Under the pieces are notes generated by a model that made no database searches, was not told the DNA's origin, and saw only the letters and a list, made by a program, of their open reading frames with translations. A stretch of 64,000 bases of DNA from Bryobacter sp. CoA8 C33 (GTDB taxonomy: Bacteria > Acidobacteriota > Terriglobia > Bryobacterales > Bryobacteraceae): the NCBI GenBank assembly GCA_019931185.1, contig JAINDK010000019.1:1-64000 (forward strand), in the 5' to 3' direction. Position numbers and translations under genes: made by a program. This document shows, piece by piece, positions 1 to 64,000 of the stretch (its first letter is position 1; every line of letters begins with the position of its first letter).

Positions 1-573
1 CACTTCGCGACACGACTGAAGGAGAATGCGTCCCTTGTCGTCGTGGAATCCCGCCGTATTTCAGACAGCAGTTGCGTGCGCGCGGATGAAATCATTGTTT
101 TCACCAAACAGGCGGCCGCCGACGGGGACCGCTTCCTGCGTTGCGTGGTGTGGTGGGACGAGCGGAGCCACCGCGAATTTGTGTACCTGACGAATCACCT
201 CGATCTGGCGGCAGCCACCGTGGCCGCCATCTATCGCGAGCGCTGGCAGGTGGAACTCTTCTTCAAAAGCATCAAGCAGAACTCGCGGATCAAGACCTTT
301 GTCGGCGCTTCGGCCAATGCGCTGAAGATCCAGATTTGGACAGCACTGATTGCCCTGCTGCTGGTGCGCTTTCTCGAACTCCGCTCCTGCTTGAAATGGC
401 ACACCAGCCGCTTTATGGCCATGCTGCGTCGCCAACTGTTTGTCTACCGCGACCTGTTCCGCTTCCTCGATTACCCGTTCGAGGCCCAGTTAGAACTCGG
501 CAAGACCACTTATCCGGTCAAGCTGCCCTATTCGCGCACAGCGACCTGCCTCCCGATGACCAACCTCGATTGA
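1..573 (+). CDS. IS4-family transposase, C-terminal part (runs in from the left edge)
   Basis: The frame is open from base 1 to the TGA at 571-573, so the N-terminal part lies outside the window. It carries a full YREK signature of IS4-type DDE transposases, read as Y-x2-R-x3-E-x6-K in YRERWQVELFFKSIK (nt 232-276). The stretch after it (IKTFVG, then IQIWTALIALLLVRFL) is typical of IS4 members that carry an N-terminal DUF4372 domain. The enzyme would cut and join the ends of its own element. Nothing in the visible part is broken. Its right end abuts a truncated sigma factor gene, so insertion of this element probably removed the 5' part of that gene. Confidence 0.85.
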   Translation, partial: HFATRLKENASLVVVESRRISDSSCVRADEIIVFTKQAAADGDRFLRCVVWWDERSHREFVYLTNHLDLAAATVAAIYRERWQVELFFKSIKQNSRIKTFVGASANALKIQIWTALIALLLVRFLELRSCLKWHTSRFMAMLRRQLFVYRDLFRFLDYPFEAQLELGKTTYPVKLPYSRTATCLPMTNLD

Positions 574-655
574 CCAAGCAGGAAAAACTTCGCCAAAGGC
601 GAATCATTATGGGCGGGTCCCCAATCCCGCTCCGGCTTAATTTGGACAGGAGTGA
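1..655 (+). mobile_element. Right part of an IS4-family insertion sequence
   Basis: The element includes the transposase fragment and about 80 bases of non-coding end. The right boundary is inferred to lie near 650-665, because residues matching ECF sigma factors begin at about 661. The terminal inverted repeat cannot be defined because the left end is outside the window. Confidence 0.55.
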
Positions 656-1032
656 TCTCCAATAGCGAAACTCTCTATCTGCGTGAACCGCGTCATGACG
701 AAACGCCAGACCGGATTTTCGAACGGCGCTGGGCGCGCACCGTCCTCGACCGGGTCATCGGCAACCTCCGGGATGAATTCATTCGCCACGGCCGTCTCCA
801 TCACTTCAATGCCCTAAGAAGTTACCTGATCGGCAGCGGCGATGCCCCCTACGCCAAGTTGGCCCTTAAGCTCGAGATATCCGAATCCGCCCTCAAGAGC
901 GGCATCCACCGCCTCCGCAAACGCTACCGCGAAGCCCTCAGCGCCGAAGTCGCCCCGACTGTCGCCGATCCCTCGGAAGTGGATGAAGAGCTACGATTCC
1001 TGCTAAATGCCCTAACCGCGAAATCCGCCTAA
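652..1032 (+). pseudogene. ECF sigma factor, 5'-truncated remnant
   Basis: The frame encodes the C-terminal part of an ECF-type sigma factor of the kind found beside Ser/Thr kinases in Acidobacteriota and Planctomycetes. Visible landmarks are DETPDRIFERRWA, a region-4 helix-turn-helix (APYAKLALKLEISESALKSG) and the ending TVADPSEVDEELRFLL. Region 2, needed for core RNA polymerase and -10 binding, is missing, and the sequence just upstream belongs to the IS4-type element. The GTG at 652 is the formal start of the open frame but is probably an accident of the junction. The fragment should not work as a sigma factor. The disabled kinase gene follows on the same strand, as in intact sigma-kinase pairs. 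Confidence 0.8.
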
Positions 1033-1091
1033 GAAATCGTTTTCCAAACGGCGCAACTCTGGCGATCCAATTCCTGAGTTTCTGGTGAGAT

Positions 1092-4000
1092 ATGACTCCA
1101 CTCTGCCCCACCTGTGGTGAACCAATCGAGGATGACGGACTCTGCCCGGCCTGCCTGATGGCGGGCGGCTTCCGCACCGGCTCATCCACTTCTCTGACCG
1201 GCGCGGAAACTATTACCACCACTTCCAACACGGAAGCCGCGCTCGAATACGATGACTTCGGCGTCTACACGATCTCCCGCGTTCTCGGCGAAGGCGGTAT
1301 GGGCACGGTCTATCTCGCCGCTCAGTCCCATCCCATCGAACGCACCGTCGCCCTCAAGGTCATCAAGCCCGGCATGGACTCCGGACAGATCCTGGCCCGC
1401 TTCAATTACGAGCGTTAGGCTCTCGCCTCCATGGACCACCCCAATATCGCCCGCGTTTTCGATGCCGGCGCCACGGAAAAGGGCCGTCCCTTCTACGTGA
1501 TGGAGTTCATCGACGGCGAGCCCATCACTTCGTATTGCGATCGTCACCGCCTGAACACTCGCGAACGCCTCGCTCTCTTCCTCCCCGTTTGCCAAGCCCT
1601 GCAGCACGCCCACCAGAAAGGCATCCTCCACCGCGACATCGAGCCCTCAAACGTCCTCGTTGCCACCCTCGACGGCAAGCCCGTTCCCAAGGTCATTGAT
1701 TTCGGCATCGCCAAGTCCACCGAACAGCGCCAGATGGAGCAGTGCGCCTTCACTCAATTGGGCCAGCTCGTCGGCACCCCCGAATACATGAGCCCCGAGG
1801 CTGCCGACGTCATGAGCAATGATGTCGACACCTCTTCCGATGTCTATTCCCTCGGCATCCTGCTCTACGAGTTACTTATCGGCTCCATCCCCTTCGATGG
1901 CAAAACCCTGCGCCGGGCCGGCCTTGTCGAACTCATGCGCATTATCCGTGAGGTCGAGGTCCCACCCATGACCGCCAAGCTCCCCCAGATGGGTGCGACC
2001 GCGGCGGAGGTCGCCGCCCGCCGCCGCACGGATCTCCCCGGCCTCAAGCGCCAGATCACCGGTGATCTGAATTGGATCGTCACCAAGGTAGTCGAGAAAA
2101 ACCGCCAGCGCCGCTACCCTGCCGCCGCTGCCCTCCTCGCCGACATCGAGCGCCATCTGCAAGACCGTCCCGTCGCCGCCGGCCCGCCCAGTTCCGCCTA
2201 CAAAGCCGCCAAGTTTCCGCGCCGCCACCGCACCGCCGTGGCCGCCGCCATCTTCTTCAGCCTCGCCGCCGGCGGCTACACCAGCTACCAGCAATACCGC
2301 CAAGCAATCCATCAAAGCGAACGCGCCACCCGCGCACTGACCCTCGCGGAAAATAACCGGCTCCAGGCTCTGAATGCTTTGGGCTAGGCCGAGCAGGAGC
2401 GCCTGCGCGCTCAGACCAACGCGCAGGAATCCAATGCTAATCTCGCCAACACCCGCTCCCTGGTCAATACTTTATTGGTCGAACTCGAAGGCCGCGTCCG
2501 CCATCTATCCGGCGCCACCACAGCCCGCGAAGCGCTTGTTGCTTTGGGCACGCGCTATCTCAATCTGTCCTCGGGCACGGATCCCCAACTCGCCAATGCC
2601 TGGCTCCGCATGGTCGAACTCCTCTCCACGGAGGGCGCCGGAGATTCCGATGCCGCCCACCGCCACTTTGCGGAGGCCGCCGCGCGGCTCCAATCCCTCC
2701 ACCGCTCCCCGCTCGCCAACCCCGACCTCGCTCTGCAGCTCGCATCAGCAATCACCGAACAGATCCGGACGATTCCCGATTTCTCCTCGCGCATACCCCT
2801 CATCAATCGCGTCCGCCGCATCCTGTTGCGTTACCCTCAATCCATCCCCCATCTGCACTGTCTGGCGCAATTGCTCATCCTCTCCCGTGACGAAGAAGCC
2901 GCCCTCGCCATCGAGCGCCGCATTGCTTCCGCGCTCCGCGGCCACTCCCCTGTCGACCGCTTCGCCCTGGCTCGCACTCTCTTTCACGATGCGCAACAAA
3001 TTCAATCCAGTTCCAATCCGGCCCTCCGTGCAGCCGAACACGAAGAAGCCATCTCCCTGCTCGACCGCCTGATTGACGATGAGCAAACTCACGTCCGCTA
3101 TCGCCTCCAGCGGGCTCTCAGCCGAGTCCGCCACTCCGACGCGCTCCTCCGCCTGAAAAAGAAATCCCCTGCCCTCGTGGAAGCCGAACAGGGCATCGCG
3201 GAGATCCGGCAATTGTTGCGTGAAGATCCGCGTCGCTCCAGCCTCGCTCTCACCCTCGCCGATGAATCCTATCGCTACACGAGCATCCTCGTCGCAGCCG
3301 GCGAACGGGCTCGGGGCACTCCGTTGCTGCTCGAATCAAGCAGCAGGATGCGCCAGATCCGCGCCGCCAATCCTCAAGTTCTGCGATATGCCATCACGCA
3401 CGCCGATTGCCTTTCTAATCTCGCCTTCGTCCACAGGAACTCCTCGGATTATTCCTCGGATACCCGCTTCCAGGAAGAAGCCATTGACATCCTGACCGCG
3501 GAGCAGACCAGACACCCCGGCAACCAACAGCTTCAGCGCGAGCTGGTTCAAAAACACTTGAGCGCCAGCGTTGTCCGCCGTTTCTCCCGTCAATATCCAG
3601 AAGCGGCTAAGCACCTCGATCAGGCTTGGCTACTCCTCAATCCGGCACTCCGAACCAAACACCAGATCGAAGATCATCTGAATGCCGCCGATTGGTTCGA
3701 TGTCAAAGCAAGCCTTGAATCCGCCACCGCCAAATCAGCAGCGGCCCTCTCTAACCGTCAAATTGCTCTCCAGCACTTGAATTCCGCGCAACGTCTCGGC
3801 TACCCCTTCCCTCTGTTGCTCGCCCGAAAGATCTACATTTTATCTGGTACTGATAATGATTTCTTCAACTTGCGTCGCTACGACGAAGCCATCGCTCTGA
3901 ACGACAAGCATTTGCCCGAGTTTGAAAACCATCTTTCCCTCAACCCAAATCACTTCGAGTCCTAAACCGGCTTTGGCGTCTCCTGTTCGGAATCCGTGCC

Positions 4001-5395
4001 GCCGCAAGATTACTGAATCGTGCTGAAAGATCACTCCATGCTTCACTCCGCAGCCTTCAAATCGCCGAAGCTAGCCTTCGTCTTTCTCCCGCTGATACCC
4101 GCCGGGAAGACCGGCTCCATTCGAGTCAGGTAAATCTCGCCGGAGATCTTATCCAATTCGGTGAACTGGACCAGGGATACCAAGTTCTTCTTGCGGGCGC
4201 GGCAAGCATTCGCCAATGTCTTCGACAGCCTGACTTGGACTTCGATACCCGGCTTAAGCGGATCGACAGCTTCGGCTATTTTGTCAATTTCGCCTTTCGT
4301 GCGCGGCGTATTGAAGAAGTGCTCGCTCTCGCTCAGGAAGAAAAGGAGATGCTCGAATCTCTTCGCCAGCTCGATTCGGAAAATGATGCAGTCCGCTCAT
4401 TTTTGGCCAATCGTTACAATTCGCTTTCGGCCGCCTTCCTGAATTGCGCTCGCCTCGAGGAAGCACTCAGTCTCCTCCGGAAGGCCTTCGACGCGCGCCG
4501 GTCTTTTGCGCGGACAGACCAGCTGGAGTCTCTCGCGCTTCTCGCTTTGTACAAGCTCAGGATTGGCTCAATTGCACATCAACTCGGTGACCGGCAGCAG
4601 GCAAAATCCAATTGGGTCTGGGCCCGTGAAGCATTCATTAAAGTCCTTTCCCAATTGAAAGCTCCCCCGCAAGAACAACGCACTCTTTCCCAGAGCTTGC
4701 TTTTCATGAACACCCAGATTCGGTTGGCCACACTGGACACCTATGAAGACCAGACCGAGGAATCACTTCGCCGGTTGCGCCTTGCTTGGGACAGCCTGCA
4801 ATCGGTACGTACTTTGGCCCAGGACAGCAATCCAGCGGTACTTCGAATCTATCATCGCGCACTCCTCGGCCGCCTGATTGTCATCCACGAAACGCTCGGC
4901 CTGCCCTTCACTCTCACCGAACAGGGAAAACCCATCCCAGCCGCCGACCTTGCTCTGGCAAAAATCCATGGCCATATGAGCATCTTCGAAGATATGTTCT
5001 CAACGGGCTTTGATCCAATTCGCCTCTTGGACTCTGCGCGAAAAGCCAAGAATCTCAGTCAGGAGATTCTGGCCCGGACCCCAAGCCCCGACGCCCGTTC
5101 GGCCGCCGCCCGCGCCGCCCTCGGTTTTGCGAAAACAGTCGATATTCTTCAGCGATTCCCACTTTCCAATATCCCGACTCTCGACGAAGCGATCGAATCG
5201 GCCCGGCTCGCCGTTCAACTCCTTGAGGAAAACCGCCCTGTGGCCCGGGATCGCGAAGTCGCCGCGGAAGAAGAGGAGCTTCTCCACGAAGCCAGACAAA
5301 TAGCTGCCGTCCTGCAATATCTCAATACGAGAGGCCAATCTTCACCGGCGCCAAATTCGGCCGGGAATGTCTTCCGCCCGTCAAGCCGCCTCTGA
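1092..5395 (+). pseudogene. Ser/Thr protein kinase with TPR region, multiply disrupted
   Basis: One original gene can be read across four open segments. It starts with a zinc ribbon (CPTCGEPIEDDGLCPACLM), then a Hanks-type kinase domain (LGEGGMGTVYLA P-loop, VALKVIK, DFGIAKS, GTPEYMSPEA), a membrane segment near 2215-2290, and a long helical TPR-like tail. In-frame TAG codons at 1416-1418 and 2385-2387 split it; the first falls where the family has ERQALA, so CAG to TAG is likely. Near 3950-3965 the coding frame shifts, and the shifted frame stays open to the TGA at 5393-5395. The catalytic loop reads HRDIEPSN instead of HRDxKxxN (GAG at 1641-1643), removing the catalytic lysine. In intact relatives the membrane kinase is thought to act with the adjacent ECF sigma factor. 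Confidence 0.88.
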
Positions 5396-5428
5396 ACAGC
5401 ACCTGCGCGAAGAAAATTGGAAGCCGGC

Positions 5429-6691
5429 CTAGCCAATCTTCTCCCGGAGCCGCTCCTCATCCAAATCACCCGTCCACTTCGCCACGACCACCGCCGCCAC
5501 GCCATTGCCCACGACGTTTGTTAGCGCCCGAGCCTCACTCATGAAGCGGTCAATACCCAAAATTAGGGCCAATCCTCCCACCGGTACCTTCCCCACCGCC
5601 GATAAGGTCGCCGCCAGCACGATAAATCCGCTCCCCGTCACCCCCGCCGCGCCCTTGGAAGTCAGCAACAGCACCGCCAGCAGCGTCACCTGATCCCATA
5701 CCGTCATCGCTGTATTCGTTGCCTGCGCCACGAAGACCGAGGCCATGGTCAAATAGATTGAAGTTCCATCGAGGTTGAACGAGTATCCGGTTGGAATCAC
5801 CAGCCCCACGGTTCCCTTCCCCGCCCCAAGGCCCTCCATCTTCGCCATCATGCGCGGCAGTGCCGCCTCGCTCGAACTCGTCCCCAGCACGATCAACAAC
5901 TCTTCCCGGATATAGCTGAGAAAGCGCCAGATCGAAAATCCATGTACCCGCGCAATCCCGCCCAGAACAAGAAACACAAAGACCAAGCAGGTCACATAAA
6001 ACGTCCCCATTAGCTTGGCCAGGTTCAGCAGACTTCCCAGCCCATAAGCCCCCACTGTGAATGCCATTGCTCCAAATGCTCCCACCGGGGCCAACACCAT
6101 GATCATCTTCACGATGACGAAAAGCACTTCGCTCAATTTCTCCACCAGCGCAAACACGTTACTCACCCTTCCGCCCACCCTCTGCAAGGCCACCCCAAAC
6201 AACACCGCAATCAGCAACACCTGCAGAATCTGCCCCTTGGCGAAGGCATCCACCATCGTTGTGGGAATCACTTCGAGTAGAAAATCCTTTACCCCTGACA
6301 TCTTCCCTGGCCCCGTGTACTGCGCCACCGCGCCGGCATCGAGCGTCCTCAAATCGACGTTCATCCCTGCGCCCGGCTGCAGCACGTTTACCACCAGCAA
6401 CCCAACCAGGAGCGCGGCCGTGCTCACCACTTCGAAGTAAACCAGCGCCAGCCCACCCGTTTTTCCCACGCGCTTCATGTCTTCGCTGCCGGCAATTCCC
6501 ATTACCACCGTCACAAAAATCACTGGCGCGATGACCATCTTGATCAACTTGATAAAGCCGTCGCCCAGCGGCCTCATCGCCGCTCCGGCGCCCGGAGCAT
6601 AATGGCCCAGCACCGCCCCCGCCAAAATCGCCAACAACACCTGAAGGTATAAGGTCCGGTACAGCGGTGGCCTGCCCGCTAGAGCCGGCAT
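5429..6691 (-). CDS. dctA: C4-dicarboxylate:cation symporter
   Basis: A 420-residue protein of the dicarboxylate/amino acid:cation symporter (DAACS) family, full length for DctA. It would import succinate, fumarate and malate through the inner membrane. Visible hallmarks are the N-terminal membrane segments with [21 protein letters not shown], the serine-rich re-entrant loop [13 protein letters not shown], and the cation/substrate region [22 protein letters not shown]. The start ATG at 6691 lies inside the 3' end of pckG, giving a 13-base overlap and probable translational coupling. The pairing makes sense: imported C4 acids become oxaloacetate, the substrate of the upstream carboxykinase. 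Glutamate uptake by a GltP-like relative is the alternative, but the genomic context favours dicarboxylates. Confidence 0.9.
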
Positions 6692-8502
6692 ATCAGCAGC
6701 TCACGCTCATAGATCACCTCTGGCGGCAACTGATCGTGCAATTCGATAAACAACTCTTCGTGACCCAGCAATTCCTGCTTCCACGCCTCGCGGTCAAAAG
6801 CCTGCAATTCCTCAAACTGGCTGCGTGCGAACTCAAGCCCTTCCCACTCAATGTCCTCGTAGCGCGGCATGTAGCCGATCGGCGTCTCCCGGCCAAAGGC
6901 CCGGCCGTGTGAGCGGTCGACAATCCACCTCAAGACCCTCATGTTCTCACTGAAGCCGGGCCACATGAATCGATCGTCTTTTCCCCGCCGGAACCAGTTC
7001 ACGCCAAATATCCGTGGCGTTTGTTGGAGCGAGCGCTGCATCCGCAACCAATGCCGGAAGTAAGCCCCCATGTGATAGCCGCAGAATGGCAGCATGGCCA
7101 TTGGATCGCGCCTCACCTTGCCCGTCGCTCCGGCGGCCGCGGCCGTCGTCTCCGAGCCCATTGTGGCCCCCATGTAAACTCCCGCGCTCCAGTTGAACGC
7201 CTGATACACCAAGGGCAGCCCGGTCGCCCGCCGCCCACCAAACAGAAAAGCCGAAATCGGCACCCCATTGGGATTTTCCCAATCCGGATCGATCGTTGGA
7301 CACTGGCTTGCGGGCGCGGTAAACCGCGAATTCGGATGCGCGGCCTTGGCCCCTGTCGCCCTGCCAATCTCCGGCGTCCACCGGTTGCCCTTCCAATCGA
7401 GGCACTCCTCGGGCGGCTCCTCCGTCATCCCTTCCCACCACACCCCGCCATCCGGCGTTAGCGCCGTGTTCGTGAAGATCGTATTCCGGCTCAGCGCCGC
7501 CATCGCATTTGGATTCGTCTTCAACGACGTCCCCGGGGCCACCCCGAAAAATCCCGCTTCTGGATTGATCGCCCGCAGGACCCCCTCTTCATTCGGCTTG
7601 ATCCAGGCGATGTCGTCCCCTACCGTCCATACCTTCCACCCTTCAAAGCCCGCGGGCGGCACCAGCATCGCAAAGTTCGTTTTGCCACACGCGCTCGGGA
7701 AAGCCCCAGCCACATACGTTTTTTCTCCCTGCGGGTTCTCCACCCCCACAATGAACATATGCTCGGCCATCCAGCCTTCATCCCGCGCCATGTTTGAAGC
7801 AATCCGCAGCGCAAAACATTTCTTTCCCAACAGCGCGTTTCCGCCATAGCCCGAGCCATAACTCCAGATCTCGCGCGTCTCGGGAAAATGCACAATGTAC
7901 TTTTCCCAATTGCACGGCCAGGGCACATCGGCTTCCCCGTCCGCCAAGGGCTTACCCACCGTGTGCATGCAAGGCACAACGCGCTTGTCGCCCTTGTCAA
8001 TTTCCCGGTACACGGCCGTCCCGATACGCGCCATGATGCGCATGTTCACAACTGCATACGGTGAATCCGTCAACTGCACGCCGATTTGCGACATCGGCGA
8101 TCCCACTGGTCCCATGCTAAACGGCAACACATACATCGTCCGCCCCCGCATACACCCGTTGAATAGCTCCTTCAACTTCTTCCGCATCGGAAAGGGGTCC
8201 ACCCAGTTGTTCGTCGGTCCCGCCCCATCTCGCGACAGCGAACAGATGTAGGTCCGATCCTCCACCCGCGCCACATCGTTTTCATCCGATCGCGCGTAAT
8301 AGCAACCAGGCCACTTCTCCTCATTCAGCTTGATGAATGTTCCCGCGTCCACCATCTGGTCGCACAACATCTGGTTTTCTTCCTCCGAGCCGTCCACCCA
8401 ATGAACCCGATCTGGCTTCGTCAATTGCCCCATCTTCTCGACCCACTTCAGCAGGTTCTTGTTCTCGCTCAGTGGCTTCGTGCAGTCGCGCGTTGCTTTC
8501 AT
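6679..8502 (-). CDS. pckG: Phosphoenolpyruvate carboxykinase (GTP)
   Basis: A 607-residue GTP-dependent PEP carboxykinase, which converts oxaloacetate and GTP to phosphoenolpyruvate, CO2 and GDP at the entry of gluconeogenesis. It has the P-loop with reactive cysteine [15 protein letters not shown], the kinase-2 motif VGDDIAWIK, the PEPCK-specific segment [18 protein letters not shown] and the oxaloacetate-binding region [14 protein letters not shown]. The frame stays open to 9363, but that extension is antisense to the DUF4159 gene. The ATG at 8502 ([15 protein letters not shown]) gives the usual family length. It is first in a pckG-dctA pair, and only 42 bases separate it from the divergent gene at 8545. 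Confidence 0.95.
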
Positions 8503-8544
8503 CTCAATACAGATTATCTCCCGTCGATCGGCTAAGCTAGACCC

Positions 8545-9357
8545 ATGCGCCGAATCCTTGTGGCTGTTTTGCTCGCCGCCACCCTTTCGGTCCTCCTCGC
8601 CCAATTCCGCCCCCGCCGCAGCTTTGGTTCCTCCCGCAAATGGGCGCAGTATGAATACGAAATGCAGGACCCCGTCGAGGATCCCCCCGATGCCCATGTC
8701 CCTGGTGAGTTTGTTCTCGGCCGTCTTCGTTACCGCTCCCCTCGCGATGGCCGCGGTCCTTACGCCCGTTGGGGTATCGACGCCAATAAAGGCGACCGAA
8801 TCTTCCTCGATACCCTGCGCCGACTCACCCGCATCCACACTCAGTCCATCGAAGAGATCATCGACGTTGAGAGCGACAACATCTTCAACGTCCCCTTTCT
8901 CTTTGCTGTGTCCACAGGGGACTGGCGCCTGTCCCCCTCTCACGCCGCCCGCCTCCGTGACTACTTCGACCGTGGCGGCTTTCTCCTGGTTGACGACTTC
9001 CATGGCGCCAGCGAATGGCAGCAATTCATGGCCGGCGTCCTTCAAATCTACCCTGATGCCCGCGTCGTCGATCTCGGCGATAACGAACCCATTTTCCATG
9101 TCATTTACGACCTCAAGGAACGCATCAATGTTCCCGGCGCCAATGTCGTCCATGGCCCCGGCTACGAGCGTGACGGCATCACTCCCTACTGGCGCGCCGT
9201 CCTCGACTCCCAAGGCCGCATCGTCATCGCCGTCTGCTTCAACATGGATGTCGGCGACGGCTGGGAATTCGCCGATGACCCCGACTACCCTGAAAAATTC
9301 TCCGCCATGGCCCTCCGCCTGGGCGTCAACTACGCCGCGTATGCGATGACACACTAG
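8545..9357 (+). CDS. DUF4159 domain protein, exported
   Basis: A 270-residue protein with an N-terminal signal segment ([20 protein letters not shown]) followed by a DUF4159 domain. Family landmarks are the core [11 protein letters not shown] and the region around [10 protein letters not shown], with a GGxLxxDDFxG arrangement often compared with glutamine-amidotransferase-like folds. The function of the family is not established; it is common in Acidobacteriota and Planctomycetes, often near MoxR/DUF58-type gene sets that are not present here. It is divergent from pckG and is followed after 57 bases by the amidase gene on the same strand. Confidence 0.8.
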
Positions 9358-9414
9358 CGCCAACCTTCACTTTCCGGCTTGCCCTGCCGCCTGACAAGTG
9401 TTATCAACTAACCC

Positions 9415-10230
9415 ATGGGTTTTGAAAATACCGGTCGCGTTTGGTCTCCTTCCAGCTTTTCTACTTACCTCGCCACGCTAACCCCTCCGGCTTGGGCCAC
9501 GGCAGTCACCCTCCACCACACCGCTGCCCCCTCCCTCGCCCAGCGCCCTAATGGCTTCACGGCGCAACATCTCTCCAATCTCCGTCACTTCTACGAAGTC
9601 ACGCTCGGCTGGTCTTCCGCCCCGCATCTTTTCATCGACGATGACCAACTCTGGGGCATGTGCGACTTTCGCAAACAAGGCGTGCACGCGGTGAGTTTCA
9701 ACCGCTCCGCCATCGGCATTGAAGTCCTCGGTGACTATGACAAGGAAAGCCCCCGTTCCGGCCGCGGTCTGGCCTGCTGGCGTACCGCCGCCCAAGCCAC
9801 GCGCCTCATCGCCGACTGGCTCAAGCTTCCCATCACGCCGGCCACTATCCTGTTTCACCGCGACGACCCCAAAACCACGAAAACCTGCCCTGGCACGAGA
9901 ATCCTTAAGGACTGGATCATCGACCTGATCAACAGCGCCGCGGCTCCCAACACCGGCCCCATCCCCGACCGCACCGGCAAGCCCCCGCTTGATGTCACTC
10001 TCGCCGCCAACCAGTGGCGTTATGTCGGCGAACGCTGGTGTATCCCCGTGCGCGCCTACCTGCTCAAGAAGGGCGTCGCCGACTCAGTGATCGCCGCCAA
10101 CCTCAAGAAACAAGGCAGCCAGTTCTTCTTCGGCCTTGAACTCCTCGAAGGCGCTTTCTACGACCAAACGACTTCTTCCACTTGGGCGCCGGTGCATGAG
10201 CTCACCTCGCTTCCGCCCGCGCAACCGTAA
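9415..10230 (+). CDS. N-acetylmuramoyl-L-alanine amidase (Amidase_2 / PGRP type)
   Basis: A 271-residue protein whose first ~170 residues form an Amidase_2/peptidoglycan-recognition fold, a zinc amidase that cuts the bond between MurNAc and the stem peptide. Likely zinc ligands are the His in TLHHTAAP and the His and Cys around FHRDDPKTTKTCPGT; GIEVLGDYD is a conserved core strand. About 90 residues follow with no domain I recognise. There is no signal peptide at the N-terminus (MGFENTGRVWSPSSF), which is unusual for a cell-wall recycling enzyme and fits an endolysin-like or secretion-system-delivered enzyme. It ends convergently with ppsA, overlapping it by 29 bases. Confidence 0.85.
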   Translation: MGFENTGRVWSPSSFSTYLATLTPPAWATAVTLHHTAAPSLAQRPNGFTAQHLSNLRHFYEVTLGWSSAPHLFIDDDQLWGMCDFRKQGVHAVSFNRSAIGIEVLGDYDKESPRSGRGLACWRTAAQATRLIADWLKLPITPATILFHRDDPKTTKTCPGTRILKDWIIDLINSAAAPNTGPIPDRTGKPPLDVTLAANQWRYVGERWCIPVRAYLLKKGVADSVIAANLKKQGSQFFFGLELLEGAFYDQTTSSTWAPVHELTSLPPAQP

Positions 10231-12595
10231 TCGTCGTCTGCACCACCGTATCCGGATTGAGCGAAATCGAATCGATCCTCAGATCCGCGAGCCAAGCGGC
10301 GAATTCCGGAAAATCCGAAGGTGCCTGGCCGCAGATACCAATCGGCTTGCCCGCCCGCTGCGCCGCCCGCACCACCGATTCGATCATCCACTTCACGGCA
10401 CGGTTGTTCTCATCGAACAATGGCGCCACGGTCGCGGAATCCCGGTCCAAACCCAGCGTCAACTGCGTCAAATCGTTCGATCCGATCGAGAACCCGTCAA
10501 ATACCTCCAAAAACTCCTCCGCCAGCAAGACATTCGACGGAACCTCGCACATCGCATACACTTGCAACCCATTCACCCCCTGAACCAGGCCGTGCGCCGC
10601 CATCGCCGCCAACACCTTCCGGCCCTCCTCGACGGTCCGGCAAAATGGAATCATCACGACCACATTCGTCAAGCCCATCTGCTGGCGCACTCGCGCCAAT
10701 GCTTCGCACTCCAGCGCAAAGCCCTCGGCATAGCCGGGATGATAGTAACGCGAGGCGCCGCGGAAGCCGATCATCGGGTTTTCCTCGACCGGCTCAAACT
10801 CCCTTCCCCCCAGCAGACTGGCATATTCATTGGTCTTGAAGTCACTGGTCCGCACGATCACCGGCTTGGGATAGAAGGCCGCCGCGATACGGGCAACTCC
10901 CTCGCTGAACCGGTGCACAAAATAGTCCCGCGGACTCTGCTGTCCAATCCGCTGCCGGATCGCTTCGCGCGCCTCGCCGTCCTTCAAGTGCTCCAAGCGG
11001 GCCAGCGCCATCGGATGTACGCCAATGTGGTTGGTGACGATAAACTCCGTCCGCGCCAGCCCCACTCCCGCGTTTGGCAGCAAAGAAAACCGGAACGCCT
11101 GCCCCGGATCCCCTACCGTCAACAGGATCTTCGTCCGGGTCGCTGGAATCGACGCCGCATCGATCGTCTCCCGGCTGAACTCGAGCAACCCACCATAAAC
11201 ATGCCCCTCCGGACCCTCCGCGCAGCACACCGTCAGTTCCTCGCCTTCGCCAATTCGCTCGGTCGCGTTGCCGCAGCCCACAATGCAGGGAATGCCAAAC
11301 TCCCGCGACACGATCGCCGCATGCGCCGTCCGTCCGCCCTGGTCGGTGACAATCGCCGATACCCTCCGCATCACCGGCTCCCAATCGGGATTTGTGTTCG
11401 GCGCCACCAGCACTTCTCCTTCCTTGACCCCTTCCAGGTTCGCAAGCTCATGTACTACCCGCGCCCGGCCGGCCCCGATCTTCTCACCCACGGCCTGGCC
11501 GCTTACCAGCGGCGCCCCCGGCTTCTCTTTCAACCGGTATATTGTCGCCGCCGCCGTGCGCGGCTTGGTCGCGTGCACGGTCTCCGGCCGCGCCTGCACA
11601 ATATACAATTCTCCCGTCTGTCCATCCTTGGCCCATTCGATGTCCATCGGCGTCGCCCGCCCTGCCAGAGCCGAATAGTGCTCCTCAATCAGGCATGCCC
11701 ATCTGGCCAGTTGCGCCACCTCCTGGTCGCTTAAGCAGTAACGCACCTGCTCCTCGGCCCGAGTAATCTCACTCCGCGTGCTCTCCCTGCCCTCGGCATA
11801 CACGAGGCGCACTTGCTTGGTCCCCAATCGCCGCCCGATTATCGCTTCGTGTCCACTGCGAAGCGTTGGCTTAAACACCGTCCATTCGTCCGGATTCACC
11901 AAACCTTTCACCACGAACTCGCCCAGCCCGTAGGCCCCGGTCACCGTCACCACGTCGCGAAAACCCGATTCCGTATCCAGCGTGAAGATCACCCCAGAGC
12001 TCGCCAGATCCGAGCGCACCATCGGCATCACGCCCACCGACAACGCCACCTTCATTTGGCCGTATCCAAGCCGCGAACGGTAGCTGATCGCCCGGTCCGT
12101 GAACAGCGACGCAAAGCAGTGGTGTACTGCCCGCAACAGTTCATCTCCCCCACGGACATTGAGAAAAGTCTCGGCCGCCCCGGCAAACGACGCCTCGGGT
12201 AAATCCTCCGCCGTTGCCGAAGACCGGACCGCCAGCGCCGCATCCCTTCCCAAACGAGCCACCAAGCGTTGGTGGGCGTTCAGGATGGCTTTTTCAAGAT
12301 CCGCCGGCAGGGGCGTCTGCAAAATCGCGGTGCGCGCCTCCTGGCCCCTCTGAGCCAGCACATCCAGCTTCTCGGCATCAAATTCCGCAAACGCTGACTC
12401 GAGCCGTGCGTGCAATCCACGCTCCGCGAGCAAACGCCAATAAGCCTCAACCGTCGTCGCAAAACCGTCGAGTGCGCCCACACCCTTCGGCTGCAGATCG
12501 CGGAACAGTTGTCCCAGGGAGGCGTTCTTTCCTCCGACGCGCGGCACATCGCCCATTCCAATTTCAGAAAAATCCAATGTGAAGGTGGCTGACAT
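10202..12595 (-). CDS. ppsA: Phosphoenolpyruvate synthase (pyruvate, water dikinase)
   Basis: A 797-residue enzyme, close to the 792 residues of the E. coli protein. It makes PEP from pyruvate and ATP with release of AMP and phosphate. Domains in order are the N-terminal ATP-grasp region (VGGKNASLGQLFRDL; VRSSATAEDLPEASFAGAAET), the swivelling phosphohistidine domain with catalytic His in GGRTAHAAIVSREFGIPCIVG, and the C-terminal PEP-binding barrel (VRTSDFKTNEYASLLGG; GSNDLTQLTLGLDRD; GICGQAPSD). An AGGAG lies about 10 bases before the ATG at 12595. It sits 79 bases downstream of the GroEL paralogue on the same strand, so the two may share a transcript. With pckG it gives the cell two routes to PEP. 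Confidence 0.95.
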   Translation of the reverse strand: MSATFTLDFSEIGMGDVPRVGGKNASLGQLFRDLQPKGVGALDGFATTVEAYWRLLAERGLHARLESAFAEFDAEKLDVLAQRGQEARTAILQTPLPADLEKAILNAHQRLVARLGRDAALAVRSSATAEDLPEASFAGAAETFLNVRGGDELLRAVHHCFASLFTDRAISYRSRLGYGQMKVALSVGVMPMVRSDLASSGVIFTLDTESGFRDVVTVTGAYGLGEFVVKGLVNPDEWTVFKPTLRSGHEAIIGRRLGTKQVRLVYAEGRESTRSEITRAEEQVRYCLSDQEVAQLARWACLIEEHYSALAGRATPMDIEWAKDGQTGELYIVQARPETVHATKPRTAAATIYRLKEKPGAPLVSGQAVGEKIGAGRARVVHELANLEGVKEGEVLVAPNTNPDWEPVMRRVSAIVTDQGGRTAHAAIVSREFGIPCIVGCGNATERIGEGEELTVCCAEGPEGHVYGGLLEFSRETIDAASIPATRTKILLTVGDPGQAFRFSLLPNAGVGLARTEFIVTNHIGVHPMALARLEHLKDGEAREAIRQRIGQQSPRDYFVHRFSEGVARIAAAFYPKPVIVRTSDFKTNEYASLLGGREFEPVEENPMIGFRGASRYYHPGYAEGFALECEALARVRQQMGLTNVVVMIPFCRTVEEGRKVLAAMAAHGLVQGVNGLQVYAMCEVPSNVLLAEEFLEVFDGFSIGSNDLTQLTLGLDRDSATVAPLFDENNRAVKWMIESVVRAAQRAGKPIGICGQAPSDFPEFAAWLADLRIDSISLNPDTVVQTTITVARAEAR

Positions 12596-12674
12596 GGTTT
12601 GATTCTCCTATTTCTTCGTCACTTGCCCCATGGCTGGGGCAAAACGCGCAATCGCTGCGCAAATTGGCCCGCGG

Positions 12675-14297
12675 CTAAAACTCGGCCGGCTCAAGCTTGC
12701 CCCCCTCCCGCTTCCGCTCCGGAACCTCGGTCAATGTTGCTTCCGCCAGCAACAGCGTGCTTGCCACCGAAATGGCATTTTCAAGTCCAATCCGCACCAC
12801 CTTTGTGGCGTCAATGATACCCGCCCCCATCAGGTCCACATACTCCCCTTTCGCCGCGTCGAAGCCAAAGCTGCCCGAACCCTTTCGCATCCGGTCGACC
12901 ACGACCCCACCATCAAACGAGGAGTTCGCTGCGATTTGCCGCGTCGGCTCCTCGAGCGCTCTCTTCAGGATTCGCAATCCGGTTCGCTCATCTCCATCCG
13001 TCAGCTTCTCCTCTTCTTCCACCGCATCGATCATCCGCAATAAAGCCAGTCCCCCGCCCGGCAAGATCCCCTCGGCAATCGCCGCTTTCGTGGCATTGAT
13101 CGCATCATCAAAGGCTTCCTTCAGGCTCTTCAATTCCGGCTCCGACGGCGCCCCGACCCGGATCACAGCCACCCCGCCCGTCAGCCTCGCCAATCGCTCC
13201 CGCAGCTTCTCGCGATCGTATTCCGAATTGCTGTCCGCGAGTTGTTTCTTCAATTCGGCAATCCGTCCGTCAATGGCGCTCCGGCTGCCATTGCCCCCGA
13301 TGATTGTCGTTGTGTCACGCGTCACCACCACCCTCTTGGCTGCACCCAATTGCGATAGCGTGATTTTCTCCAGCTTGATGCCTAGTTCCTCGGCGTGCAG
13401 TTGTCCGCCGGTCAACACCGCCATGTCCTCGAGCATGGCCTTGCGCCGGTCTCCAAAGCCGGGAGCCTTCACCGCCGCGCACGGCAACACCCCACGCAGC
13501 TTGTTCAACACCAATGTCGCCAGCGCTTCTCCTTCCACATCCTCGGCCACCACCAGCAAGGGCCGTCCGGATTTGGCGATCTGCTCCAACAGCGGAATCA
13601 GGTCCCCCATGTTGGCGATTTTCTTTTCACTGAGCAAGATGTGCGGCTCCTCGAGCGTAGCCGTCATTTTCTCGGCGTTCGTTACGAAATAAGGCGAGAT
13701 ATAGCCCCGGTCGAATTGCATGCCCTCCACCACCTCAAGCATCGTCTCCGTCGTGTTCGACTCCTCCACCGTCACCACCCCGTCGGCCCCGATCTTCTCG
13801 ATCGCACCCGCCACCATGGCCCCAATCCGCGGGTTGTTGTGCGCCGAAATGGTCGCCACATTCTCCTTCTCGATTCGCGAGGTCACCGGCCTCGAGATCG
13901 ATTTCAGCATCGTCAGTGCGGCCTTTAGTCCATGATCCAACCCTTTTTTCAAGTCCACCGCGCTCGCCCCCGAAGCCACATTCCGGACCCCCTCCACCAG
14001 CATGGCGTGCGCCAACACCGTCGCCGTGCTCGTGCCATCCCCAACCGCATCCCCCGTGCGCTCGGCTGCCTCGCGCAACAATTGCGCTCCCATGTTCTCG
14101 GTTGCGTCTTCCAGTACTAATTCCTTGGCAATCGTCACCCCGTCATTGCACACCAGCGGCTTGCCAAAGCGCTTCTCGATCAAGACGCATTTCGATTTCG
14201 GGCCCAGCGTCACGCGAACCAAATCCGCCAACACAGTTGCTCCTTGAAAAACCTTTTGCCGGGCTTCCGCCCGAAACAGACATTGTTTGGATTGCAT
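12675..14297 (-). CDS. groEL: GroEL-type chaperonin paralogue (60 kDa)
   Basis: A 540-residue group I chaperonin subunit. The ATP-binding motif VTLGPKS, the DGVTIAKE helix, the GDGTSTATVLA catalytic segment and ILPGGGLALLR are intact, so it should assemble and hydrolyse ATP. It differs from housekeeping GroEL: the start is MQSKQCLFRAEARQKVF, and the C-terminus (KREGGKLEPAEF) lacks the Gly-Gly-Met tail. No groES accompanies it, and no CIRCE operator is seen upstream. The frame is open to an ATG at 14318, but the ATG at 14297 has a better ribosome site (AGGAAG) and matches the family start. It is followed by ppsA. Most likely it is a second, specialised or stress-linked chaperonin. Confidence 0.9.
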   Translation of the reverse strand: MQSKQCLFRAEARQKVFQGATVLADLVRVTLGPKSKCVLIEKRFGKPLVCNDGVTIAKELVLEDATENMGAQLLREAAERTGDAVGDGTSTATVLAHAMLVEGVRNVASGASAVDLKKGLDHGLKAALTMLKSISRPVTSRIEKENVATISAHNNPRIGAMVAGAIEKIGADGVVTVEESNTTETMLEVVEGMQFDRGYISPYFVTNAEKMTATLEEPHILLSEKKIANMGDLIPLLEQIAKSGRPLLVVAEDVEGEALATLVLNKLRGVLPCAAVKAPGFGDRRKAMLEDMAVLTGGQLHAEELGIKLEKITLSQLGAAKRVVVTRDTTTIIGGNGSRSAIDGRIAELKKQLADSNSEYDREKLRERLARLTGGVAVIRVGAPSEPELKSLKEAFDDAINATKAAIAEGILPGGGLALLRMIDAVEEEEKLTDGDERTGLRILKRALEEPTRQIAANSSFDGGVVVDRMRKGSGSFGFDAAKGEYVDLMGAGIIDATKVVRIGLENAISVASTLLLAEATLTEVPERKREGGKLEPAEF

Positions 14298-14359
14298 ATC
14301 TTCCTGCCTGCCTTGCATTTTTGCGGCCAGACGCTCGCAGCTCGCTCACCTCCCCCAGC

Positions 14360-14381
14360 GCCAAGTCATTTCATGATTGGC
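14360..14381. repeat. Imperfect inverted repeat, candidate operator
   Basis: GCCAA (14360-14364) and TTGGC (14377-14381) are inverted, with an inner TCA/TGA pair, in the 136-base gap between the divergent groEL paralogue and the thiamine-binding gene. The right arm overlaps the -24 element of the sigma-54-type promoter. No binding protein can be named. Confidence 0.4.
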
Positions 14382-14393
14382 ACTTCGTTTGCA
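14378..14393 (+). promoter_or_regulatory. Sigma-54 (RpoN) type -24/-12 promoter
   Basis: The sequence reads TGGCAC-TTCGT-TTGCA, with GG at 14379-14380 and GC at 14391-14392 exactly 10 bases apart, matching the RpoN consensus at the invariant positions. Transcription would begin near 14404, about 30 bases before the ATG at 14434. No enhancer-binding protein gene is visible in the window. Confidence 0.65.
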
Positions 14394-14433
14394 ACAGACA
14401 AAGCAAATCCAAAATTCTGACTGGAGGCCCTTC

Positions 14434-14760
14434 ATGCTTATTGAACTTACCATTACCCCGCTTGGCCGCGGCACCCACTTAAGTGAAGACCTCGCCGAGA
14501 TTCTCAAGATAGTCGACAACAGCAGCCTGCGCTATGCGCTCACCCCATTCGGAACCTGCATCGAGGGCGATTGGGACGAGCTCATGGCCGTCGTCAAGCT
14601 TTGCCACGACCGCGCCCGATCTTTTTCCCAACATGTCTTCACTACAATCCGAATCGAGGATGAGGCCGGCGCCGCCAACAAATTGATCGACAACGTTACC
14701 GTCGTCGAACAATTCGCCGCGCGCCCTCTTCACCGCCAAGTGCTAGTCCAAAGTGAGTAA
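14434..14760 (+). CDS. MTH1187-type thiamine-binding protein (DUF77)
   Basis: A 108-residue protein of the thiamine-binding/DUF77 family (MTH1187/YkoF superfamily). Landmarks are MLIELTITPLG, the LRYALTPFGTCIEGDWDELM segment and a second strand set ending VFTTIRIEDE. Relatives are small ferredoxin-fold proteins that bind thiamine or HMP-type ligands, and their cellular role is only partly known. The ATG at 14434 is preceded by CTGGAGG at a good distance; the open frame upstream of it is the leader. A sigma-54-like promoter lies directly upstream. No thiamine biosynthesis or transport gene and no TPP riboswitch is seen nearby, so the link to thiamine rests on family membership only. Confidence 0.8.
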   Translation: MLIELTITPLGRGTHLSEDLAEILKIVDNSSLRYALTPFGTCIEGDWDELMAVVKLCHDRARSFSQHVFTTIRIEDEAGAANKLIDNVTVVEQFAARPLHRQVLVQSE

Positions 14761-15951
14761 GGCCTGTCCGGCGCGCGGAAGCGGAAACAGAGCAGCATCG
14801 CGTTCGGATTCTTCCCGATCACAACATTACCCCTTGGCCCCAGGCTGCTGGGCGGAATGGACAGATCCTCGCAGCCAACCCCATCCGCTGCGCCGCCGGG
14901 CTTCGCTTCGTCCGCCGCCTCGATCCGCTTCGGACCGAGACCCACTTTGAAATCTCCACCTCCAGGCAAATCCACAGCGACAGGCAAAATGACTCTGACT
15001 GCGGTGGATATGGTTTCAAAATGACAAGACAATTGCCTCCTAAGGTCGCCTCCTAACAGCCGGATTGGCTTGGTGCCAGCGCCGGTACAACCCAGCCACG
15101 GCAATCGAGCCCAACAATCATTCCTCCATATGAGCCCCCGCCGTACGTCCGACGCTCATCTTGAACTTCATTCGATGCGCGTTGCCACGAGGGACTCAAT
15201 TGATTTTGGGCTTGGAGACCAATGAGGACGTTGAGTTTCCTGGCTCGGTGATCCATTTGAATGACCGCTACAAATTGCTTCAGAAAGATCAGTGTGAAGA
15301 GGCGTGAGCGGATCTTTGTCCGATGTTGACCCAAGTCCTTTCCTAAAACTGCATCCGCAACGTCGGGCTGTGAAGTTGGATGCGATCGTCAAACCCGTGT
15401 CGTGGTCCTCCCCGGCTGGCTTGAAAGCGGCACTTCATGTGTCGCTGAATCCTTGATCCACACCCCGCTTCGCGCACAGAACTCTATGCACGGCGCGATG
15501 GCCCGGCGCCCAACGGCGCCCAATGAAGAGATATCTAACACTAAACTACTTGCACAATCACCGGCTGTCGATGACGGATGCGCTGTTGCCACAAAGCGTA
15601 GCCGTCAGGCTGCGCTTGCTGTGCATAACTTGGGTTCCACCTGATCCAACGCGCCAGCGCCAGCGCCCATCCACTTGAACCAATTCTGATACCTGCCATG
15701 CGCGACGCACCAAGTCTGCGTTGTCATTGCTGAAAACCTCCTTGGTCGATCCTCACCAAGACGGCCGTTTCAAAGGTGACGCAAACTGCATTCCAAGAAC
15801 TTTGTGTTTATTATCTCCTTTGACTGCAACAAGTTCATTGCTTCTCGCGATATCCCTAACTTTCTTTTGCTCATACTGTTGGCGGGTGGAACGAGCGTGC
15901 TCATCGCCTGAAGCCGTCTCGCGCCATCTCATTTCATTTGAGGAACCATCC
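14761..15951. other. 1.2-kb stretch without a convincing gene
   Basis: No frame in this stretch gives a protein I recognise. A 124-codon frame on the minus strand (14730-15104) and an 80-codon frame on the plus strand (15402-15644) exist, but neither has a good start or familiar motifs. A small inverted repeat CTTGGT/ACCAAG lies at 15741-15760. The patchy short frames on both strands would suit decayed genes. Confidence 0.5.
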
Positions 15952-16269
15952 ATGAGCCACCCCGTCGACCTGGATCGGATCGAGCAAGAAGTACTTCGCC
16001 GATTCCAACCCGCCAACCCTATCACTGTAGCCATCGCTCTGAAACTGGCACAAACCCTCTACCACCAGCAGCGCACCGAAAACCTGCTCGAGTATGCGCG
16101 TTCGTTTCCCACTCACAGAATCGACACCATGCCGGAGGCCAAACGCACGGTCTTCCAGCACAACGTCCGCAAGTTGCGTGACCGTCTGACCGAGTTGAAA
16201 CGGGTCAGCCGGGAATATTCAAACGCCCTGCTGGCGGGGGCCAAGCCTTCCACCTCAATCCTTCAATAG
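15952..16269 (+). CDS. Small helical protein, function unknown (first of three)
   Basis: A 105-residue protein starting MSHPVDLDRIEQEVLRRF. It is predicted by eye to be almost all helix, rich in Arg, Leu and Glu, with no signal peptide and no membrane segment. I do not recognise a named family. It is followed after 14 bases by a second small gene and then a third that overlaps the second, so the three probably form one operon. The start at 15952 is chosen because the upstream frame to 15721 is low-complexity and the GAGGAA at 15940-15945 gives a ribosome site. Confidence 0.6.
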   Translation: MSHPVDLDRIEQEVLRRFQPANPITVAIALKLAQTLYHQQRTENLLEYARSFPTHRIDTMPEAKRTVFQHNVRKLRDRLTELKRVSREYSNALLAGAKPSTSILQ

Positions 16270-16283
16270 CCCGGAGATAACAA

Positions 16284-16658
16284 ATGAACCCGCTTCCCGA
16301 AAATCTGCTCTACCCGATGGAAAGCCACGAAGACCTCGCCCGTATGGCTGCCCAACTTCACGCCGAGTATGCCCCCGCTGACCCCTTTGAAGAGGAATTG
16401 GTCGGTCAATTAATCGAGGCCTCCTGGTATCGCCGACGTTATGAAAAAGTCCGTAGCCGCCTCTACGAACGAAAGAACCAGCTCACCTCCGGCACGAATC
16501 AGATGGCGGCAACAGTCGACTCAATCCGCCGTTTCCAGCATGAGGTTGCTCAGGTCAAGAAGCGAATCGCCAGTTTGCGCAAAACCCTTCGCCGCTACCG
16601 CGCCGGCGAGTTGTCCCCCCCACAAGGAGATTGCAATGATCAACTACTTGCCGCCTAG
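16284..16658 (+). CDS. Small helical protein, function unknown (second of three)
   Basis: A 124-residue protein. Its middle (LHAEYAPADPFEEELVGQLI then EASWYRRRYEKV) resembles the central part of a widespread family of short Acidobacteriota proteins that carry an N-terminal RHGL-type segment and a block of the form LxxEYxPxxxxEexLVxxxxxAxWRxRR. The N-terminal half of those proteins is absent here. The C-terminal half is probably coiled coil (residues ~55-110). A GGAGATAACAA leads into the ATG. The third protein downstream shares the same block, so the two are likely tandem paralogues. Confidence 0.65.
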   Translation: MNPLPENLLYPMESHEDLARMAAQLHAEYAPADPFEEELVGQLIEASWYRRRYEKVRSRLYERKNQLTSGTNQMAATVDSIRRFQHEVAQVKKRIASLRKTLRRYRAGELSPPQGDCNDQLLAA

Positions 16659-17013
16659 CAAGACCGAGCCCATTCCCTGGCAGATCGAGAAGTTTAACTC
16701 TCTCTACCGCAAGGTCCACGAACGTCTTGCCCCCGGCACCGCCGAGGAATACTCTGTTTGCAACGAAGTCGTCGTCGCTCTCTGGTTCCACCGCCTCTAC
16801 CGGGGGCAGGCTCAGGTGCTCGAAAAAGAACTCAAGCGGATACGCCAGTTGAACGCGGAAGCGTCCAAGCTGGGCGAACTCGAAGCCAGCCTCCGCCAAG
16901 CCACCCATCAGTCCCACCTGCAGAAAAACTTCGCTTGGCGCCGCCGCGGCAAGTTCTTTCACCTCAAAACGGAGCGGGAAAAAAACCAACGCCGGCCCCC
17001 CCAGGCCGCCTAG
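16636..17013 (+). CDS. Small helical protein, function unknown (third of three)
   Basis: A 125-residue protein starting MINYLPPSKTEPIPWQIEKF, overlapping the previous gene by 23 bases with an AAGGAG site in front. Residues ~23-65 (YRKVHERLAPGTAEEY then VCNEVVVALWFHRLYRG) line up with the A-P-x(2-4)-E-E and W-x-R-x-x-R block of the second protein, indicating gene duplication. The tail is highly basic (Lys/Arg), which could mean nucleic acid binding, but no motif proves it. The frame continues upstream to 16441, but that part is the preceding gene read out of frame. Confidence 0.62.
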   Translation: MINYLPPSKTEPIPWQIEKFNSLYRKVHERLAPGTAEEYSVCNEVVVALWFHRLYRGQAQVLEKELKRIRQLNAEASKLGELEASLRQATHQSHLQKNFAWRRRGKFFHLKTEREKNQRRPPQAA

Positions 17014-17519
17014 GGAACAGCATCTTCCCAACGGTGACGGGAATCAAAGGTCCGGATCCCTTCCTCTAAAGCGGAAAGGTCCGGACTCTTCCCCGCCGGC
17101 CGCAACCAAACGACACGATTCATCGGCCCATAACGCCGCCCCAGGTAGCGGCCAAATTCCGTCAATTTTCCTGCCCCGGCCGATCGAACAAACGAACCCG
17201 CCTCCATCACCAGCAAAACTGCCTCCCCTCCCCGTGACGTGATCCGCTTCAACACCCAATCTACCTGCCGCCAAAATGCCGGATTCGGCAACGACAAATC
17301 CGTATGCTCCTGGCCTCCATAGCCAAATGCATAATCACCGTAGGGATTGCGACGCGGCTCCCCCCCCGGTATCAACACCAGTTCGATGCGGCCAACCCTC
17401 TTTTGCCGGCATTCCTCGAGCAAGTGCTGAAAGCCCTCGCGCGTCTGCTCGTACAAAGCCAGCCGTGTATCACAACCCCAGGCTGCACCGGCGGCGATAC
17501 AAAACAAAGCCAATCGCAT
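17010..17519 (-). CDS. Short DUF4038/apiosidase-like exported protein
   Basis: A 169-residue protein with a signal segment (MRLALFCIAAGAAWGC). The remainder resembles part of DUF4038, the apiosidase-like glycosidase barrel: FWRQVDWVLKRITSRGGEAVLL, then EFGRYLGRRYGPMNRVVWL, and a closing ALEEGIRTFDSRH. Full DUF4038 proteins are about 400 residues or more and carry a catalytic acid in the segment after the second strand, where this protein reads RPAGKSPDL. It is therefore a compact or degenerate relative and may not be an active hydrolase. Its start lies 5 bases beyond the tssK stop on the same strand, so it may be co-transcribed with tssK. Confidence 0.6.
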   Translation of the reverse strand: MRLALFCIAAGAAWGCDTRLALYEQTREGFQHLLEECRQKRVGRIELVLIPGGEPRRNPYGDYAFGYGGQEHTDLSLPNPAFWRQVDWVLKRITSRGGEAVLLVMEAGSFVRSAGAGKLTEFGRYLGRRYGPMNRVVWLRPAGKSPDLSALEEGIRTFDSRHRWEDAVP

Positions 17520-17524
17520 GGCGC

Positions 17525-18886
17525 CTATCCCGGGAACACCACAATTACTTCCGCCCGCGTGATCGCCAGCTCCCCCGGTGCGTAAAACGCAATATTCCGG
17601 CTGCGGACAATCGCCTCCCACGCCCCGCCAACTTGATTGAGCGCAAAATACTGAAAATTCAATTTCACCGGGATCGTGCTCGGCGGTACTGGCAGATGCA
17701 TCAACGGTACTCCCGGTAGGGCGTTTCGCACCAGATGCTCAATATGGGTCGCCGAACAGAGCTTTCCCAGCAGCGGAGTCCGTTGAATGAGCTCACCTTC
17801 GTTCACGTCCCCGCTCAGGGCCAGATAGTAGCGCGTGTTCCTCAAGAGCTTTTCATCGTCCAGCGCCGCTGCATAAATGCTCGGCTGCATCATCTTCAGT
17901 GGGATGGAAACGAAGTTCGTGGGCACGGTCGATTCGAGCAACCGGAAGAGTTTGCCGGTCAGATCCCGGAAACACCCACCCAAATCGTCATGTTGGTAAA
18001 CAGGCAAATCCGCGGGAGCGATATCATTTGAGAAGGTCGTCAAAGCGCCAGCGAGCGCGACCAGTTCAGCAAAAAATTCCTCGGGATGCCCGTGGCGGGA
18101 TTCAAAGGCATGGCGAACCAACGGGAGACTCGAATTGATCGTATACAGTAGCCAAAAATTCGCGATGTCGCCCGCTGTAAAGTCGGCAAGCGACATGTTC
18201 TTCTGCCGCCGCATGCCCGCCAGATTCGCACTTTTGGCCGCCATCAGTTCAATTGTTCGCCGCGCGAGTCCCATTATGTGTTCATTTGACGCTATATCCA
18301 GTAGGGGAGGCACATAGGTCTGATCGAATGCAAATTGTCCTGCCTCATCTTTGACTACGCGCGCCAGCTTGATACTGGTCATCCCCTCCCCAATTTCGTA
18401 TTCCGTGAGGATGCGAAAGTTTTTTCGCGCCACCTGGATCGGCTTCTGCGTCAAACCGCTGTTTTCGTCGTTTACCATAAGCGTATCAACAAGATAGCGC
18501 CCGTCTTTCTGGAGTTGCGGCCGCCCCAGGTTCGCCCCTCCATGACGATAACTGGGCACCGCCAGAAACAGTTCCACCGCCAGCGGCGCCGCGCCCTGCA
18601 CAGGCTCAAACCAAGCTCCCAGAGGCTTCGCTTCTGGAGCTGCATCGCAGCCCGGCATATCAAAGGCCAAGCCGTCGGCCAGCAATCCACTCGCCTGCTC
18701 GATCGCCAGCAAACCCGCCGCCAGCGCCTGCTTGCTGAACACCAATTTGCGAAAGCCATAGGGCGCAAACCGCAGCGACTCCTGGCGGAAGTGCAACACA
18801 CTTTCCAGATAGCGGTCCTGCGTCTGCAGGTGTTGCGGCTGCAGAAATGTCCCCTTCGACCAAATCACCGGCTGAAGCTGCTTCAT
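17525..18886 (-). CDS. tssK: Type VI secretion baseplate protein TssK
   Basis: A 453-residue TssK (ImpJ/VasE family). It links the T6SS baseplate wedge (TssE/F/G) to the membrane complex. The family start is clear: VIWSKGTFLQPQHLQTQDRYLE. Mid-protein PPLLDIASNEHIMGLARRTIELM, and the C-terminal set HLVRNALPGVPLMHLP with VPPSTIPVKLNFQYFAL, also match. It is divergent from tssB with a 160-base shared upstream region that probably carries both promoters. TssK normally contacts the cytoplasmic domains of TssL and TssM, whose genes are not in this cluster. Confidence 0.95.
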   Translation of the reverse strand: MKQLQPVIWSKGTFLQPQHLQTQDRYLESVLHFRQESLRFAPYGFRKLVFSKQALAAGLLAIEQASGLLADGLAFDMPGCDAAPEAKPLGAWFEPVQGAAPLAVELFLAVPSYRHGGANLGRPQLQKDGRYLVDTLMVNDENSGLTQKPIQVARKNFRILTEYEIGEGMTSIKLARVVKDEAGQFAFDQTYVPPLLDIASNEHIMGLARRTIELMAAKSANLAGMRRQKNMSLADFTAGDIANFWLLYTINSSLPLVRHAFESRHGHPEEFFAELVALAGALTTFSNDIAPADLPVYQHDDLGGCFRDLTGKLFRLLESTVPTNFVSIPLKMMQPSIYAAALDDEKLLRNTRYYLALSGDVNEGELIQRTPLLGKLCSATHIEHLVRNALPGVPLMHLPVPPSTIPVKLNFQYFALNQVGGAWEAIVRSRNIAFYAPGELAITRAEVIVVFPG

Positions 18887-19009
18887 TTGTTTAATGCCTT
18901 GCCAGACGCTCCTCTAGCTCTCCCATTACTACCAAACAAGATTTCCCTACCCCATTCACAGGGCCACATTTTTCTAATACAGTATCCGAGTCGGCTCTTC
19001 TCGAAAACT

Positions 19010-19021
19010 CGAATCGATTCG
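19010..19021. repeat. 12-bp palindrome upstream of tssB
   Basis: CGAATCGATTCG is a perfect palindrome ending 25 bases before the tssB ATG, within the divergent tssK/tssB control region. Its position suits a repressor site or a leader hairpin. No other evidence supports a role. Confidence 0.35.
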
Positions 19022-19046
19022 GACCATTCACCAAGGAGGATAACCC

Positions 19047-19553
19047 ATGGGACGTGACAGTACCCAACACAAACTCGACAAAGTTCGCCCCCCGCGCGTG
19101 CAGATCACCTACGATGTGCAGGTGGGTGACGCGATTGAACTCAAAGAACTGCCTTTCGTCATGGGAGTCTTGGGAGACTACACGGGTCACCCCACTGAAC
19201 CCCTGCCGAAATTGAAGGACCGCAAGTTCGTCGAAATCGACCCTGATAACTTCGACCGCGTTCTGGAATCGATGAAACCCCATCTTGCCTTCTCGGTCGA
19301 GAACAAACTGAGCGATGACCCGAACGCCGGACAACTGAAGGTGGATTTGAATTTCAAAAGCATGGACGACTTTGAACCTGGCAACATTGCCAAGCAGGTT
19401 CCACCGCTCAAGGAACTGCTCGATCTGCGGACTCGGCTCAGCGATCTGCGTGGTTCCATTCAGGGCAACGACAAGCTCGAGGAAGCTCTCCTCAATGCCG
19501 TTAGCGACACGGAAGCCCTCAATAAGATCAAAGCCCAACTGGAAAAGAACTAA
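19047..19553 (+). CDS. tssB: Type VI secretion sheath small subunit TssB
   Basis: A 168-residue TssB/VipA protein, which pairs with TssC to build the contractile sheath. The family signature is clear: PRVQITYDVQVGDAIELKELPFVMGVLGDY, with the later block FKSMDDFEPGNIAKQVPPLKELLDLR. A strong AAGGAGG precedes the ATG. It is the first gene of the plus-strand T6SS operon, 15 bases before tssC. Confidence 0.96.
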   Translation: MGRDSTQHKLDKVRPPRVQITYDVQVGDAIELKELPFVMGVLGDYTGHPTEPLPKLKDRKFVEIDPDNFDRVLESMKPHLAFSVENKLSDDPNAGQLKVDLNFKSMDDFEPGNIAKQVPPLKELLDLRTRLSDLRGSIQGNDKLEEALLNAVSDTEALNKIKAQLEKN

Positions 19554-19568
19554 GAGTAGGAAGCGGAT

Positions 19569-21050
19569 ATGGCACAACAGCAATCAGCAAACCAGCTCGC
19601 CGCGGCGCAAAGCCAGGAACTGGATCTCCTCGACAGCATTGTTGAACAGGGACGTTTCGGATCCGACACCCCGGCCCGAGAACGCGGCAAGAACCTCGTC
19701 AAGGAATTCGTCAGCCAGTTCCTCGAGGGAAATATCGCCTTGAATCGCGATCTCGAGACCATGATCAACAAGCGGATCGCCGAAATCGACCACCTGCTTT
19801 CGATCCAGTTGAACGAGATCCTGCACCACGCCGACTTCCAGAAGCTCGAGGGCTCCTGGCGTGGCCTTCGCCACATGGTTTTCAATTCCAACACCAGTTC
19901 GAATCTCAAGATCCGGGTCATGAACGCAACCAAGAAAGATTTGTTGCGTGACATGCAGCGGGCGCCGGAGTTCGACCAGAGTGCCCTGTTCAAGAAGATG
20001 TACGAGGAAGAGTACGGCGTTTTTGGTGGCGCTCCCTATGGCGCCATCATCGGCGACTATGAGTTCGGCAAGCACCCGGAAGACGTGGAGTTGCTCGAGA
20101 AGATTTCCAACGTCGCCGCCGCCTCCCATGCTCCCTTCTTCACCGCTGCCGGTCCCTCGCTGCTCAACCTGGAAGCCTGGACGCAGATCGATGCTCCCCG
20201 CGATCTGTCCAAGATCTTCGATTCGACCGAGTACGCCAAGTGGAAGAGTTTTCGCCAAAGCGAGGATTCCCGCTACGTCGGCCTTTGTCTGCCGCGAACT
20301 CTCGGCCGCCTCCCCTACGGTCGCGACACGAGACCCATCGATGAGTTCAATTATGAAGAAGCGGTCGATGGCACCGACCACTCGAAGTACTGCTGGTCCA
20401 ATGCCGCTTATTCAATGGGAACTCGCCTGGCCGACAGCTTCATGAAGCATGGCATGTGCGTCGCCATCCGCGGCGTCGAAGGCGGCGGCCTCGTCGAAGG
20501 CTTGCCGGTTCACAATTTCGCCACCGATCAGGGCGACGTCGTGATGAAGTGTCCCACGGAAACCCCCATCACCGACCGCCGGGAAAAAGAACTCGCCGAC
20601 CTCGGCTTTATTCCTCTTTGCCACTGCAAGGGCACCGATTACGCTGCGTTTTTCAGCCTCCAAAGTGCCCAGAAGGCCAAGATTTATGACGATGACAAGG
20701 CGAACGCCAACTCCCGGTTGTCGACCCAGCTGCCTTACATCATGGCCGTCAGCCGCTTTGCGCACTACCTCAAATCGATGATGCGCGACAAGATCGGCAG
20801 CTTCATGTCCCGATCTGATGCCGAACTCTTTCTCAACAGCTGGATCACCAACTATGTCACTCCCGATGACACGGCCAGCCCCGCCATGAAAGCCAAGTGC
20901 CCCCTGCGCGAGGCCCGCATCGATGTAGTCGAAGTCCCCGGCAAACCGGGCGTCTACAAAGCCGTCGCGTTCTTGCGCCCTCACTTCCAGTTGGACGAAT
21001 TGACTGTATCTCTGCGTCTGGTGGCCGAATTGCCCGCCCCCGCGAGATAA
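19569..21050 (+). CDS. tssC: Type VI secretion sheath large subunit TssC
   Basis: A 493-residue TssC/VipB sheath protein, the usual length. Family segments include LEGSWRGLRHMVFNSNTSS, the GAIIGDYEFGKHPEDVELLE block, LPRTLGRLPYG and the C-terminal RPHFQLDELTVSLRLVAELP that forms sheath contacts. TssB-TssC heterodimers polymerise around the Hcp tube and are later disassembled by TssH, encoded in the same operon. Confidence 0.97.
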   Translation: MAQQQSANQLAAAQSQELDLLDSIVEQGRFGSDTPARERGKNLVKEFVSQFLEGNIALNRDLETMINKRIAEIDHLLSIQLNEILHHADFQKLEGSWRGLRHMVFNSNTSSNLKIRVMNATKKDLLRDMQRAPEFDQSALFKKMYEEEYGVFGGAPYGAIIGDYEFGKHPEDVELLEKISNVAAASHAPFFTAAGPSLLNLEAWTQIDAPRDLSKIFDSTEYAKWKSFRQSEDSRYVGLCLPRTLGRLPYGRDTRPIDEFNYEEAVDGTDHSKYCWSNAAYSMGTRLADSFMKHGMCVAIRGVEGGGLVEGLPVHNFATDQGDVVMKCPTETPITDRREKELADLGFIPLCHCKGTDYAAFFSLQSAQKAKIYDDDKANANSRLSTQLPYIMAVSRFAHYLKSMMRDKIGSFMSRSDAELFLNSWITNYVTPDDTASPAMKAKCPLREARIDVVEVPGKPGVYKAVAFLRPHFQLDELTVSLRLVAELPAPAR

Positions 21051-21121
21051 TTCACCCAAACCATGGACCAAATTTCATAGACTTTTCGCTTACCTAGACA
21101 GAAGGAGCAACTACTACTCAA

Positions 21122-21601
21122 ATGGCAATGAACGCATACCTCAAGATCAAAGACCTCAAGGGAACCTCCAAGGTCGTACCTGATGCAATCGAAATCCACA
21201 GCTTCAGTTGGGGGGTCAGCAACGCTAGCGCCGCCGCCCAAGCCTCTGGTGAAAGCCGCGCCGGCAAGCCCAGCTTCGGAGACCTGCACGTCAGCAAGAA
21301 TGTCGACCCCACGTCGCCAAAGTTGCTCGAGAACTGCTGCACCAATAAAGCTTTCGAGGAAGCCGAACTCGGCTACATGAAGCAGATGGATAACCAGAAT
21401 CTGCTCTACTTCAAGATCATCCTCAAGCAGGTTTATGTCAGTTCTTTGTCGGTCAGCGGCAGCGAAGATAACCCGTCCGAGCAACTCTCGGTCGCCTACG
21501 AACAAATCGAATTTGCCTACAACCCGGAAAAGCCCGACAAGAAAGGTCTCGCCGGCTGGATTGGCGCCAAATACGATATCAAGGCAAACAAGAAGCTCTA
21601 A
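21122..21601 (+). CDS. hcp: Type VI secretion tube protein Hcp
   Basis: A 159-residue Hcp (TssD), the hexameric ring protein of the inner tube and the carrier of small effectors. The start MAMNAYLKIKDLKGTS, the IEIHSFSWGVSN strand and the end block AYEQIEFAYNP are characteristic. An AAGGAG lies 14 bases before the ATG at 21122; a second ATG at 21128 is nearly equivalent. Seventy bases separate it from tssC. The next gene begins 4 bases after its stop and carries a strong hairpin, which may keep Hcp output above that of downstream genes. Confidence 0.96.
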   Translation: MAMNAYLKIKDLKGTSKVVPDAIEIHSFSWGVSNASAAAQASGESRAGKPSFGDLHVSKNVDPTSPKLLENCCTNKAFEEAELGYMKQMDNQNLLYFKIILKQVYVSSLSVSGSEDNPSEQLSVAYEQIEFAYNPEKPDKKGLAGWIGAKYDIKANKKL

Positions 21602-21605
21602 TCCA

Positions 21606-22370
21606 ATGGCAATCCCTGGCATTCAACTTCTTGAGGCGGGAAATGTCCGGCAAGCGCTCGAAGCGCTTGCCGGACATTTGCGCAACAAGCCGACAGATGT
21701 CGCCGCTCGCACCAGCCTGTTTGAGGCTCTCTGCTTTGCCGGTGAGTTGGACCGCGCCGAGAAGCACCTCAACCTGCTGGCCGGCGGCAGCGAACAGGCC
21801 AAAATCGGAGCAATTCTTTATTTCTCCGCGATCCACGCCGAGCGCGAACGCCATCAGATGTACAAGAATCAGAGCTTCCCGAAAAGCTCCGCACCATCTC
21901 TCTGTAGTGGACGATTGAATGGAAAACCCTTCACAGAGATCCGCGACGTCGATTCCGGCCTGGGCGCCCGGCTTGAGGTTTTCGGCGCCGGCTCTTACAT
22001 GTGGATCGCCTTTGAACACATCTCCTCGATCACCATCGAGGCGCCAAAGCGGTTGCGCGACACTCTCTGGACACCGGCTTTCATCAAAACGGGCAGCAAG
22101 TTTCAGGGCCAGGAACTTGGTGAAGTTCTTCTGCCCGCCATCTACCCCTTTTCCTTTACTTACCCGGATGAATCCGTCTGGCTCGGCCGGCAAACGCTGT
22201 TTGTCGAGGATGGAGAAAGCACCTATCCGCTGGGACAGAAAATGCTGCTGGTCGATGGCGTCGAGGTGCCGCTTCTGGAGGTTCGCACTCTCGAGTTCGA
22301 TTCCCCCGCGAACGAGTCAACTTCCTCCACACCCTTCGGCCATACCGCCACAATCGCACTAAACTCCTAA
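21606..22370 (+). CDS. tagJ: Type VI secretion accessory protein TagJ/ImpE
   Basis: A 254-residue ImpE/TagJ protein. The N-terminal helical half follows the family form LLEAGNVRQALEALAGHLRN, then RTSLFEALCFAGELDRAEKHL; the C-terminal half has the domain with SYMWIAFEHISSI and the LLPAIYPFSF block. TagJ binds TssB in several systems and is thought to help sheath turnover; it is found in only some T6SS subtypes. Codons 12-25 contain a perfect inverted repeat, described separately. It starts 4 bases after hcp and ends 4 bases before tssA. Confidence 0.9.
   Translation: MAIPGIQLLEAGNVRQALEALAGHLRNKPTDVAARTSLFEALCFAGELDRAEKHLNLLAGGSEQAKIGAILYFSAIHAERERHQMYKNQSFPKSSAPSLCSGRLNGKPFTEIRDVDSGLGARLEVFGAGSYMWIAFEHISSITIEAPKRLRDTLWTPAFIKTGSKFQGQELGEVLLPAIYPFSFTYPDESVWLGRQTLFVEDGESTYPLGQKMLLVDGVEVPLLEVRTLEFDSPANESTSSTPFGHTATIALNS
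21641..21679 (+). repeat. Perfect 18-bp inverted repeat inside the start of tagJ
   Basis: AAATGTCCGGCAAGCGCT (21641-21658) is followed by CGA and then its exact reverse complement (21662-21679). In RNA this is a very stable 18-bp hairpin with a 3-nt loop, 39 bases after the hcp stop. No U-tract follows, so it is not a standard terminator. The codons it spans still match the ImpE family, so the repeat lies within real coding sequence. Confidence 0.9.
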
Positions 22371-22374
22371 ACTG

Positions 22375-24198
22375 ATGCCTTTTCGCGACGACATCCTCCA
22401 ACCAATCGCAGGGGAAAACCCGGCCGGCGCCGATCTCCGCTATGATCCCGTTTACGACAAGATCAAAGAAGCCCGCCGGGAGGAAGAAGACATTGAGCAA
22501 GGCGATTGGAAGCGTGAACGTAAGGTTGCCGACTGGCAGCTGACCAGCAAGCTTTGCGAAGAAGTTCTCGCCACTCGCTCGAAAGACCTCCAACTCGCCG
22601 CCTGGCTCACCGAGGCCGCCGTGCGCCAGCGCGGTTTTGAAGGTCTCATCGAAGGCCTGCGCCTCGTTCAAGCCCTCATCGAGCAGTTTTGGGACCAGCT
22701 TTATCCTGAGCTGGAGGACGGAGATGCCGAGTTCCGCGCCACCCCGCTCGACTGGTTGGCCGGCAAAATCACCGACCTTGTGAGAACGCTCAGCCTCACC
22801 CGCGATGGCTTGTCCTATCTCCAATACAAGGAATCGCGCGATGTGGGCTACGAGGACGGTTCGACCTCCGATGCCCAAAGGGAAGCGCGCTCAACCAAGA
22901 TCAAGGAAGGCAAGCTGGCCGCCGAGGGTTTCGACGAGTCTTTCAATAAGACGCCCAAAGCCTTCTACCTCAACCTAAAGGATCAATTGGGCCTCGTGGC
23001 GACCACCGCGCAATCGCTCTCCGCCCTCTGTGACGAAAAGTTCGGTGATTACTCTCCCTCCTTCAGCCGCTTCTCCGATGCCATCGAGGAGATCAACCGG
23101 GTTGCGAAATCGCTCCTCGATAAGAAGCGCGAAATCGAACCAGACCCCATTCCGGAGGAATCCCCTTCGAGCGAAGACTCCGGTGCGCCTGCCACGGAGA
23201 GCGAATCGGCTTCCTTGCCGGCCGCCGGTCCGGGTGTCAACATTAGTGCCTTTACCGGAACCGAAACGGCAGCGCGCAAACCCCTGCTTGAATCTCTCGT
23301 TCAGATCTCCGCCCAATTGCGGCATCTCGACCCGCTCAATCCTGGCCCATATCTCATGCTTCGCGGCTTGCGCTTTGGTGAGCTTCGCGCCGCCGCCCAG
23401 CGCGGCGAGATGCGGCAACTGGAAGCGCCCCCGTCGGAGATCCGCCGCCAGTTACGTGTCTACCTGCTCGATCAGCGCTGGAAAGAGTGCGTCGAGTTGG
23501 CCGAGGCCAGCCTTGCCTTGCCCGCCAGCCGCGCCTGGATGGACCTCCACCGGATTACCGTCGAAGCCCTGATCGGCCTTGGCGATGACTACAACACGAT
23601 CGTGGCCGCGATTCGCGCCGAAGTCCGGGCGCTGGTGCGCGACGTGCCTGAGATCCGCACCGCCGTCCTGATGGATGACACTCCCGCTTGTAACGCCCAG
23701 ACCCTTGCCTGGATCGACGAACTGATCGACGATCCACCGGGAGAGACTCCCGCGGAGGAAGGCGATTATGTCGCGCCGCCCCCCTCCGGGCCCGTTCGTC
23801 CTCCGGCTTTACCCTGGCGCAAGAAGCTGGCTGACCCCTTCCGCGTCGCCGTCGAAGCCCTGCGCCGGGGTGACAAAGCTCGCGCCCTCGAGATCATGCG
23901 CAATGAAATCGAGACGCAGGCATCGGCCCGTGGCCGCTTTCTTCGTCAACTCCAGGTGGCTGAAATCTGCATGCAGGCCAATGCCAAGGAAATCGCACAG
24001 CCCTTCCTCGAGGACATCAAGACGAAACTCGCGGAATTCCGCCTTCCGGAGTGGGAAGACCGCGCCCTCGTAGTCCAAGCCCTGGTTGATCTTTATCTGT
24101 TTCACCAGGACACCGTTGACGACTCCCATGAGCGCAACCGGATCTTCCAGCAGATCTGCCGGCTCGATCCCGTCCGTGCGCTCGGACTGAAAACTTAA
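22375..24198 (+). CDS. tssA: Type VI secretion protein TssA (ImpA family)
   Basis: A 607-residue TssA. The N-terminal ImpA domain is clear: DDILQPIAGENPAGADLRYDPVYDKIKEARREE and the QLTSKLCEEVLATRSKDLQLAAWL helix. A Pro/Ser/Glu-rich linker at ~255-285 separates it from a long helical C-terminal region (RRQLRVYLLDQRWKECVELAE; DRALVVQALVDLYLFHQD). TssA primes baseplate docking and guides tube and sheath polymerisation. No transmembrane segment is evident. It sits 4 bases after tagJ and 9 bases before the next gene. Confidence 0.93.
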   Translation: MPFRDDILQPIAGENPAGADLRYDPVYDKIKEARREEEDIEQGDWKRERKVADWQLTSKLCEEVLATRSKDLQLAAWLTEAAVRQRGFEGLIEGLRLVQALIEQFWDQLYPELEDGDAEFRATPLDWLAGKITDLVRTLSLTRDGLSYLQYKESRDVGYEDGSTSDAQREARSTKIKEGKLAAEGFDESFNKTPKAFYLNLKDQLGLVATTAQSLSALCDEKFGDYSPSFSRFSDAIEEINRVAKSLLDKKREIEPDPIPEESPSSEDSGAPATESESASLPAAGPGVNISAFTGTETAARKPLLESLVQISAQLRHLDPLNPGPYLMLRGLRFGELRAAAQRGEMRQLEAPPSEIRRQLRVYLLDQRWKECVELAEASLALPASRAWMDLHRITVEALIGLGDDYNTIVAAIRAEVRALVRDVPEIRTAVLMDDTPACNAQTLAWIDELIDDPPGETPAEEGDYVAPPPSGPVRPPALPWRKKLADPFRVAVEALRRGDKARALEIMRNEIETQASARGRFLRQLQVAEICMQANAKEIAQPFLEDIKTKLAEFRLPEWEDRALVVQALVDLYLFHQDTVDDSHERNRIFQQICRLDPVRALGLKT

Positions 24199-24207
24199 CC
24201 CGAGGTA

Positions 24208-24714
24208 TTGCCGAACGTGGCGTTCCAACTTGATGTACTCGTAACGCTGTCGGTGTTGGACCGATTGATCGATCTCGATCCGCGCAGCCAGACGGAGGCC
24301 CCCCTGACGCGGGCTGAATCCCTACGCCGCATGCGGGCGGCCGTCCGCCGCGACTTGGAGTGGCTGCTCAATTCCCGCCGCATCGCTTCCCCGCCGCCAC
24401 CCGAACTCGCCGAGTTGAACCGTTCCCTCTACGTCTTCGGTCTGCCCGATATTTCCAGCGTCCACCTGGCAAACCCCAACGAGCAGCAACGGCTGCTGCA
24501 AAACATCGAAAGGCTCATCGACACCTTCGAGCCGCGGCTCCGTCAGGTGCGAGTGTCCCGGATCGATCAGGATGGCCTGCACAACTTCCAACGCATGAAC
24601 TTCCGAATTGAAGGTCTGCTCCAGATGGACCCCGCCCCGGAGCCCGTTTCCTTCGACACCATCCTCGACGGAGTGAGCCAGCAGTACTCCATCAAACCGG
24701 ATCGGGCGGCATAG
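24208..24714 (+). CDS. tssE: Type VI secretion baseplate protein TssE (gp25-like)
   Basis: A 168-residue gp25-like TssE, part of the baseplate wedge that nucleates the sheath. The family pattern is visible: SVLDRLIDLDP, RRDLEWLLNSRR, LNRSLYVFGLPDISS and IERLIDTFEPRL with the following RVSRID strand. Two starts are possible. The TTG at 24208 has GAGG only two bases upstream, and the GTG at 24217 has it 11 bases upstream, so neither is ideal. The choice changes only three residues. The gene lies between tssA and tssF, the usual position. Confidence 0.9.
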   Translation: MPNVAFQLDVLVTLSVLDRLIDLDPRSQTEAPLTRAESLRRMRAAVRRDLEWLLNSRRIASPPPPELAELNRSLYVFGLPDISSVHLANPNEQQRLLQNIERLIDTFEPRLRQVRVSRIDQDGLHNFQRMNFRIEGLLQMDPAPEPVSFDTILDGVSQQYSIKPDRAA

Positions 24715-24720
24715 CAGTCC

Positions 24721-26559
24721 ATGCGCGACGATCTGCTGCTTTACTACGAACGCGAACTCACCTTCCTCCGCCAGATGGCGGCCCAATTCGCCGAACGCTA
24801 CCCTAAGATTGCCTCCCGGCTCGTCCTCGAGGCCGACAAGTGCGAAGACCCAAGCGTCGAGCGACTGCTCGAAGGCTTCGCTTTCCTCGCCGCCCGTGTT
24901 CACCTTAAGATCGACGACGAGTTTCCCGAGCTCACCGAGGCGATTCTCGGCATCGTCTATCCCCACTTCATTCAGCCCATCCCGTCGCTGTCCATCGCCG
25001 AGTTTGAACTGGACCCAGCGAAAGGTTCACTCGACCAGGGCCTATTGGTCCCCGCCGGTTCCATCCTTTACTCCCAACCAGTGCAAGGCGTGCCCTGCAA
25101 GTTCCGCACCTGTTACGATCTCACCCTCTATCCCCTTGTGGTGAGCGGAGCAGAATTCGCCACTCCCGACCGCCTGCGGCCTGCTATCAAGGCCCCTGAG
25201 GCGCAATACTCGGTCAGTGTGCGCTTTAGCGCCCCGGCTGATGTCTCGCTTGCCGTCCTCGGCCTGGACCGCCTCGTGCTGCATCTCAATGGGGAATCGA
25301 GCACAATCCACGCCTTGTACGAGGTGTTGAGTTCCAAGCTCACCCGCATCCTGATTCGCAATCCCAAGGACCAACGGCAGTTCCCGATCGAGTTGCCCCT
25401 TTCCTGTCTTCGCCCGATGGGATTCGAGGAAAACGAGGGGGTTCTCGATTATCCCGGACGTTCTTTCCTCGCCTACCGGTTGCTGCAAGAGTACTTCAGC
25501 TTTCCGGAAAAGTTTTTCTTCTTTGAGCTTTCCGGCCTGCTGCCCCTGCTCGAACAGGGCTTCACCAACGAATTAGAAGTCGTCTTCCTGTCCTCGCGCA
25601 TCGAAAGCGAGGAGATCCGGCTCAAGCTCGAAAACGGCGTTGGTGCTTCGACGTTCCGTACGGCGGCTGTGCCAATCATCAACCTGTTTCCCCACACCTG
25701 CGAGCCGATTCCGATGGACCAGAAGAAGGCTGAGTACCCGATCATCCCGGACATCAGGCGCATGTCGGCTCTCGAGATCCACTCGATCACGTCGGTCAAC
25801 TCCCTCGACATCGACCAGCAGACGATCACTCCCTACGAGCCTTTTTATTCCATCCGTCAGGCCCAGATCAACCGGAAGCAGGAGACCTTCTACATCGCCA
25901 CGCGCCGGCCATCGGGCCGCGCCAACGACGAGGGGACGGACTTGAGCCTCTCACTCGTCGATCTCCGATTCCGCCCGATCTACCCGAAGATCGACTCGAT
26001 CACGGTCAAGACCTTCTGCACGAACCGCGATCTGCCTTCACGTCTGCCCTTTGGCAACGAAACAGGCGACTTCGAGATGGAACTGAGCGCTCCGCTCAAA
26101 CGAATTATTGCCTTGCGCAAGCCTACCCCTTCGCTGCGCCCCTCGCTCGGCAAGAACATCTATTGGCGGCTGATCTCGCATCTCTCGCTCAACTATCTTT
26201 CGCTCGTCGAACAGGGCCGCGAAGCCCTCCAACAGATCCTCACTTTGTACAACATCACGGGTGCTCCGGCAAACGACAAAGCAATCCAAGGCATCGTGCG
26301 GCTCCAGTCGCGTCCGAAGTTTGCCCGCCTAGTTTCCGACGATGGTATTGCATTTGCGCGCGGCTTCGAAGTGGATATTGAATTTGATGAAGACCAGTTC
26401 GTTGGCGGTGGCGTCTACCTGTTCGCCGCCGTGATCGAACGCTTTCTTGCCAACTACGCCTCACTCAACAGCTTTACCAAACTCAACGCTCGTACGATCC
26501 AACGAAAGGAGCCGCTACGGCAATGGCCACCTCGCGCGGGGCAGAAGATCCTCGTATAG
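24721..26559 (+). CDS. tssF: Type VI secretion baseplate protein TssF
   Basis: A 612-residue TssF (ImpG/VasA). The N-terminus is diagnostic: LLLYYERELTFLRQMAAQFAERYPKIASRL, followed by DPSVERLLEGFAFLAARVHLKIDDEFPE. TssF, in two copies with one TssG, forms the core of each baseplate wedge. The final 37 bases overlap tssG in another frame, a coupling common for this pair. Confidence 0.96.
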   Translation: MRDDLLLYYERELTFLRQMAAQFAERYPKIASRLVLEADKCEDPSVERLLEGFAFLAARVHLKIDDEFPELTEAILGIVYPHFIQPIPSLSIAEFELDPAKGSLDQGLLVPAGSILYSQPVQGVPCKFRTCYDLTLYPLVVSGAEFATPDRLRPAIKAPEAQYSVSVRFSAPADVSLAVLGLDRLVLHLNGESSTIHALYEVLSSKLTRILIRNPKDQRQFPIELPLSCLRPMGFEENEGVLDYPGRSFLAYRLLQEYFSFPEKFFFFELSGLLPLLEQGFTNELEVVFLSSRIESEEIRLKLENGVGASTFRTAAVPIINLFPHTCEPIPMDQKKAEYPIIPDIRRMSALEIHSITSVNSLDIDQQTITPYEPFYSIRQAQINRKQETFYIATRRPSGRANDEGTDLSLSLVDLRFRPIYPKIDSITVKTFCTNRDLPSRLPFGNETGDFEMELSAPLKRIIALRKPTPSLRPSLGKNIYWRLISHLSLNYLSLVEQGREALQQILTLYNITGAPANDKAIQGIVRLQSRPKFARLVSDDGIAFARGFEVDIEFDEDQFVGGGVYLFAAVIERFLANYASLNSFTKLNARTIQRKEPLRQWPPRAGQKILV

Positions 26560-27623
26560 AACCCGCTAGTCCGGAAACGGCACCGCTCGCCGTCGAGCAG
26601 GAGTGGCTCAAGAGCTTCTTTGCCGACCGGCCCGGTAGTGTCGAATTCTTTCAGGCAGTTCGCCTGCTCGGCCGGCTCGGCCACGGCTTGATGCCCCCGG
26701 GCGCCTTTCCCAAACATCCCGACCAGGAGGTCGTCCGCTTCGGAGCCAATCCCGCCTACTGGTTCCCTCCCTCGCAAATCCACAGTCTTGAATGGATCGA
26801 ATCCGATTCGGAGAAATTCACCTGGAAGCCGCCTATGCTGCGCGTCAATTTCATGGGCTTGGTCGGACCAATGGGATTGATGCCATTCGCCTGGCAGGAT
26901 CTGGTCCTCGAACGGCTGCGCGCCCGGGACCGCACCCTGCTCGAGTTCTTCGACCTTTTTCACCACCGCACGATCTCACTCTTTTATCAGGCGTGGGAGA
27001 AGTACCGCTTCTGGGTGTCCTACGAGCGTGACCGCAAAGACCGCATGTCGCGTTACCTCATGGACTTTATCGGGCTGGGTACTCCGGGGCTTGAGAGCCG
27101 GCAGTCGGTGCCAGATACGTCGCTGATCTTTTATAGCGGCCTTTTGAGCCTTCAACCTCGCTCGGCGCTTGCCCTCGAACAGTTGCTCAGCGACTACTTT
27201 GATGTACCAATCGAGGTCGACGAATTCAGCGGAAGCTGGTATCCGCTGGCGCCAGAGGACATTTGCCGCTTTGCCGACCCGCCGACGGAGGCCGAGCAAC
27301 TCGGCTTTGGCGTCGTTGTCGGCGATGCTGTCTGGAACCGCGCCTCATGCGCCAAAATTGCGGTCGGCCCGCTGGCGCTCAACGATTACATCAACTTTCT
27401 TCCTGGCGGCAACGCCCATGAACCTTTGGCTTCGCTGACCCGCTTTTTTACCCAGGGCGAGATCATCTTCGAAGTACAGCTGATCCTTTCCCGCGACCAT
27501 GTACCCCAATGTCAACTCGGAATGGACTCGTCCGCGCCGCCGCGCCTGGGCTGGCTGACGTGGATGAACACGTCCAAGACCCGGGGACAAGATCCGGGGG
27601 ACACTGTTTTTTTGATGAACTGA
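26523..27623 (+). CDS. tssG: Type VI secretion baseplate protein TssG
   Basis: A 366-residue TssG (ImpH/VasB). Landmarks are FFQAVRLLGRL, LRVNFMGLVGPMGLMPFAWQD, FFDLFHHRTISLFYQAWEKYR and the late DYINFLPGG. It is the single-copy wedge subunit partnering TssF. The ATG at 26523 lies inside tssF. Confidence 0.95.
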   Translation: MATSRGAEDPRIEPASPETAPLAVEQEWLKSFFADRPGSVEFFQAVRLLGRLGHGLMPPGAFPKHPDQEVVRFGANPAYWFPPSQIHSLEWIESDSEKFTWKPPMLRVNFMGLVGPMGLMPFAWQDLVLERLRARDRTLLEFFDLFHHRTISLFYQAWEKYRFWVSYERDRKDRMSRYLMDFIGLGTPGLESRQSVPDTSLIFYSGLLSLQPRSALALEQLLSDYFDVPIEVDEFSGSWYPLAPEDICRFADPPTEAEQLGFGVVVGDAVWNRASCAKIAVGPLALNDYINFLPGGNAHEPLASLTRFFTQGEIIFEVQLILSRDHVPQCQLGMDSSAPPRLGWLTWMNTSKTRGQDPGDTVFLMN

Positions 27624-27642
27624 ATCGAACCTGGAGGACCGG

Positions 27643-30291
27643 ATGAGCGTCAATGTAAAATCCCTGATCGGGAAACTCAACGACACGACACGGAACGCGA
27701 TGCAGGCGGCGGCTGGCTTCTGCCTGCAGCGCACTCATTATGACGTTGAAATCGAGCACTTTCTGATGAAGCTGCTCGAGAATTCAGGCGGCGACTTGGC
27801 TGCCATCCTGAAGGCTTTTGAAGTCGACAAATCGAAACTCGCCGCACAGTTGACGGCGTCTCTCGATAAGTTGAAGAGCGGGAATGCACGCAATCCTGTT
27901 TTGGCGCCGACGCTGGTGAAGATGCTCGGCGAAGCTTGGTCGACGGCCACACTCGACTTCGGCGCGGGTAATGTCCGCACCGGATTCTGCATTTTAGCCT
28001 TGGCGCAGAACGAGGAGTTGTCCCGCCTGATGGGCGACATCTCCCGCGAGTTCAAGAAGATCGACGCCAAGAGCTTGCAGGATGGCTTTGACTCCATCTG
28101 CGGGGCCTCCTATGAAAGCTCGGAGATGAAGGACCTCGGCGAGGCTCGATCGGCGGCCGCTGGCGCGAGTGCAGCCGACGGGGCTCCGCGCGTCAATCCT
28201 GCCTCGAAGACTCCCAATCTCGACGCCTACACGATCAACCTGACTGAGAACGCCAGAATTGGCAAGATCGACACGGTGCTGGCGCGTGATTGGGAAATTC
28301 GCCAGGTGATCGACATCCTCACACGGCGGCGGCAGAACAACCCCATTCTCGTCGGTGAAGCCGGGGTCGGCAAGACTGCTGTTGTCGAAGGTCTTGCTCT
28401 GCGCATCGTCGCTGGCGACGTACCGCCTCCGCTCAAGGACGTCAAGCTTCATACTCTTGATCTCGCGCTGCTTCAGGCGGGAGCGAGCGTCAAGGGCGAA
28501 TTCGAAAACCGCCTGAAGGGACTGATTGACGAAGTAAAGAGATCACCCACGCCCATCATTCTTTTTATCGACGAGGCTCACACCATGATCGGGGCCGGCG
28601 GCCAGGCTGGCCAAAACGATGCCGCGAACCTGCTCAAGCCGGCGCTGGCGCGCGGCGAGTTACGTACAGTAGCGGCAACGACCTGGGCTGAGTACAAGAA
28701 ATACTTTGAGAAAGACCCGGCGCTGACGCGCCGCTTCCAGACGGTAAAGGTGGATGAACCCAGCGAGTACAACTGCCAGTTGATGCTGCGCGGCATTCTA
28801 CCGATGCTAGAGAAGCACCACAACGTACTCATCCTCGACGAAGGTCTGGCCGCCGCCGTCAAACTCAGCGCGCGCTATCTGCCCGACCGCCAGCTGCCCG
28901 ACAAAGCCGTCAGTGTTCTCGACACAGCCTGCGCCCGCCTTGCCTTGGGCCAAAGTTCGATTCCTCCCGCCGTCGAAGCGGTTCAGCGCGAGATTGGCGA
29001 CTACGAAGTACAAACCCGTGTTCTCAACCGTGAGAATGAAATTGGCGTCAGTCACTTTGAGCGCCTGGCCGAAATTGCCCACAAGCGGGAGGCAGCCGAG
29101 GAGAAACTGAAGCTCATCCAGGCCCGCTGGGAAGCCGAAGGGGCGCTGGTGCGGGAAATCCGGCAGATGCGCGAGCAGATCATGAGCAACGCGGATGGCG
29201 TTGACAAGAACGGTTTGCGAGAGAGCATCAACGCCAAGATGGCCGAGTTGAACGCCTTGCAAGGGGAAAGTCCGCTCATGCGCGTCTCGGTCGATGCTCA
29301 GGTTGTTGGCGAAGTCATCGCCGCCTGGACGGGAATTCCGATCGGCAAGATGCTGAAGGACGAAATCCAGACGATTCTGGATCTTGAAAAACATCTCTGT
29401 GCGCGCGTCATTGGTCAGGATCATGCCATGCACGCCATCGCGGAACGGGTTCGCACGAACAAAGCGGGCATGGACGACCCAGTGAAACCAGTGGGCGTCT
29501 TCATGCTGGTTGGCCCTTCGGGGGTTGGCAAGACCGAAACGGCACTTGCCCTCGCCGACCTGCTCTATGGCGGGGAGGACAACATGATCACGATCAACAT
29601 GAGCGAGTTTCAAGAAGCTCATACGGTTTCGACGCTCAAGGGTTCGCCTCCTGGCTATGTCGGCTATGGTGAGGGGGGCGTGCTGACCGAGGCCGTGCGG
29701 CGGCGTCCTTATTCGGTGGTGCTGCTCGATGAGGTGGAAAAGGCCCACCCGGATGTACTCGAGCTGTTCTTCCAGGTCTTTGACAAGGGCCGCATGGAGG
29801 ACGGCGAGGGCCGCGAAATTATCTTCCGCAACAGCATTATCATCCTGACCTCGAACGCTGCCACCGACACGCTGATGAAGCTGGTGGCTGATCCGGAAAC
29901 CATGCCCTCACCGGAAGGCATCATCACCGCGATGAAGCCCGAGCTCGACAAGGTATTCAAGCCGGCTTTTCTCGGACGCATGGTGATCATCCCCTATTAC
30001 CCGGTCCGCGACGAAGTACTGAAAACGATCGTCAAGCTCAAGCTGGGCAAGATTCAGAAGAGGCTCAAGGCCACGCACAAAATCGAATTGGCCGCTGGAG
30101 CCGATGTTATCGACGCTGTGGCGGCCCGCTGTACGGAAGTGGAGTCGGGCGCGCGCAATGTCGACAACATCCTGACGAATACGCTGCTTCCCGATATCAG
30201 CCGCCGCCTGTTGAACATGATGGCGGAGGGAATGCGTCCGGAGACGATCACGGTGAGCGCAGGCGCCGACGGTAATTTTCAGTACGCTTGA
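27643..30291 (+). CDS. tssH: Type VI secretion AAA+ ATPase TssH (ClpV)
   Basis: An 882-residue ClpV-type double AAA+ ATPase that unfolds contracted TssBC sheath so subunits can be reused. It has a Clp N-domain (residues ~1-160), a first AAA+ module with Walker [14 protein letters not shown] and Walker [11 protein letters not shown], a coiled-coil middle domain (~410-530), and a second module with Walker [19 protein letters not shown] and Walker [12 protein letters not shown]. The region ~160-195 is an Ala/Ser-rich linker. It is the last gene of the uninterrupted T6SS run; the next T6SS gene, vgrG, is 3.6 kb away beyond a reverse-strand receptor gene. Confidence 0.96.
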
Positions 30292-30312
30292 GCCAGGGCT
30301 GGGGGTGGGCTG

Positions 30313-33300
30313 TTACCAGTAAAGCTTGCCCCCGATTTCGGCTCGCCGCTCGTTTCCGACTACCCCGCCGGTGCTGCCGAAATTAGCCTGACCCACGGTG
30401 ATGATGCTGGGCCCGCTGAAGGTGACCTGATTCAGCACATTGAAGGCCCGCAACTGCAGCGACAGCCGCAGCTTGTCGGTGATAAAGACAGACTTCTGCA
30501 AATTCGCGTCCGTGTTCCGCAACCACCCCTCCCGGATGTTCGGCATGAAGCGGGGGCCGTCTGGAATCTGAAATTCCGGTGTCGTGCGGAAGGCTGCTGG
30601 GTTGAACCAAGGACGCGTACAGCCGCAGGCACTGGACCAATCGCGGCTATTGGCGATCGATAGCGAAAGCGGCAAGCGCGGATCCTCTCCGGGAACGACG
30701 CTTGCCCGCGAGGGACTTGCGCCGGCGATGCGCGAGATATCCGGGCCACCCACATTGACCGGCAGGCCCGCCTGCAGGGTCGTATTCGTGAAGAACTGCC
30801 AGTTCCCAATGAAGCGGTTGACCAAGCGGTTGCGGTTAAAAAAGCGGCGTCCGCGGCCAAATGGCAGTTGAGTCGAAAACGTGATGACAGCGCGCTGTGG
30901 AACGTCGAAGCTGCCGACGCTGCGCTCGAGACGAATGTTGTAGATGTCGCGGATCCCCGCCGGATCGAGAAAAGCGATCCCGTTGCCCCCACCGCCTGTC
31001 TCGATCACCTTCGAAACCGTGTAGTGCGCGCCCAGGGAAAAGCCCCGCGAAAAACGCCGGTCGTACCGCAAGGTGACGGCATGATAAATGCTGTCTGCGA
31101 CCGGGGGACGGAAATAGATCAGACTGCCTCCATAGGCGTTCGCCGTGGTGGGGGAAGCGAACTGCGGATAGGGCTTCAGCAATTGCATTCGCGGTATTGT
31201 TGCTTGCGCCAGCAGACCTGGCACCCCCTTGCCAAACATCGGATTGGGGACCCGCTCATTCAAGAATGTGCCGCCATTGGCCAGACTCTTCGGATCGATC
31301 TGATTCAACTCGAGGCTATTGGTGGGCAACCGGACACCTCTGCTCCCGAAGTAAGTCAGATCGATCGAACTGGTACGAGTCAACTGGCGGGCGATGGCCA
31401 GATTCCACTGCTGAACATAGCTGTTCGGTTGGTCCCGTAGAACGATGTTGGCGTTGTTGCCGAGGCGGAAGGATCCGTTATCGACGCGGTTGCTTGAGTT
31501 GGGCCGTGTGATGCCCGCCGGGAAGGGGTTGCTCAGGGTGGTGCGCGGTGAGTAGTCGGCGTTGAATACATCGGCGATCACGTTGTAGTTGAAAGGGGTG
31601 GTCACGATGGCCGTTTCGAGTCCGATTGGCAGATAGAAGATACCGTAGCCTCCGCGCACGGCCGTGCGGGGGGTCAACCGGTAGGCAACGCCGAGGCGGG
31701 GACCGAAATTGCGCCAGTTCGTGCGGCGAATCGTGCGCGGATTCCCGTTGCCGGTGAAAACCAGCGCTCCTCTGTGGCCAACGCCGGAATCCGCCAGGGG
31801 ATCGAAGTAAGTGAGCCTGTCATGCGCCTCGCCCGTGCCGGTCTCGGTTTCCCAACGGACACCGAGATTTAGCGTCAGCTTGGAGTTGACCTTCCAGTCA
31901 TCTTGAAAATAGCTGCCCAGGTAATGTTGGTATGCGCTTAAGGGCTCAACTTTCTCGTAGGTGAAGGCGCCAAAACCAAGGAGAAAACTCGCCAGTCCGA
32001 GGCCCTGATCGGGTCGTGCCACACCAATCTGATCACTGGCTGTATAGAACTGATTGAAGGAATACAAGCCGGTCGGATTCGCAACCTGAAAGGGATAAAA
32101 GCGGTACAGACGATACTCGCCACCCATCTTGAGCGTGTGGCGGCCACGCACCCAAACGAGGTTGTTCTGCACGCCCTGGGTGTCCCGCGGCTGATTGTTG
32201 AAGGCCGTTCCCCCCAAATCAGGAATGCCACTGCCCACGGAGACATTGGGATAGATCAGAACATTCGCGGAGTCCCGTATGTAAGAGGGCAGACCGAGAG
32301 TGGCCGGATCGAAGCCAAGTGTATTGGACACCAGATTGGCCCGGTAGCGAACATACATGTAGCGGAAAACGTTGAACAGATAGGGTGAGATCTGATAGGT
32401 GTCGTCGATTCCGGTGTTGTAGAAGCTGTCCTTGGTGTTGTTGGAGTTCGTGAACCTAACGCGAACGCTTGGCTGGGTATCGAGGGATTTTTGTTGACTG
32501 AAGCGTCCGAAGATGCGGTGCCGTTCGTTGAAGATGTGATCGATGCGGGTGGTCCACAGGTCGCGGGAATAGGTGCGGTCACCGGAAAACAGATAGTTCT
32601 GCCGGCCGGTGATGAAGGAGCCTTCGCGGTTCGCCTCCGGGTATTCGTTCAACATGCGCACGGCGACCGGATTGAAACGGCCACGGGGAATCAGATTTCC
32701 GGGGAAGGGATCGCGGCTGCGCGTCGCGCTGCTGACGCGGCTCGTTGCAGGATCAAAAATCTGGATCAATTGGGGTCCGGCGGCGGAGAGAAAACGGGTC
32801 TGGCTGAAATCCCCGCCGCGCTCAAGAGTGGTGGGGACGCTGGTGATGCTGCGAACAGGGTCTTTCTCGCGGCGGCCTTCAAAAGCGGTGAAAAAAAAGG
32901 TTCTGTTCTTGCCGCGATAGAGACCGGGAATCGAAACGGGGCCGCCCCAGGTACCGCCGTATTGGTGCCGCCGCAGAATCGGCCGGGGCGTACCAAACCG
33001 GTTATTAGTAAAGCTATTGGCGTTCAAGAAATCGTTCTGATGATAGTAGTAAATCGTGCCGTGATAGCGGTTGCCGCCGGCCTTGGTTACGATATTGACC
33101 GCGCCGCCGCCCGTGCGGCCAAACTCGGCCGAAAAACTATTCGTTTCGACACGAAACTCCTGCACGCTGTCCGGTGGGGGGCTAAAAGCAACGCCATTGA
33201 AATCTCCAATTGTGTTGACGGCTCCGTCAAGCAAGACTTCATTGGTGGAAGTGCGACCGCCGCCCACCGAGAAGTTTGAGTTGAAAACGCCACGTCCCCC

Positions 33301-33801
33301 GCGGGCATCGCCCACCTGACTCTTGGCAACCACTCCCGGCGCCAACCGGACGACCGCCATCACGTCCCTTTGCACCAGGGGCAGTTCGTCGATAGTCTTG
33401 GCATTGATTGTCGTGCCGACATTGCCCGCCTCGGTCTGCAGCAGGGGGGCCTCTTCAGTCACTTGAACTTCCGTGGCGAGGCCTTCGAGGGAGAGGGAAA
33501 AATCGAGGACAGCCGCTTGATTCACCTCTAGCGCTACGCCCCGCTGCAGACGCTTTTGGAAACCAGCCGCTGTCACCTCAACTTCGTAGAAGCCAGGGGG
33601 AAGAATAGGAATGGTGTAAACACCGCTGGTATCGGTTTCGGCCGATTTGACGGCATTGGTGTCTAGCTGCCGAACCTGTATGCGGGCTCCGGCTACGGGC
33701 GCTCCCGTGGGATCGACGACCGTTCCGCTTAACCGCGCATTGAACGTCTGCGCGACACCAGCCAAGGCGAGCAGCAGGAGGAGACAACAGATCCGAAGCA
33801 T
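30313..33801 (-). CDS. TonB-dependent receptor with carboxypeptidase-regulatory-like domain (Oar-like)
   Basis: An outer membrane protein of about 1162 residues from the start chosen here. The N-terminus has a signal peptide (MLRICCLLLLLALAGVAQ), then a carboxypeptidase regulatory-like beta-sandwich (GTVVDPTGAPVAGARIQV), a plug (DELPLVQRDVMAVVRLAPGV) and a long beta-barrel ending GGKLYW. This architecture is greatly expanded in Acidobacteriota and is thought to take up glycans, peptides or other large ligands. An upstream ATG at 33825 would add 8 residues. The gene sits on the minus strand between tssH and vgrG, interrupting the T6SS cluster. No ligand can be assigned. Confidence 0.9.
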   Translation of the reverse strand: MLRICCLLLLLALAGVAQTFNARLSGTVVDPTGAPVAGARIQVRQLDTNAVKSAETDTSGVYTIPILPPGFYEVEVTAAGFQKRLQRGVALEVNQAAVLDFSLSLEGLATEVQVTEEAPLLQTEAGNVGTTINAKTIDELPLVQRDVMAVVRLAPGVVAKSQVGDARGGRGVFNSNFSVGGGRTSTNEVLLDGAVNTIGDFNGVAFSPPPDSVQEFRVETNSFSAEFGRTGGGAVNIVTKAGGNRYHGTIYYYHQNDFLNANSFTNNRFGTPRPILRRHQYGGTWGGPVSIPGLYRGKNRTFFFTAFEGRREKDPVRSITSVPTTLERGGDFSQTRFLSAAGPQLIQIFDPATSRVSSATRSRDPFPGNLIPRGRFNPVAVRMLNEYPEANREGSFITGRQNYLFSGDRTYSRDLWTTRIDHIFNERHRIFGRFSQQKSLDTQPSVRVRFTNSNNTKDSFYNTGIDDTYQISPYLFNVFRYMYVRYRANLVSNTLGFDPATLGLPSYIRDSANVLIYPNVSVGSGIPDLGGTAFNNQPRDTQGVQNNLVWVRGRHTLKMGGEYRLYRFYPFQVANPTGLYSFNQFYTASDQIGVARPDQGLGLASFLLGFGAFTYEKVEPLSAYQHYLGSYFQDDWKVNSKLTLNLGVRWETETGTGEAHDRLTYFDPLADSGVGHRGALVFTGNGNPRTIRRTNWRNFGPRLGVAYRLTPRTAVRGGYGIFYLPIGLETAIVTTPFNYNVIADVFNADYSPRTTLSNPFPAGITRPNSSNRVDNGSFRLGNNANIVLRDQPNSYVQQWNLAIARQLTRTSSIDLTYFGSRGVRLPTNSLELNQIDPKSLANGGTFLNERVPNPMFGKGVPGLLAQATIPRMQLLKPYPQFASPTTANAYGGSLIYFRPPVADSIYHAVTLRYDRRFSRGFSLGAHYTVSKVIETGGGGNGIAFLDPAGIRDIYNIRLERSVGSFDVPQRAVITFSTQLPFGRGRRFFNRNRLVNRFIGNWQFFTNTTLQAGLPVNVGGPDISRIAGASPSRASVVPGEDPRLPLSLSIANSRDWSSACGCTRPWFNPAAFRTTPEFQIPDGPRFMPNIREGWLRNTDANLQKSVFITDKLRLSLQLRAFNVLNQVTFSGPSIITVGQANFGSTGGVVGNERRAEIGGKLYW

Positions 33802-33879
33802 GAAGATTAGGGTACACAAGCCCATGACCCAATTCCAGTTCGAGAGCCGCTATATCATTTAGACAGTGATTATTGCACC

Positions 33880-35673
33880 ATGCCCATCATTCAGGAAGAA
33901 CGCCCCTACGAGATTCTCGTCCCGCATCTGGGGAAAGACAAATTTGTTTTTCTCAGCATGGACGGCGCCGAATACGTCTCCAAACCCTTTGAATACACGA
34001 TTATTGTAGCCACCGAGGAAAAGGAAGTCGACGATGAGGATCTTCTGCGCAAGACCGTTCTGGTGACTCTTCGGAGAGATGATTTCCCGCCCCGGCTTCT
34101 GCATGGCGTCATTCGCAAGGCCAAGCTGCTCGGGGTCGAAGAGGGGCTCAGCACGATTTACCACTGGCAGATGGCCGTCGTACCCGCACTGTGGTTTCTC
34201 AACCTCGAGCAGGATTGCCGTCATTTCATCAACAAGACCGCCCTCGATATCGTCAAGGAAATTCTGGCCGAAGAAAAAATAAAATTTGCGGTGAAGAATG
34301 TCGGGACCCTACCGATACGCGAGTTTACGGTGCAGTACCGGGAGTCGACCTTCAACTTCGTCTCGCGCCTGCTGGAGGAAGAGGGAATTTTTTACTGGTT
34401 TGAGCATTCCGATTCGGCACACACCATGATGCTTGCGGACACGAATCAGGCGACGCGGAATTGTCCGCACGTCAACAAGCTGCCGTTTGCCCGAGGAACG
34501 TCCAACCGCTCCACCGGTGTGATCGACACGCTGGAGCGGGAAACAAGCGTGCATACGGGAAAGATCACGTTCCAGGACTATAACTTTGAGAAAAGCGGAG
34601 TGAACCTGCAAGCCTCCTCGAAGGGCTCGCAATTGAATGAGTTCTACGAGTATCCTGGCCGCTATTCGGCCAAACAAGATGGGGAACGATTCGTGAAGCT
34701 GCGGCTCGAAGAACAGGAAGCCCGCTTGCGGACGATTCAATCGCACACAATTTCGACGATGCTCCTGGCGGGCTTCCGGTTTCAGCTCGAGGATCACTTC
34801 GAGGCCAAAGCCAATACTAGTTACGTTGTGCTGGGGATCAGCTTTGCCTGTCAGCAAAATCTGGTTCCAACAGAAGGAGTTAACGGGACGATGGCTTCGT
34901 TCTACTTCAGCGCCATCCCTTTCAACGTGCCCTACCGGCCTCCTCTCATTCATCCGAAGCCGATTATCCACGGAGTCCAGACAGCGATTGTGGTAGGCCC
35001 GGAAGGCAGCGAAATCCATTGCGACAAATTTGGCCGGGTCAAGATTCAATTTCACTGGGACCGCAAGAGTAAGAAAGACGACAACTCCTCTTGGTGGGTT
35101 CGCGTCTCGAGCAGTTGGGCCGGAGGCAACTGGGGCCAGATCTCGATTCCGCGTATCGGCCAGGAAGTGATTGTCTCGTTTCTCGAAGGGGACCCAGACC
35201 GTCCGATCATCGTCGGCCGGGTGTACAACGATCAGCATATGCCGCCGTATTCCCTGCCCGATAACAAGACACAATCGGGAATCAAATCCCGTTCCTCCAC
35301 CGGCGGTGGAGGCAGTGACTTCAATGAATTCCGTTTTGAGGACAAGAAAGGCAGTGAAGAGATCCATCTGCATGCGCAGAAGGATTTCAATGTTGTTGTT
35401 GAGAACAAGCAAACCGTGACGGTGCAAAAATCCGATCAGATCACGAAGATCGAGAGTGGTAACCGGAGCATTACAGTCAGCAAGGGCAATAATTCCCTGG
35501 AGGCCACAGCCGGCAAGATCGCCGAGAAGGCAGCGCAGGAAATCAAGATGGAATGTGGCGGATCGAAGATCATCCTGACTCCAGCCTCAATCAAGCTCGA
35601 AATTGGCGGCTCCAAGATCGAAATGCTTCCTGCCATGATCACGATCAAGGCGCCGATGATCATGCAGAAGTGA
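33880..35673 (+). CDS. vgrG: Type VI secretion spike protein VgrG
   Basis: A 597-residue VgrG (TssI), the trimeric spike that tips the Hcp tube. The gp27-like part (residues 1-~380) includes REFTVQYRESTFNFVSRLLEEEGIFYWFEH; the gp5-like OB domain has GRVKIQFHWDR and WVRVSSSWAGGNWG; the C-terminal needle ends in a repetitive beta-prism (KIILTPASIKLEIGGSKIEM). No extra C-terminal domain follows, so it is not a fused-effector VgrG. No PAAR gene is seen next to it. The protein gene after it begins 22 bases downstream. Confidence 0.96.
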   Translation: MPIIQEERPYEILVPHLGKDKFVFLSMDGAEYVSKPFEYTIIVATEEKEVDDEDLLRKTVLVTLRRDDFPPRLLHGVIRKAKLLGVEEGLSTIYHWQMAVVPALWFLNLEQDCRHFINKTALDIVKEILAEEKIKFAVKNVGTLPIREFTVQYRESTFNFVSRLLEEEGIFYWFEHSDSAHTMMLADTNQATRNCPHVNKLPFARGTSNRSTGVIDTLERETSVHTGKITFQDYNFEKSGVNLQASSKGSQLNEFYEYPGRYSAKQDGERFVKLRLEEQEARLRTIQSHTISTMLLAGFRFQLEDHFEAKANTSYVVLGISFACQQNLVPTEGVNGTMASFYFSAIPFNVPYRPPLIHPKPIIHGVQTAIVVGPEGSEIHCDKFGRVKIQFHWDRKSKKDDNSSWWVRVSSSWAGGNWGQISIPRIGQEVIVSFLEGDPDRPIIVGRVYNDQHMPPYSLPDNKTQSGIKSRSSTGGGGSDFNEFRFEDKKGSEEIHLHAQKDFNVVVENKQTVTVQKSDQITKIESGNRSITVSKGNNSLEATAGKIAEKAAQEIKMECGGSKIILTPASIKLEIGGSKIEMLPAMITIKAPMIMQK

Positions 35674-35695
35674 GTTCTTGAGGAATCGACCTAAC

Positions 35696-36253
35696 ATGAC
35701 GTTCAAGCAACTGGTGCAGGCCAGTATACTCAGCCCCGAGGCAGTGCAACTGCAACCGCTGGCGACCGGCGCCCAACATTTCGCGCAACTGCTGATCGAG
35801 CGCAACTTATGGCAGGACGCGATCGCCTACATGGCACATGCCATCCGCGCGCGGGAAGCGATCTGGTGGGGATGGTTTTGCGCGCGCAAAGCAGCAGTTG
35901 TAGGCAATAATCCCAAGGACGCGGAAGCGCTCAAGGTCTGCGAAGCATGGATTGCGCAGCCTTCGCCGCAAACTCTCGAGCAGGCCCAAGCATTTCTGCC
36001 GCGCGCCGCCGGCCGGCCGGGCGTCGAAGCACTATTACGGGCTGTGGCCGCTACGGGTGAGATCGTGAACGAAGAAAGCGGTTCGCGGGTGGCGCCTCCG
36101 CCCTTACTGGCAAACCGCTTCGTTCAGGTAACTGTTCTGCAAGCCGCTTACGAGATCGATGCCGCGGCGCCAGAGGTGGCGGCGGCCGACTTTCTGAAAC
36201 AATCTCGGGAAGTGGCCGCCCGCATACAGTTGTGGAATCAGTTCACGGTCTGA
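35696..36253 (+). CDS. DUF6931-like protein downstream of vgrG
   Basis: A 185-residue protein with no signal peptide. It resembles, from memory, DUF6931 proteins: an N-terminal LSPEAVQLQPLATGAQHFAQLLIE block, the Trp-rich AIWWGWFCARKA, and a helical remainder. The family has no firm function. Its position directly behind vgrG suggests a T6SS accessory role such as an adaptor for the spike or cargo. The ATG at 35696 is preferred over the TTG at 35678 because the AGGA at 35681-35684 lies between them. It ends convergently with the isomerase gene. Confidence 0.65.
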   Translation: MTFKQLVQASILSPEAVQLQPLATGAQHFAQLLIERNLWQDAIAYMAHAIRAREAIWWGWFCARKAAVVGNNPKDAEALKVCEAWIAQPSPQTLEQAQAFLPRAAGRPGVEALLRAVAATGEIVNEESGSRVAPPPLLANRFVQVTVLQAAYEIDAAAPEVAAADFLKQSREVAARIQLWNQFTV

Positions 36254-36257
36254 ACCG

Positions 36258-37115
<858 letters not shown>

Positions 37116-37405
37116 CGTGCTCTTATACTATCAAGAGCATGGGATTTGCACTTTGGCGCCAACCTCCTTTGCTGCTCTGCGCCGGCACCCACGAATATCG
37201 CCCCATGGGCACGGCCGTTATCGGTGACCAGGGAGTCTTTGAAAGCTGTGACTTCCATCCGCGCCGCCACTGTCCCCGGCGAGGCCAGGATGGCTTCGTC
37301 GGTTACTTCGCCAGCCTGAACGAAGTAAATGCATATCTTTGCGGAAAGGTAAAAATAGCTCAAGGCAAACGCAACTCACACCTGATATTGACCACTTTCC
37401 CCTGA
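37116..37405. other. Gap before rpsA with one doubtful small frame
   Basis: The only open frame of note runs 37139-37405 on the plus strand (88 codons, starting MGFALWRQPPLLLCAGTHEY). It has no family likeness or clear ribosome site and ends just before the rpsA promoter. I do not count it as a gene. Nothing else is seen here. Confidence 0.4.
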
Positions 37406-37434
37406 TTGACACGCGGCTCGGTCTCGGCTATATT
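37406..37434 (+). promoter_or_regulatory. Strong sigma-70-type promoter of rpsA
   Basis: TTGACA at 37406-37411, a 17-base spacer and TATATT at 37429-37434 make a near-consensus promoter. Transcription would start near 37441, giving a leader of about 167 bases before rpsA. Confidence 0.8.
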
Positions 37435-37440
37435 CCTAAG

Positions 37441-37607
37441 GTACTGTAGTTTCAACGGGTTGTCGGGCAATAAGAGGCGTAGTCAAAAAACAGGTCCGCC
37501 TGATTTGACTTCCAGACTATCGGGGAAGCGCCTCGTAGCCAGTTTCCTCCTCCCACACCTGTTATCAAATCGATCCGATTCTACAGTCGTGCAATGGAGA
37601 CTCGGCA
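37441..37607 (+). promoter_or_regulatory. Structured 5' leader of rpsA, candidate cis-regulatory RNA
   Basis: Four exactly complementary segment pairs are properly nested in the leader: ACTGTAG 37443-37449 with CTACAGT 37581-37587; GAGGCG 37474-37479 with CGCCTC 37529-37534; AGTCAAA 37481-37487 with TTTGACT 37504-37510; and CAGG 37491-37494 with CCTG 37499-37502 around a TCCG loop. The outer helix ends 8 bases before the GGAG at 37596-37599. A pyrimidine run (TTTCCTCCTCCC, 37543-37554) could instead pair with that GGAG. Ribosomal protein S1 controls its own mRNA in E. coli, so self-regulation is plausible; the pairing itself is only read from sequence. Confidence 0.6.
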
Positions 37608-39416
37608 ATGTCGAACTTGTCCGATGAGCGGACGCCCCAGGCGCCCCTCGAACCACAACAGCCCGACGGGGATGAGGCCCAGCACGGTATGCCGGGCGTT
37701 CCCGTAGCGGGGGTTGAAGACGGTGAGCTTGGCGGCGAAGAAAACTACGAGCAAATGCTCGCCGACTATGACCAGACGGACCATTCACAAGACGGCGATG
37801 TCCTCGTGGGCCATGTGCTTACGGTCAGCGAAAGTCTGGTTATTGTGGATATCGGTCAGAAAACCGAAGGCTCGGTTCCGCGGGACCACTTTGCACAGGA
37901 GATCAAGCCGGGAGATGAAGTTGAAGTTGTTATCGACCGCCCGGGAACCAGTCCGGAAGGCTTTCTTTACCTTTCTCACGAAAAGGTAAGGAGGCTCCGC
38001 CATTGGGATGTTCTCGAACAGGCCATGAACGAGGGTTACCTGATTTCGGGCCATGTTCTGGCGAAGGTCAAGGGAGGCCTGAGCGTTGATGTGGGTGTTC
38101 GCGCCTTTATGCCCGCCAGCCAGATCGACCTGCGTCCCACCCATAATCTGGATTCCTTCGTGGGCCAGGACATTCCCGTCCGCATTCTCAAGCTGAACCG
38201 CCGCAAAGGTAACGCCGTCGTTTCCCGCCGCGCCGCGATTGAAGAAGAAGCCCTCGCCAAGCGAAGTGCGGCGATGGAGAACATTTTCGACGGGGCCGTT
38301 CTAGAAGGCGTTATCAAGAATCTGACTGATTACGGCGCCTTCGTGGATCTTGGCGGGATTGACGGACTTCTGCACATCTCGGACATGAGCTACGGCCGTG
38401 TGACTCACCCGGCTGATGTCGTCGCGAGCGGTCAACCCGTCACCGTTCGCGTTCTTCGCTTCGACCGTGATAAGGGCCGCATCTCACTTGGGATGAAACA
38501 ACTGTACGCCGACCCTTGGGAAACGGCTGTGGAGCGCTTCCCCCTCGGTTCGCGCATCTCCGGCCGTGTTGTTAGCGTCACCGACTACGGCGCGTTCGTT
38601 GAGATCGAACCAGGCGTGGAGGGATTGATTCACATCTCGGAAATGACTTGGTCCCGCCGCATGAAGCATCCGGGGAAAGTTGTCAAAACAGGAGTGACCA
38701 TCGAAGCAATTGTCCTCGACATCCGCCCGCAGGACAAGCGCGTCTCCCTTGGACTGAAGCAACTGGAAGCCGACCCTTGGACGACACTGGGGGAGCGCTA
38801 CGCGGTCGGCAGCGTCGTTGAAGGTCGTGTCCGCAAGCTCACCGACTTCGGCGCCTTCATCGAAATTGAGGAAGGCATTGACGGTCTCGTCCACGTCAGT
38901 GACATGTCCTGGACGAAACACATCAAGCACCCCTCGGAATTGCTGAAGAAGGGGCAAATGGTGCAGGCCGCGATTCTGCAAATCGACTCGGGTAACCGTC
39001 GCCTTTCCCTCGGTATCAAGCAGTTGGAGCCCGATGCCTGGGAAACTTTCTTCAACTCGCACATGGTGAATGAACTGGTCAGGGGCGTGGTTGTCCGGAG
39101 CGCGAATTTCGGCGTTTTTGTAGAGTTGGCTCCCGGTGTCGAAGGCTTGTGCCACAATTCAGAAATACCCGGAGTGGAAGGCCGTGGCCGCGGGGGAGAG
39201 AGTGCAACTCAGCCCCTACCCCTTGGTTCCATGCATGAGTTCAAAATTATCCGCATGAATGAGGCCGAAAAGAAAATCGGTCTCAGTATGAAAGCCGTCG
39301 GCGAGGAGAAAGAACGCTCACGCCTCAGAGGCTACCAACAACAAGCCGAAGCAGCAAGTCTCGGCTTCGATGCCGGCGGCGGCGGCGCGCCAGACAACAA
39401 TGGGGAGGAAGGCTAA
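37608..39416 (+). CDS. rpsA: 30S ribosomal protein S1
   Basis: A 602-residue S1 with six S1 RNA-binding repeats. The first two are the ribosome-binding types (VLVGHVLTVSESLVIVDIG; LISGHVLAKVKGGLSVDVG). The next three carry the GAF(V/I)-(D/E) and HISDM/HISEM/HVSDM pattern. The last (ELVRGVVVRSANFGVFVELA) ends near residue 530. The N-terminal ~60 residues are an acidic extension (GEENYEQMLADYDQTD) and the C-terminus is Gly-rich. GGAG sits 8 bases before the ATG. It is followed 6 bases later by an HU/IHF gene, the order also known from E. coli rpsA-ihfB. Confidence 0.96.
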   Translation: MSNLSDERTPQAPLEPQQPDGDEAQHGMPGVPVAGVEDGELGGEENYEQMLADYDQTDHSQDGDVLVGHVLTVSESLVIVDIGQKTEGSVPRDHFAQEIKPGDEVEVVIDRPGTSPEGFLYLSHEKVRRLRHWDVLEQAMNEGYLISGHVLAKVKGGLSVDVGVRAFMPASQIDLRPTHNLDSFVGQDIPVRILKLNRRKGNAVVSRRAAIEEEALAKRSAAMENIFDGAVLEGVIKNLTDYGAFVDLGGIDGLLHISDMSYGRVTHPADVVASGQPVTVRVLRFDRDKGRISLGMKQLYADPWETAVERFPLGSRISGRVVSVTDYGAFVEIEPGVEGLIHISEMTWSRRMKHPGKVVKTGVTIEAIVLDIRPQDKRVSLGLKQLEADPWTTLGERYAVGSVVEGRVRKLTDFGAFIEIEEGIDGLVHVSDMSWTKHIKHPSELLKKGQMVQAAILQIDSGNRRLSLGIKQLEPDAWETFFNSHMVNELVRGVVVRSANFGVFVELAPGVEGLCHNSEIPGVEGRGRGGESATQPLPLGSMHEFKIIRMNEAEKKIGLSMKAVGEEKERSRLRGYQQQAEAASLGFDAGGGGAPDNNGEEG

Positions 39417-39422
39417 AAGCCA

Positions 39423-39737
39423 ATGACAAAGGCTGAATTGATCGAAGAAGTTTCGCGCGTGGTGGAAATGACCCGAAAGGACTCCGAGATCATTGTCGAA
39501 GCAATATTCGATAGTGTTGTCAGAAGCCTCAAAGCCGGGGAGAAAATCGAGATCCGCGGATTCGGCAGTTTCCGTACGCGGCAACGCCAGTCCCGCATCG
39601 GGCGCAACCCGAAGACGGGCGCTCGTGTCGAGGTGCCCTCCAAGCGCATCCCTTACTTCAAACCCAGCAAGGAACTCAAGGATCTCGTCAACACTGGCGA
39701 GCAAATGCCTCTGCCCCCACCGCCAGCCGAACTCTGA
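39423..39737 (+). CDS. HU/IHF-family DNA-binding protein
   Basis: A 104-residue nucleoid protein. The family pattern is complete: MTKAELIEEVSR start, the saddle motif IEIRGFGSFRTRQRQSRIGRNPKTG, and the arm ending VPSKRIPYFKPSKELK. The RNPKTG segment carries the DNA-intercalating proline. It resembles IHF-beta in its place behind rpsA, though sequence alone does not separate IHF from HU here. The stop codon overlaps the ATG of the HIT gene by one base. Confidence 0.92.
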   Translation: MTKAELIEEVSRVVEMTRKDSEIIVEAIFDSVVRSLKAGEKIEIRGFGSFRTRQRQSRIGRNPKTGARVEVPSKRIPYFKPSKELKDLVNTGEQMPLPPPPAEL

Positions 39738-40246
39738 TGGACCATCTTTGGAGTCCTTGGCGTTACCGCTATGTAACGGCAGGTCAAGAGCCCAAACCGG
39801 AGTGTGTTTTCTGCGATAAATGGAAGGCCTCGCCGAAAACCGACGAGGCTCATCTGGTCTTATTCCGCGGACGGTCAAGCTATGGACTGCTGAATCTTTA
39901 CCCTTATACAAACGGGCATCTCATGGTCGTTCCCGCCCGCCATGTGGCACGCATCGAAGATCTTCCCGAAGTGGAGTGGCTCGAGCTAATGCGCTATGCC
40001 CGATTGGCGGAAAAAAATCTACGGGCCGTGTACGGTCCAGACGGACTGAATCTTGGCTTCAATATTGGCAAGGCAGCTGGAGCGGGCATTGCGGGTCACC
40101 TTCATTTGCACGCTCTGCCGCGCTGGCAAGGGGACGCCAACTTTCTGACGGTCATCGGGGAAACGCGTGTCCACCCGGAGGCTCTTCCAGAAAGCTGGCG
40201 CAAACTCAGAGCCTGTTCATGGGTTCCTACTGGCCCAGAATTGTAA
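39737..40246 (+). CDS. HIT-family nucleotide hydrolase/transferase
   Basis: A 169-residue HIT protein. The active-site triad HLHLH is in GHLHLHALPRW, preceded by YTNGHLMVVPARHV; the start MDHLWSPWRYRYV and the nearby CVFC metal-type pair are typical of the AP4A phosphorylase-like branch. It would cleave dinucleoside polyphosphates or related nucleotides. It is the third gene of an rpsA-HU-HIT set and ends convergently, overlapping the subtilase gene by 20 bases. Confidence 0.92.
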   Translation: MDHLWSPWRYRYVTAGQEPKPECVFCDKWKASPKTDEAHLVLFRGRSSYGLLNLYPYTNGHLMVVPARHVARIEDLPEVEWLELMRYARLAEKNLRAVYGPDGLNLGFNIGKAAGAGIAGHLHLHALPRWQGDANFLTVIGETRVHPEALPESWRKLRACSWVPTGPEL

Positions 40247-42557
40247 ATCTCCGGGTCACTCCATTTCCCGCATCGACTTCGATCACATTCGTTCCCGGAC
40301 CGAGGGATAGGTCTATTCCGTAAGCACCGAGAACATCAGAGTCACGCCATTCGACGGCGCGCACCTCGGCCAAACCGGTGACCACGCGGACCCGCGGAGT
40401 TTGCTCTAAAACCAGGCCATTGGAGTCGAGAATACGGAAGAAAATCAGGTTGCGCTGCGGTAGTCCGGCCCGCCCGCGCGGGGCGGCAAAAACAGACTGA
40501 ACTTCGGCAATGGCGCCCAAGTTTGGCTTGCCAAAAAAGTAAGGCGCTCGCGCCAGTGCGGCGCCGTCGCGCCGGAAGACGAGCACACCCATATGCAAAC
40601 CGGCGTCGAGGGCCGCCAAGTCAAGGCTCAACCGCAGCTTCGCCGTCTCCCCGGGCCCGAGGCGGATCATGTTCTCACTCACGACAGGGGCCGAGCCGGC
40701 TTGGGCTTCGACGGTGATGCTGTAGTCAGCGGTAGCCGATCCGAGGTTACTGACTTCGATCGATTGTTCGCGCGCCGTGAAGGCCAGGGAAGGAGGTGAG
40801 AGGCTGAGCGGGATATCCACGGCCCGGGCTAAATCGGCTAAACCCGCTCCCGTCGCAATCACCGGGGCTTGTGCCTCGTCATCCAGAGCGCGGGCCGAGC
40901 CGATCAACAAGTTCCGGTAATCCGCTGGCTTCAAGCCTGGGCGCAGTGACTTGAGTGCAGCCGCCAATCCAGCCACCAGCGGCGCGGAGAAGCTCGTGCC
41001 TTGAATCAAGGCATAGCCGGAAGGGGAGAAGATGTCGCCTCTGCTGAAGTTGGTCTGGGCCGCCGTGTAGAAAAGCGTACCCACGGCGAGAAGATCGGGC
41101 TTGATCAGGGAAATGGGGAGGGGTCCACGCGAGCTGAAGGAGGCAACACGGCGGAAGTTCCGCGGGCGGAGGGCTCGGGAGAAATCCAGCTTCACGGCAA
41201 TGGATTCCCTGTTGATCAGCATGGTTCTGACCGCCAGCCCGTCGACGCGGCGCAAGAACATGGTTGGTAGGGGCGCCGACCCGGTATCCGGCGAAATAAA
41301 ATCGTTGGGCTGGGCTGCGCCCGAGTACAACACGAGGCCAACGCCGCCTGCTTGAGCAACATGCTGATTTTTCAGCTCAAAGGTGCAAGTTCCCCTTTGA
41401 ACGAGAACGACGCGTCCGGTCAAGGAACCAGGGGGCAGCGCGTCGCAGGCGAGGCTGGAGGGATCAACCGTCTCCACATTCACCATTTGCCCTTCAATCG
41501 CTCCGCTGGCGGGTGTGTTTGACCCCAACGTAGCCTCCAACGTCATACCGCCCACCAATAAAGCTGACGCGAAGAAGCGTCCATTTTCGTTCGCTCCTAC
41601 TGTGATCGCAGACGGGGCAATGCCGGGCGATCCAATGGTTAGCGATCCCGGACCCGAGTTGCCCGCCGCCACGACAACGATCACCCCATCCTGCACGGCT
41701 CTCTCCAATGCGCGTACAACGATGTCATCCTCGGCCCGCTGAACGAGGCTGGAGCCCAAGCTGAGGTTGATTACGTCCATACCATCATTGACGGAGTCCT
41801 CAATCGCCTTAAGAATGGCGGCATCAGTTGCACCATCATTAACGCCAGTTGTACCAAACACTTTGTAGACACCGAGATAAGCAGCGGGAGCCATTCCAGC
41901 TATCTCTCCAATGGGCGCTGTATGGCGCACCCCGGCGGCCGCCATGGCAACGGCTGTTCCATGGCCGTCCTTATCGAGTGCGCTCAGATCCGGATCGGGC
42001 CGCGACAGCAGGCTCACGTAACTGCGGGCGACGATAACCTTACGGTTTGTATGCACTAAATCCGCCTCTTCGTTTACCTTCGGATAACCGTCGAGCCGGG
42101 GAAGAGTTTCATCTTGAAAGCCCGGGTGGCTGATTTCAATGCCGCTATCGATGATGCCTACTTTAATCCCCGCCCCCGCCCTTCCGATACCAACGCGCTG
42201 CCAAATTTCATTGGCGCCATGAATGATGGCTGCACTGTCGAGCGACTTCTGAAACAACCTCATTCGGCTCACTCGAATCACGTCTGGCAGGGAGCGGAGC
42301 GTGGCCATTGTCACCGCGTCATCCCCGCCGGATTCCACAATTAAAGCATTGGCCACGCGGGCCACTCTACCTTTGGTGCGAAAACCGCGGGCTGCGAGAT
42401 TCCGCTCGAGCCCTTGTTGCCTGGCTCTTACCCTGGCCAACCGTTCTTCCAAGGCGCCCGTGCGCTCTTCACTCAACTCGACGATGAATTGTTGCGGAAC
42501 AAATTGCCCGCAACATGCCCAACATGCAAGAAATGCTATCGAAAAAAGTCGTACCAT
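40227..42557 (-). CDS. Exported subtilisin-like serine peptidase (S8) with PA domain
   Basis: A 776-residue secreted subtilase. A signal segment (MVRLFSIAFLACWACC) and inhibitor-like propeptide (~20-105) precede the S8 domain, with Asp137 in VGIIDSGIE, His199 in DKDGHGTAVA, oxyanion Asn300 in AAGNSGPG and Ser522 in QGTSFSAP. A PA domain (~355-455) is inserted in the catalytic domain, as in C5a-peptidase/cucumisin types. Beta-sandwich repeats fill the C-terminus. All triad residues are present, so it should be active. It lies alone between convergent HIT and the trxA unit upstream. Confidence 0.93.
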   Translation of the reverse strand: MVRLFSIAFLACWACCGQFVPQQFIVELSEERTGALEERLARVRARQQGLERNLAARGFRTKGRVARVANALIVESGGDDAVTMATLRSLPDVIRVSRMRLFQKSLDSAAIIHGANEIWQRVGIGRAGAGIKVGIIDSGIEISHPGFQDETLPRLDGYPKVNEEADLVHTNRKVIVARSYVSLLSRPDPDLSALDKDGHGTAVAMAAAGVRHTAPIGEIAGMAPAAYLGVYKVFGTTGVNDGATDAAILKAIEDSVNDGMDVINLSLGSSLVQRAEDDIVVRALERAVQDGVIVVVAAGNSGPGSLTIGSPGIAPSAITVGANENGRFFASALLVGGMTLEATLGSNTPASGAIEGQMVNVETVDPSSLACDALPPGSLTGRVVLVQRGTCTFELKNQHVAQAGGVGLVLYSGAAQPNDFISPDTGSAPLPTMFLRRVDGLAVRTMLINRESIAVKLDFSRALRPRNFRRVASFSSRGPLPISLIKPDLLAVGTLFYTAAQTNFSRGDIFSPSGYALIQGTSFSAPLVAGLAAALKSLRPGLKPADYRNLLIGSARALDDEAQAPVIATGAGLADLARAVDIPLSLSPPSLAFTAREQSIEVSNLGSATADYSITVEAQAGSAPVVSENMIRLGPGETAKLRLSLDLAALDAGLHMGVLVFRRDGAALARAPYFFGKPNLGAIAEVQSVFAAPRGRAGLPQRNLIFFRILDSNGLVLEQTPRVRVVTGLAEVRAVEWRDSDVLGAYGIDLSLGPGTNVIEVDAGNGVTRRFTILGQ

Positions 42558-42662
42558 CTGATCGCTCTAACCCTGTGGAACAAGAAAAGTGGTCGTGCAC
42601 CGTAAACTTGATACGAAAAACCTAATGAGCCAGACTTACCACAGTCTCATAACAATCCATCG

Positions 42663-42684
42663 AATCCGATGAGTTAATCGGATT
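42663..42684. repeat. 8-bp inverted repeat in the trxA-subtilase gap
   Basis: AATCCGAT (42663-42670), a 6-base loop, and ATCGGATT (42677-42684) form a perfect inverted repeat. It lies between the trxA end and the start of the subtilase gene. Either an operator of the subtilase gene or a transcript-end hairpin is possible. Confidence 0.4.
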
Positions 42685-42704
42685 TTCGCGCGGCGAAAAT
42701 GAGG

Positions 42705-42740
42705 AAAAAAAAGCGGCCGTCTTTTAGAAGGCGGCGACGG
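42705..42740 (-). terminator. Probable intrinsic terminator after trxA
   Basis: Read on the minus strand, complementary CCGTC (42740-42736) and GACGG (42721-42717) form a stem over a 14-base loop, followed after four bases by a run of eight T (42712-42705). It lies 26 bases beyond the trxA stop. The stem is short, so confidence is moderate. Confidence 0.45.
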
Positions 42741-42765
42741 GAAAAATTTCTTCTAAGCCAGCCGC

Positions 42766-43095
42766 CTAAACGTGCGCCTCGACCATTTTCACCAGATCAC
42801 CTTTGGAAACAGCGCCCACGCGCTGGTCAACAATTTGCCCACCCTTGAACAGCAATAAGGTCGGAATTCCGCGGACGTTGTAACGTGTGGCCGTTGATCC
42901 GTGATCATCCACGTTCAACTTGCCCACCTTGAGTCTGCCTGCGTACTCGTCGGCGAAAGCGTCCACCATTGGGGCAATCATGCGGCACGGTCCGCACCAT
43001 TCCGCCCAAAAATCAACGAGTACTGGTGTATCCGATTTGAGCACATCCGCGTCCCAATCCGCATCTGTAAAAGTGAGTGTGTTTTCTCCAGCCAT
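42766..43095 (-). CDS. trxA: Thioredoxin
   Basis: A 109-residue thioredoxin with active site WCGPC (residues 33-37), the buried Asp in LVDFWAEW, and the cis-proline loop GIPTLLLF. It reduces disulfides in cytoplasmic proteins. The frame is open to 43155, but the ATG at 43095 gives the standard length and has GGGAG upstream. It lies 52 bases behind glgA on the same strand and is followed by a probable terminator. Confidence 0.95.
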   Translation of the reverse strand: MAGENTLTFTDADWDADVLKSDTPVLVDFWAEWCGPCRMIAPMVDAFADEYAGRLKVGKLNVDDHGSTATRYNVRGIPTLLLFKGGQIVDQRVGAVSKGDLVKMVEAHV

Positions 43096-43147
43096 GCTTG
43101 CATTATCTCCCATTTTTGAGATGCGCCTTGGTTGAAAAAGTCGCAAG

Positions 43148-44572
43148 TCATTCACGATTCAGAACCAGTTGATAGAGATCCAGGTATCGCTGGGCTGATT
43201 TGGCCCAGGAAAAATCTTTTCGCATCGCTGCTTGCTGCATCGCCCGAAAACGTGCAGGCTCAGCATAAACGGCTAGCGCGTGGCGCAGACATTCCGCCAA
43301 ATCCCAGCTGTCGAAACGCCAGAACTTGAATCCGGTCTCAGCATCAACCGTATCATCGAGCCCCCCGGTGGCGCGTACCACGGGAAGCGCACCATAGCGC
43401 AGGCTGTAGATCTGGTTCAGCCCGCAGGGCTCATAGCGGGATGGCATCAGAAACAGGTCCGAGCCAGCCTCAATGCGGTGAGCCAGCGGATGATTGAAAC
43501 CATGCCAGAAAATCAGATTTCTCGGGTACCGGGCCGCGAAGGCCCAGAATAAGTTCTCCACATCGCGGTCGCCGGAACCAAGCACCACGAGCGTCAGGTC
43601 ACGATAGCCCAGCATTTCATCAAGCACGCCATCGAGCAAATCAAAGCCTTTCTGGTGGGCGAGGCGAGAAACAATTCCCAACAAAGGCTTATGGACGCGA
43701 TCTCCCAATCCAAACTCATCGAGCAGCGCCTGTTTGCACTTCTGTTTTCCGGTCAGATCCCCGGCCGAGAAGTTTGCGGCCAAGTAGGGATCCATTTCCG
43801 GATTCCATTCCCCGTAGTCACATCCGTTCAGCAAACCCGTCAGTACGGCGGAGCGCGCCCGAAGTAACCCGTCCAAACCATAGCCATACTCGGGGGTCTG
43901 GATCTCGGCTGCATAGCGCGGGCTGACGGTGGTCAGGGCATCAGCGAAGACGATGCCCGCCTTCAACAAACTGGCCATTCCGTTCAACTCGATCAAATCG
44001 CTGCGGTAGAAACGGTCTTCCACGCCAAGGTCCCAGAGCCTGTCTCGAGCAACCAATCCCTGGTAGCCAAGATTATGGATCGTGAACACGGACCGCACGT
44101 TATGAAGAGCCGGATCTCCCGCACCGAGATTCTTTAGGTAAAGCGGTACCAGGCCACCCTGCCAATCATGGCAATGGAAAATGTCGGTAGGGAAAAGGTA
44201 GCGGGCCACGCCGAGCGCCGCCCCGCATAGCACGGCGTAGCGAACGGGATTATCGCCAAACTCTCCAAATCGATCCCCGTAAATTCCGTCCCGGCCGTAG
44301 AGCCCCGCATGCTCCACAAAGAAAAATGCAACACCCCGAACATCGCGGCGGAAGATATCCACCTCGTAATAGCCGCCCCCCAGGTAGACGCGCATTCCGT
44401 TGTACACGCACTCGGCCAAGGTGACGTCTATCGAGGCATAACGTGGCAACACCACCGCGCAGTCCACCCCCAGCGCGCACAGGGCTGGCGGCAAACTGCC
44501 CAGCACATCGGCAAGACCGCCCGTCTTGGCGAAGGGAGCAGCCTCGCTTGAGACCATGAGAACCCGTGACAT
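43148..44572 (-). CDS. glgA: Glycogen (starch) synthase, ADP-glucose type
   Basis: A 474-residue GT5 glycogen synthase, close to the 477 residues of E. coli GlgA. It adds glucose from ADP-glucose to the growing alpha-1,4 chain. The N-terminal ADP-glucose site SSEAAPFAKTGGLADVLGSLP and the C-terminal SDLFLMPSRYEPCGLNQIYSLRYG and TGGLDDTV block are complete. The frame runs upstream to 44749, but MSRVLMVSSE at 44572 is the family start. It is divergent from a TPR protein gene with only 31 bases between them. Confidence 0.95.
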   Translation of the reverse strand: MSRVLMVSSEAAPFAKTGGLADVLGSLPPALCALGVDCAVVLPRYASIDVTLAECVYNGMRVYLGGGYYEVDIFRRDVRGVAFFFVEHAGLYGRDGIYGDRFGEFGDNPVRYAVLCGAALGVARYLFPTDIFHCHDWQGGLVPLYLKNLGAGDPALHNVRSVFTIHNLGYQGLVARDRLWDLGVEDRFYRSDLIELNGMASLLKAGIVFADALTTVSPRYAAEIQTPEYGYGLDGLLRARSAVLTGLLNGCDYGEWNPEMDPYLAANFSAGDLTGKQKCKQALLDEFGLGDRVHKPLLGIVSRLAHQKGFDLLDGVLDEMLGYRDLTLVVLGSGDRDVENLFWAFAARYPRNLIFWHGFNHPLAHRIEAGSDLFLMPSRYEPCGLNQIYSLRYGALPVVRATGGLDDTVDAETGFKFWRFDSWDLAECLRHALAVYAEPARFRAMQQAAMRKDFSWAKSAQRYLDLYQLVLNRE

Positions 44573-44603
44573 AGCTTTGACTATGATGCCAGAGAGGTAG
44601 ACT

Positions 44604-46085
44604 GTGGAATTGCGGCTGCTTTTCGTTTTTTTTCTTGCTCTGACTTGCCAAGCGCAACAAGCCTCCATGGAGGTCAATCCGCATCTTTTTGCTGTTCTCG
44701 CCGCGATCAATGCCGCCGGATACGACACCGACCTGCAGAGCAGCGCCAATTCCCCGCTTCGCGGCCAAATCCGCCAGTGGGCCGGCGGTCGCCAGCCTGC
44801 CGTCCTGTCGCAATTGAACGAGTTTTACCTGGCCCATCGCAAGCAGGACCCTGCGCGCGACCTAAGCCAATACATTTCCTTCGCTCTTTGTCTTGAAAAA
44901 ATCGATGCAGCTGATGGGCCGGAATTCCGGTACCGCTTTCGAGCCAATGAACTGCCTCCCGACGTTCAGGAACTGGATGGTCTCGAAAAACTCATTACGC
45001 GCTTTTATCGCGAGACCCGGCTCGGGGATCTGATCGCCGCGAATCAAGCCACGCTCGACCGCGCCCTCGAACCGTATCATGCCCCCGTCACGAGTGCCCT
45101 CGAACAAATTGACGGCTACCTTCGCATTCCCCGCCTCAGTGGCCTGAAAGGTAATTTCTACATCTATCTGGATCTGCTTGGGGCGCCCAACCAGATCCAC
45201 ATGCGCAGTTACGGGAACGATCTCTACCTGGTGATCACTCCTTCCCCGGAGCCTCAGATCGAATACATCAAATCCGCTTACCTTCACTTCCAGATCGATC
45301 CCATCGCGATGCGCCACATCGCCGATATTGAAGCCAAGAACAGCCTGATCGATTTTGCCTTGGGCGCCGGCGGTCTCGACCCGCAATACAAGAAAGACTT
45401 TGCCTTGCTCACCGTCGCCAGCCTCGTGCGCGCCGTGGATGCGCGTATGTTGCCGGCGCGCACGCGCGCCTCCGCCGTCGAACAGGCTCTGCGAGAAGGA
45501 TTTATCCTGGCGCCATTTTTCGCCGAAGCCCTGGTCGATTACGAGAAGCAGGAACAATCCATGCGCTTTTACCTGCCGATCATGATCAAGGCAATCGACT
45601 TGAAACGGGAGACGGCGCGTCTTGATGCCGTCACGTTCAACGCGGCACCGCGTGAGCGTAAAGCCAAGCCTGTCCCCGCGCCCGTGGTCGAGAAAAGCCC
45701 GGCGGAGATTACCCTGGAGCAAGCCGAGGAGTTCTGGGCGCAAAAAAGCTACGACAAGGCAGGGGAACTTTTTCGCCGCGTGCTAACGGAGGCGAACGCG
45801 CGCGCCATGAAGGGCCGCGCGTATTACGGATTGGCCCGTCTGGCTGCCCTCAATCGCGATCCACGGGCCGCGGTGGATCTGTTTGAGCGCACTATTGCCG
45901 AAGGCGCTGAGCCGCAGGTTTCGGCCTGGGCCCACGTGTTCGCCGGACGTCTTCTTGACCTTGCCGAAGACGCACCGGCAGCCCGCAAACACTTTGAATC
46001 CGCTCTCGCCCTGCCCGGGGCTTCTCCGGCGGCGAAGAAAGCCGCCGAGGAGGGCCTCAAGGGCGTGCGCCCGCCTAAGCCTTGA
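44604..46085 (+). CDS. Exported TPR-containing protein, function unknown
   Basis: A 493-residue protein with a signal peptide (MELRLLFVFFLALTCQAQ). The middle ~330 residues contain no domain I can name. The C-terminal third (AEEFWAQKSYDKAGELFRRVL; YYGLARLAALNRDPRAAVDLFERTI) forms about three TPR-like repeats ending in a Pro/Lys-rich tail. It is followed after 20 bases by another exported TPR protein, so they are likely co-transcribed. A role in envelope assembly is a guess from TPR content only. Confidence 0.7.
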   Translation: MELRLLFVFFLALTCQAQQASMEVNPHLFAVLAAINAAGYDTDLQSSANSPLRGQIRQWAGGRQPAVLSQLNEFYLAHRKQDPARDLSQYISFALCLEKIDAADGPEFRYRFRANELPPDVQELDGLEKLITRFYRETRLGDLIAANQATLDRALEPYHAPVTSALEQIDGYLRIPRLSGLKGNFYIYLDLLGAPNQIHMRSYGNDLYLVITPSPEPQIEYIKSAYLHFQIDPIAMRHIADIEAKNSLIDFALGAGGLDPQYKKDFALLTVASLVRAVDARMLPARTRASAVEQALREGFILAPFFAEALVDYEKQEQSMRFYLPIMIKAIDLKRETARLDAVTFNAAPRERKAKPVPAPVVEKSPAEITLEQAEEFWAQKSYDKAGELFRRVLTEANARAMKGRAYYGLARLAALNRDPRAAVDLFERTIAEGAEPQVSAWAHVFAGRLLDLAEDAPAARKHFESALALPGASPAAKKAAEEGLKGVRPPKP

Positions 46086-46105
46086 TACAGTAGAAAGGAA
46101 ACTTT

Positions 46106-46867
46106 ATGCGCATCATCAAAAGCATTGCCAGCGTTTGCCTTGCCGCATCGCTCTCGCTCGCCCAGACTGCTGAAACCAAGCAGCCCCAATTGAAGAGCCA
46201 GAAGGAACAGGAAGCCGTGATGGCCATCTTCAATGCCGCTGAGCCGGCCGCCCGTATCAGCGCCACCGACAACCTGATCACGAAATTTGCCGATACGACG
46301 TTCAAGGGCACGGCGCTTTATATCGCAACCGTTTCCGCCGAGGAGATGGGTGATTGGGAAAAGACCGTGATCTATGGAGAACGGACCCTCGAGGCCGACC
46401 CCAAGAGCTACGGCACGATGCTGATCCTTGCTCGCGGCTACGCCGGGCGAACCAAGGAATTCGATTTTGACAAGGAAGAAAAACTCACCAAGAGCGACAA
46501 GTTGGCGAAATCGGCCCTCGAGCTTCTCAAGACGGCTCCGAAAATCCGCCCTGACATTCCCGATGATCAGTGGGAAGGTCAGCGCAAGCTTTGGGTCTCG
46601 GAAGCATATGAGTCCTTGGGGCTTGCGGCCACGGTTCGCAAGAAGTACGACGACGCCATCACAGCCTACAAAACGGGCCTCGAAAATTCCCCCGGCAATG
46701 CAAACCTGATGACACGGCTGGCGAGTGTTTATCTCGATGCCAAGAAAAATGATGACGCTATCGCTACCGCCAATCAGGTTCTCGCTGCCCCCAACCTCAA
46801 TCCGGCCGTGAAGAATATCATCGAAGGCGTAAAGAAGCGCGCGGAGGCCGGCAAGGCCGCCAAATAA
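46106..46867 (+). CDS. Exported TPR protein
   Basis: A 253-residue protein with signal peptide MRIIKSIASVCLAASLSLAQ and at least three TPR units (GDWEKTVIYGERTLEADPKS; KKYDDAITAYKTGLENSPGN; ASVYLDAKKNDDAIATANQVL). It probably scaffolds protein contacts in the periplasm. An AGAAAGGAAA lies before the ATG. It sits between the larger TPR protein and rnc, with 14 bases to the latter. Confidence 0.75.
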   Translation: MRIIKSIASVCLAASLSLAQTAETKQPQLKSQKEQEAVMAIFNAAEPAARISATDNLITKFADTTFKGTALYIATVSAEEMGDWEKTVIYGERTLEADPKSYGTMLILARGYAGRTKEFDFDKEEKLTKSDKLAKSALELLKTAPKIRPDIPDDQWEGQRKLWVSEAYESLGLAATVRKKYDDAITAYKTGLENSPGNANLMTRLASVYLDAKKNDDAIATANQVLAAPNLNPAVKNIIEGVKKRAEAGKAAK

Positions 46868-46881
46868 GCCGCTCCCCCGCA

Positions 46882-47613
46882 ATGGACGAAAGGCGCGAAG
46901 CAGCACTGCCGACATCCGTCGCTCAACTCGAAGCCCGCATCGGCTACGTGTTCACGGATACTCGGCTTGCTCTTCGCGCCTTGTCGCATAGTAGCCTGAA
47001 CAGCGAAAAGCGTTTCGGCCGGGATGAACTCTCCGAGCACAATGAGCAACTTGAATTTCTTGGTGATGCAGTACTTGGTCTCATCGTCAGCGAATACCTG
47101 TTGCGCAGCTTTCCTGACTTACCAGAAGGCCAGCTCTCCATTCACAAATCCCGGATCGTGTCGGCTGCGCACCTCGTTTCGGTAGCGCAATCGATCGATC
47201 TTGGACGCTGTCTGCAAATCGGAAGAGGCGAAGAACTCTCGGGCGGGCGGCAGAAGCGGGCCCTTCTCGCTGACGCGGTTGAAGCCGTTCTCGCGGCCAT
47301 CTATCTCGATGGCGGATTGGAAGCGGCGCGCCGCTTCGTCGAGGGCATCATACTCACCATACCCACGGCGGCCAACGATTCGACTGAGCTTCGTAACTTC
47401 AAAGCGCTGCTGCAGGAAGTGGCTCAGCGTCGCGGGCTGCCGCAACCGGTCTATCAAACGGTCAAATCAGATGGGCCCGAACATGCGAAGACCTTCACGA
47501 TTGAGGTGCTGGTGGGCATGGAGTACCGCGAGCAGGCCGCCGGCGCCACCAAGAAGGAGGCAGGGCAGTTAGCGGCGCGCCAGCTTTATGAGAGGCTGGT
47601 CGCCGCGGCATGA
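46882..47613 (+). CDS. rnc: Ribonuclease III
   Basis: A 243-residue RNase III with the catalytic domain signature NEQLEFLGDAVLGLIVSEYL, a second catalytic carboxylate region (RALLADAVEAVLAAIYLDGG) and a C-terminal double-stranded-RNA-binding domain (NFKALLQEVAQRRGLPQPVYQ; ATKKEAGQLAARQLYERL). It processes rRNA and other structured RNAs. Its stop overlaps the start of the next gene as ATGA. Confidence 0.96.
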   Translation: MDERREAALPTSVAQLEARIGYVFTDTRLALRALSHSSLNSEKRFGRDELSEHNEQLEFLGDAVLGLIVSEYLLRSFPDLPEGQLSIHKSRIVSAAHLVSVAQSIDLGRCLQIGRGEELSGGRQKRALLADAVEAVLAAIYLDGGLEAARRFVEGIILTIPTAANDSTELRNFKALLQEVAQRRGLPQPVYQTVKSDGPEHAKTFTIEVLVGMEYREQAAGATKKEAGQLAARQLYERLVAAA

Positions 47614-47975
47614 TACTTGCAACCGCCACTCGAGCGCTTCTCGCGGCGTTGTTGGTCGATACATTCCTTCACGCCCCTTTTGATCATTTTCATCCTGGCG
47701 ACCCGGCTCATGATCACGACCACCGCTTCGCCTATCACGAGCACAGCTCTCTTCCCGCCTTTGAGTGCGCCGATCATGACGAGGATGCGCAGTGGTGGAA
47801 TTGGCTTGGCGATGATGCGGGTTTACGAGGGTTCACCGCGATCGTTCTGCGCACAACGACAGCCAGGGTGCTTTTACGCCGGCGAGCAGTGGGCCGCGGG
47901 CTCGTCCGGCCGCGCGCACACGATCCGCCTGTCCGGGGAATCCTTGCTCCCCGAGCCCCACCTGTTTCTTTCTGA
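47610..47975 (+). CDS. Small His/Asp-rich protein of a metal-efflux operon
   Basis: A 121-residue protein starting MILATATRALLAALLVDTFLHA, with a metal-binding-looking stretch (APFDHFHPGDPAHDHDH, then FAYHEH). The C-terminus ends RAHDPPVRGILAPRAPPVSF, a Pro/Arg-rich tail I associate with small proteins in front of RND efflux genes. It overlaps rnc by four bases (ATGA) and is followed by the TolC-type gene. It may capture divalent metal in the periplasm for the pump; this is inferred from composition and context. Confidence 0.65.
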   Translation: MILATATRALLAALLVDTFLHAPFDHFHPGDPAHDHDHRFAYHEHSSLPAFECADHDEDAQWWNWLGDDAGLRGFTAIVLRTTTARVLLRRRAVGRGLVRPRAHDPPVRGILAPRAPPVSF

Positions 47976-48037
47976 GCTCAAGTTAGCCCTCAATTGTGGC
48001 GGGCAGAACACTTTATTGCCTCAGGGAGATAGTTGAC

Positions 48038-49222
48038 ATGCCAATCATTTTGTTGTTTTGCTTCGGCTTCGGCGCTCAAGCGGGCGATTGGACCGAAGAT
48101 TTTCTGCTGCGCCGATTCCAAGACCAGAACCCCATAGAGCTTGAAACGAAAGCACGGATTGCCATTGCTGGAGCCGAAACGCGCGCGCGCACGCTGTGGG
48201 CGAACCCTTCAGTCAATGTCACTAGGGAAGGAGCTGGTCGCACGGAATTCTATCAGGCCGCACAAAGCCTGCCACTTAACGGGAGAATTGGCCTGCTGCG
48301 TCAGGCTGGAATCGAGCAGTCGACCGTGATTGCCGCGGAGGGGAAAGATGTCGTTTGGCGCGCGCGTTGCTCGCTTCGTTCCGCCTTCTACCGCTTGGTT
48401 GCAAGCCAGTTGCGGATGGCCGCCTGGACTGATTCGTTGCATCAAATTGATCAGATCATCGGGGTGTTACAACTCCGCGAGCAGACCGGGGAAGGGTCCC
48501 GCTTCGACCGTCTGCGTGCCGAACGCGAACGAGCCGAATGGGCCGTGCTGTCCGGACAACTCAGTGCCGAGATCGACCTGATCCGCGGAGAGTTGCTGAG
48601 TTTTCTGCCCCTGGGAGAAGAGATTCAAATGACGTCAGGCTCCTTGGCCACCCGACAACCTGGATACAGTATCGCGGAGGCCCGCTCCCGCGCGTTTCGC
48701 AACCGCGCCGACCTCGAAGGGGAAAAACTGCGCCAGGATGTTTTGCGCAGCGAACAACGCGCGGCTGAACGTTTGCGCATCCCCGACCCGGTAGTAAATG
48801 CCGGCTTCAAGAGAGCCGATGCCGGTTTGCCAAGGCTTGAGACCGGCCCGGTTTTCGGCGTATCGCTTTCCCTTCCGCTGTTTAATCAGGGTCAGGCTGA
48901 GGTCTCCCGCTATGCGGCTGAACAGAAACGGAGCCGTGCCCGCCTCGAGCAACTCCAGCGCCGCGCAGCAGCCTTCGTCGATGCGGCATGGCAATCCTTC
49001 CAGCGTCATCGCGGCTTGAGCGATAGCTATTCCACTGCCTCGGTAACGGAACTCATCAGCATCGCGCGGATTGCTTACGCAGAGGGCGAAATCGGAATCC
49101 TTCAGCTGCTCGATGCGTATCGAACCGCTCGTGAATGCCAACTGCGTAAGATCGATCTTGAATCCAACGCCAAACAAGCTCAAATTCTGCTCGAACAGCA
49201 GTTGGGAGAAGAACTGCCGTGA
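48038..49222 (+). CDS. TolC-family outer membrane channel of an RND metal pump
   Basis: A 394-residue outer membrane efflux protein of the CzcC/CusC type. A signal peptide (MPIILLFCFGFGAQA) precedes the paired TolC helices and strands (GPVFGVSLSLPLFNQGQAE is the typical internal strand). GGGAGATAG is upstream of the ATG at 48038; the longer frame from 47996 has no such site. It forms the exit duct of the tripartite pump. The GTG of the next gene overlaps its stop (GTGA). Confidence 0.88.
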   Translation: MPIILLFCFGFGAQAGDWTEDFLLRRFQDQNPIELETKARIAIAGAETRARTLWANPSVNVTREGAGRTEFYQAAQSLPLNGRIGLLRQAGIEQSTVIAAEGKDVVWRARCSLRSAFYRLVASQLRMAAWTDSLHQIDQIIGVLQLREQTGEGSRFDRLRAERERAEWAVLSGQLSAEIDLIRGELLSFLPLGEEIQMTSGSLATRQPGYSIAEARSRAFRNRADLEGEKLRQDVLRSEQRAAERLRIPDPVVNAGFKRADAGLPRLETGPVFGVSLSLPLFNQGQAEVSRYAAEQKRSRARLEQLQRRAAAFVDAAWQSFQRHRGLSDSYSTASVTELISIARIAYAEGEIGILQLLDAYRTARECQLRKIDLESNAKQAQILLEQQLGEELP

Positions 49223-50742
49223 AGCTCATCTTGCTCATCGCAAACCTGCTTTGGATCGCCTCCTGCGGCCGAACTCCTGTTGCGCCGTCCCTTGAAGTTG
49301 GCGGCGGCCCACATCCGGAGGACTTCACGCACTGGAGCGCGCTGACGGAACTCTTTGTCGAGTATCCGCCCCTGGTGGCCGGACGGAGTTCCCGCTTCGC
49401 CATCCATCTCACTCGCCTCGATACCTTCAAACCATTGGCCAGTGGGCGGGCCGAAGTCGTTCTTAGCTATGGCCCAGGCCAGGAATCCGCCTTTGCCGCC
49501 GAGGCACCGTCGCGGCCGGGCATTTTTGGAGTCGATGTCACTCCGCCGCGGACGGGTGAAGCACTTGTGCTCATCCGGTTCCAAGGCGAAGGCTTAACCG
49601 ACTCACATGAAGTTGGCCGAATCGCGATTTCCGCCGCTGCACCCGCGGCACACGAGCAACCGGAGCCCCCACCGAGTGAGGTTTCTTTCTTGAAGGAGCA
49701 ACAGTGGGTTCTCGACTTTGCCACAGCCTTGGCCGAAGAACGCCGCATCGCTGAAAGTCTCCGCGTTCCGGCGGAGGTGGAAGCTCGCGCTGGAGGCTCA
49801 GCTGAAGTAGATTCCCCCTACGCGGGCCGGCTCCGTATCGACCGGTTGCCTGCACTTGGCGCGCCGGTGACTGAGGGCCAAGTTCTGGGTTATGTCGTAT
49901 TGCCGGCGCCTAACCCAGCCGATTTCATTGGTCCAAGACTGGCCAGAGCAGAGGCGGAAACCGTGATCGAGATCGCCACACGCGACTTCGAACGGGCGCG
50001 CCGTCTGGTCGACGGAGGGGCCGCGCCCGCGCGGCGGCTCGAGGAGGCTCAGGCTGCGCTGAGCCTTGCCCGTGCCCGGCACAATGCTGCCAATGAACGC
50101 CTCCGTGAGCTGGAATCCAGCCGGCAGTCCGAGGGGGAGGCCACGGTGCGAAGTTTTGCCATCAAAGCTCCTCTTTCCGGCAGGATCGAGCGCATCCTCT
50201 GCACGCCCGGTACGTCCGTCCAAGCCGGCGATGCTCTTTTTCAAATTGCCGACCTCGACCGGGTTCTTATTGCCGCGATCGTACCCGAATCGGATTACAC
50301 TCGCATGCATCAGCTCAGTGCGGCAGAACTCGAAATCCCCGGCCAAGAGCAGCCTCGTACCCTCTCCCGTCCTCTGCGCATCGGCCGTATCGTCGATTCG
50401 GCAACACGCACGTTTCCAGTCACCTTTGAATATGACAATCGGGACCGAACGGTTGCCATCAATCAGACAGTCCACGTCCGATTGCTACTTGTCGCGGGGC
50501 CGGCCGGTCCCGCTGTGCCGGTAGAGGCCATTGTCGATGACAACGGTAGCCCGGTTCTGTATGTACAAATTGCGGGAGAATCTTTCGAACGCAGACCTGT
50601 CCGCCTGGGGGATCGCAGCTCGGGTTTCGTGCGCGTGATTCGTGGGCTCAAGTCGGGAGAACGCGTCGTAACACGCGGCGCGCACCTGATCCGACTTGCC
50701 GCCCTGTCCGGATCGGCCCCGGCGCATGGCCATGTTCATTAA
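49219..50742 (+). CDS. RND efflux periplasmic adaptor (CzcB/CusB-like lipoprotein)
   Basis: A 507-residue membrane-fusion adaptor. The start carries a lipobox (LLWIASCG), so it is probably lipid-anchored. An N-terminal Ig-like region (~30-145) precedes the hairpin, lipoyl half-motifs (VDSPYAGRLRIDRLPALGAPVTEGQVLG; IKAPLSGRIERILCTPGTSVQAGDALFQIADL) and membrane-proximal barrel. The C-terminus ends APAHGHVH, which could bind metal. It starts at a GTG overlapping the previous stop. It bridges the TolC channel and the inner membrane pump encoded next. Confidence 0.88.
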   Translation: MKLILLIANLLWIASCGRTPVAPSLEVGGGPHPEDFTHWSALTELFVEYPPLVAGRSSRFAIHLTRLDTFKPLASGRAEVVLSYGPGQESAFAAEAPSRPGIFGVDVTPPRTGEALVLIRFQGEGLTDSHEVGRIAISAAAPAAHEQPEPPPSEVSFLKEQQWVLDFATALAEERRIAESLRVPAEVEARAGGSAEVDSPYAGRLRIDRLPALGAPVTEGQVLGYVVLPAPNPADFIGPRLARAEAETVIEIATRDFERARRLVDGGAAPARRLEEAQAALSLARARHNAANERLRELESSRQSEGEATVRSFAIKAPLSGRIERILCTPGTSVQAGDALFQIADLDRVLIAAIVPESDYTRMHQLSAAELEIPGQEQPRTLSRPLRIGRIVDSATRTFPVTFEYDNRDRTVAINQTVHVRLLLVAGPAGPAVPVEAIVDDNGSPVLYVQIAGESFERRPVRLGDRSSGFVRVIRGLKSGERVVTRGAHLIRLAALSGSAPAHGHVH

Positions 50743-50759
50743 AGCAGGACAACGCAGAA

Positions 50760-53700
50760 ATGTTTGATTTCCTTATACGCTGGTCACTGGCCCATCGCAC
50801 CGTCGTTCTGGCTCTGGCACTCGGGGTTCTAGTTTGGGGCGGCTGGACCGCCACACGGGTCCCGCTCGACGTTCTGCCCGACCTTACCGCGCCGACTGTC
50901 ACGATACTTCTCGAAGCTCCCGGAATGGCGCCCGGGGAACTGGAAAGCCTCGTTACGTATCCACTGGAGGCTTCTCTGAACGGCGCGCCCGGCTTGCGTC
51001 GGCTGCGTTCGGCCACGGCAATTGGAGTAAGCGTCATCTGGGCTGAATTCGATTGGGGCCAGGAGATCCACCGCGCCCGCCAGATCGTTGCGGAAAAACT
51101 CGCCGCAGCACAGAGTTCGCTTCCGCCGGGCGTAAAGCCCCCCTATCTTGCTCCGATGTCGTCCATTATGGGCGAGATTCTTTTCATCGCTCTCGAAAGC
51201 GACCGGCACAGCGCCATGGAACTCCGCACAACCGCTGACACGGTTCTGCGGCGCCGATTGCTCGCTGTTCCAGGCGTAGCACAGGTGATCCCCACCGGGG
51301 GTGAGCAGAAACAATACCAAGTGCTTGTTTCGCCGGAGTCGCTCCGCGAATATGCAATCACATTGTTCGACGTTGAAAACGCATTGCGCACGGGCAGCAC
51401 CAATGCATCGGCTGGCTTTCTGGTCGCGAGCGGACAGGAGTATCTGATCCAAGGTATTGGCCGGATGTCGAGTCCCGAGGCAATTGGGGAAATCGTGATC
51501 ACCCAACGGAACGGACGCCCGATCCGAATCCGCGATGTTGCAGCGAGCAAGTTAGGCCCCGCGCTGAAGCGCGCTGAGGGGTCACACAACGGGCGGCCGG
51601 CCGTGATTGTCGGCATCCAGAAACAGCCTGGGGCCAATACTCTTGAGTTGATGCGGCGTCTGGACGCGACGCTGACTGGTATCGAGAGCGGTCTGAGTCC
51701 CGGCATGCGTATTGACCGCCACGTCTTTCGTCAGTCGGACTTCATTGAGCGGGCGCTGTCGAATCTGACCAGAGCGCTTCGGGACGGCGCTTTTCTGGTT
51801 GTCGTAGTCGTCGCCGTCTTCCTGATGAATGCCCGTGCCGCCTGGATTACGCTGCTTGCGATTCCGCTATCGTTGGTAACCGCCGTGATCAGCATGAGTG
51901 CTTTCGGCCTCACCATCAACAGCATGAGCCTGGGCGGTCTTGCGATCGCCATTGGCGAGTTGGTTGATGATGCGATTATCGATGTCGAAAACGTGATGAG
52001 GCGTCTGCGGCAGCACCCGGACCGGCCGCAGCTGAGTGTGATCTACGAAGCGAGCAGGGAAATCCGCGGATCTGTCGTCTTCGCTACCGCCATTGTCATC
52101 CTCGTTTTTCTTCCGTTGTTCGCCCTCTCGAGCGTTGAGGGACGTCTGCTTGCCCCACTTGGCTTTGCCTACATTTCGAGCCTTGGAGCCTCGCTTCTTG
52201 TCGCCCTCACCGTAACGCCCGTGCTGGCCTCGCTCGCCTTCGCCCACAGCACGCCCGGCGCCATCGAACCCTGGCTCAGCCGTCAACTCAAACGGTTCTA
52301 TCAGCCGGTGCTTGATTTTTGCTTGAATCATCCGCGGGTCCTGCTCCTCAGCGCCTTTCTGCTCGTTTCTGGCTCCAGCTATCTACTCTCCCAAATGGGA
52401 CGGTCGTTTCTGCCTGAATTCAACGAAGGCACACTCACCATCAGCGCGGTTACCCTACCTGGGACGAGTCTTAGGGCATCAGACGGTCTTGGGAGAGCCC
52501 TCGAGCGGGTGTTGCTCAGCATTCCGGAGGTCGGCTCGACCGCCCGCCGCACCGGTAGATCTGAATTGGACGAACACGTGCAAGGCGTTGAATCCGCAGA
52601 AATTGATGTCACGCTGAAATCCTCGCAGCGGACCAAGGCCGAGGTCCTTTCTGATATCCGTGAGCGGACCATGCTCATACCCGGAATGAGCATTACGATC
52701 GGCCAGCCGATTTCGCATCGCATCGATCACATGTTGTCCGGGACCCGAGCCAATATCGCCATCAAGATCTTTGGCGATGATCTCGGCCTGCTGCGCCAAC
52801 TCGCCCGGCAAGCGGCAAAGGGGATTGAAGACACGCCAGGCTTGGTCGATCTCAGCGTCGAACAACAGATGGACGTTCCTGCCCTGCGCATTGTCGCTCG
52901 GCCGCAGGACGCAGCGCGCTATGGGCTTCAGCCGGGTCTGGTTAGCTCACAGTTGGAAACCGCTTTTCTTGGCCGCGAAGTCAATCGTGTACTCGAAGGC
53001 CAGCTCAGTTTCCCTCTCGTGCTGCGCTACGATGGCGAGGCCAGTGAGAGTTGGCAGAGGGTGCAGCGCACACTTCTCGATACACCGAGTGGCGTGAAGG
53101 TGCCTGTAGAGGCCGTTGCCAGCCTCCAGCAGGATCTCGGCCCGAATTTCATTTCGCGCGAGAATGTGCAACGTAGAATCGTCGTTCAGGCCAACGCCGC
53201 CGGGCGCGATGTCCGCGGTCTGGTTGGTGAACTCCAGACCCGCCTTGCGCGCGCTCTTGCGCTGCCTCCTGGTTACCGTATCGAGTACGGAGGCCAGTTT
53301 GAAAGCGAGGCCGAATCAACTCGTCGCCTCAGCCTCCTGACCGCCGGCGTCATCATTGGCATCCTGCTGATTCTTGCGACGGCATTTCAATCCTGGCGAG
53401 ATGCGCTGATCATCATGCTGAATCTTCCCTTGGCTCTGGCAGGAGGCGTCGTGGGCGTTGCCGCCAGCGGGGGAATCGTGTCGGTTGCTTCGCTTATTGG
53501 CTTCATTACGCTGTTCGGAATCGCCACGCGAAACGGCATTATGCTCGTTTCCCACATCCACCATCTGCGCCGGCAGGAAGGGGTTGCCGATCTTCGCGAA
53601 GCCGTCCGCCGGGGCGCTACTGAACGCCTTGTCCCCATTCTTATGGCCGCACTCGCCGCGGGCTTGGCGCTTATTCCGATCGCCCTCAGCGGTACGCAGC

Positions 53701-53816
53701 CGGGCAGCGAAATCCAGGCTCCCTTGGCCATGGTGATCCTTTCGGGTCTGCTGACGTCAACGGCTCTCAACATGCTTGTAGTACCGGCCGTCTATCTTTC
53801 CTATGGCCGGCGCTGA
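50760..53816 (+). CDS. Heavy-metal-type RND efflux transporter (CzcA/CusA family)
   Basis: A 1018-residue RND pump with two halves of six membrane segments and two large periplasmic loops. The TM4 signature region reads SLGGLAIAIGELVDDAIIDVENVMRRLRQ, placing it in the heavy-metal (HME) branch rather than the multidrug HAE1 branch. The D-D-A-I-I-D-V-E-N form is neither the classic CzcA nor the classic CusA signature, so its metal (Zn/Co/Cd/Ni or Cu/Ag) cannot be called. Other landmarks are the start MFDFLIRWSLAHRTVVL and the late GFITLFGIATRNGIMLVSH. It completes a rnc-linked set: His-rich protein, TolC channel, adaptor, pump. Confidence 0.93.
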   Translation: MFDFLIRWSLAHRTVVLALALGVLVWGGWTATRVPLDVLPDLTAPTVTILLEAPGMAPGELESLVTYPLEASLNGAPGLRRLRSATAIGVSVIWAEFDWGQEIHRARQIVAEKLAAAQSSLPPGVKPPYLAPMSSIMGEILFIALESDRHSAMELRTTADTVLRRRLLAVPGVAQVIPTGGEQKQYQVLVSPESLREYAITLFDVENALRTGSTNASAGFLVASGQEYLIQGIGRMSSPEAIGEIVITQRNGRPIRIRDVAASKLGPALKRAEGSHNGRPAVIVGIQKQPGANTLELMRRLDATLTGIESGLSPGMRIDRHVFRQSDFIERALSNLTRALRDGAFLVVVVVAVFLMNARAAWITLLAIPLSLVTAVISMSAFGLTINSMSLGGLAIAIGELVDDAIIDVENVMRRLRQHPDRPQLSVIYEASREIRGSVVFATAIVILVFLPLFALSSVEGRLLAPLGFAYISSLGASLLVALTVTPVLASLAFAHSTPGAIEPWLSRQLKRFYQPVLDFCLNHPRVLLLSAFLLVSGSSYLLSQMGRSFLPEFNEGTLTISAVTLPGTSLRASDGLGRALERVLLSIPEVGSTARRTGRSELDEHVQGVESAEIDVTLKSSQRTKAEVLSDIRERTMLIPGMSITIGQPISHRIDHMLSGTRANIAIKIFGDDLGLLRQLARQAAKGIEDTPGLVDLSVEQQMDVPALRIVARPQDAARYGLQPGLVSSQLETAFLGREVNRVLEGQLSFPLVLRYDGEASESWQRVQRTLLDTPSGVKVPVEAVASLQQDLGPNFISRENVQRRIVVQANAAGRDVRGLVGELQTRLARALALPPGYRIEYGGQFESEAESTRRLSLLTAGVIIGILLILATAFQSWRDALIIMLNLPLALAGGVVGVAASGGIVSVASLIGFITLFGIATRNGIMLVSHIHHLRRQEGVADLREAVRRGATERLVPILMAALAAGLALIPIALSGTQPGSEIQAPLAMVILSGLLTSTALNMLVVPAVYLSYGRR

Positions 53817-53821
53817 GAGCC

Positions 53822-54604
53822 TTAGCGCCGGCCCGGCTGCGATTTAGACATCGACTCATTTAGAAACACGACATCGACGCGTCTGTTTTGTTGGCGCCCC
53901 TCAGCTGTCGCGTTGTCGGCCAGCGGTACCGTGTCCGCATAGCCCGCCACCGACAAACGTCCCGCAGGCAATTCAAACCGCCCTGAGAGAAGATTCAACA
54001 TCGCAATTGCCCTTGCCGCCGAAAGGTCCCAGTTGGAACGGAAACGGTCATTGCTGATTGGCATGGCGTCGGTGTGCCCTTCAAGCAAAACCCGGTTCCT
54101 AAGTTTGCCGGCGCTGGCTGCAATTTTACCAATGATCGGATAGGCGCTTGGCTTAATCACGTCTCCTGCTGGTGGGAAAAAAGCAGCCTCTTTGAGGCTT
54201 ACGACCAATCCACGCGGCTCCAGGTTGATCGATACCTTCCCCTGCTTTATTTCTTCTTCGAGTGCGTTGGTCAATGACTTGAGACTCGGCGTCAGTTCAG
54301 TTAGAGCCGCCTTGGCCGAATCGAGCAAGACACCATCCGGAAAGGCGTTCTCTGGCGCCTTCTCCGGATCTTGGGCTTCCGGTGGCCGATTGCGCCCCAT
54401 CATGTTGATGAAGGCTGTTGGCATGTGACCCTGCTCCAAGGCTTGCTTTACCGAAGCTGATACCTTTCCTGCTTTTTTCTTGTCAGCGTGTGAACTGGCG
54501 AACATCACCACGAAAAATGCGAACAACAGCGTGATGAAGTCCGCGTAGCTGATCAGCCAGCGTTCGTGGTTTTCATGTGATGTATGTTTAGCGCGACGGG
54601 ACAT
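53822..54604 (-). CDS. motB: Flagellar motor stator protein MotB
   Basis: A 260-residue MotB with a single N-terminal membrane helix containing the proton-carrying Asp22 (WLISYADFITLLFAFFVVMF), followed by an OmpA-like peptidoglycan-binding domain (LLEGHTDAMPISNDRFRSNWDLSAARA; AGYADTVPLADN). The plug and linker is Pro/Ala-rich. The gene follows motA on the minus strand. I considered TssL, since both carry OmpA-like ends, but the SYADFITLL helix and the MotA neighbour settle it as a stator. Confidence 0.93.
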   Translation of the reverse strand: MSRRAKHTSHENHERWLISYADFITLLFAFFVVMFASSHADKKKAGKVSASVKQALEQGHMPTAFINMMGRNRPPEAQDPEKAPENAFPDGVLLDSAKAALTELTPSLKSLTNALEEEIKQGKVSINLEPRGLVVSLKEAAFFPPAGDVIKPSAYPIIGKIAASAGKLRNRVLLEGHTDAMPISNDRFRSNWDLSAARAIAMLNLLSGRFELPAGRLSVAGYADTVPLADNATAEGRQQNRRVDVVFLNESMSKSQPGRR

Positions 54605-54662
54605 AACGAAGCAGTGTGGATCGGCGTCCTTCTTTTGTCCGTTTTGTTGTTCTAGGACTGGC

Positions 54663-55481
54663 TCATGCAGCTACTGCCCGCGAATTCTGTCTCTTAACTT
54701 CTTTGCCTCTTGGCTGGAAATGATAGGCTTCCAATTTTTGTAATATAAGTTTTGGATTCAAACCCTCCACAATACCGACTACCCCTTCGAGCATCATCTC
54801 CCGCCGCTCGCTTTCTGCTTTAATCTGGGCCTTAATCTTGTTTGCAACGGGGAGTAAGATGACATTGGCAAGGGCCACGCCGTAAACGGTGGCCACAAAT
54901 GCCACTGCAATTCCGTGGCCCACCTGATTGATATCCGCCAGGTTTTTCATCACCTGAATCAAGCCCAGTACGGCGCCAATAATACCGATGGTCGGCGCGT
55001 ATCCTCCCGCCGACTCAAATACGCGGGCTTCGGCCTCGGCCCGGTTTTCATCGATAGAAATGTATAATTCCATGGTGGCCCTTAACTCTGTCAAGTCGCA
55101 GCCGTCCACGGCCAGATTGAGCGCCCGCCGCAAGAAGGGATCCTGTATTTTCTCGATCTCTGTCTCAAGCGATACCAAACCCGTCTTTCGTGCCTTATTC
55201 GCCAGGGAAACGATCTCTTCGACGGTTTGCCCCAACGGAACCTCAGCACTGAAGAATGCACCCTTTAGCCGCTTCAGAGCGCCATTCAAAACCGGTCCAT
55301 GCGTATTCACACAGACAGCTCCCAATGTTCCCCCAACTACAATGATCGCTGCTGTAATCTGAGAGATATCGTGCAGGCTGCCCCCTTCGAGGATCAAACC
55401 ACCGAGGATTCCCGCTGTCGCCGTCAACAGACCGAAAACCGTCATGACGTCAAGACGCGTCCGGCCTGCACCCTCAGCCAT
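54663..55481 (-). CDS. motA: Flagellar motor stator protein MotA
   Basis: A 272-residue MotA. It has four membrane segments; the third and fourth are clear (GGYAPTIGIIGAVLGLIQVMKNL; GIAVAFVATVYGVALANVILLPVANKI). The cytoplasmic loop carries charged residues for contact with the FliG rotor protein. It forms the proton-driven stator with MotB. Its start overlaps the flbD stop by 8 bases. Confidence 0.94.
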   Translation of the reverse strand: MAEGAGRTRLDVMTVFGLLTATAGILGGLILEGGSLHDISQITAAIIVVGGTLGAVCVNTHGPVLNGALKRLKGAFFSAEVPLGQTVEEIVSLANKARKTGLVSLETEIEKIQDPFLRRALNLAVDGCDLTELRATMELYISIDENRAEAEARVFESAGGYAPTIGIIGAVLGLIQVMKNLADINQVGHGIAVAFVATVYGVALANVILLPVANKIKAQIKAESERREMMLEGVVGIVEGLNPKLILQKLEAYHFQPRGKEVKRQNSRAVAA

Positions 55482-55692
55482 CTTGCCGCCCCCCTTCGAC
55501 GACCCACGCCCCGCGCATTACCCGCCGCCTGAACTCAATTACTCGCTCCAAAACTTCCTCGAGGCGTTCTCGCACCCGAAGCCGTTCCCCAGTATTCAAC
55601 GAAATTACGGTGTCCGGGGTTGATTCCACAAAAACAATCAAATCGGAATTCACCAATACTTCGTCGTTGTTCAGACGAGTTAGATGGATCAT
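55474..55692 (-). CDS. flbD: Flagellar protein FlbD/SwrD family
   Basis: A 72-residue FlbD/SwrD-type protein starting MIHLTRLNNDEVLVNSDLI, with the TPDTVISLNTGERLRV segment that defines the family. Relatives raise flagellar torque or are needed for swarming. The frame continues to 55743, but the ATG at 55692 is the family start. It lies between the MerR-type regulator and motA, the standard position beside stator genes. Confidence 0.9.
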   Translation of the reverse strand: MIHLTRLNNDEVLVNSDLIVFVESTPDTVISLNTGERLRVRERLEEVLERVIEFRRRVMRGAWVVEGGRQDG

Positions 55693-55739
55693 AATGACGC
55701 GTTCCTGATGCTTATCGGCGCGCCAAACCCGATTTCGAG

Positions 55740-56225
55740 TCAATCCATCAAGATTTTTAGGATGGCTCGCAACTCCGCCTTGACTTGCTCTATTTCCTGA
55801 CTGTTCCCCACCCTCACCTGCGCCACCGGCGAGCCAAACAAGCTCTCCTGCTTTTTCGGCATAGGCGAGGAGCTCACCACCCCGCCCGATCCCTTCCTTC
55901 CCTTCAAACTACCCCTTGACCTTGATTCCAGATGTTTGCGCGCCCCTTCGATCGTGTAGCGCTTCTCGTAGAGCAAATGCTTGATTTCAAGAATCGACTC
56001 TACATCCTTCCGCCTGTACATCCGATGGTTCGATCCCATCTTCTTCGGGGCCACGGCGGGAAACTCCGTCTCCCAGTAGCGCAATACATGCTGCTTCAGC
56101 CCTGTCAGTCGCGCGACTTCCCCGATGCGAAAATACAGCTTTGCGGGCAACTCATCCACGGTACGAATCCCCGGTTGCAGATCCCCCGGATCAAACTCGA
56201 AACTGTCAGCGCGCGCAAGACTCAA
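55740..56225 (-). CDS. MerR-family transcriptional regulator
   Basis: A 161-residue MerR-type regulator. The winged helix-turn-helix is clear (LYFRIGEVARLTGLKQHVLRYWETEF; GSNHRMYRRKDVESILEIKHLLYEKRYTIEGARKHL). The C-terminal part is short, with no metal-binding Cys pattern, so it is probably not a metal sensor. It is next to flbD on the minus strand and divergent from the tmRNA gene, sharing a ~90-base control region. Its target cannot be told from sequence. Confidence 0.88.
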   Translation of the reverse strand: MSLARADSFEFDPGDLQPGIRTVDELPAKLYFRIGEVARLTGLKQHVLRYWETEFPAVAPKKMGSNHRMYRRKDVESILEIKHLLYEKRYTIEGARKHLESRSRGSLKGRKGSGGVVSSSPMPKKQESLFGSPVAQVRVGNSQEIEQVKAELRAILKILMD

Positions 56226-56291
56226 ATCAAGATGCTAGTTGGCTTTCCTCACCTGAGTCAAGCATTTGCGCGGTCTTTCTTCATCTACTGC

Positions 56292-56297
56292 TATAAT
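56292..56297 (+). promoter_or_regulatory. -10 element of the tmRNA promoter
   Basis: A perfect TATAAT at 56292-56297 lies 27 bases before the mature tmRNA 5' end, leaving a short precursor leader for RNase P. The matching -35 is weak; TTGCGC at 56266-56271 would need a 20-base spacer. Confidence 0.5.
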
Positions 56298-56318
56298 AAA
56301 GAAGTCAACTTGAAAGGA

Positions 56319-56673
56319 GGGGGCGTAACGGATTCGACGGGATGGATGGTTTCATTCGAGGCGTGTCGAGCTCCAGGCTCTCGTAAAACGACTGGAAAAA
56401 CACAATTGCCAACACGCAATTTGCTTACGCTGCTTAATTCTTAAGTAGCCGCCCGGGCAGACAGGTCCGTGGGTTTGTCCAAGGGCGTCATTTCACGGAA
56501 TTGGGGCAAGGCTTCTGTCCGGAGCCAAAGCCCTGAAATCAATCGGGCTAGGCTCTTGCCCGTTTTGCCGTTTCTTGAGGGGGGGAGCCGAATACCCAAC
56601 AGAACGGATACACACGTAGGCTTGGGTGGGGCTGCCATTTCGGACGTGGGTTCAACTCCCACCGCCTCCACCA
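56319..56673 (+). ncRNA. ssrA: Transfer-messenger RNA (tmRNA)
   Basis: The 5' end GGGGGCGTAACGGATTCGAC (56319-56338) is the tmRNA signature, and the 3' end GGTTCAACTCCCACCGCCTCC then ACCA supplies the tRNA-like half. The acceptor stem pairs GGGGGC with GCCTCC. The tag frame starts at GCC 56408 and reads A-N-T-Q-F-A-Y-A-A before TAA at 56435-56437; the hydrophobic AYAA end suits ClpXP-type recognition. It rescues stalled ribosomes with SmpB. The length, 355 bases, is normal for one-piece tmRNA. Confidence 0.96.
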
Positions 56674-56724
56674 TCTCTATTTCGGCATCTCATCTAAGAC
56701 TGCATCAGTGCTAAGGTATGCGCT

Positions 56725-58296
56725 ATGCGAGTTTTCAGCCTGCTTCTGGCCCTTTGCTGCCTGGCGCCAGGACAACAGCCCACTCCTGAAAAAGCCGAAG
56801 TCATCATCGATGGGCGATTGTTGTGGTCCCTGTCTTCCCCACGAGCTGGGGAGTCGGCGGCCTCCCGGGCGCGGGACACGTCCGCAACCCTAATCGCGGT
56901 GGCGTCTGATTTCCGCCAGAATCTTGAGGATCTCCGCGAGGTGCACCTCGAGTCAGAAAGCATTCTGCTGATTGGCCGGAGTTACCTGTTTTCCGTTACC
57001 GAAGAGGACGCCCGCGGCCAGGGGCGGGGCCGGCGCGAGTTGTTTGCCAGCCGCAAGCAAGCCGCCGTGGAAGCCATCAAGCACTACCGTGATGCCCGCG
57101 GTTGGAAACAGTTGGGAATCGCGGCCGCCACGGCTTTTGGGATTCTGATGGGCGCTTATCTTTCGCTCCTGCTCATACACCGGGGCTATCGCCGCACGGC
57201 AGCCTGGCTGCAATCCTTGCTCCTGTTCCGCAAGCATCCGGCCCAATTCTCGGGCCTGATCCGAATTTTCCAGCAGCCGCTGGCCATGTTCTTGCGCTCC
57301 ACCGTGTTTCTGATCTTCCTGGCATTGGGCATGATCGTGATCCTACTGGCGTTGTCCTCAGCCCTCGGACAGTTTCCCGCCACGGCTGGGGCTTATTCCA
57401 TCGCCCTCAAATCCGCGCGGGGAGTGTTGTCGTCGGTTGGCTTGGCGGTGCTCAACTATCTGCCGAATTTCCTGGTGCTGCTGGTTGTTGCGCTTCTGAC
57501 GTGGTTTCTGATCCGTATCAGCAAAGCCGTCGCCCGCGCTATCGACGAAGGCCACCTTCACATGGACGGCTTTCACCGCGAGTGGGCGCTTCCCACGCTG
57601 GCCTTGGTTCGGGTGCTGCTGATCCTGTTCGGAATCGTTGTTGCCTTTCCTTATCTGCCCGGGGGAGACTCACCGGCTCTGAGAGGGGTGTCTTTATTTG
57701 TTGGCGTGCTGGTCTCATTCGGCTCCGGCTCAGCGATGGGTAATGTGATTTCCGGGGTGATACTCACCTACATGCGCCCGTTTCAGATAGGCGACCGGGT
57801 CCGCATCAGCGATGCCGTTGGCGATGTTCTGGAAAAATCGCTGTTCGTCACGCGTCTGCGCACGATCAAAAACGAGGAGATCATCGTGCCGAATTCCTCG
57901 ATCCTCGGCGCGCAGATTATCAACTACAGCATTGAGGCCGCCGAGCGTGGCTTGATCCTGCACACGACCGTCACCATCGGATATGACACGCCGTGGCCGC
58001 GTGTTCATGAGTTGCTGGTCGAGGCAGCCCTAGCCACCCTGGGGATTCTCAGCGATCCGCGGCCCTTTGTGCTGCAAACGTCCCTGAACGACTTTCATAT
58101 CAGCTACCAGATCAATGCCTACACGCGCGAGCCCAACCGCATGGCCGAAATCCTTTCCGATCTCCACATACAGATCCAGGACAGCTTCCGCCAAGGAGGC
58201 GTCGAAATCATGTCTCCCTCCTGGCTTGCGCTGCGCGACGGCAATCACTCCACGATTCCGCAAGCGAGGTCGACAGCACCCCGGTCCGGCCACTGA
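56725..58296 (+). CDS. MscS-type mechanosensitive ion channel
   Basis: A 523-residue channel of the small-conductance mechanosensitive type, larger than E. coli MscS (286). A signal segment (MRVFSLLLALCCLAPGQ) and a ~100-residue periplasmic region come first, then about five membrane helices. The pore-lining MscS helix and beta domain follow: FGSGSAMGNVISGVILTYMRPFQIGDRVRI and the RTIKNEEIIVPNSSILG segment near residue 400. It would release solutes on hypo-osmotic shock. It lies 51 bases after tmRNA, and the dehydrogenase gene starts 16 bases after it. Confidence 0.9.
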   Translation: MRVFSLLLALCCLAPGQQPTPEKAEVIIDGRLLWSLSSPRAGESAASRARDTSATLIAVASDFRQNLEDLREVHLESESILLIGRSYLFSVTEEDARGQGRGRRELFASRKQAAVEAIKHYRDARGWKQLGIAAATAFGILMGAYLSLLLIHRGYRRTAAWLQSLLLFRKHPAQFSGLIRIFQQPLAMFLRSTVFLIFLALGMIVILLALSSALGQFPATAGAYSIALKSARGVLSSVGLAVLNYLPNFLVLLVVALLTWFLIRISKAVARAIDEGHLHMDGFHREWALPTLALVRVLLILFGIVVAFPYLPGGDSPALRGVSLFVGVLVSFGSGSAMGNVISGVILTYMRPFQIGDRVRISDAVGDVLEKSLFVTRLRTIKNEEIIVPNSSILGAQIINYSIEAAERGLILHTTVTIGYDTPWPRVHELLVEAALATLGILSDPRPFVLQTSLNDFHISYQINAYTREPNRMAEILSDLHIQIQDSFRQGGVEIMSPSWLALRDGNHSTIPQARSTAPRSGH

Positions 58297-58312
58297 AATA
58301 AGATTGAGGTAT

Positions 58313-60172
58313 ATGGATCGTTTCTTCCGCCGTCCGGCGGCCATCCTTCTTTCACTTTCGCTCCTCCCCCTTCCGGGTCAGGATGGACCGGAGTCCGTGC
58401 TGCCTCCCACGAAACGATTCGCGAAACGAACTGTCATTACGGGGCTCGAAAATCCTTGGGAAATCACTTGGGGACCCGATCAACGCCTTTGGGTGACCGA
58501 GCGCAGCGGCAAGCGCATCAGCCGCGTAGACCCGGAGACCGGCGAGAAAACCGTTGCCGTCACCATCGAGGAAGTGTCGGCTCCGGGTGGGCAAGACGGC
58601 CTGCTTGGCCTCGCGCTGCACCCCGACCTTCTCAAGGGTAAAGGCAATGACTTCGTCTATGCCGCCTATACTTATCAGGACCCGAAAAAAGCCCCCGATC
58701 CCCGCGTGAGCGATCCCGCCAGCCCCTACCGGCAACTCTACGGCAAGATCGTCCGCTTCCGCTACGACAAAGCGGCGCAAAGGCTTGTGGAACCTCGCAC
58801 GCTCGTATCCGGCTTGCCCGCTGGCAATGACCACAACGCTGGTCGGCTGAAGGTGGGCCCCGATCTCAAGCTTTACCTCGCGATTGGCGACCAAGGAAAC
58901 AACCAACTGGGGAATTTCTGTCATCCGGTGCTCGCACAACGCCTTCCCACCGCCGCGGAGATTCGCTCGCAAGACTATGCCGCCTACGAGGGCAAGGTGA
59001 TGCGCTTCCACCTCGATGGCTCGATCCCGGCGGACAACCCCCGGCTGAACGGGGTGGTGAGTCATGTTTGGAGCTACGGCCATCGCAATACACAGGGGCT
59101 CGACTTTGGCCCGACTGGCGCTCTCTATGGCGCGGAGCACGGGCCGAAAACCGATGATGAGATTGATGTCATCGTCAAAGGCGGAAACTACGGCTGGCCC
59201 CATGTCGCTGGATTCCGCGACAACAAAGCCTACCAGTACGCCCGCTGGGCCGAGGCCACGACCCCCTGCAGTCAATTGCGATTCTCAGACTTGGCGATCC
59301 ATCCTTCGGTACCCCGCGAGGACGAACGAGCCTTCAAACAACCCTTCATCGAACCCATCGCTACTCTGTTCACGGTCCCGACAGGCTTCAATTTCGCCAA
59401 CCCGGCGTGCGCGGGGGTGGACTACATCTGCTGGCCCACGGTTGGGATTTCGGGCGTTGAGTATTACGGAGGCTTCTCTGACGGGATTCCCGGATGGGAT
59501 CCGGTGCTGCTGATCACCACGCTGAAGCGCGGCTCCCTCTACGTGCTGCCCCTTACGGTGGATGGCCAGCGGGCCGCCGGAAAAATGACTCGCATGTTCC
59601 GCTCCCAGAACCGCTACCGCGACACCGCCGTGCACCCGAATGGCCGTACGATCTATGTTGCAACCGATTCCTCGGGCTTGGCGGAATCCGACTCCGGGGG
59701 CGTTACCACCAACATGCAGGACCGCGGCTCGATCCTCGCCTTTACTTATGAGGGGGAGGGCGGCGAAGCAAATGTTTCTTCAACTGTGCCCCCAGTCAGG
59801 GATCTCGCGCCAAGCGTCACGGCGCGGGAGAAGAAACCCGGTGAGATTCCTCCTGCCTTCACCACGGCGCAGGTGGCAGCCGGCAAGAAAGCTTATGAAG
59901 GCTATTGTGCCGTCTGCCACGGCAGTACTCTCGCCAACGGCACGTTTGGCACGCCTTTGGCGGGAACCTACTTCAAGAAGAACTGGACCAATAAGCACGT
60001 CGGCCAATTCTATGAGAAGTCCCGCACGATGCCGCCGGCTGCGCCCAAATCGCTGCCCGCGGAAACCTATGCCAACGTCGTCGCCTATATTCTCGACTTC
60101 AACGGCTTCAAGGCGGGCGAGGCGCCGCTGCCGGCCGGCGGCGACGCACTCGCCAAGATGTGGATTGAATAA
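58313..60172 (+). CDS. PQQ-dependent sugar dehydrogenase fused to cytochrome c
   Basis: A 619-residue periplasmic enzyme. After a signal segment (MDRFFRRPAAILLSLSLLPLPGQ) comes a six-blade beta-propeller of the soluble aldose/PQQ dehydrogenase family: LENPWEITWGPDQRLWVTER, GLALHP, NDHNAGRLKVGPDLKLYLAIGDQG and GHRNTQGLDFGP. A C-terminal cytochrome c domain binds one haem at CAVCH (near residue 540) with a likely Met ligand in RTMPPAAP. The fusion would pass electrons from sugar oxidation directly to a haem. ATG at 58313 follows GAGG; the longer frame from 58115 overlaps mscS and is rejected. Confidence 0.9.
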   Translation: MDRFFRRPAAILLSLSLLPLPGQDGPESVLPPTKRFAKRTVITGLENPWEITWGPDQRLWVTERSGKRISRVDPETGEKTVAVTIEEVSAPGGQDGLLGLALHPDLLKGKGNDFVYAAYTYQDPKKAPDPRVSDPASPYRQLYGKIVRFRYDKAAQRLVEPRTLVSGLPAGNDHNAGRLKVGPDLKLYLAIGDQGNNQLGNFCHPVLAQRLPTAAEIRSQDYAAYEGKVMRFHLDGSIPADNPRLNGVVSHVWSYGHRNTQGLDFGPTGALYGAEHGPKTDDEIDVIVKGGNYGWPHVAGFRDNKAYQYARWAEATTPCSQLRFSDLAIHPSVPREDERAFKQPFIEPIATLFTVPTGFNFANPACAGVDYICWPTVGISGVEYYGGFSDGIPGWDPVLLITTLKRGSLYVLPLTVDGQRAAGKMTRMFRSQNRYRDTAVHPNGRTIYVATDSSGLAESDSGGVTTNMQDRGSILAFTYEGEGGEANVSSTVPPVRDLAPSVTAREKKPGEIPPAFTTAQVAAGKKAYEGYCAVCHGSTLANGTFGTPLAGTYFKKNWTNKHVGQFYEKSRTMPPAAPKSLPAETYANVVAYILDFNGFKAGEAPLPAGGDALAKMWIE

Positions 60173-60175
60173 CGG

Positions 60176-61027
60176 CTAGGCTAGGGCCTTGCGATAAAGC
60201 GCGAGCAAGCGGCTCCAGGCCTTTTCGGCATCTGCCTCGTTGTAGACCTTGGAGTCGGGAGGGCACCAGCCGTGAGCGCCCGAGTAGACCTCGATTTCCG
60301 CTCCCAGCCTTGCCTGTTCAAAGGTTTCTTTCAGTACCGTCTTGTCCTTGGGGGAACGGGCATCGTCGTTGGCGGCAATCGCAACCAGAAAAAGTGCCTT
60401 CGTCTTGGCCACCTGCAAATGCGGACTGTTGGGCTGATCGGTGACCAGGCCGCCGCCATGAAAGGAGGCTACCGCGCCCACGCGTTCCGGCATCGCCGCG
60501 GCAGTGCGGAAGGCGATCGGACCACCCATGCAATAACCCTGGGTGCCCACGCGCTTGTCTCTCGCCACGGCCTTTTGTCCGTCGAGCCAGGCGATAAAAG
60601 CCTTGGCATCGGTCATGTGCGTCGTCTCGTTCAGGCTGCGCGCCAGCGGCATTATCTCCGGAAACGGAGTGTTGGTGCCCTCGGCGGCGGTGGGGGCCTT
60701 TCTGGTGCGGTAGAAAGGATTGACGACCAGCACGGCATAACCTGATTCGGCCAGCCGCTTGCCCATTTGCCGGAAGGAAGGGCGCAAGCCAAAGATATCG
60801 GGCCAGATCAGGACGGCGGGAGCCGTTCCGCTCGCGGGGTGGACGAAATAGGCATCACAAGCGCCATCGGGAGTTGTAATCGTTACATCCTGCTCCCGAA
60901 CGGTAAGGGCGTTGGCGACGGCCGGCAGGATAGCTGCTCCGAGTACGGCTCCGAACTGCTTACGGCTGACCAGACCGCGGGCCTCGAATTCGCGGCGGTC
61001 GTCTTCAAAATGGTTCTGATCACACAT
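60176..61027 (-). CDS. Dienelactone hydrolase family protein
   Basis: A 283-residue alpha/beta hydrolase of the dienelactone hydrolase family. The nucleophile is the Cys in GTQGYCMGGPIAF, with the catalytic His in YSGAHGWCPPD and the Asp in AANDDARSPKD. An N-terminal segment with membrane-like residues (FGAVLGAAILPAVANA) follows an Arg-containing RGLVSRKQ, so export is possible. Family members open lactone rings in aromatic breakdown, but many act on other esters. It is convergent with the dehydrogenase gene and divergent from the sialidase-like gene. Confidence 0.87.
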   Translation of the reverse strand: MCDQNHFEDDRREFEARGLVSRKQFGAVLGAAILPAVANALTVREQDVTITTPDGACDAYFVHPASGTAPAVLIWPDIFGLRPSFRQMGKRLAESGYAVLVVNPFYRTRKAPTAAEGTNTPFPEIMPLARSLNETTHMTDAKAFIAWLDGQKAVARDKRVGTQGYCMGGPIAFRTAAAMPERVGAVASFHGGGLVTDQPNSPHLQVAKTKALFLVAIAANDDARSPKDKTVLKETFEQARLGAEIEVYSGAHGWCPPDSKVYNEADAEKAWSRLLALYRKALA

Positions 61028-61082
61028 AGGCAGATTCTAGCGCGCAGCGGCGGCTTCGCGGCGCCTGCTAGACTCCTGTCGA

Positions 61083-62264
61083 ATGACCGTTCGCACGCTT
61101 CTGTCGATTGCCTTGTTTGCGTTTTCCTGCATTGCCGCCGATCTCCGAGTGGAACTTTCGGCGGCGCGTTTGGTTTCTGAGGCTCCCGAAGGCGAGCGGC
61201 GTTGGGGGCGATGGCAGTTTCCCACACTCGAAGCCGGCCCCGGCGGCAGATTGCTTCTGTTCATTCATGTCGAGCAGGATGCGGCTGCTTCCTACGGTAA
61301 AAAGCGGCTTGTTTATGTATCCAGCGACCGGGGCCGCAGTTGGCGCGAGGACCCAAGCGGTGCGGCGAACCGTCCCTATGGTCTTGCGCTTCCGAACGGT
61401 GAGTGGTTGCGAACGGACACCGTAGCGGCGACTCCGGTTTCGTCCGTCACACTGCCGCCGAAGCTGGCCGAACGGGTGAGCTACCAGACGCCTTTTCAGC
61501 TTTACCGGCTCATGGAAATGCCCCCTTCCTTGCGGCAAATCTTTTTCCAGCGTTTCCGCCAAGGTGCCTGGCAGTCGGAACAGCAGGAGTTACGCGATGA
61601 GGAAGCGTTGCGCTATTCCACTGGGGGCCTGGTGCCGCAAATCTGGTGGGGCGACATGAAGCGCCGGCCGGATGGATCAATCGTCGCGCTGACCTATCCG
61701 TACTATCATGCGAGCCAGCTTCCGGTTCCCTTTACTTCGGCAGCATCTTACCGCTCGGATGACAACGGCCGCTCCTGGACTAAGGTCGGGCATATCCTCT
61801 ACAACGAAGCCGATCGGCGCCGGGACGGATTTACCGAGCCCGCGCTTGAGATTCTGCCGGACGGTTCGCTGCTTGCTGTGCTGCGCACGACCGATGGGCA
61901 TGGCTTAGGCCCACTTTACCGGTCACGCTCCGACGACGGCGGCAAGATTTGGAGTGCGCCGGAAGCTTTTACAGACACCGGCGTTTTACCACGCCTGTTG
62001 CAGTTGAAAAACGGAATCCTGGTTCTAAGTTCAGGCCGTCCGGGCGTGGATCTGCGCTTCAGCAGCGATGGGGGACGTTCCTGGACAGAGCCGCGAAGGT
62101 TGGTTCCGGTTCTGGATCCCTCGCGGCCTCAGGCCGATTCCTGTGGCTACACTTCCCTGCTCCCGCTCGGCAAGGACCGTTTTCTGATCACCTATTCCTG
62201 GTTCACCCCGCCAAGCGGAAGAAAGTCGATTTATGTCCGCGAGGTGCGTGCGCGGCACCAATAA
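61083..62264 (+). CDS. Exported sialidase-like (BNR/Asp-box) protein
   Basis: A 393-residue secreted protein with a signal peptide (MTVRTLLSIALFAFSCIAA) and a beta-propeller carrying four Asp-boxes: SSDRGRSW, RSDDNGRSW, RSDDGGKIW and SSDGGRSW. Asp-boxes mark sialidases but also many other propellers, so exo-alpha-sialidase activity is unproven. The RIP motif and arginine triad of true sialidases cannot be confirmed by eye. It is followed by a small exported protein gene after 77 bases. Confidence 0.8.
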   Translation: MTVRTLLSIALFAFSCIAADLRVELSAARLVSEAPEGERRWGRWQFPTLEAGPGGRLLLFIHVEQDAAASYGKKRLVYVSSDRGRSWREDPSGAANRPYGLALPNGEWLRTDTVAATPVSSVTLPPKLAERVSYQTPFQLYRLMEMPPSLRQIFFQRFRQGAWQSEQQELRDEEALRYSTGGLVPQIWWGDMKRRPDGSIVALTYPYYHASQLPVPFTSAASYRSDDNGRSWTKVGHILYNEADRRRDGFTEPALEILPDGSLLAVLRTTDGHGLGPLYRSRSDDGGKIWSAPEAFTDTGVLPRLLQLKNGILVLSSGRPGVDLRFSSDGGRSWTEPRRLVPVLDPSRPQADSCGYTSLLPLGKDRFLITYSWFTPPSGRKSIYVREVRARHQ

Positions 62265-62341
62265 TTCGCTCGAATAATCCGGTCTGTCGTTGTATATTTG
62301 AGTTTCGTATCACACTAACTCTCAACGGAGAATCATCACCT

Positions 62342-63238
62342 ATGCTTCTACTTTCTGCGCTTGCCGCATTGGCTTTCCAGCCCTCCCTGGCCGATCTTAA
62401 ATTGGACAATCGCCACGTCGAGAACTTTATCGTCAGTCAATTGGAGATGAGCGGGGGCAATCAGTATTCCTCGCCAGCGATCCCGAAGGTGGCTGTGGAT
62501 CTCTACAAGGCGATGAACGAGCAGGCGAAAGTTGCGGCCGTCAAGCAGGTACTGGGGGTCGCCAAATCAATGGTGATGACCGGAACACTCCTGGCTAGCC
62601 GTGACAACAGCATTGCCCGGCAGTATGGCGGTAAGGACTACGGGATCAAGGTGCCCACGATGGCAGAAATCAAGAAGATGCCGGCGGCAGCGCAAAACAC
62701 TGCGCAGCAGAGGATGCGGATGGCGTCGACGGTGCATGATGTGTACCGCCAGGAGTTTGTCGATTCGCTTCGTCGCGGCGTGGAGGGAGATCTCCGCGGC
62801 GCGAAGTACCAAGCCCAATCCATGCCTACCATGAAGCCCGATCCCAAAGAGAAGGTGAAGCTTCTCGAAGCTGCCTTGGCCGTGCCGGTGAAGAACGAAG
62901 CTGAATTCCGCCGCAAGGTTGCCGAAGCAAGACTGTTCGCGGCTGATATTTCCCCAGTGGGCCTCGACATCGAACAGTTGGCAAAGGAGGGGGCGCAAGC
63001 TGTTTATGACGAGCACTCCCCGAAAGGTAAGATCAAGGCAGGGCTGGCGCAGTTTATTGCACTCTCGGCGAAAGTCAATTTCGCTGCGACCACGGTGGCC
63101 AAAGGCGACCGGCAGGTCTTCACGAATCCCGCCATGGAGCGGGCCCCCGGCGGAGTAAAGTTCCTTTACCGTTTGGGCAAAGGGCCGACGGATGCTGCTG
63201 TCGCTTTTGCCAAGGCATGGCTCGCGGAACTGCCGTAG
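62342..63238 (+). CDS. Exported protein of unknown function
   Basis: A 298-residue protein. The ATG at 62342 starts a signal peptide (MLLLSALAALAFQPSLA); the open frame upstream to 61949 is antisense/out-of-frame to the sialidase gene. GGAG lies 11 bases ahead. The mature part is mostly helical and Ala/Lys-rich, with no motif I can name. It is followed by a cytochrome gene on the same strand, so it may belong to that unit. Confidence 0.7.
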   Translation: MLLLSALAALAFQPSLADLKLDNRHVENFIVSQLEMSGGNQYSSPAIPKVAVDLYKAMNEQAKVAAVKQVLGVAKSMVMTGTLLASRDNSIARQYGGKDYGIKVPTMAEIKKMPAAAQNTAQQRMRMASTVHDVYRQEFVDSLRRGVEGDLRGAKYQAQSMPTMKPDPKEKVKLLEAALAVPVKNEAEFRRKVAEARLFAADISPVGLDIEQLAKEGAQAVYDEHSPKGKIKAGLAQFIALSAKVNFAATTVAKGDRQVFTNPAMERAPGGVKFLYRLGKGPTDAAVAFAKAWLAELP

Positions 63239-63311
63239 AGAACGCTGCTGAATGCGGCGATCTCTGACCCCTATGTAGGCTTGGTGTTATTGTGCCATCG
63301 CGGTTCTCGCG

Positions 63312-64000
63312 ATGCTGGCGCAAGACCAGGATGGGCCGTCTGCCGCTGTCTCAGCCGACCAGTGTGCCGGTTGCCATCGGGTAATTTGGGAAACCTACCA
63401 GAAGACTGGAATTGGAAGAGCTTTCTCGAAGCCGTCCCGGCAGAGCATCGCGGAGGGCACGAACTGGCACGCCCCTTCGAGCAGCCGCCTTACGATCCTC
63501 GAGCGGGAGGGCCGCTTTTATCAGCGGCGGGAGCACGCCGAGGCGGGAGTGGTTGAGAAATCTATCGATTTTGTAATGGGATCGGGCAACCATGCCCGGA
63601 CATTTCTTCACCGTACCGGGCGGGGAGCGCTGATCGAGTTGCCACTGGGCTGGTATGCCGAGCATGAGGGGAGTCTCGCGATGAACTCCGGCTATGATTC
63701 AGCCGGGCATGAGGACTTTCGCCGGGTGATCAGCTACGAGTGCATGTTCCGCCGTAACGGCTATCCGGGAATTCCTCCCGGAGGCGAACAACCATTTGCC
63801 GAGCCGGTGTATCTCGACGCTTTGCCGCAAGGTATCGACTGCCAGCGTTGCCATGGTCCGGGCGGCCGTCACATTAAACTGGCGGGAGCAGGGGCAAAAG
63901 CAGCCGACATTCGTGGGGCGATCGTGAATCCGGCGCGGCTGCCGCGGGAAAGCCGGGAAGAAGTCCGCATGCAGTGCCACTTGGGGACGACGAGCTTTCC
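63312..64000 (+). CDS. Multihaem cytochrome c, 5' part (runs off the right edge)
   Basis: The frame starting at ATG 63312 (MLAQDQDGPSAAVSADQ) is open to the end of the window, 229 codons so far. Haem motifs are CAGCH (63363-63377) and CQRCH further on, and a QCH just before the edge; spacing and the PGGRH context suggest a cytochrome c554/NrfB-type multihaem protein. The signal peptide looks incomplete: in-frame hydrophobic residues (CYCAIAVLAM) reach back to a TAG at 63276 without a standard start, while a TTG at 63281 in the neighbouring frame would complete one. A one-base difference near 63290 could explain it. Confidence 0.75.
   Translation, partial: MLAQDQDGPSAAVSADQCAGCHRVIWETYQKTGIGRAFSKPSRQSIAEGTNWHAPSSSRLTILEREGRFYQRREHAEAGVVEKSIDFVMGSGNHARTFLHRTGRGALIELPLGWYAEHEGSLAMNSGYDSAGHEDFRRVISYECMFRRNGYPGIPPGGEQPFAEPVYLDALPQGIDCQRCHGPGGRHIKLAGAGAKAADIRGAIVNPARLPRESREEVRMQCHLGTTSF

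Follow-up and report, generated by a model that had tools for sequence, protein, structure and literature searches.

A long-range stem in the rpsA leader of a Bryobacter genome and its relatives: a candidate cis-regulatory RNA

In Bryobacter sp. CoA8 C33 the gene for ribosomal protein S1, rpsA, is preceded by a leader containing nested inverted repeats, which raises the question of whether this part of the mRNA folds into a structure maintained by selection and what such a structure may do. The window considered here is the whole stretch of DNA analysed, 64,000 nucleotides of contig JAINDK010000019.1. That the leader structure is real can be held with high confidence; that, as an overall reading, it is a structured rpsA leader whose long-range stem acts in cis on translation initiation is about evenly balanced.

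The rpsA locus and the stem in its leader

The rpsA operon starts from a sigma-70-type promoter (Table 1) whose -35/-10 region is kept across 35 aligned rpsA promoters; judging from the position of the -10 box, the transcript would start near 37440-37442. The product of the DNABII gene that follows rpsA has NF001222 as the best of seven families, with 110.8 bits, missing the curated IHF-beta cut-off of 115 bits, in comparison to 99.4 bits for IHF-alpha and 66.5 for HU-beta. This IHF-beta-like gene adjoins rpsA in all 5 genomes checked and presumably forms one operon with it; each of the 5 genomes examined carries three DNABII genes, one of them beside rpsA in 5/5. The same genome encodes a second S1-like protein (G000:C47:23958-25409, a frame of ~580 aa, 40% identical to the rpsA product of the window), and a comparable second match is listed for most of the 61 genomes searched. 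Elsewhere in the window are a tmRNA gene (56319-56673, + strand; 181 bits, RF00023 matched full-length) and a 597-aa frame (33880-35673, + strand) which, judged from its sequence, we take to resemble a VgrG-type spike protein.

Table 1. Features of the rpsA locus, with positions in the window
Feature	Position	Strand	Remarks
Sigma-70-type promoter, rpsA operon	37406..37434	+	TTGACA 37406-37411, 17-nt spacer, TATATT 37429-37434; 11/12 consensus bases
5' strand of long-range stem, conserved transcript 5' end	37440..37467	+	blast block, alignment, model R1
Outer helix	ACTGTAG 37443-37449 / CTACAGT 37581-37587	+	exact 7 bp; 3' arm ends 8 nt before GGAG (gap 37588-37595)
Candidate IHF site TTTCAACGGGTTG	37450..37462	+	one mismatch from consensus WATCAANNNNTTR; just downstream of -10 box
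Second stem part, 5' side	37452..37467 (37452-37460, 37462-37463, 37465-37467)	+	minimum-energy and genus consensus folds
Inner helix	GAGGCG 37474-37479 / CGCCTC 37529-37534	+	not retained as such in genus
Inner helix	AGTCAAA 37481-37487 / TTTGACT 37504-37510	+	not retained as such in genus
Inner helix	CAGG 37491-37494 / CCTG 37499-37502	+	not retained as such in genus
Second stem part, 3' side	37552..37578 (37552-37556, 37557-37563, 37577-37578)	+	minimum-energy and genus consensus folds
Shine-Dalgarno (SD) GGAG	37596..37599	+	read from sequence; invariant in 6/6 genus members
rpsA, ribosomal protein S1, 602 aa	37608..39416	+	NCBIfam NF004952, 641 bits vs cut-off 524
IHF-beta-like DNABII gene	39423..39737	+	6 nt 3' of rpsA; NF001222
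HIT-family gene	39737-40246		downstream of IHF-beta-like gene

A preliminary description of the leader had named four nested pairs of exactly complementary segments, and all of them are present. As the best nested chain of four exact helices they add up to 24 bp, which 9/400 dinucleotide shuffles attain; the folding energy is ordinary for 37420-37620 (z -0.83), and for 37441-37596 it is at z -1.59, with 16/200 shuffles equally or more stable. The proposal that these pairs belong to one conserved RNA structure held for the outer helix, of which 6 or 7 of the 7 pairs are kept in 6/6 genus members, and not for the three inner helices as a shared element, which the five other genus members lack or show only in broken form: the GAGGCG helix retains 0-4 of its 6 pairs there, and three of the five have only gaps at the two innermost helices. 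On the genus alignment the structure originally drawn is 81.0% paired, with 4 pairs changed on both sides (6/500 shuffles), a count which for the inner helices depends on two or three gapped rows and is equivocal, making no clean case against them. The suggested switch, in which a pyrimidine run would alternatively cover the GGAG, is unsupported and was discarded: CTCC occurs in the leaders of only 2/6 genus members.

The stem to which the outer helix belongs is longer and joins the initial ~28 nt of the rpsA transcript to the sequence preceding the SD. In the window, 20.3 pairs are expected between nucleotides 1-28 of the transcript and the 45 nt immediately 5' of the SD, in comparison to 4.5 (sd 4.6) in shuffled sequences, and 0/200 shuffles reach the observed value. 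One minimum-energy model adds to the outer helix 14 pairs that had been overlooked (37452-37453/37577-37578, 37454-37460/37557-37563, 37462-37463/37555-37556, and 37465-37467/37552-37554), the 3' side of this second part being interrupted by an unpaired or locally paired stretch. On the genus alignment RNAalifold likewise joins the 5' block to the sequence before the SD; there, 92.0% of the cells of the stem pair, versus 31.9-48.9% in slid versions, and 89.7% of those of the second part. The window's genus is among the strongest for this 5'-3' pairing; its five other members reach 18.1-21.2 expected pairs, values attained by 1, 0, 0, 0, and 0 of 100 shuffles. The six genus members alone contain 2 pairs changed on both sides, which is not significant (93/500 shuffles reach that number).

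Conservation and pairing across the family

A blast search of the leader against 237 genomes of the family, which probably is Bryobacteraceae, found two conserved ends, from the -10 box to about +28 and, within the genus, the ~50 nt directly upstream of the start codon; the middle was not found, and the sequence and length of the leader interior vary freely. The first conserved block reads TATATTTCTGAAGTACTGATCTnTCAACGGnTTGTCGG in 35 aligned rpsA genes. R1, a sequence-only model of this promoter-proximal block, has matches at E<=0.1 in 189/237 family genomes, in 127 of the 148 good ones, and in 68/76 genera, mostly once per genome, and 100/100 fetched matches are followed by rpsA on the same strand. 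Among 200 genomes sampled evenly from the class, the best R1 match outside the family has an E value of 5e-4. The locus set retained 131 of 137 loci, six being left out for promoters that were not recognised; start codons and SDs were picked by sequence rules in which pairing was not used, and an alignment made for viewing only (A3) holds 45 of 50 genus representatives, without five whose chosen start or element looked wrong.

Pairing between the two ends exceeds chance in many genera as well as in the window. When the first 30 nt, a segment taken from the transcript only, were paired with a 60-nt segment whose 3' end lies 6 nt upstream of the start codon, the mean duplex z was -1.37 (se 0.23) over 46 genera and 102 leaders, with 15/46 genera below -2, 7 below -3, and 0 above 2; the controls gave +0.30 (0.17, 37 genera) for the preceding 60 nt, -0.14 (0.12, 46) for coding sequence, and 0.02 (0.20, 24) for sequence upstream of the promoter. 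The partition function, computed on 133 distinct leaders of 147 from 56 genera, yields 11.8 pairs between nucleotides 1-28 and the 45 nt immediately 5' of the SD, versus 6.2 in shuffled sequences; in 11/56 genera no shuffle reaches the observed value, and the mean rank fraction is <=0.12 in 27/56. About half of the 56 genera thus show the stem clearly, whereas 16 do not (rank fraction >0.5, e.g., g5, g71, g82, and g84).

The 5' ends also fit the 3' end of their own genus better than those of others. Against GC-matched 3' ends of other genera the z value is -1.04 (0.18) over 51 genera, 8 being below -2 and 0 above 2, and the two halves of the 5' strand, tested separately, give -0.48 (0.18) and -1.03 (0.20). 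Exact complements of a genus's own 6-nt pre-SD core sum to 7.4 genera versus 1.65 when shuffled (sd 0.97, max 4.8, 200 rounds), at a rate of 0.149 compared with 0.028 for complements of other variants; CAACGG/CCGUUG, CAAUGG/CCAUUG (g13), and CAAGGG/CCCUUG (g10) are examples. Mismatches in the arms are G-U rather than A-C by 21 to 3, and the coding control is reversed, 5 to 12. Since the 5' ends fit their own partners best and G-U mismatches outnumber A-C ones, the pairing under selection is that of the RNA, and the covariation-type comparison proposed for the leader turned out positive for the stem closed by the outer helix. An inverted repeat at the DNA level, with two operators, was rejected, as G-U exceeds A-C at all six settings tried (G-U/A-C 3/0, 19/11, 3/1, 25/11, 14/1, and 21/3; coding controls for four of the six 0/1, 8/23, 6/11, and 5/12). 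Two smaller structures were also set aside: a local CAA-N4-UUG hairpin in the 5' element, which is 92.4% paired with 0 double-sided changes and scores identical to shuffles, and structure inside the promoter-proximal block alone, for which RNAalifold gives 0 pairs.

Probably some of the genera without the stem have wrong start codons, but not all. In g25 the nine leaders folded measure only ~36-57 nt from transcript start to start codon and have no leader structure (z -0.58 to +1.54). Eight g25 loci (L104, L106, L118, L125, L133, L136, L145, and L168) have rpsA leaders of only about 36-39 nt, in which the conserved 5' element runs directly into the start region. In g44 the conserved leader sequence is lost and 6/12 folded leaders have a minimum free energy z < -2; these stable leaders are compact hairpins closing just before the SD, and the 5'-3' pairing score of the genus is unremarkable (0.37). 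Outside the family, the stem is present in a genome from a sister family of the same order (19.2 pairs vs 5.6, 3/100 shuffles) and absent from a second leader, from another family of the class (68/100 shuffles).

Possible roles of the stem and of its conserved 5' strand

The sequence of the 5' strand is kept more strictly than base pairing would demand; such conservation is not predicted by a pure helix and counts against a reading by the stem alone. This conservation, and the fit of the strand to the IHF consensus, had escaped the preliminary description, and both would be accommodated if the sequence were primarily an IHF-type DNA site over the transcription start, at which the IHF-beta-like product would occlude the -10/start region and so repress the rpsA-ihfB operon that encodes it. 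Judged from sequence, this is a possible but not a likely explanation; it is compatible with the RNA stem, which in that case would come second or add another layer. Enteric bacteria transcribe ihfB together with rpsA, and their IHF regulates its own synthesis, according to the available part of PMC8942017, from which the consensus WATCAANNNNTTR is also taken, and the IHF-beta-like gene after rpsA makes an autoregulatory DNA site plausible here. Among 116 distinct elements 46 fit this consensus perfectly in register and 47 with one mismatch, most of them gathered with a model of the same sequence, so that the fit describes the element and not its frequency; as background, 4/464 downstream 45-nt windows reach <=1 mismatch on either strand. 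Moreover, hardly any variation is seen in the C, A, and T of TCAA or in the TT, even in places where the partner strand has changed, and a fit with <=1 mismatch is kept in 9/14 genera without the stem, although this is rarer than in stem-bearing genera (20/25). Several observations weigh on the other side: the candidate site of the window itself has one mismatch, 23/116 elements have two or more, and only 54 of the 116 have A at consensus position 2; the rpsA promoters of g44 are without a candidate site, though rpsA and the IHF-like gene are adjacent in those compared; the neighbouring protein scores just under the curated IHF-beta cut-off; no candidate site is marked upstream of the second DNABII gene in 5/5 genomes; and the long-range pairing would have to be explained separately. 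For the third DNABII gene, one of four genomes has a candidate site marked upstream, at L204 (G000:C20), where a perfect consensus, AATCAAGTAATTA, lies just upstream of the gene; it is unmarked in the three relatives shown. The arrangement described for enteric ihfB in the available part of PMC8942017 shares with the present one the position of ihfB downstream of rpsA, the co-transcription (here presumed), and the consensus (here as a candidate match), whereas the candidate site of the present leader lies across the transcript start of rpsA, the upstream gene, and coincides with the RNA stem.

A structural rather than regulatory stem, shielding an abundant mRNA from decay that depends on the 5' end while leaving the SD free, is a comparably tentative alternative. 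In the window the stem begins at most a few nt from the inferred transcript start and leaves 8 nt between its end and the GGAG, and the free variation of the leader interior in sequence and length also suits protection; on the other hand, g25 has short leaders without the stem, and plain protection of the 5' end does not require a conserved sequence. Autocontrol of the gammaproteobacterial type, in which free S1 competes with S1-bearing 30S subunits at a start region without a real SD, concerns the same gene and likewise a structured rpsA mRNA leader upstream of the S1 coding region (PMC10931766, available part). It is nevertheless very unlikely, being disfavoured because it requires a weak SD (PMC10931766, same part) and the leader has GGAG, found in the window and in 117/147 leaders, a share inflated by the choice of start codons partly by SD. 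The present leader differs further in its canonical SD, in belonging to another phylum, and in matching no Rfam family, and, as far as the fold is described in the available part of that source, its long-range stem from the 5' end to the pre-SD segment sets it apart from the enteric one. Least probable of all is a boxA antitermination signal in the conserved 5' sequence. GATCTTT is common to the 5' element and to the rRNA-leader sequence GATCTTTGACAA of the same genomes; however, the CUUU core, the critical part of boxA, is not kept, with CTAT, CTCT, AGTTT, and others occurring, the bases that follow differ, and a C stands after the core in 115/116 elements, and boxA was rejected for lack of the conserved core. 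In the rRNA leaders themselves (L082-L090, upstream of 16S rRNA) the boxA-like sequence of the GATCTTTGACAA type comes before a conserved TCTGGTTGGACGC, to which GCGTCCAAC, located downstream of 16S, is complementary. Transcription attenuation was rejected as well, as no terminator-like site was found.

For the structured leader acting in cis, the proposed mechanism starts from the long-range stem between the first ~28 nt and the sequence lying 4-10 nt upstream of the SD, which holds the 5' end of the mRNA next to the ribosome entry site, with the variable interior looped out; if a factor or the 30S subunit opens this closing stem or makes it more stable, access to the SD may change, and the leader would thereby act on the initiation of rpsA translation and on mRNA stability. 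Given that the structure is real, a regulatory role of this kind is somewhat favoured. No ligand is known for the stem; the likeliest factor by analogy would be S1, because it is the only ribosomal protein among the products of the adjacent genes examined, and as the ligand S1 is a conceivable, rather doubtful candidate. It is improbable that one 28-nt sequence serves both as the DNA operator by which an IHF-type protein represses its own operon and as the RNA 5' strand of a pre-SD lock by which S1 or the ribosome adjusts translation.

Known leaders and significance for the family

No Rfam family matches the leader, and among the loci of 20 relatives Rfam finds two tRNAs only and no leader family. 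Table 1 of Eckert and Weinberg 2020 (PMC7247131), as available, lists 20 leaders and no S1 leader; the terms 'rpsA', 'bS1', and 'Acidobacteri' are absent from the available main text of that paper, as are 'rpsA' and 'ribosomal protein S1' from that of Weinberg 2010 (PMC2864571), and full-text searches of open-licence papers turned up no S1 leader for Acidobacteriota. With the ribosomal leaders in the available part of PMC7247131 the present element has in common that a conserved RNA, confined to a lineage, precedes the gene of a ribosomal protein and is supported by covariation; the general features of such leaders, a 5' UTR with a conserved RNA fold ahead of a ribosomal protein gene (16/56 genera negative) and a consistent position, upstream of rpsA in 100/100 fetched R1 matches, are found here too.

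The control of S1 synthesis outside gammaproteobacteria is little described in the open-licence literature searched, and Acidobacteriota are a phylum with few characterised leaders; in this setting, a leader found across the family, with its 5' end locked to the sequence before the SD, is a defined, mutable element for tests. If the IHF-type site is real, the old link between S1 and IHF in gene order becomes a testable feedback. Should the dual element be true, it would be the first described S1-mRNA leader element outside gammaproteobacteria, and its feedback through both DNA and RNA would tie nucleoid architecture to translation capacity.
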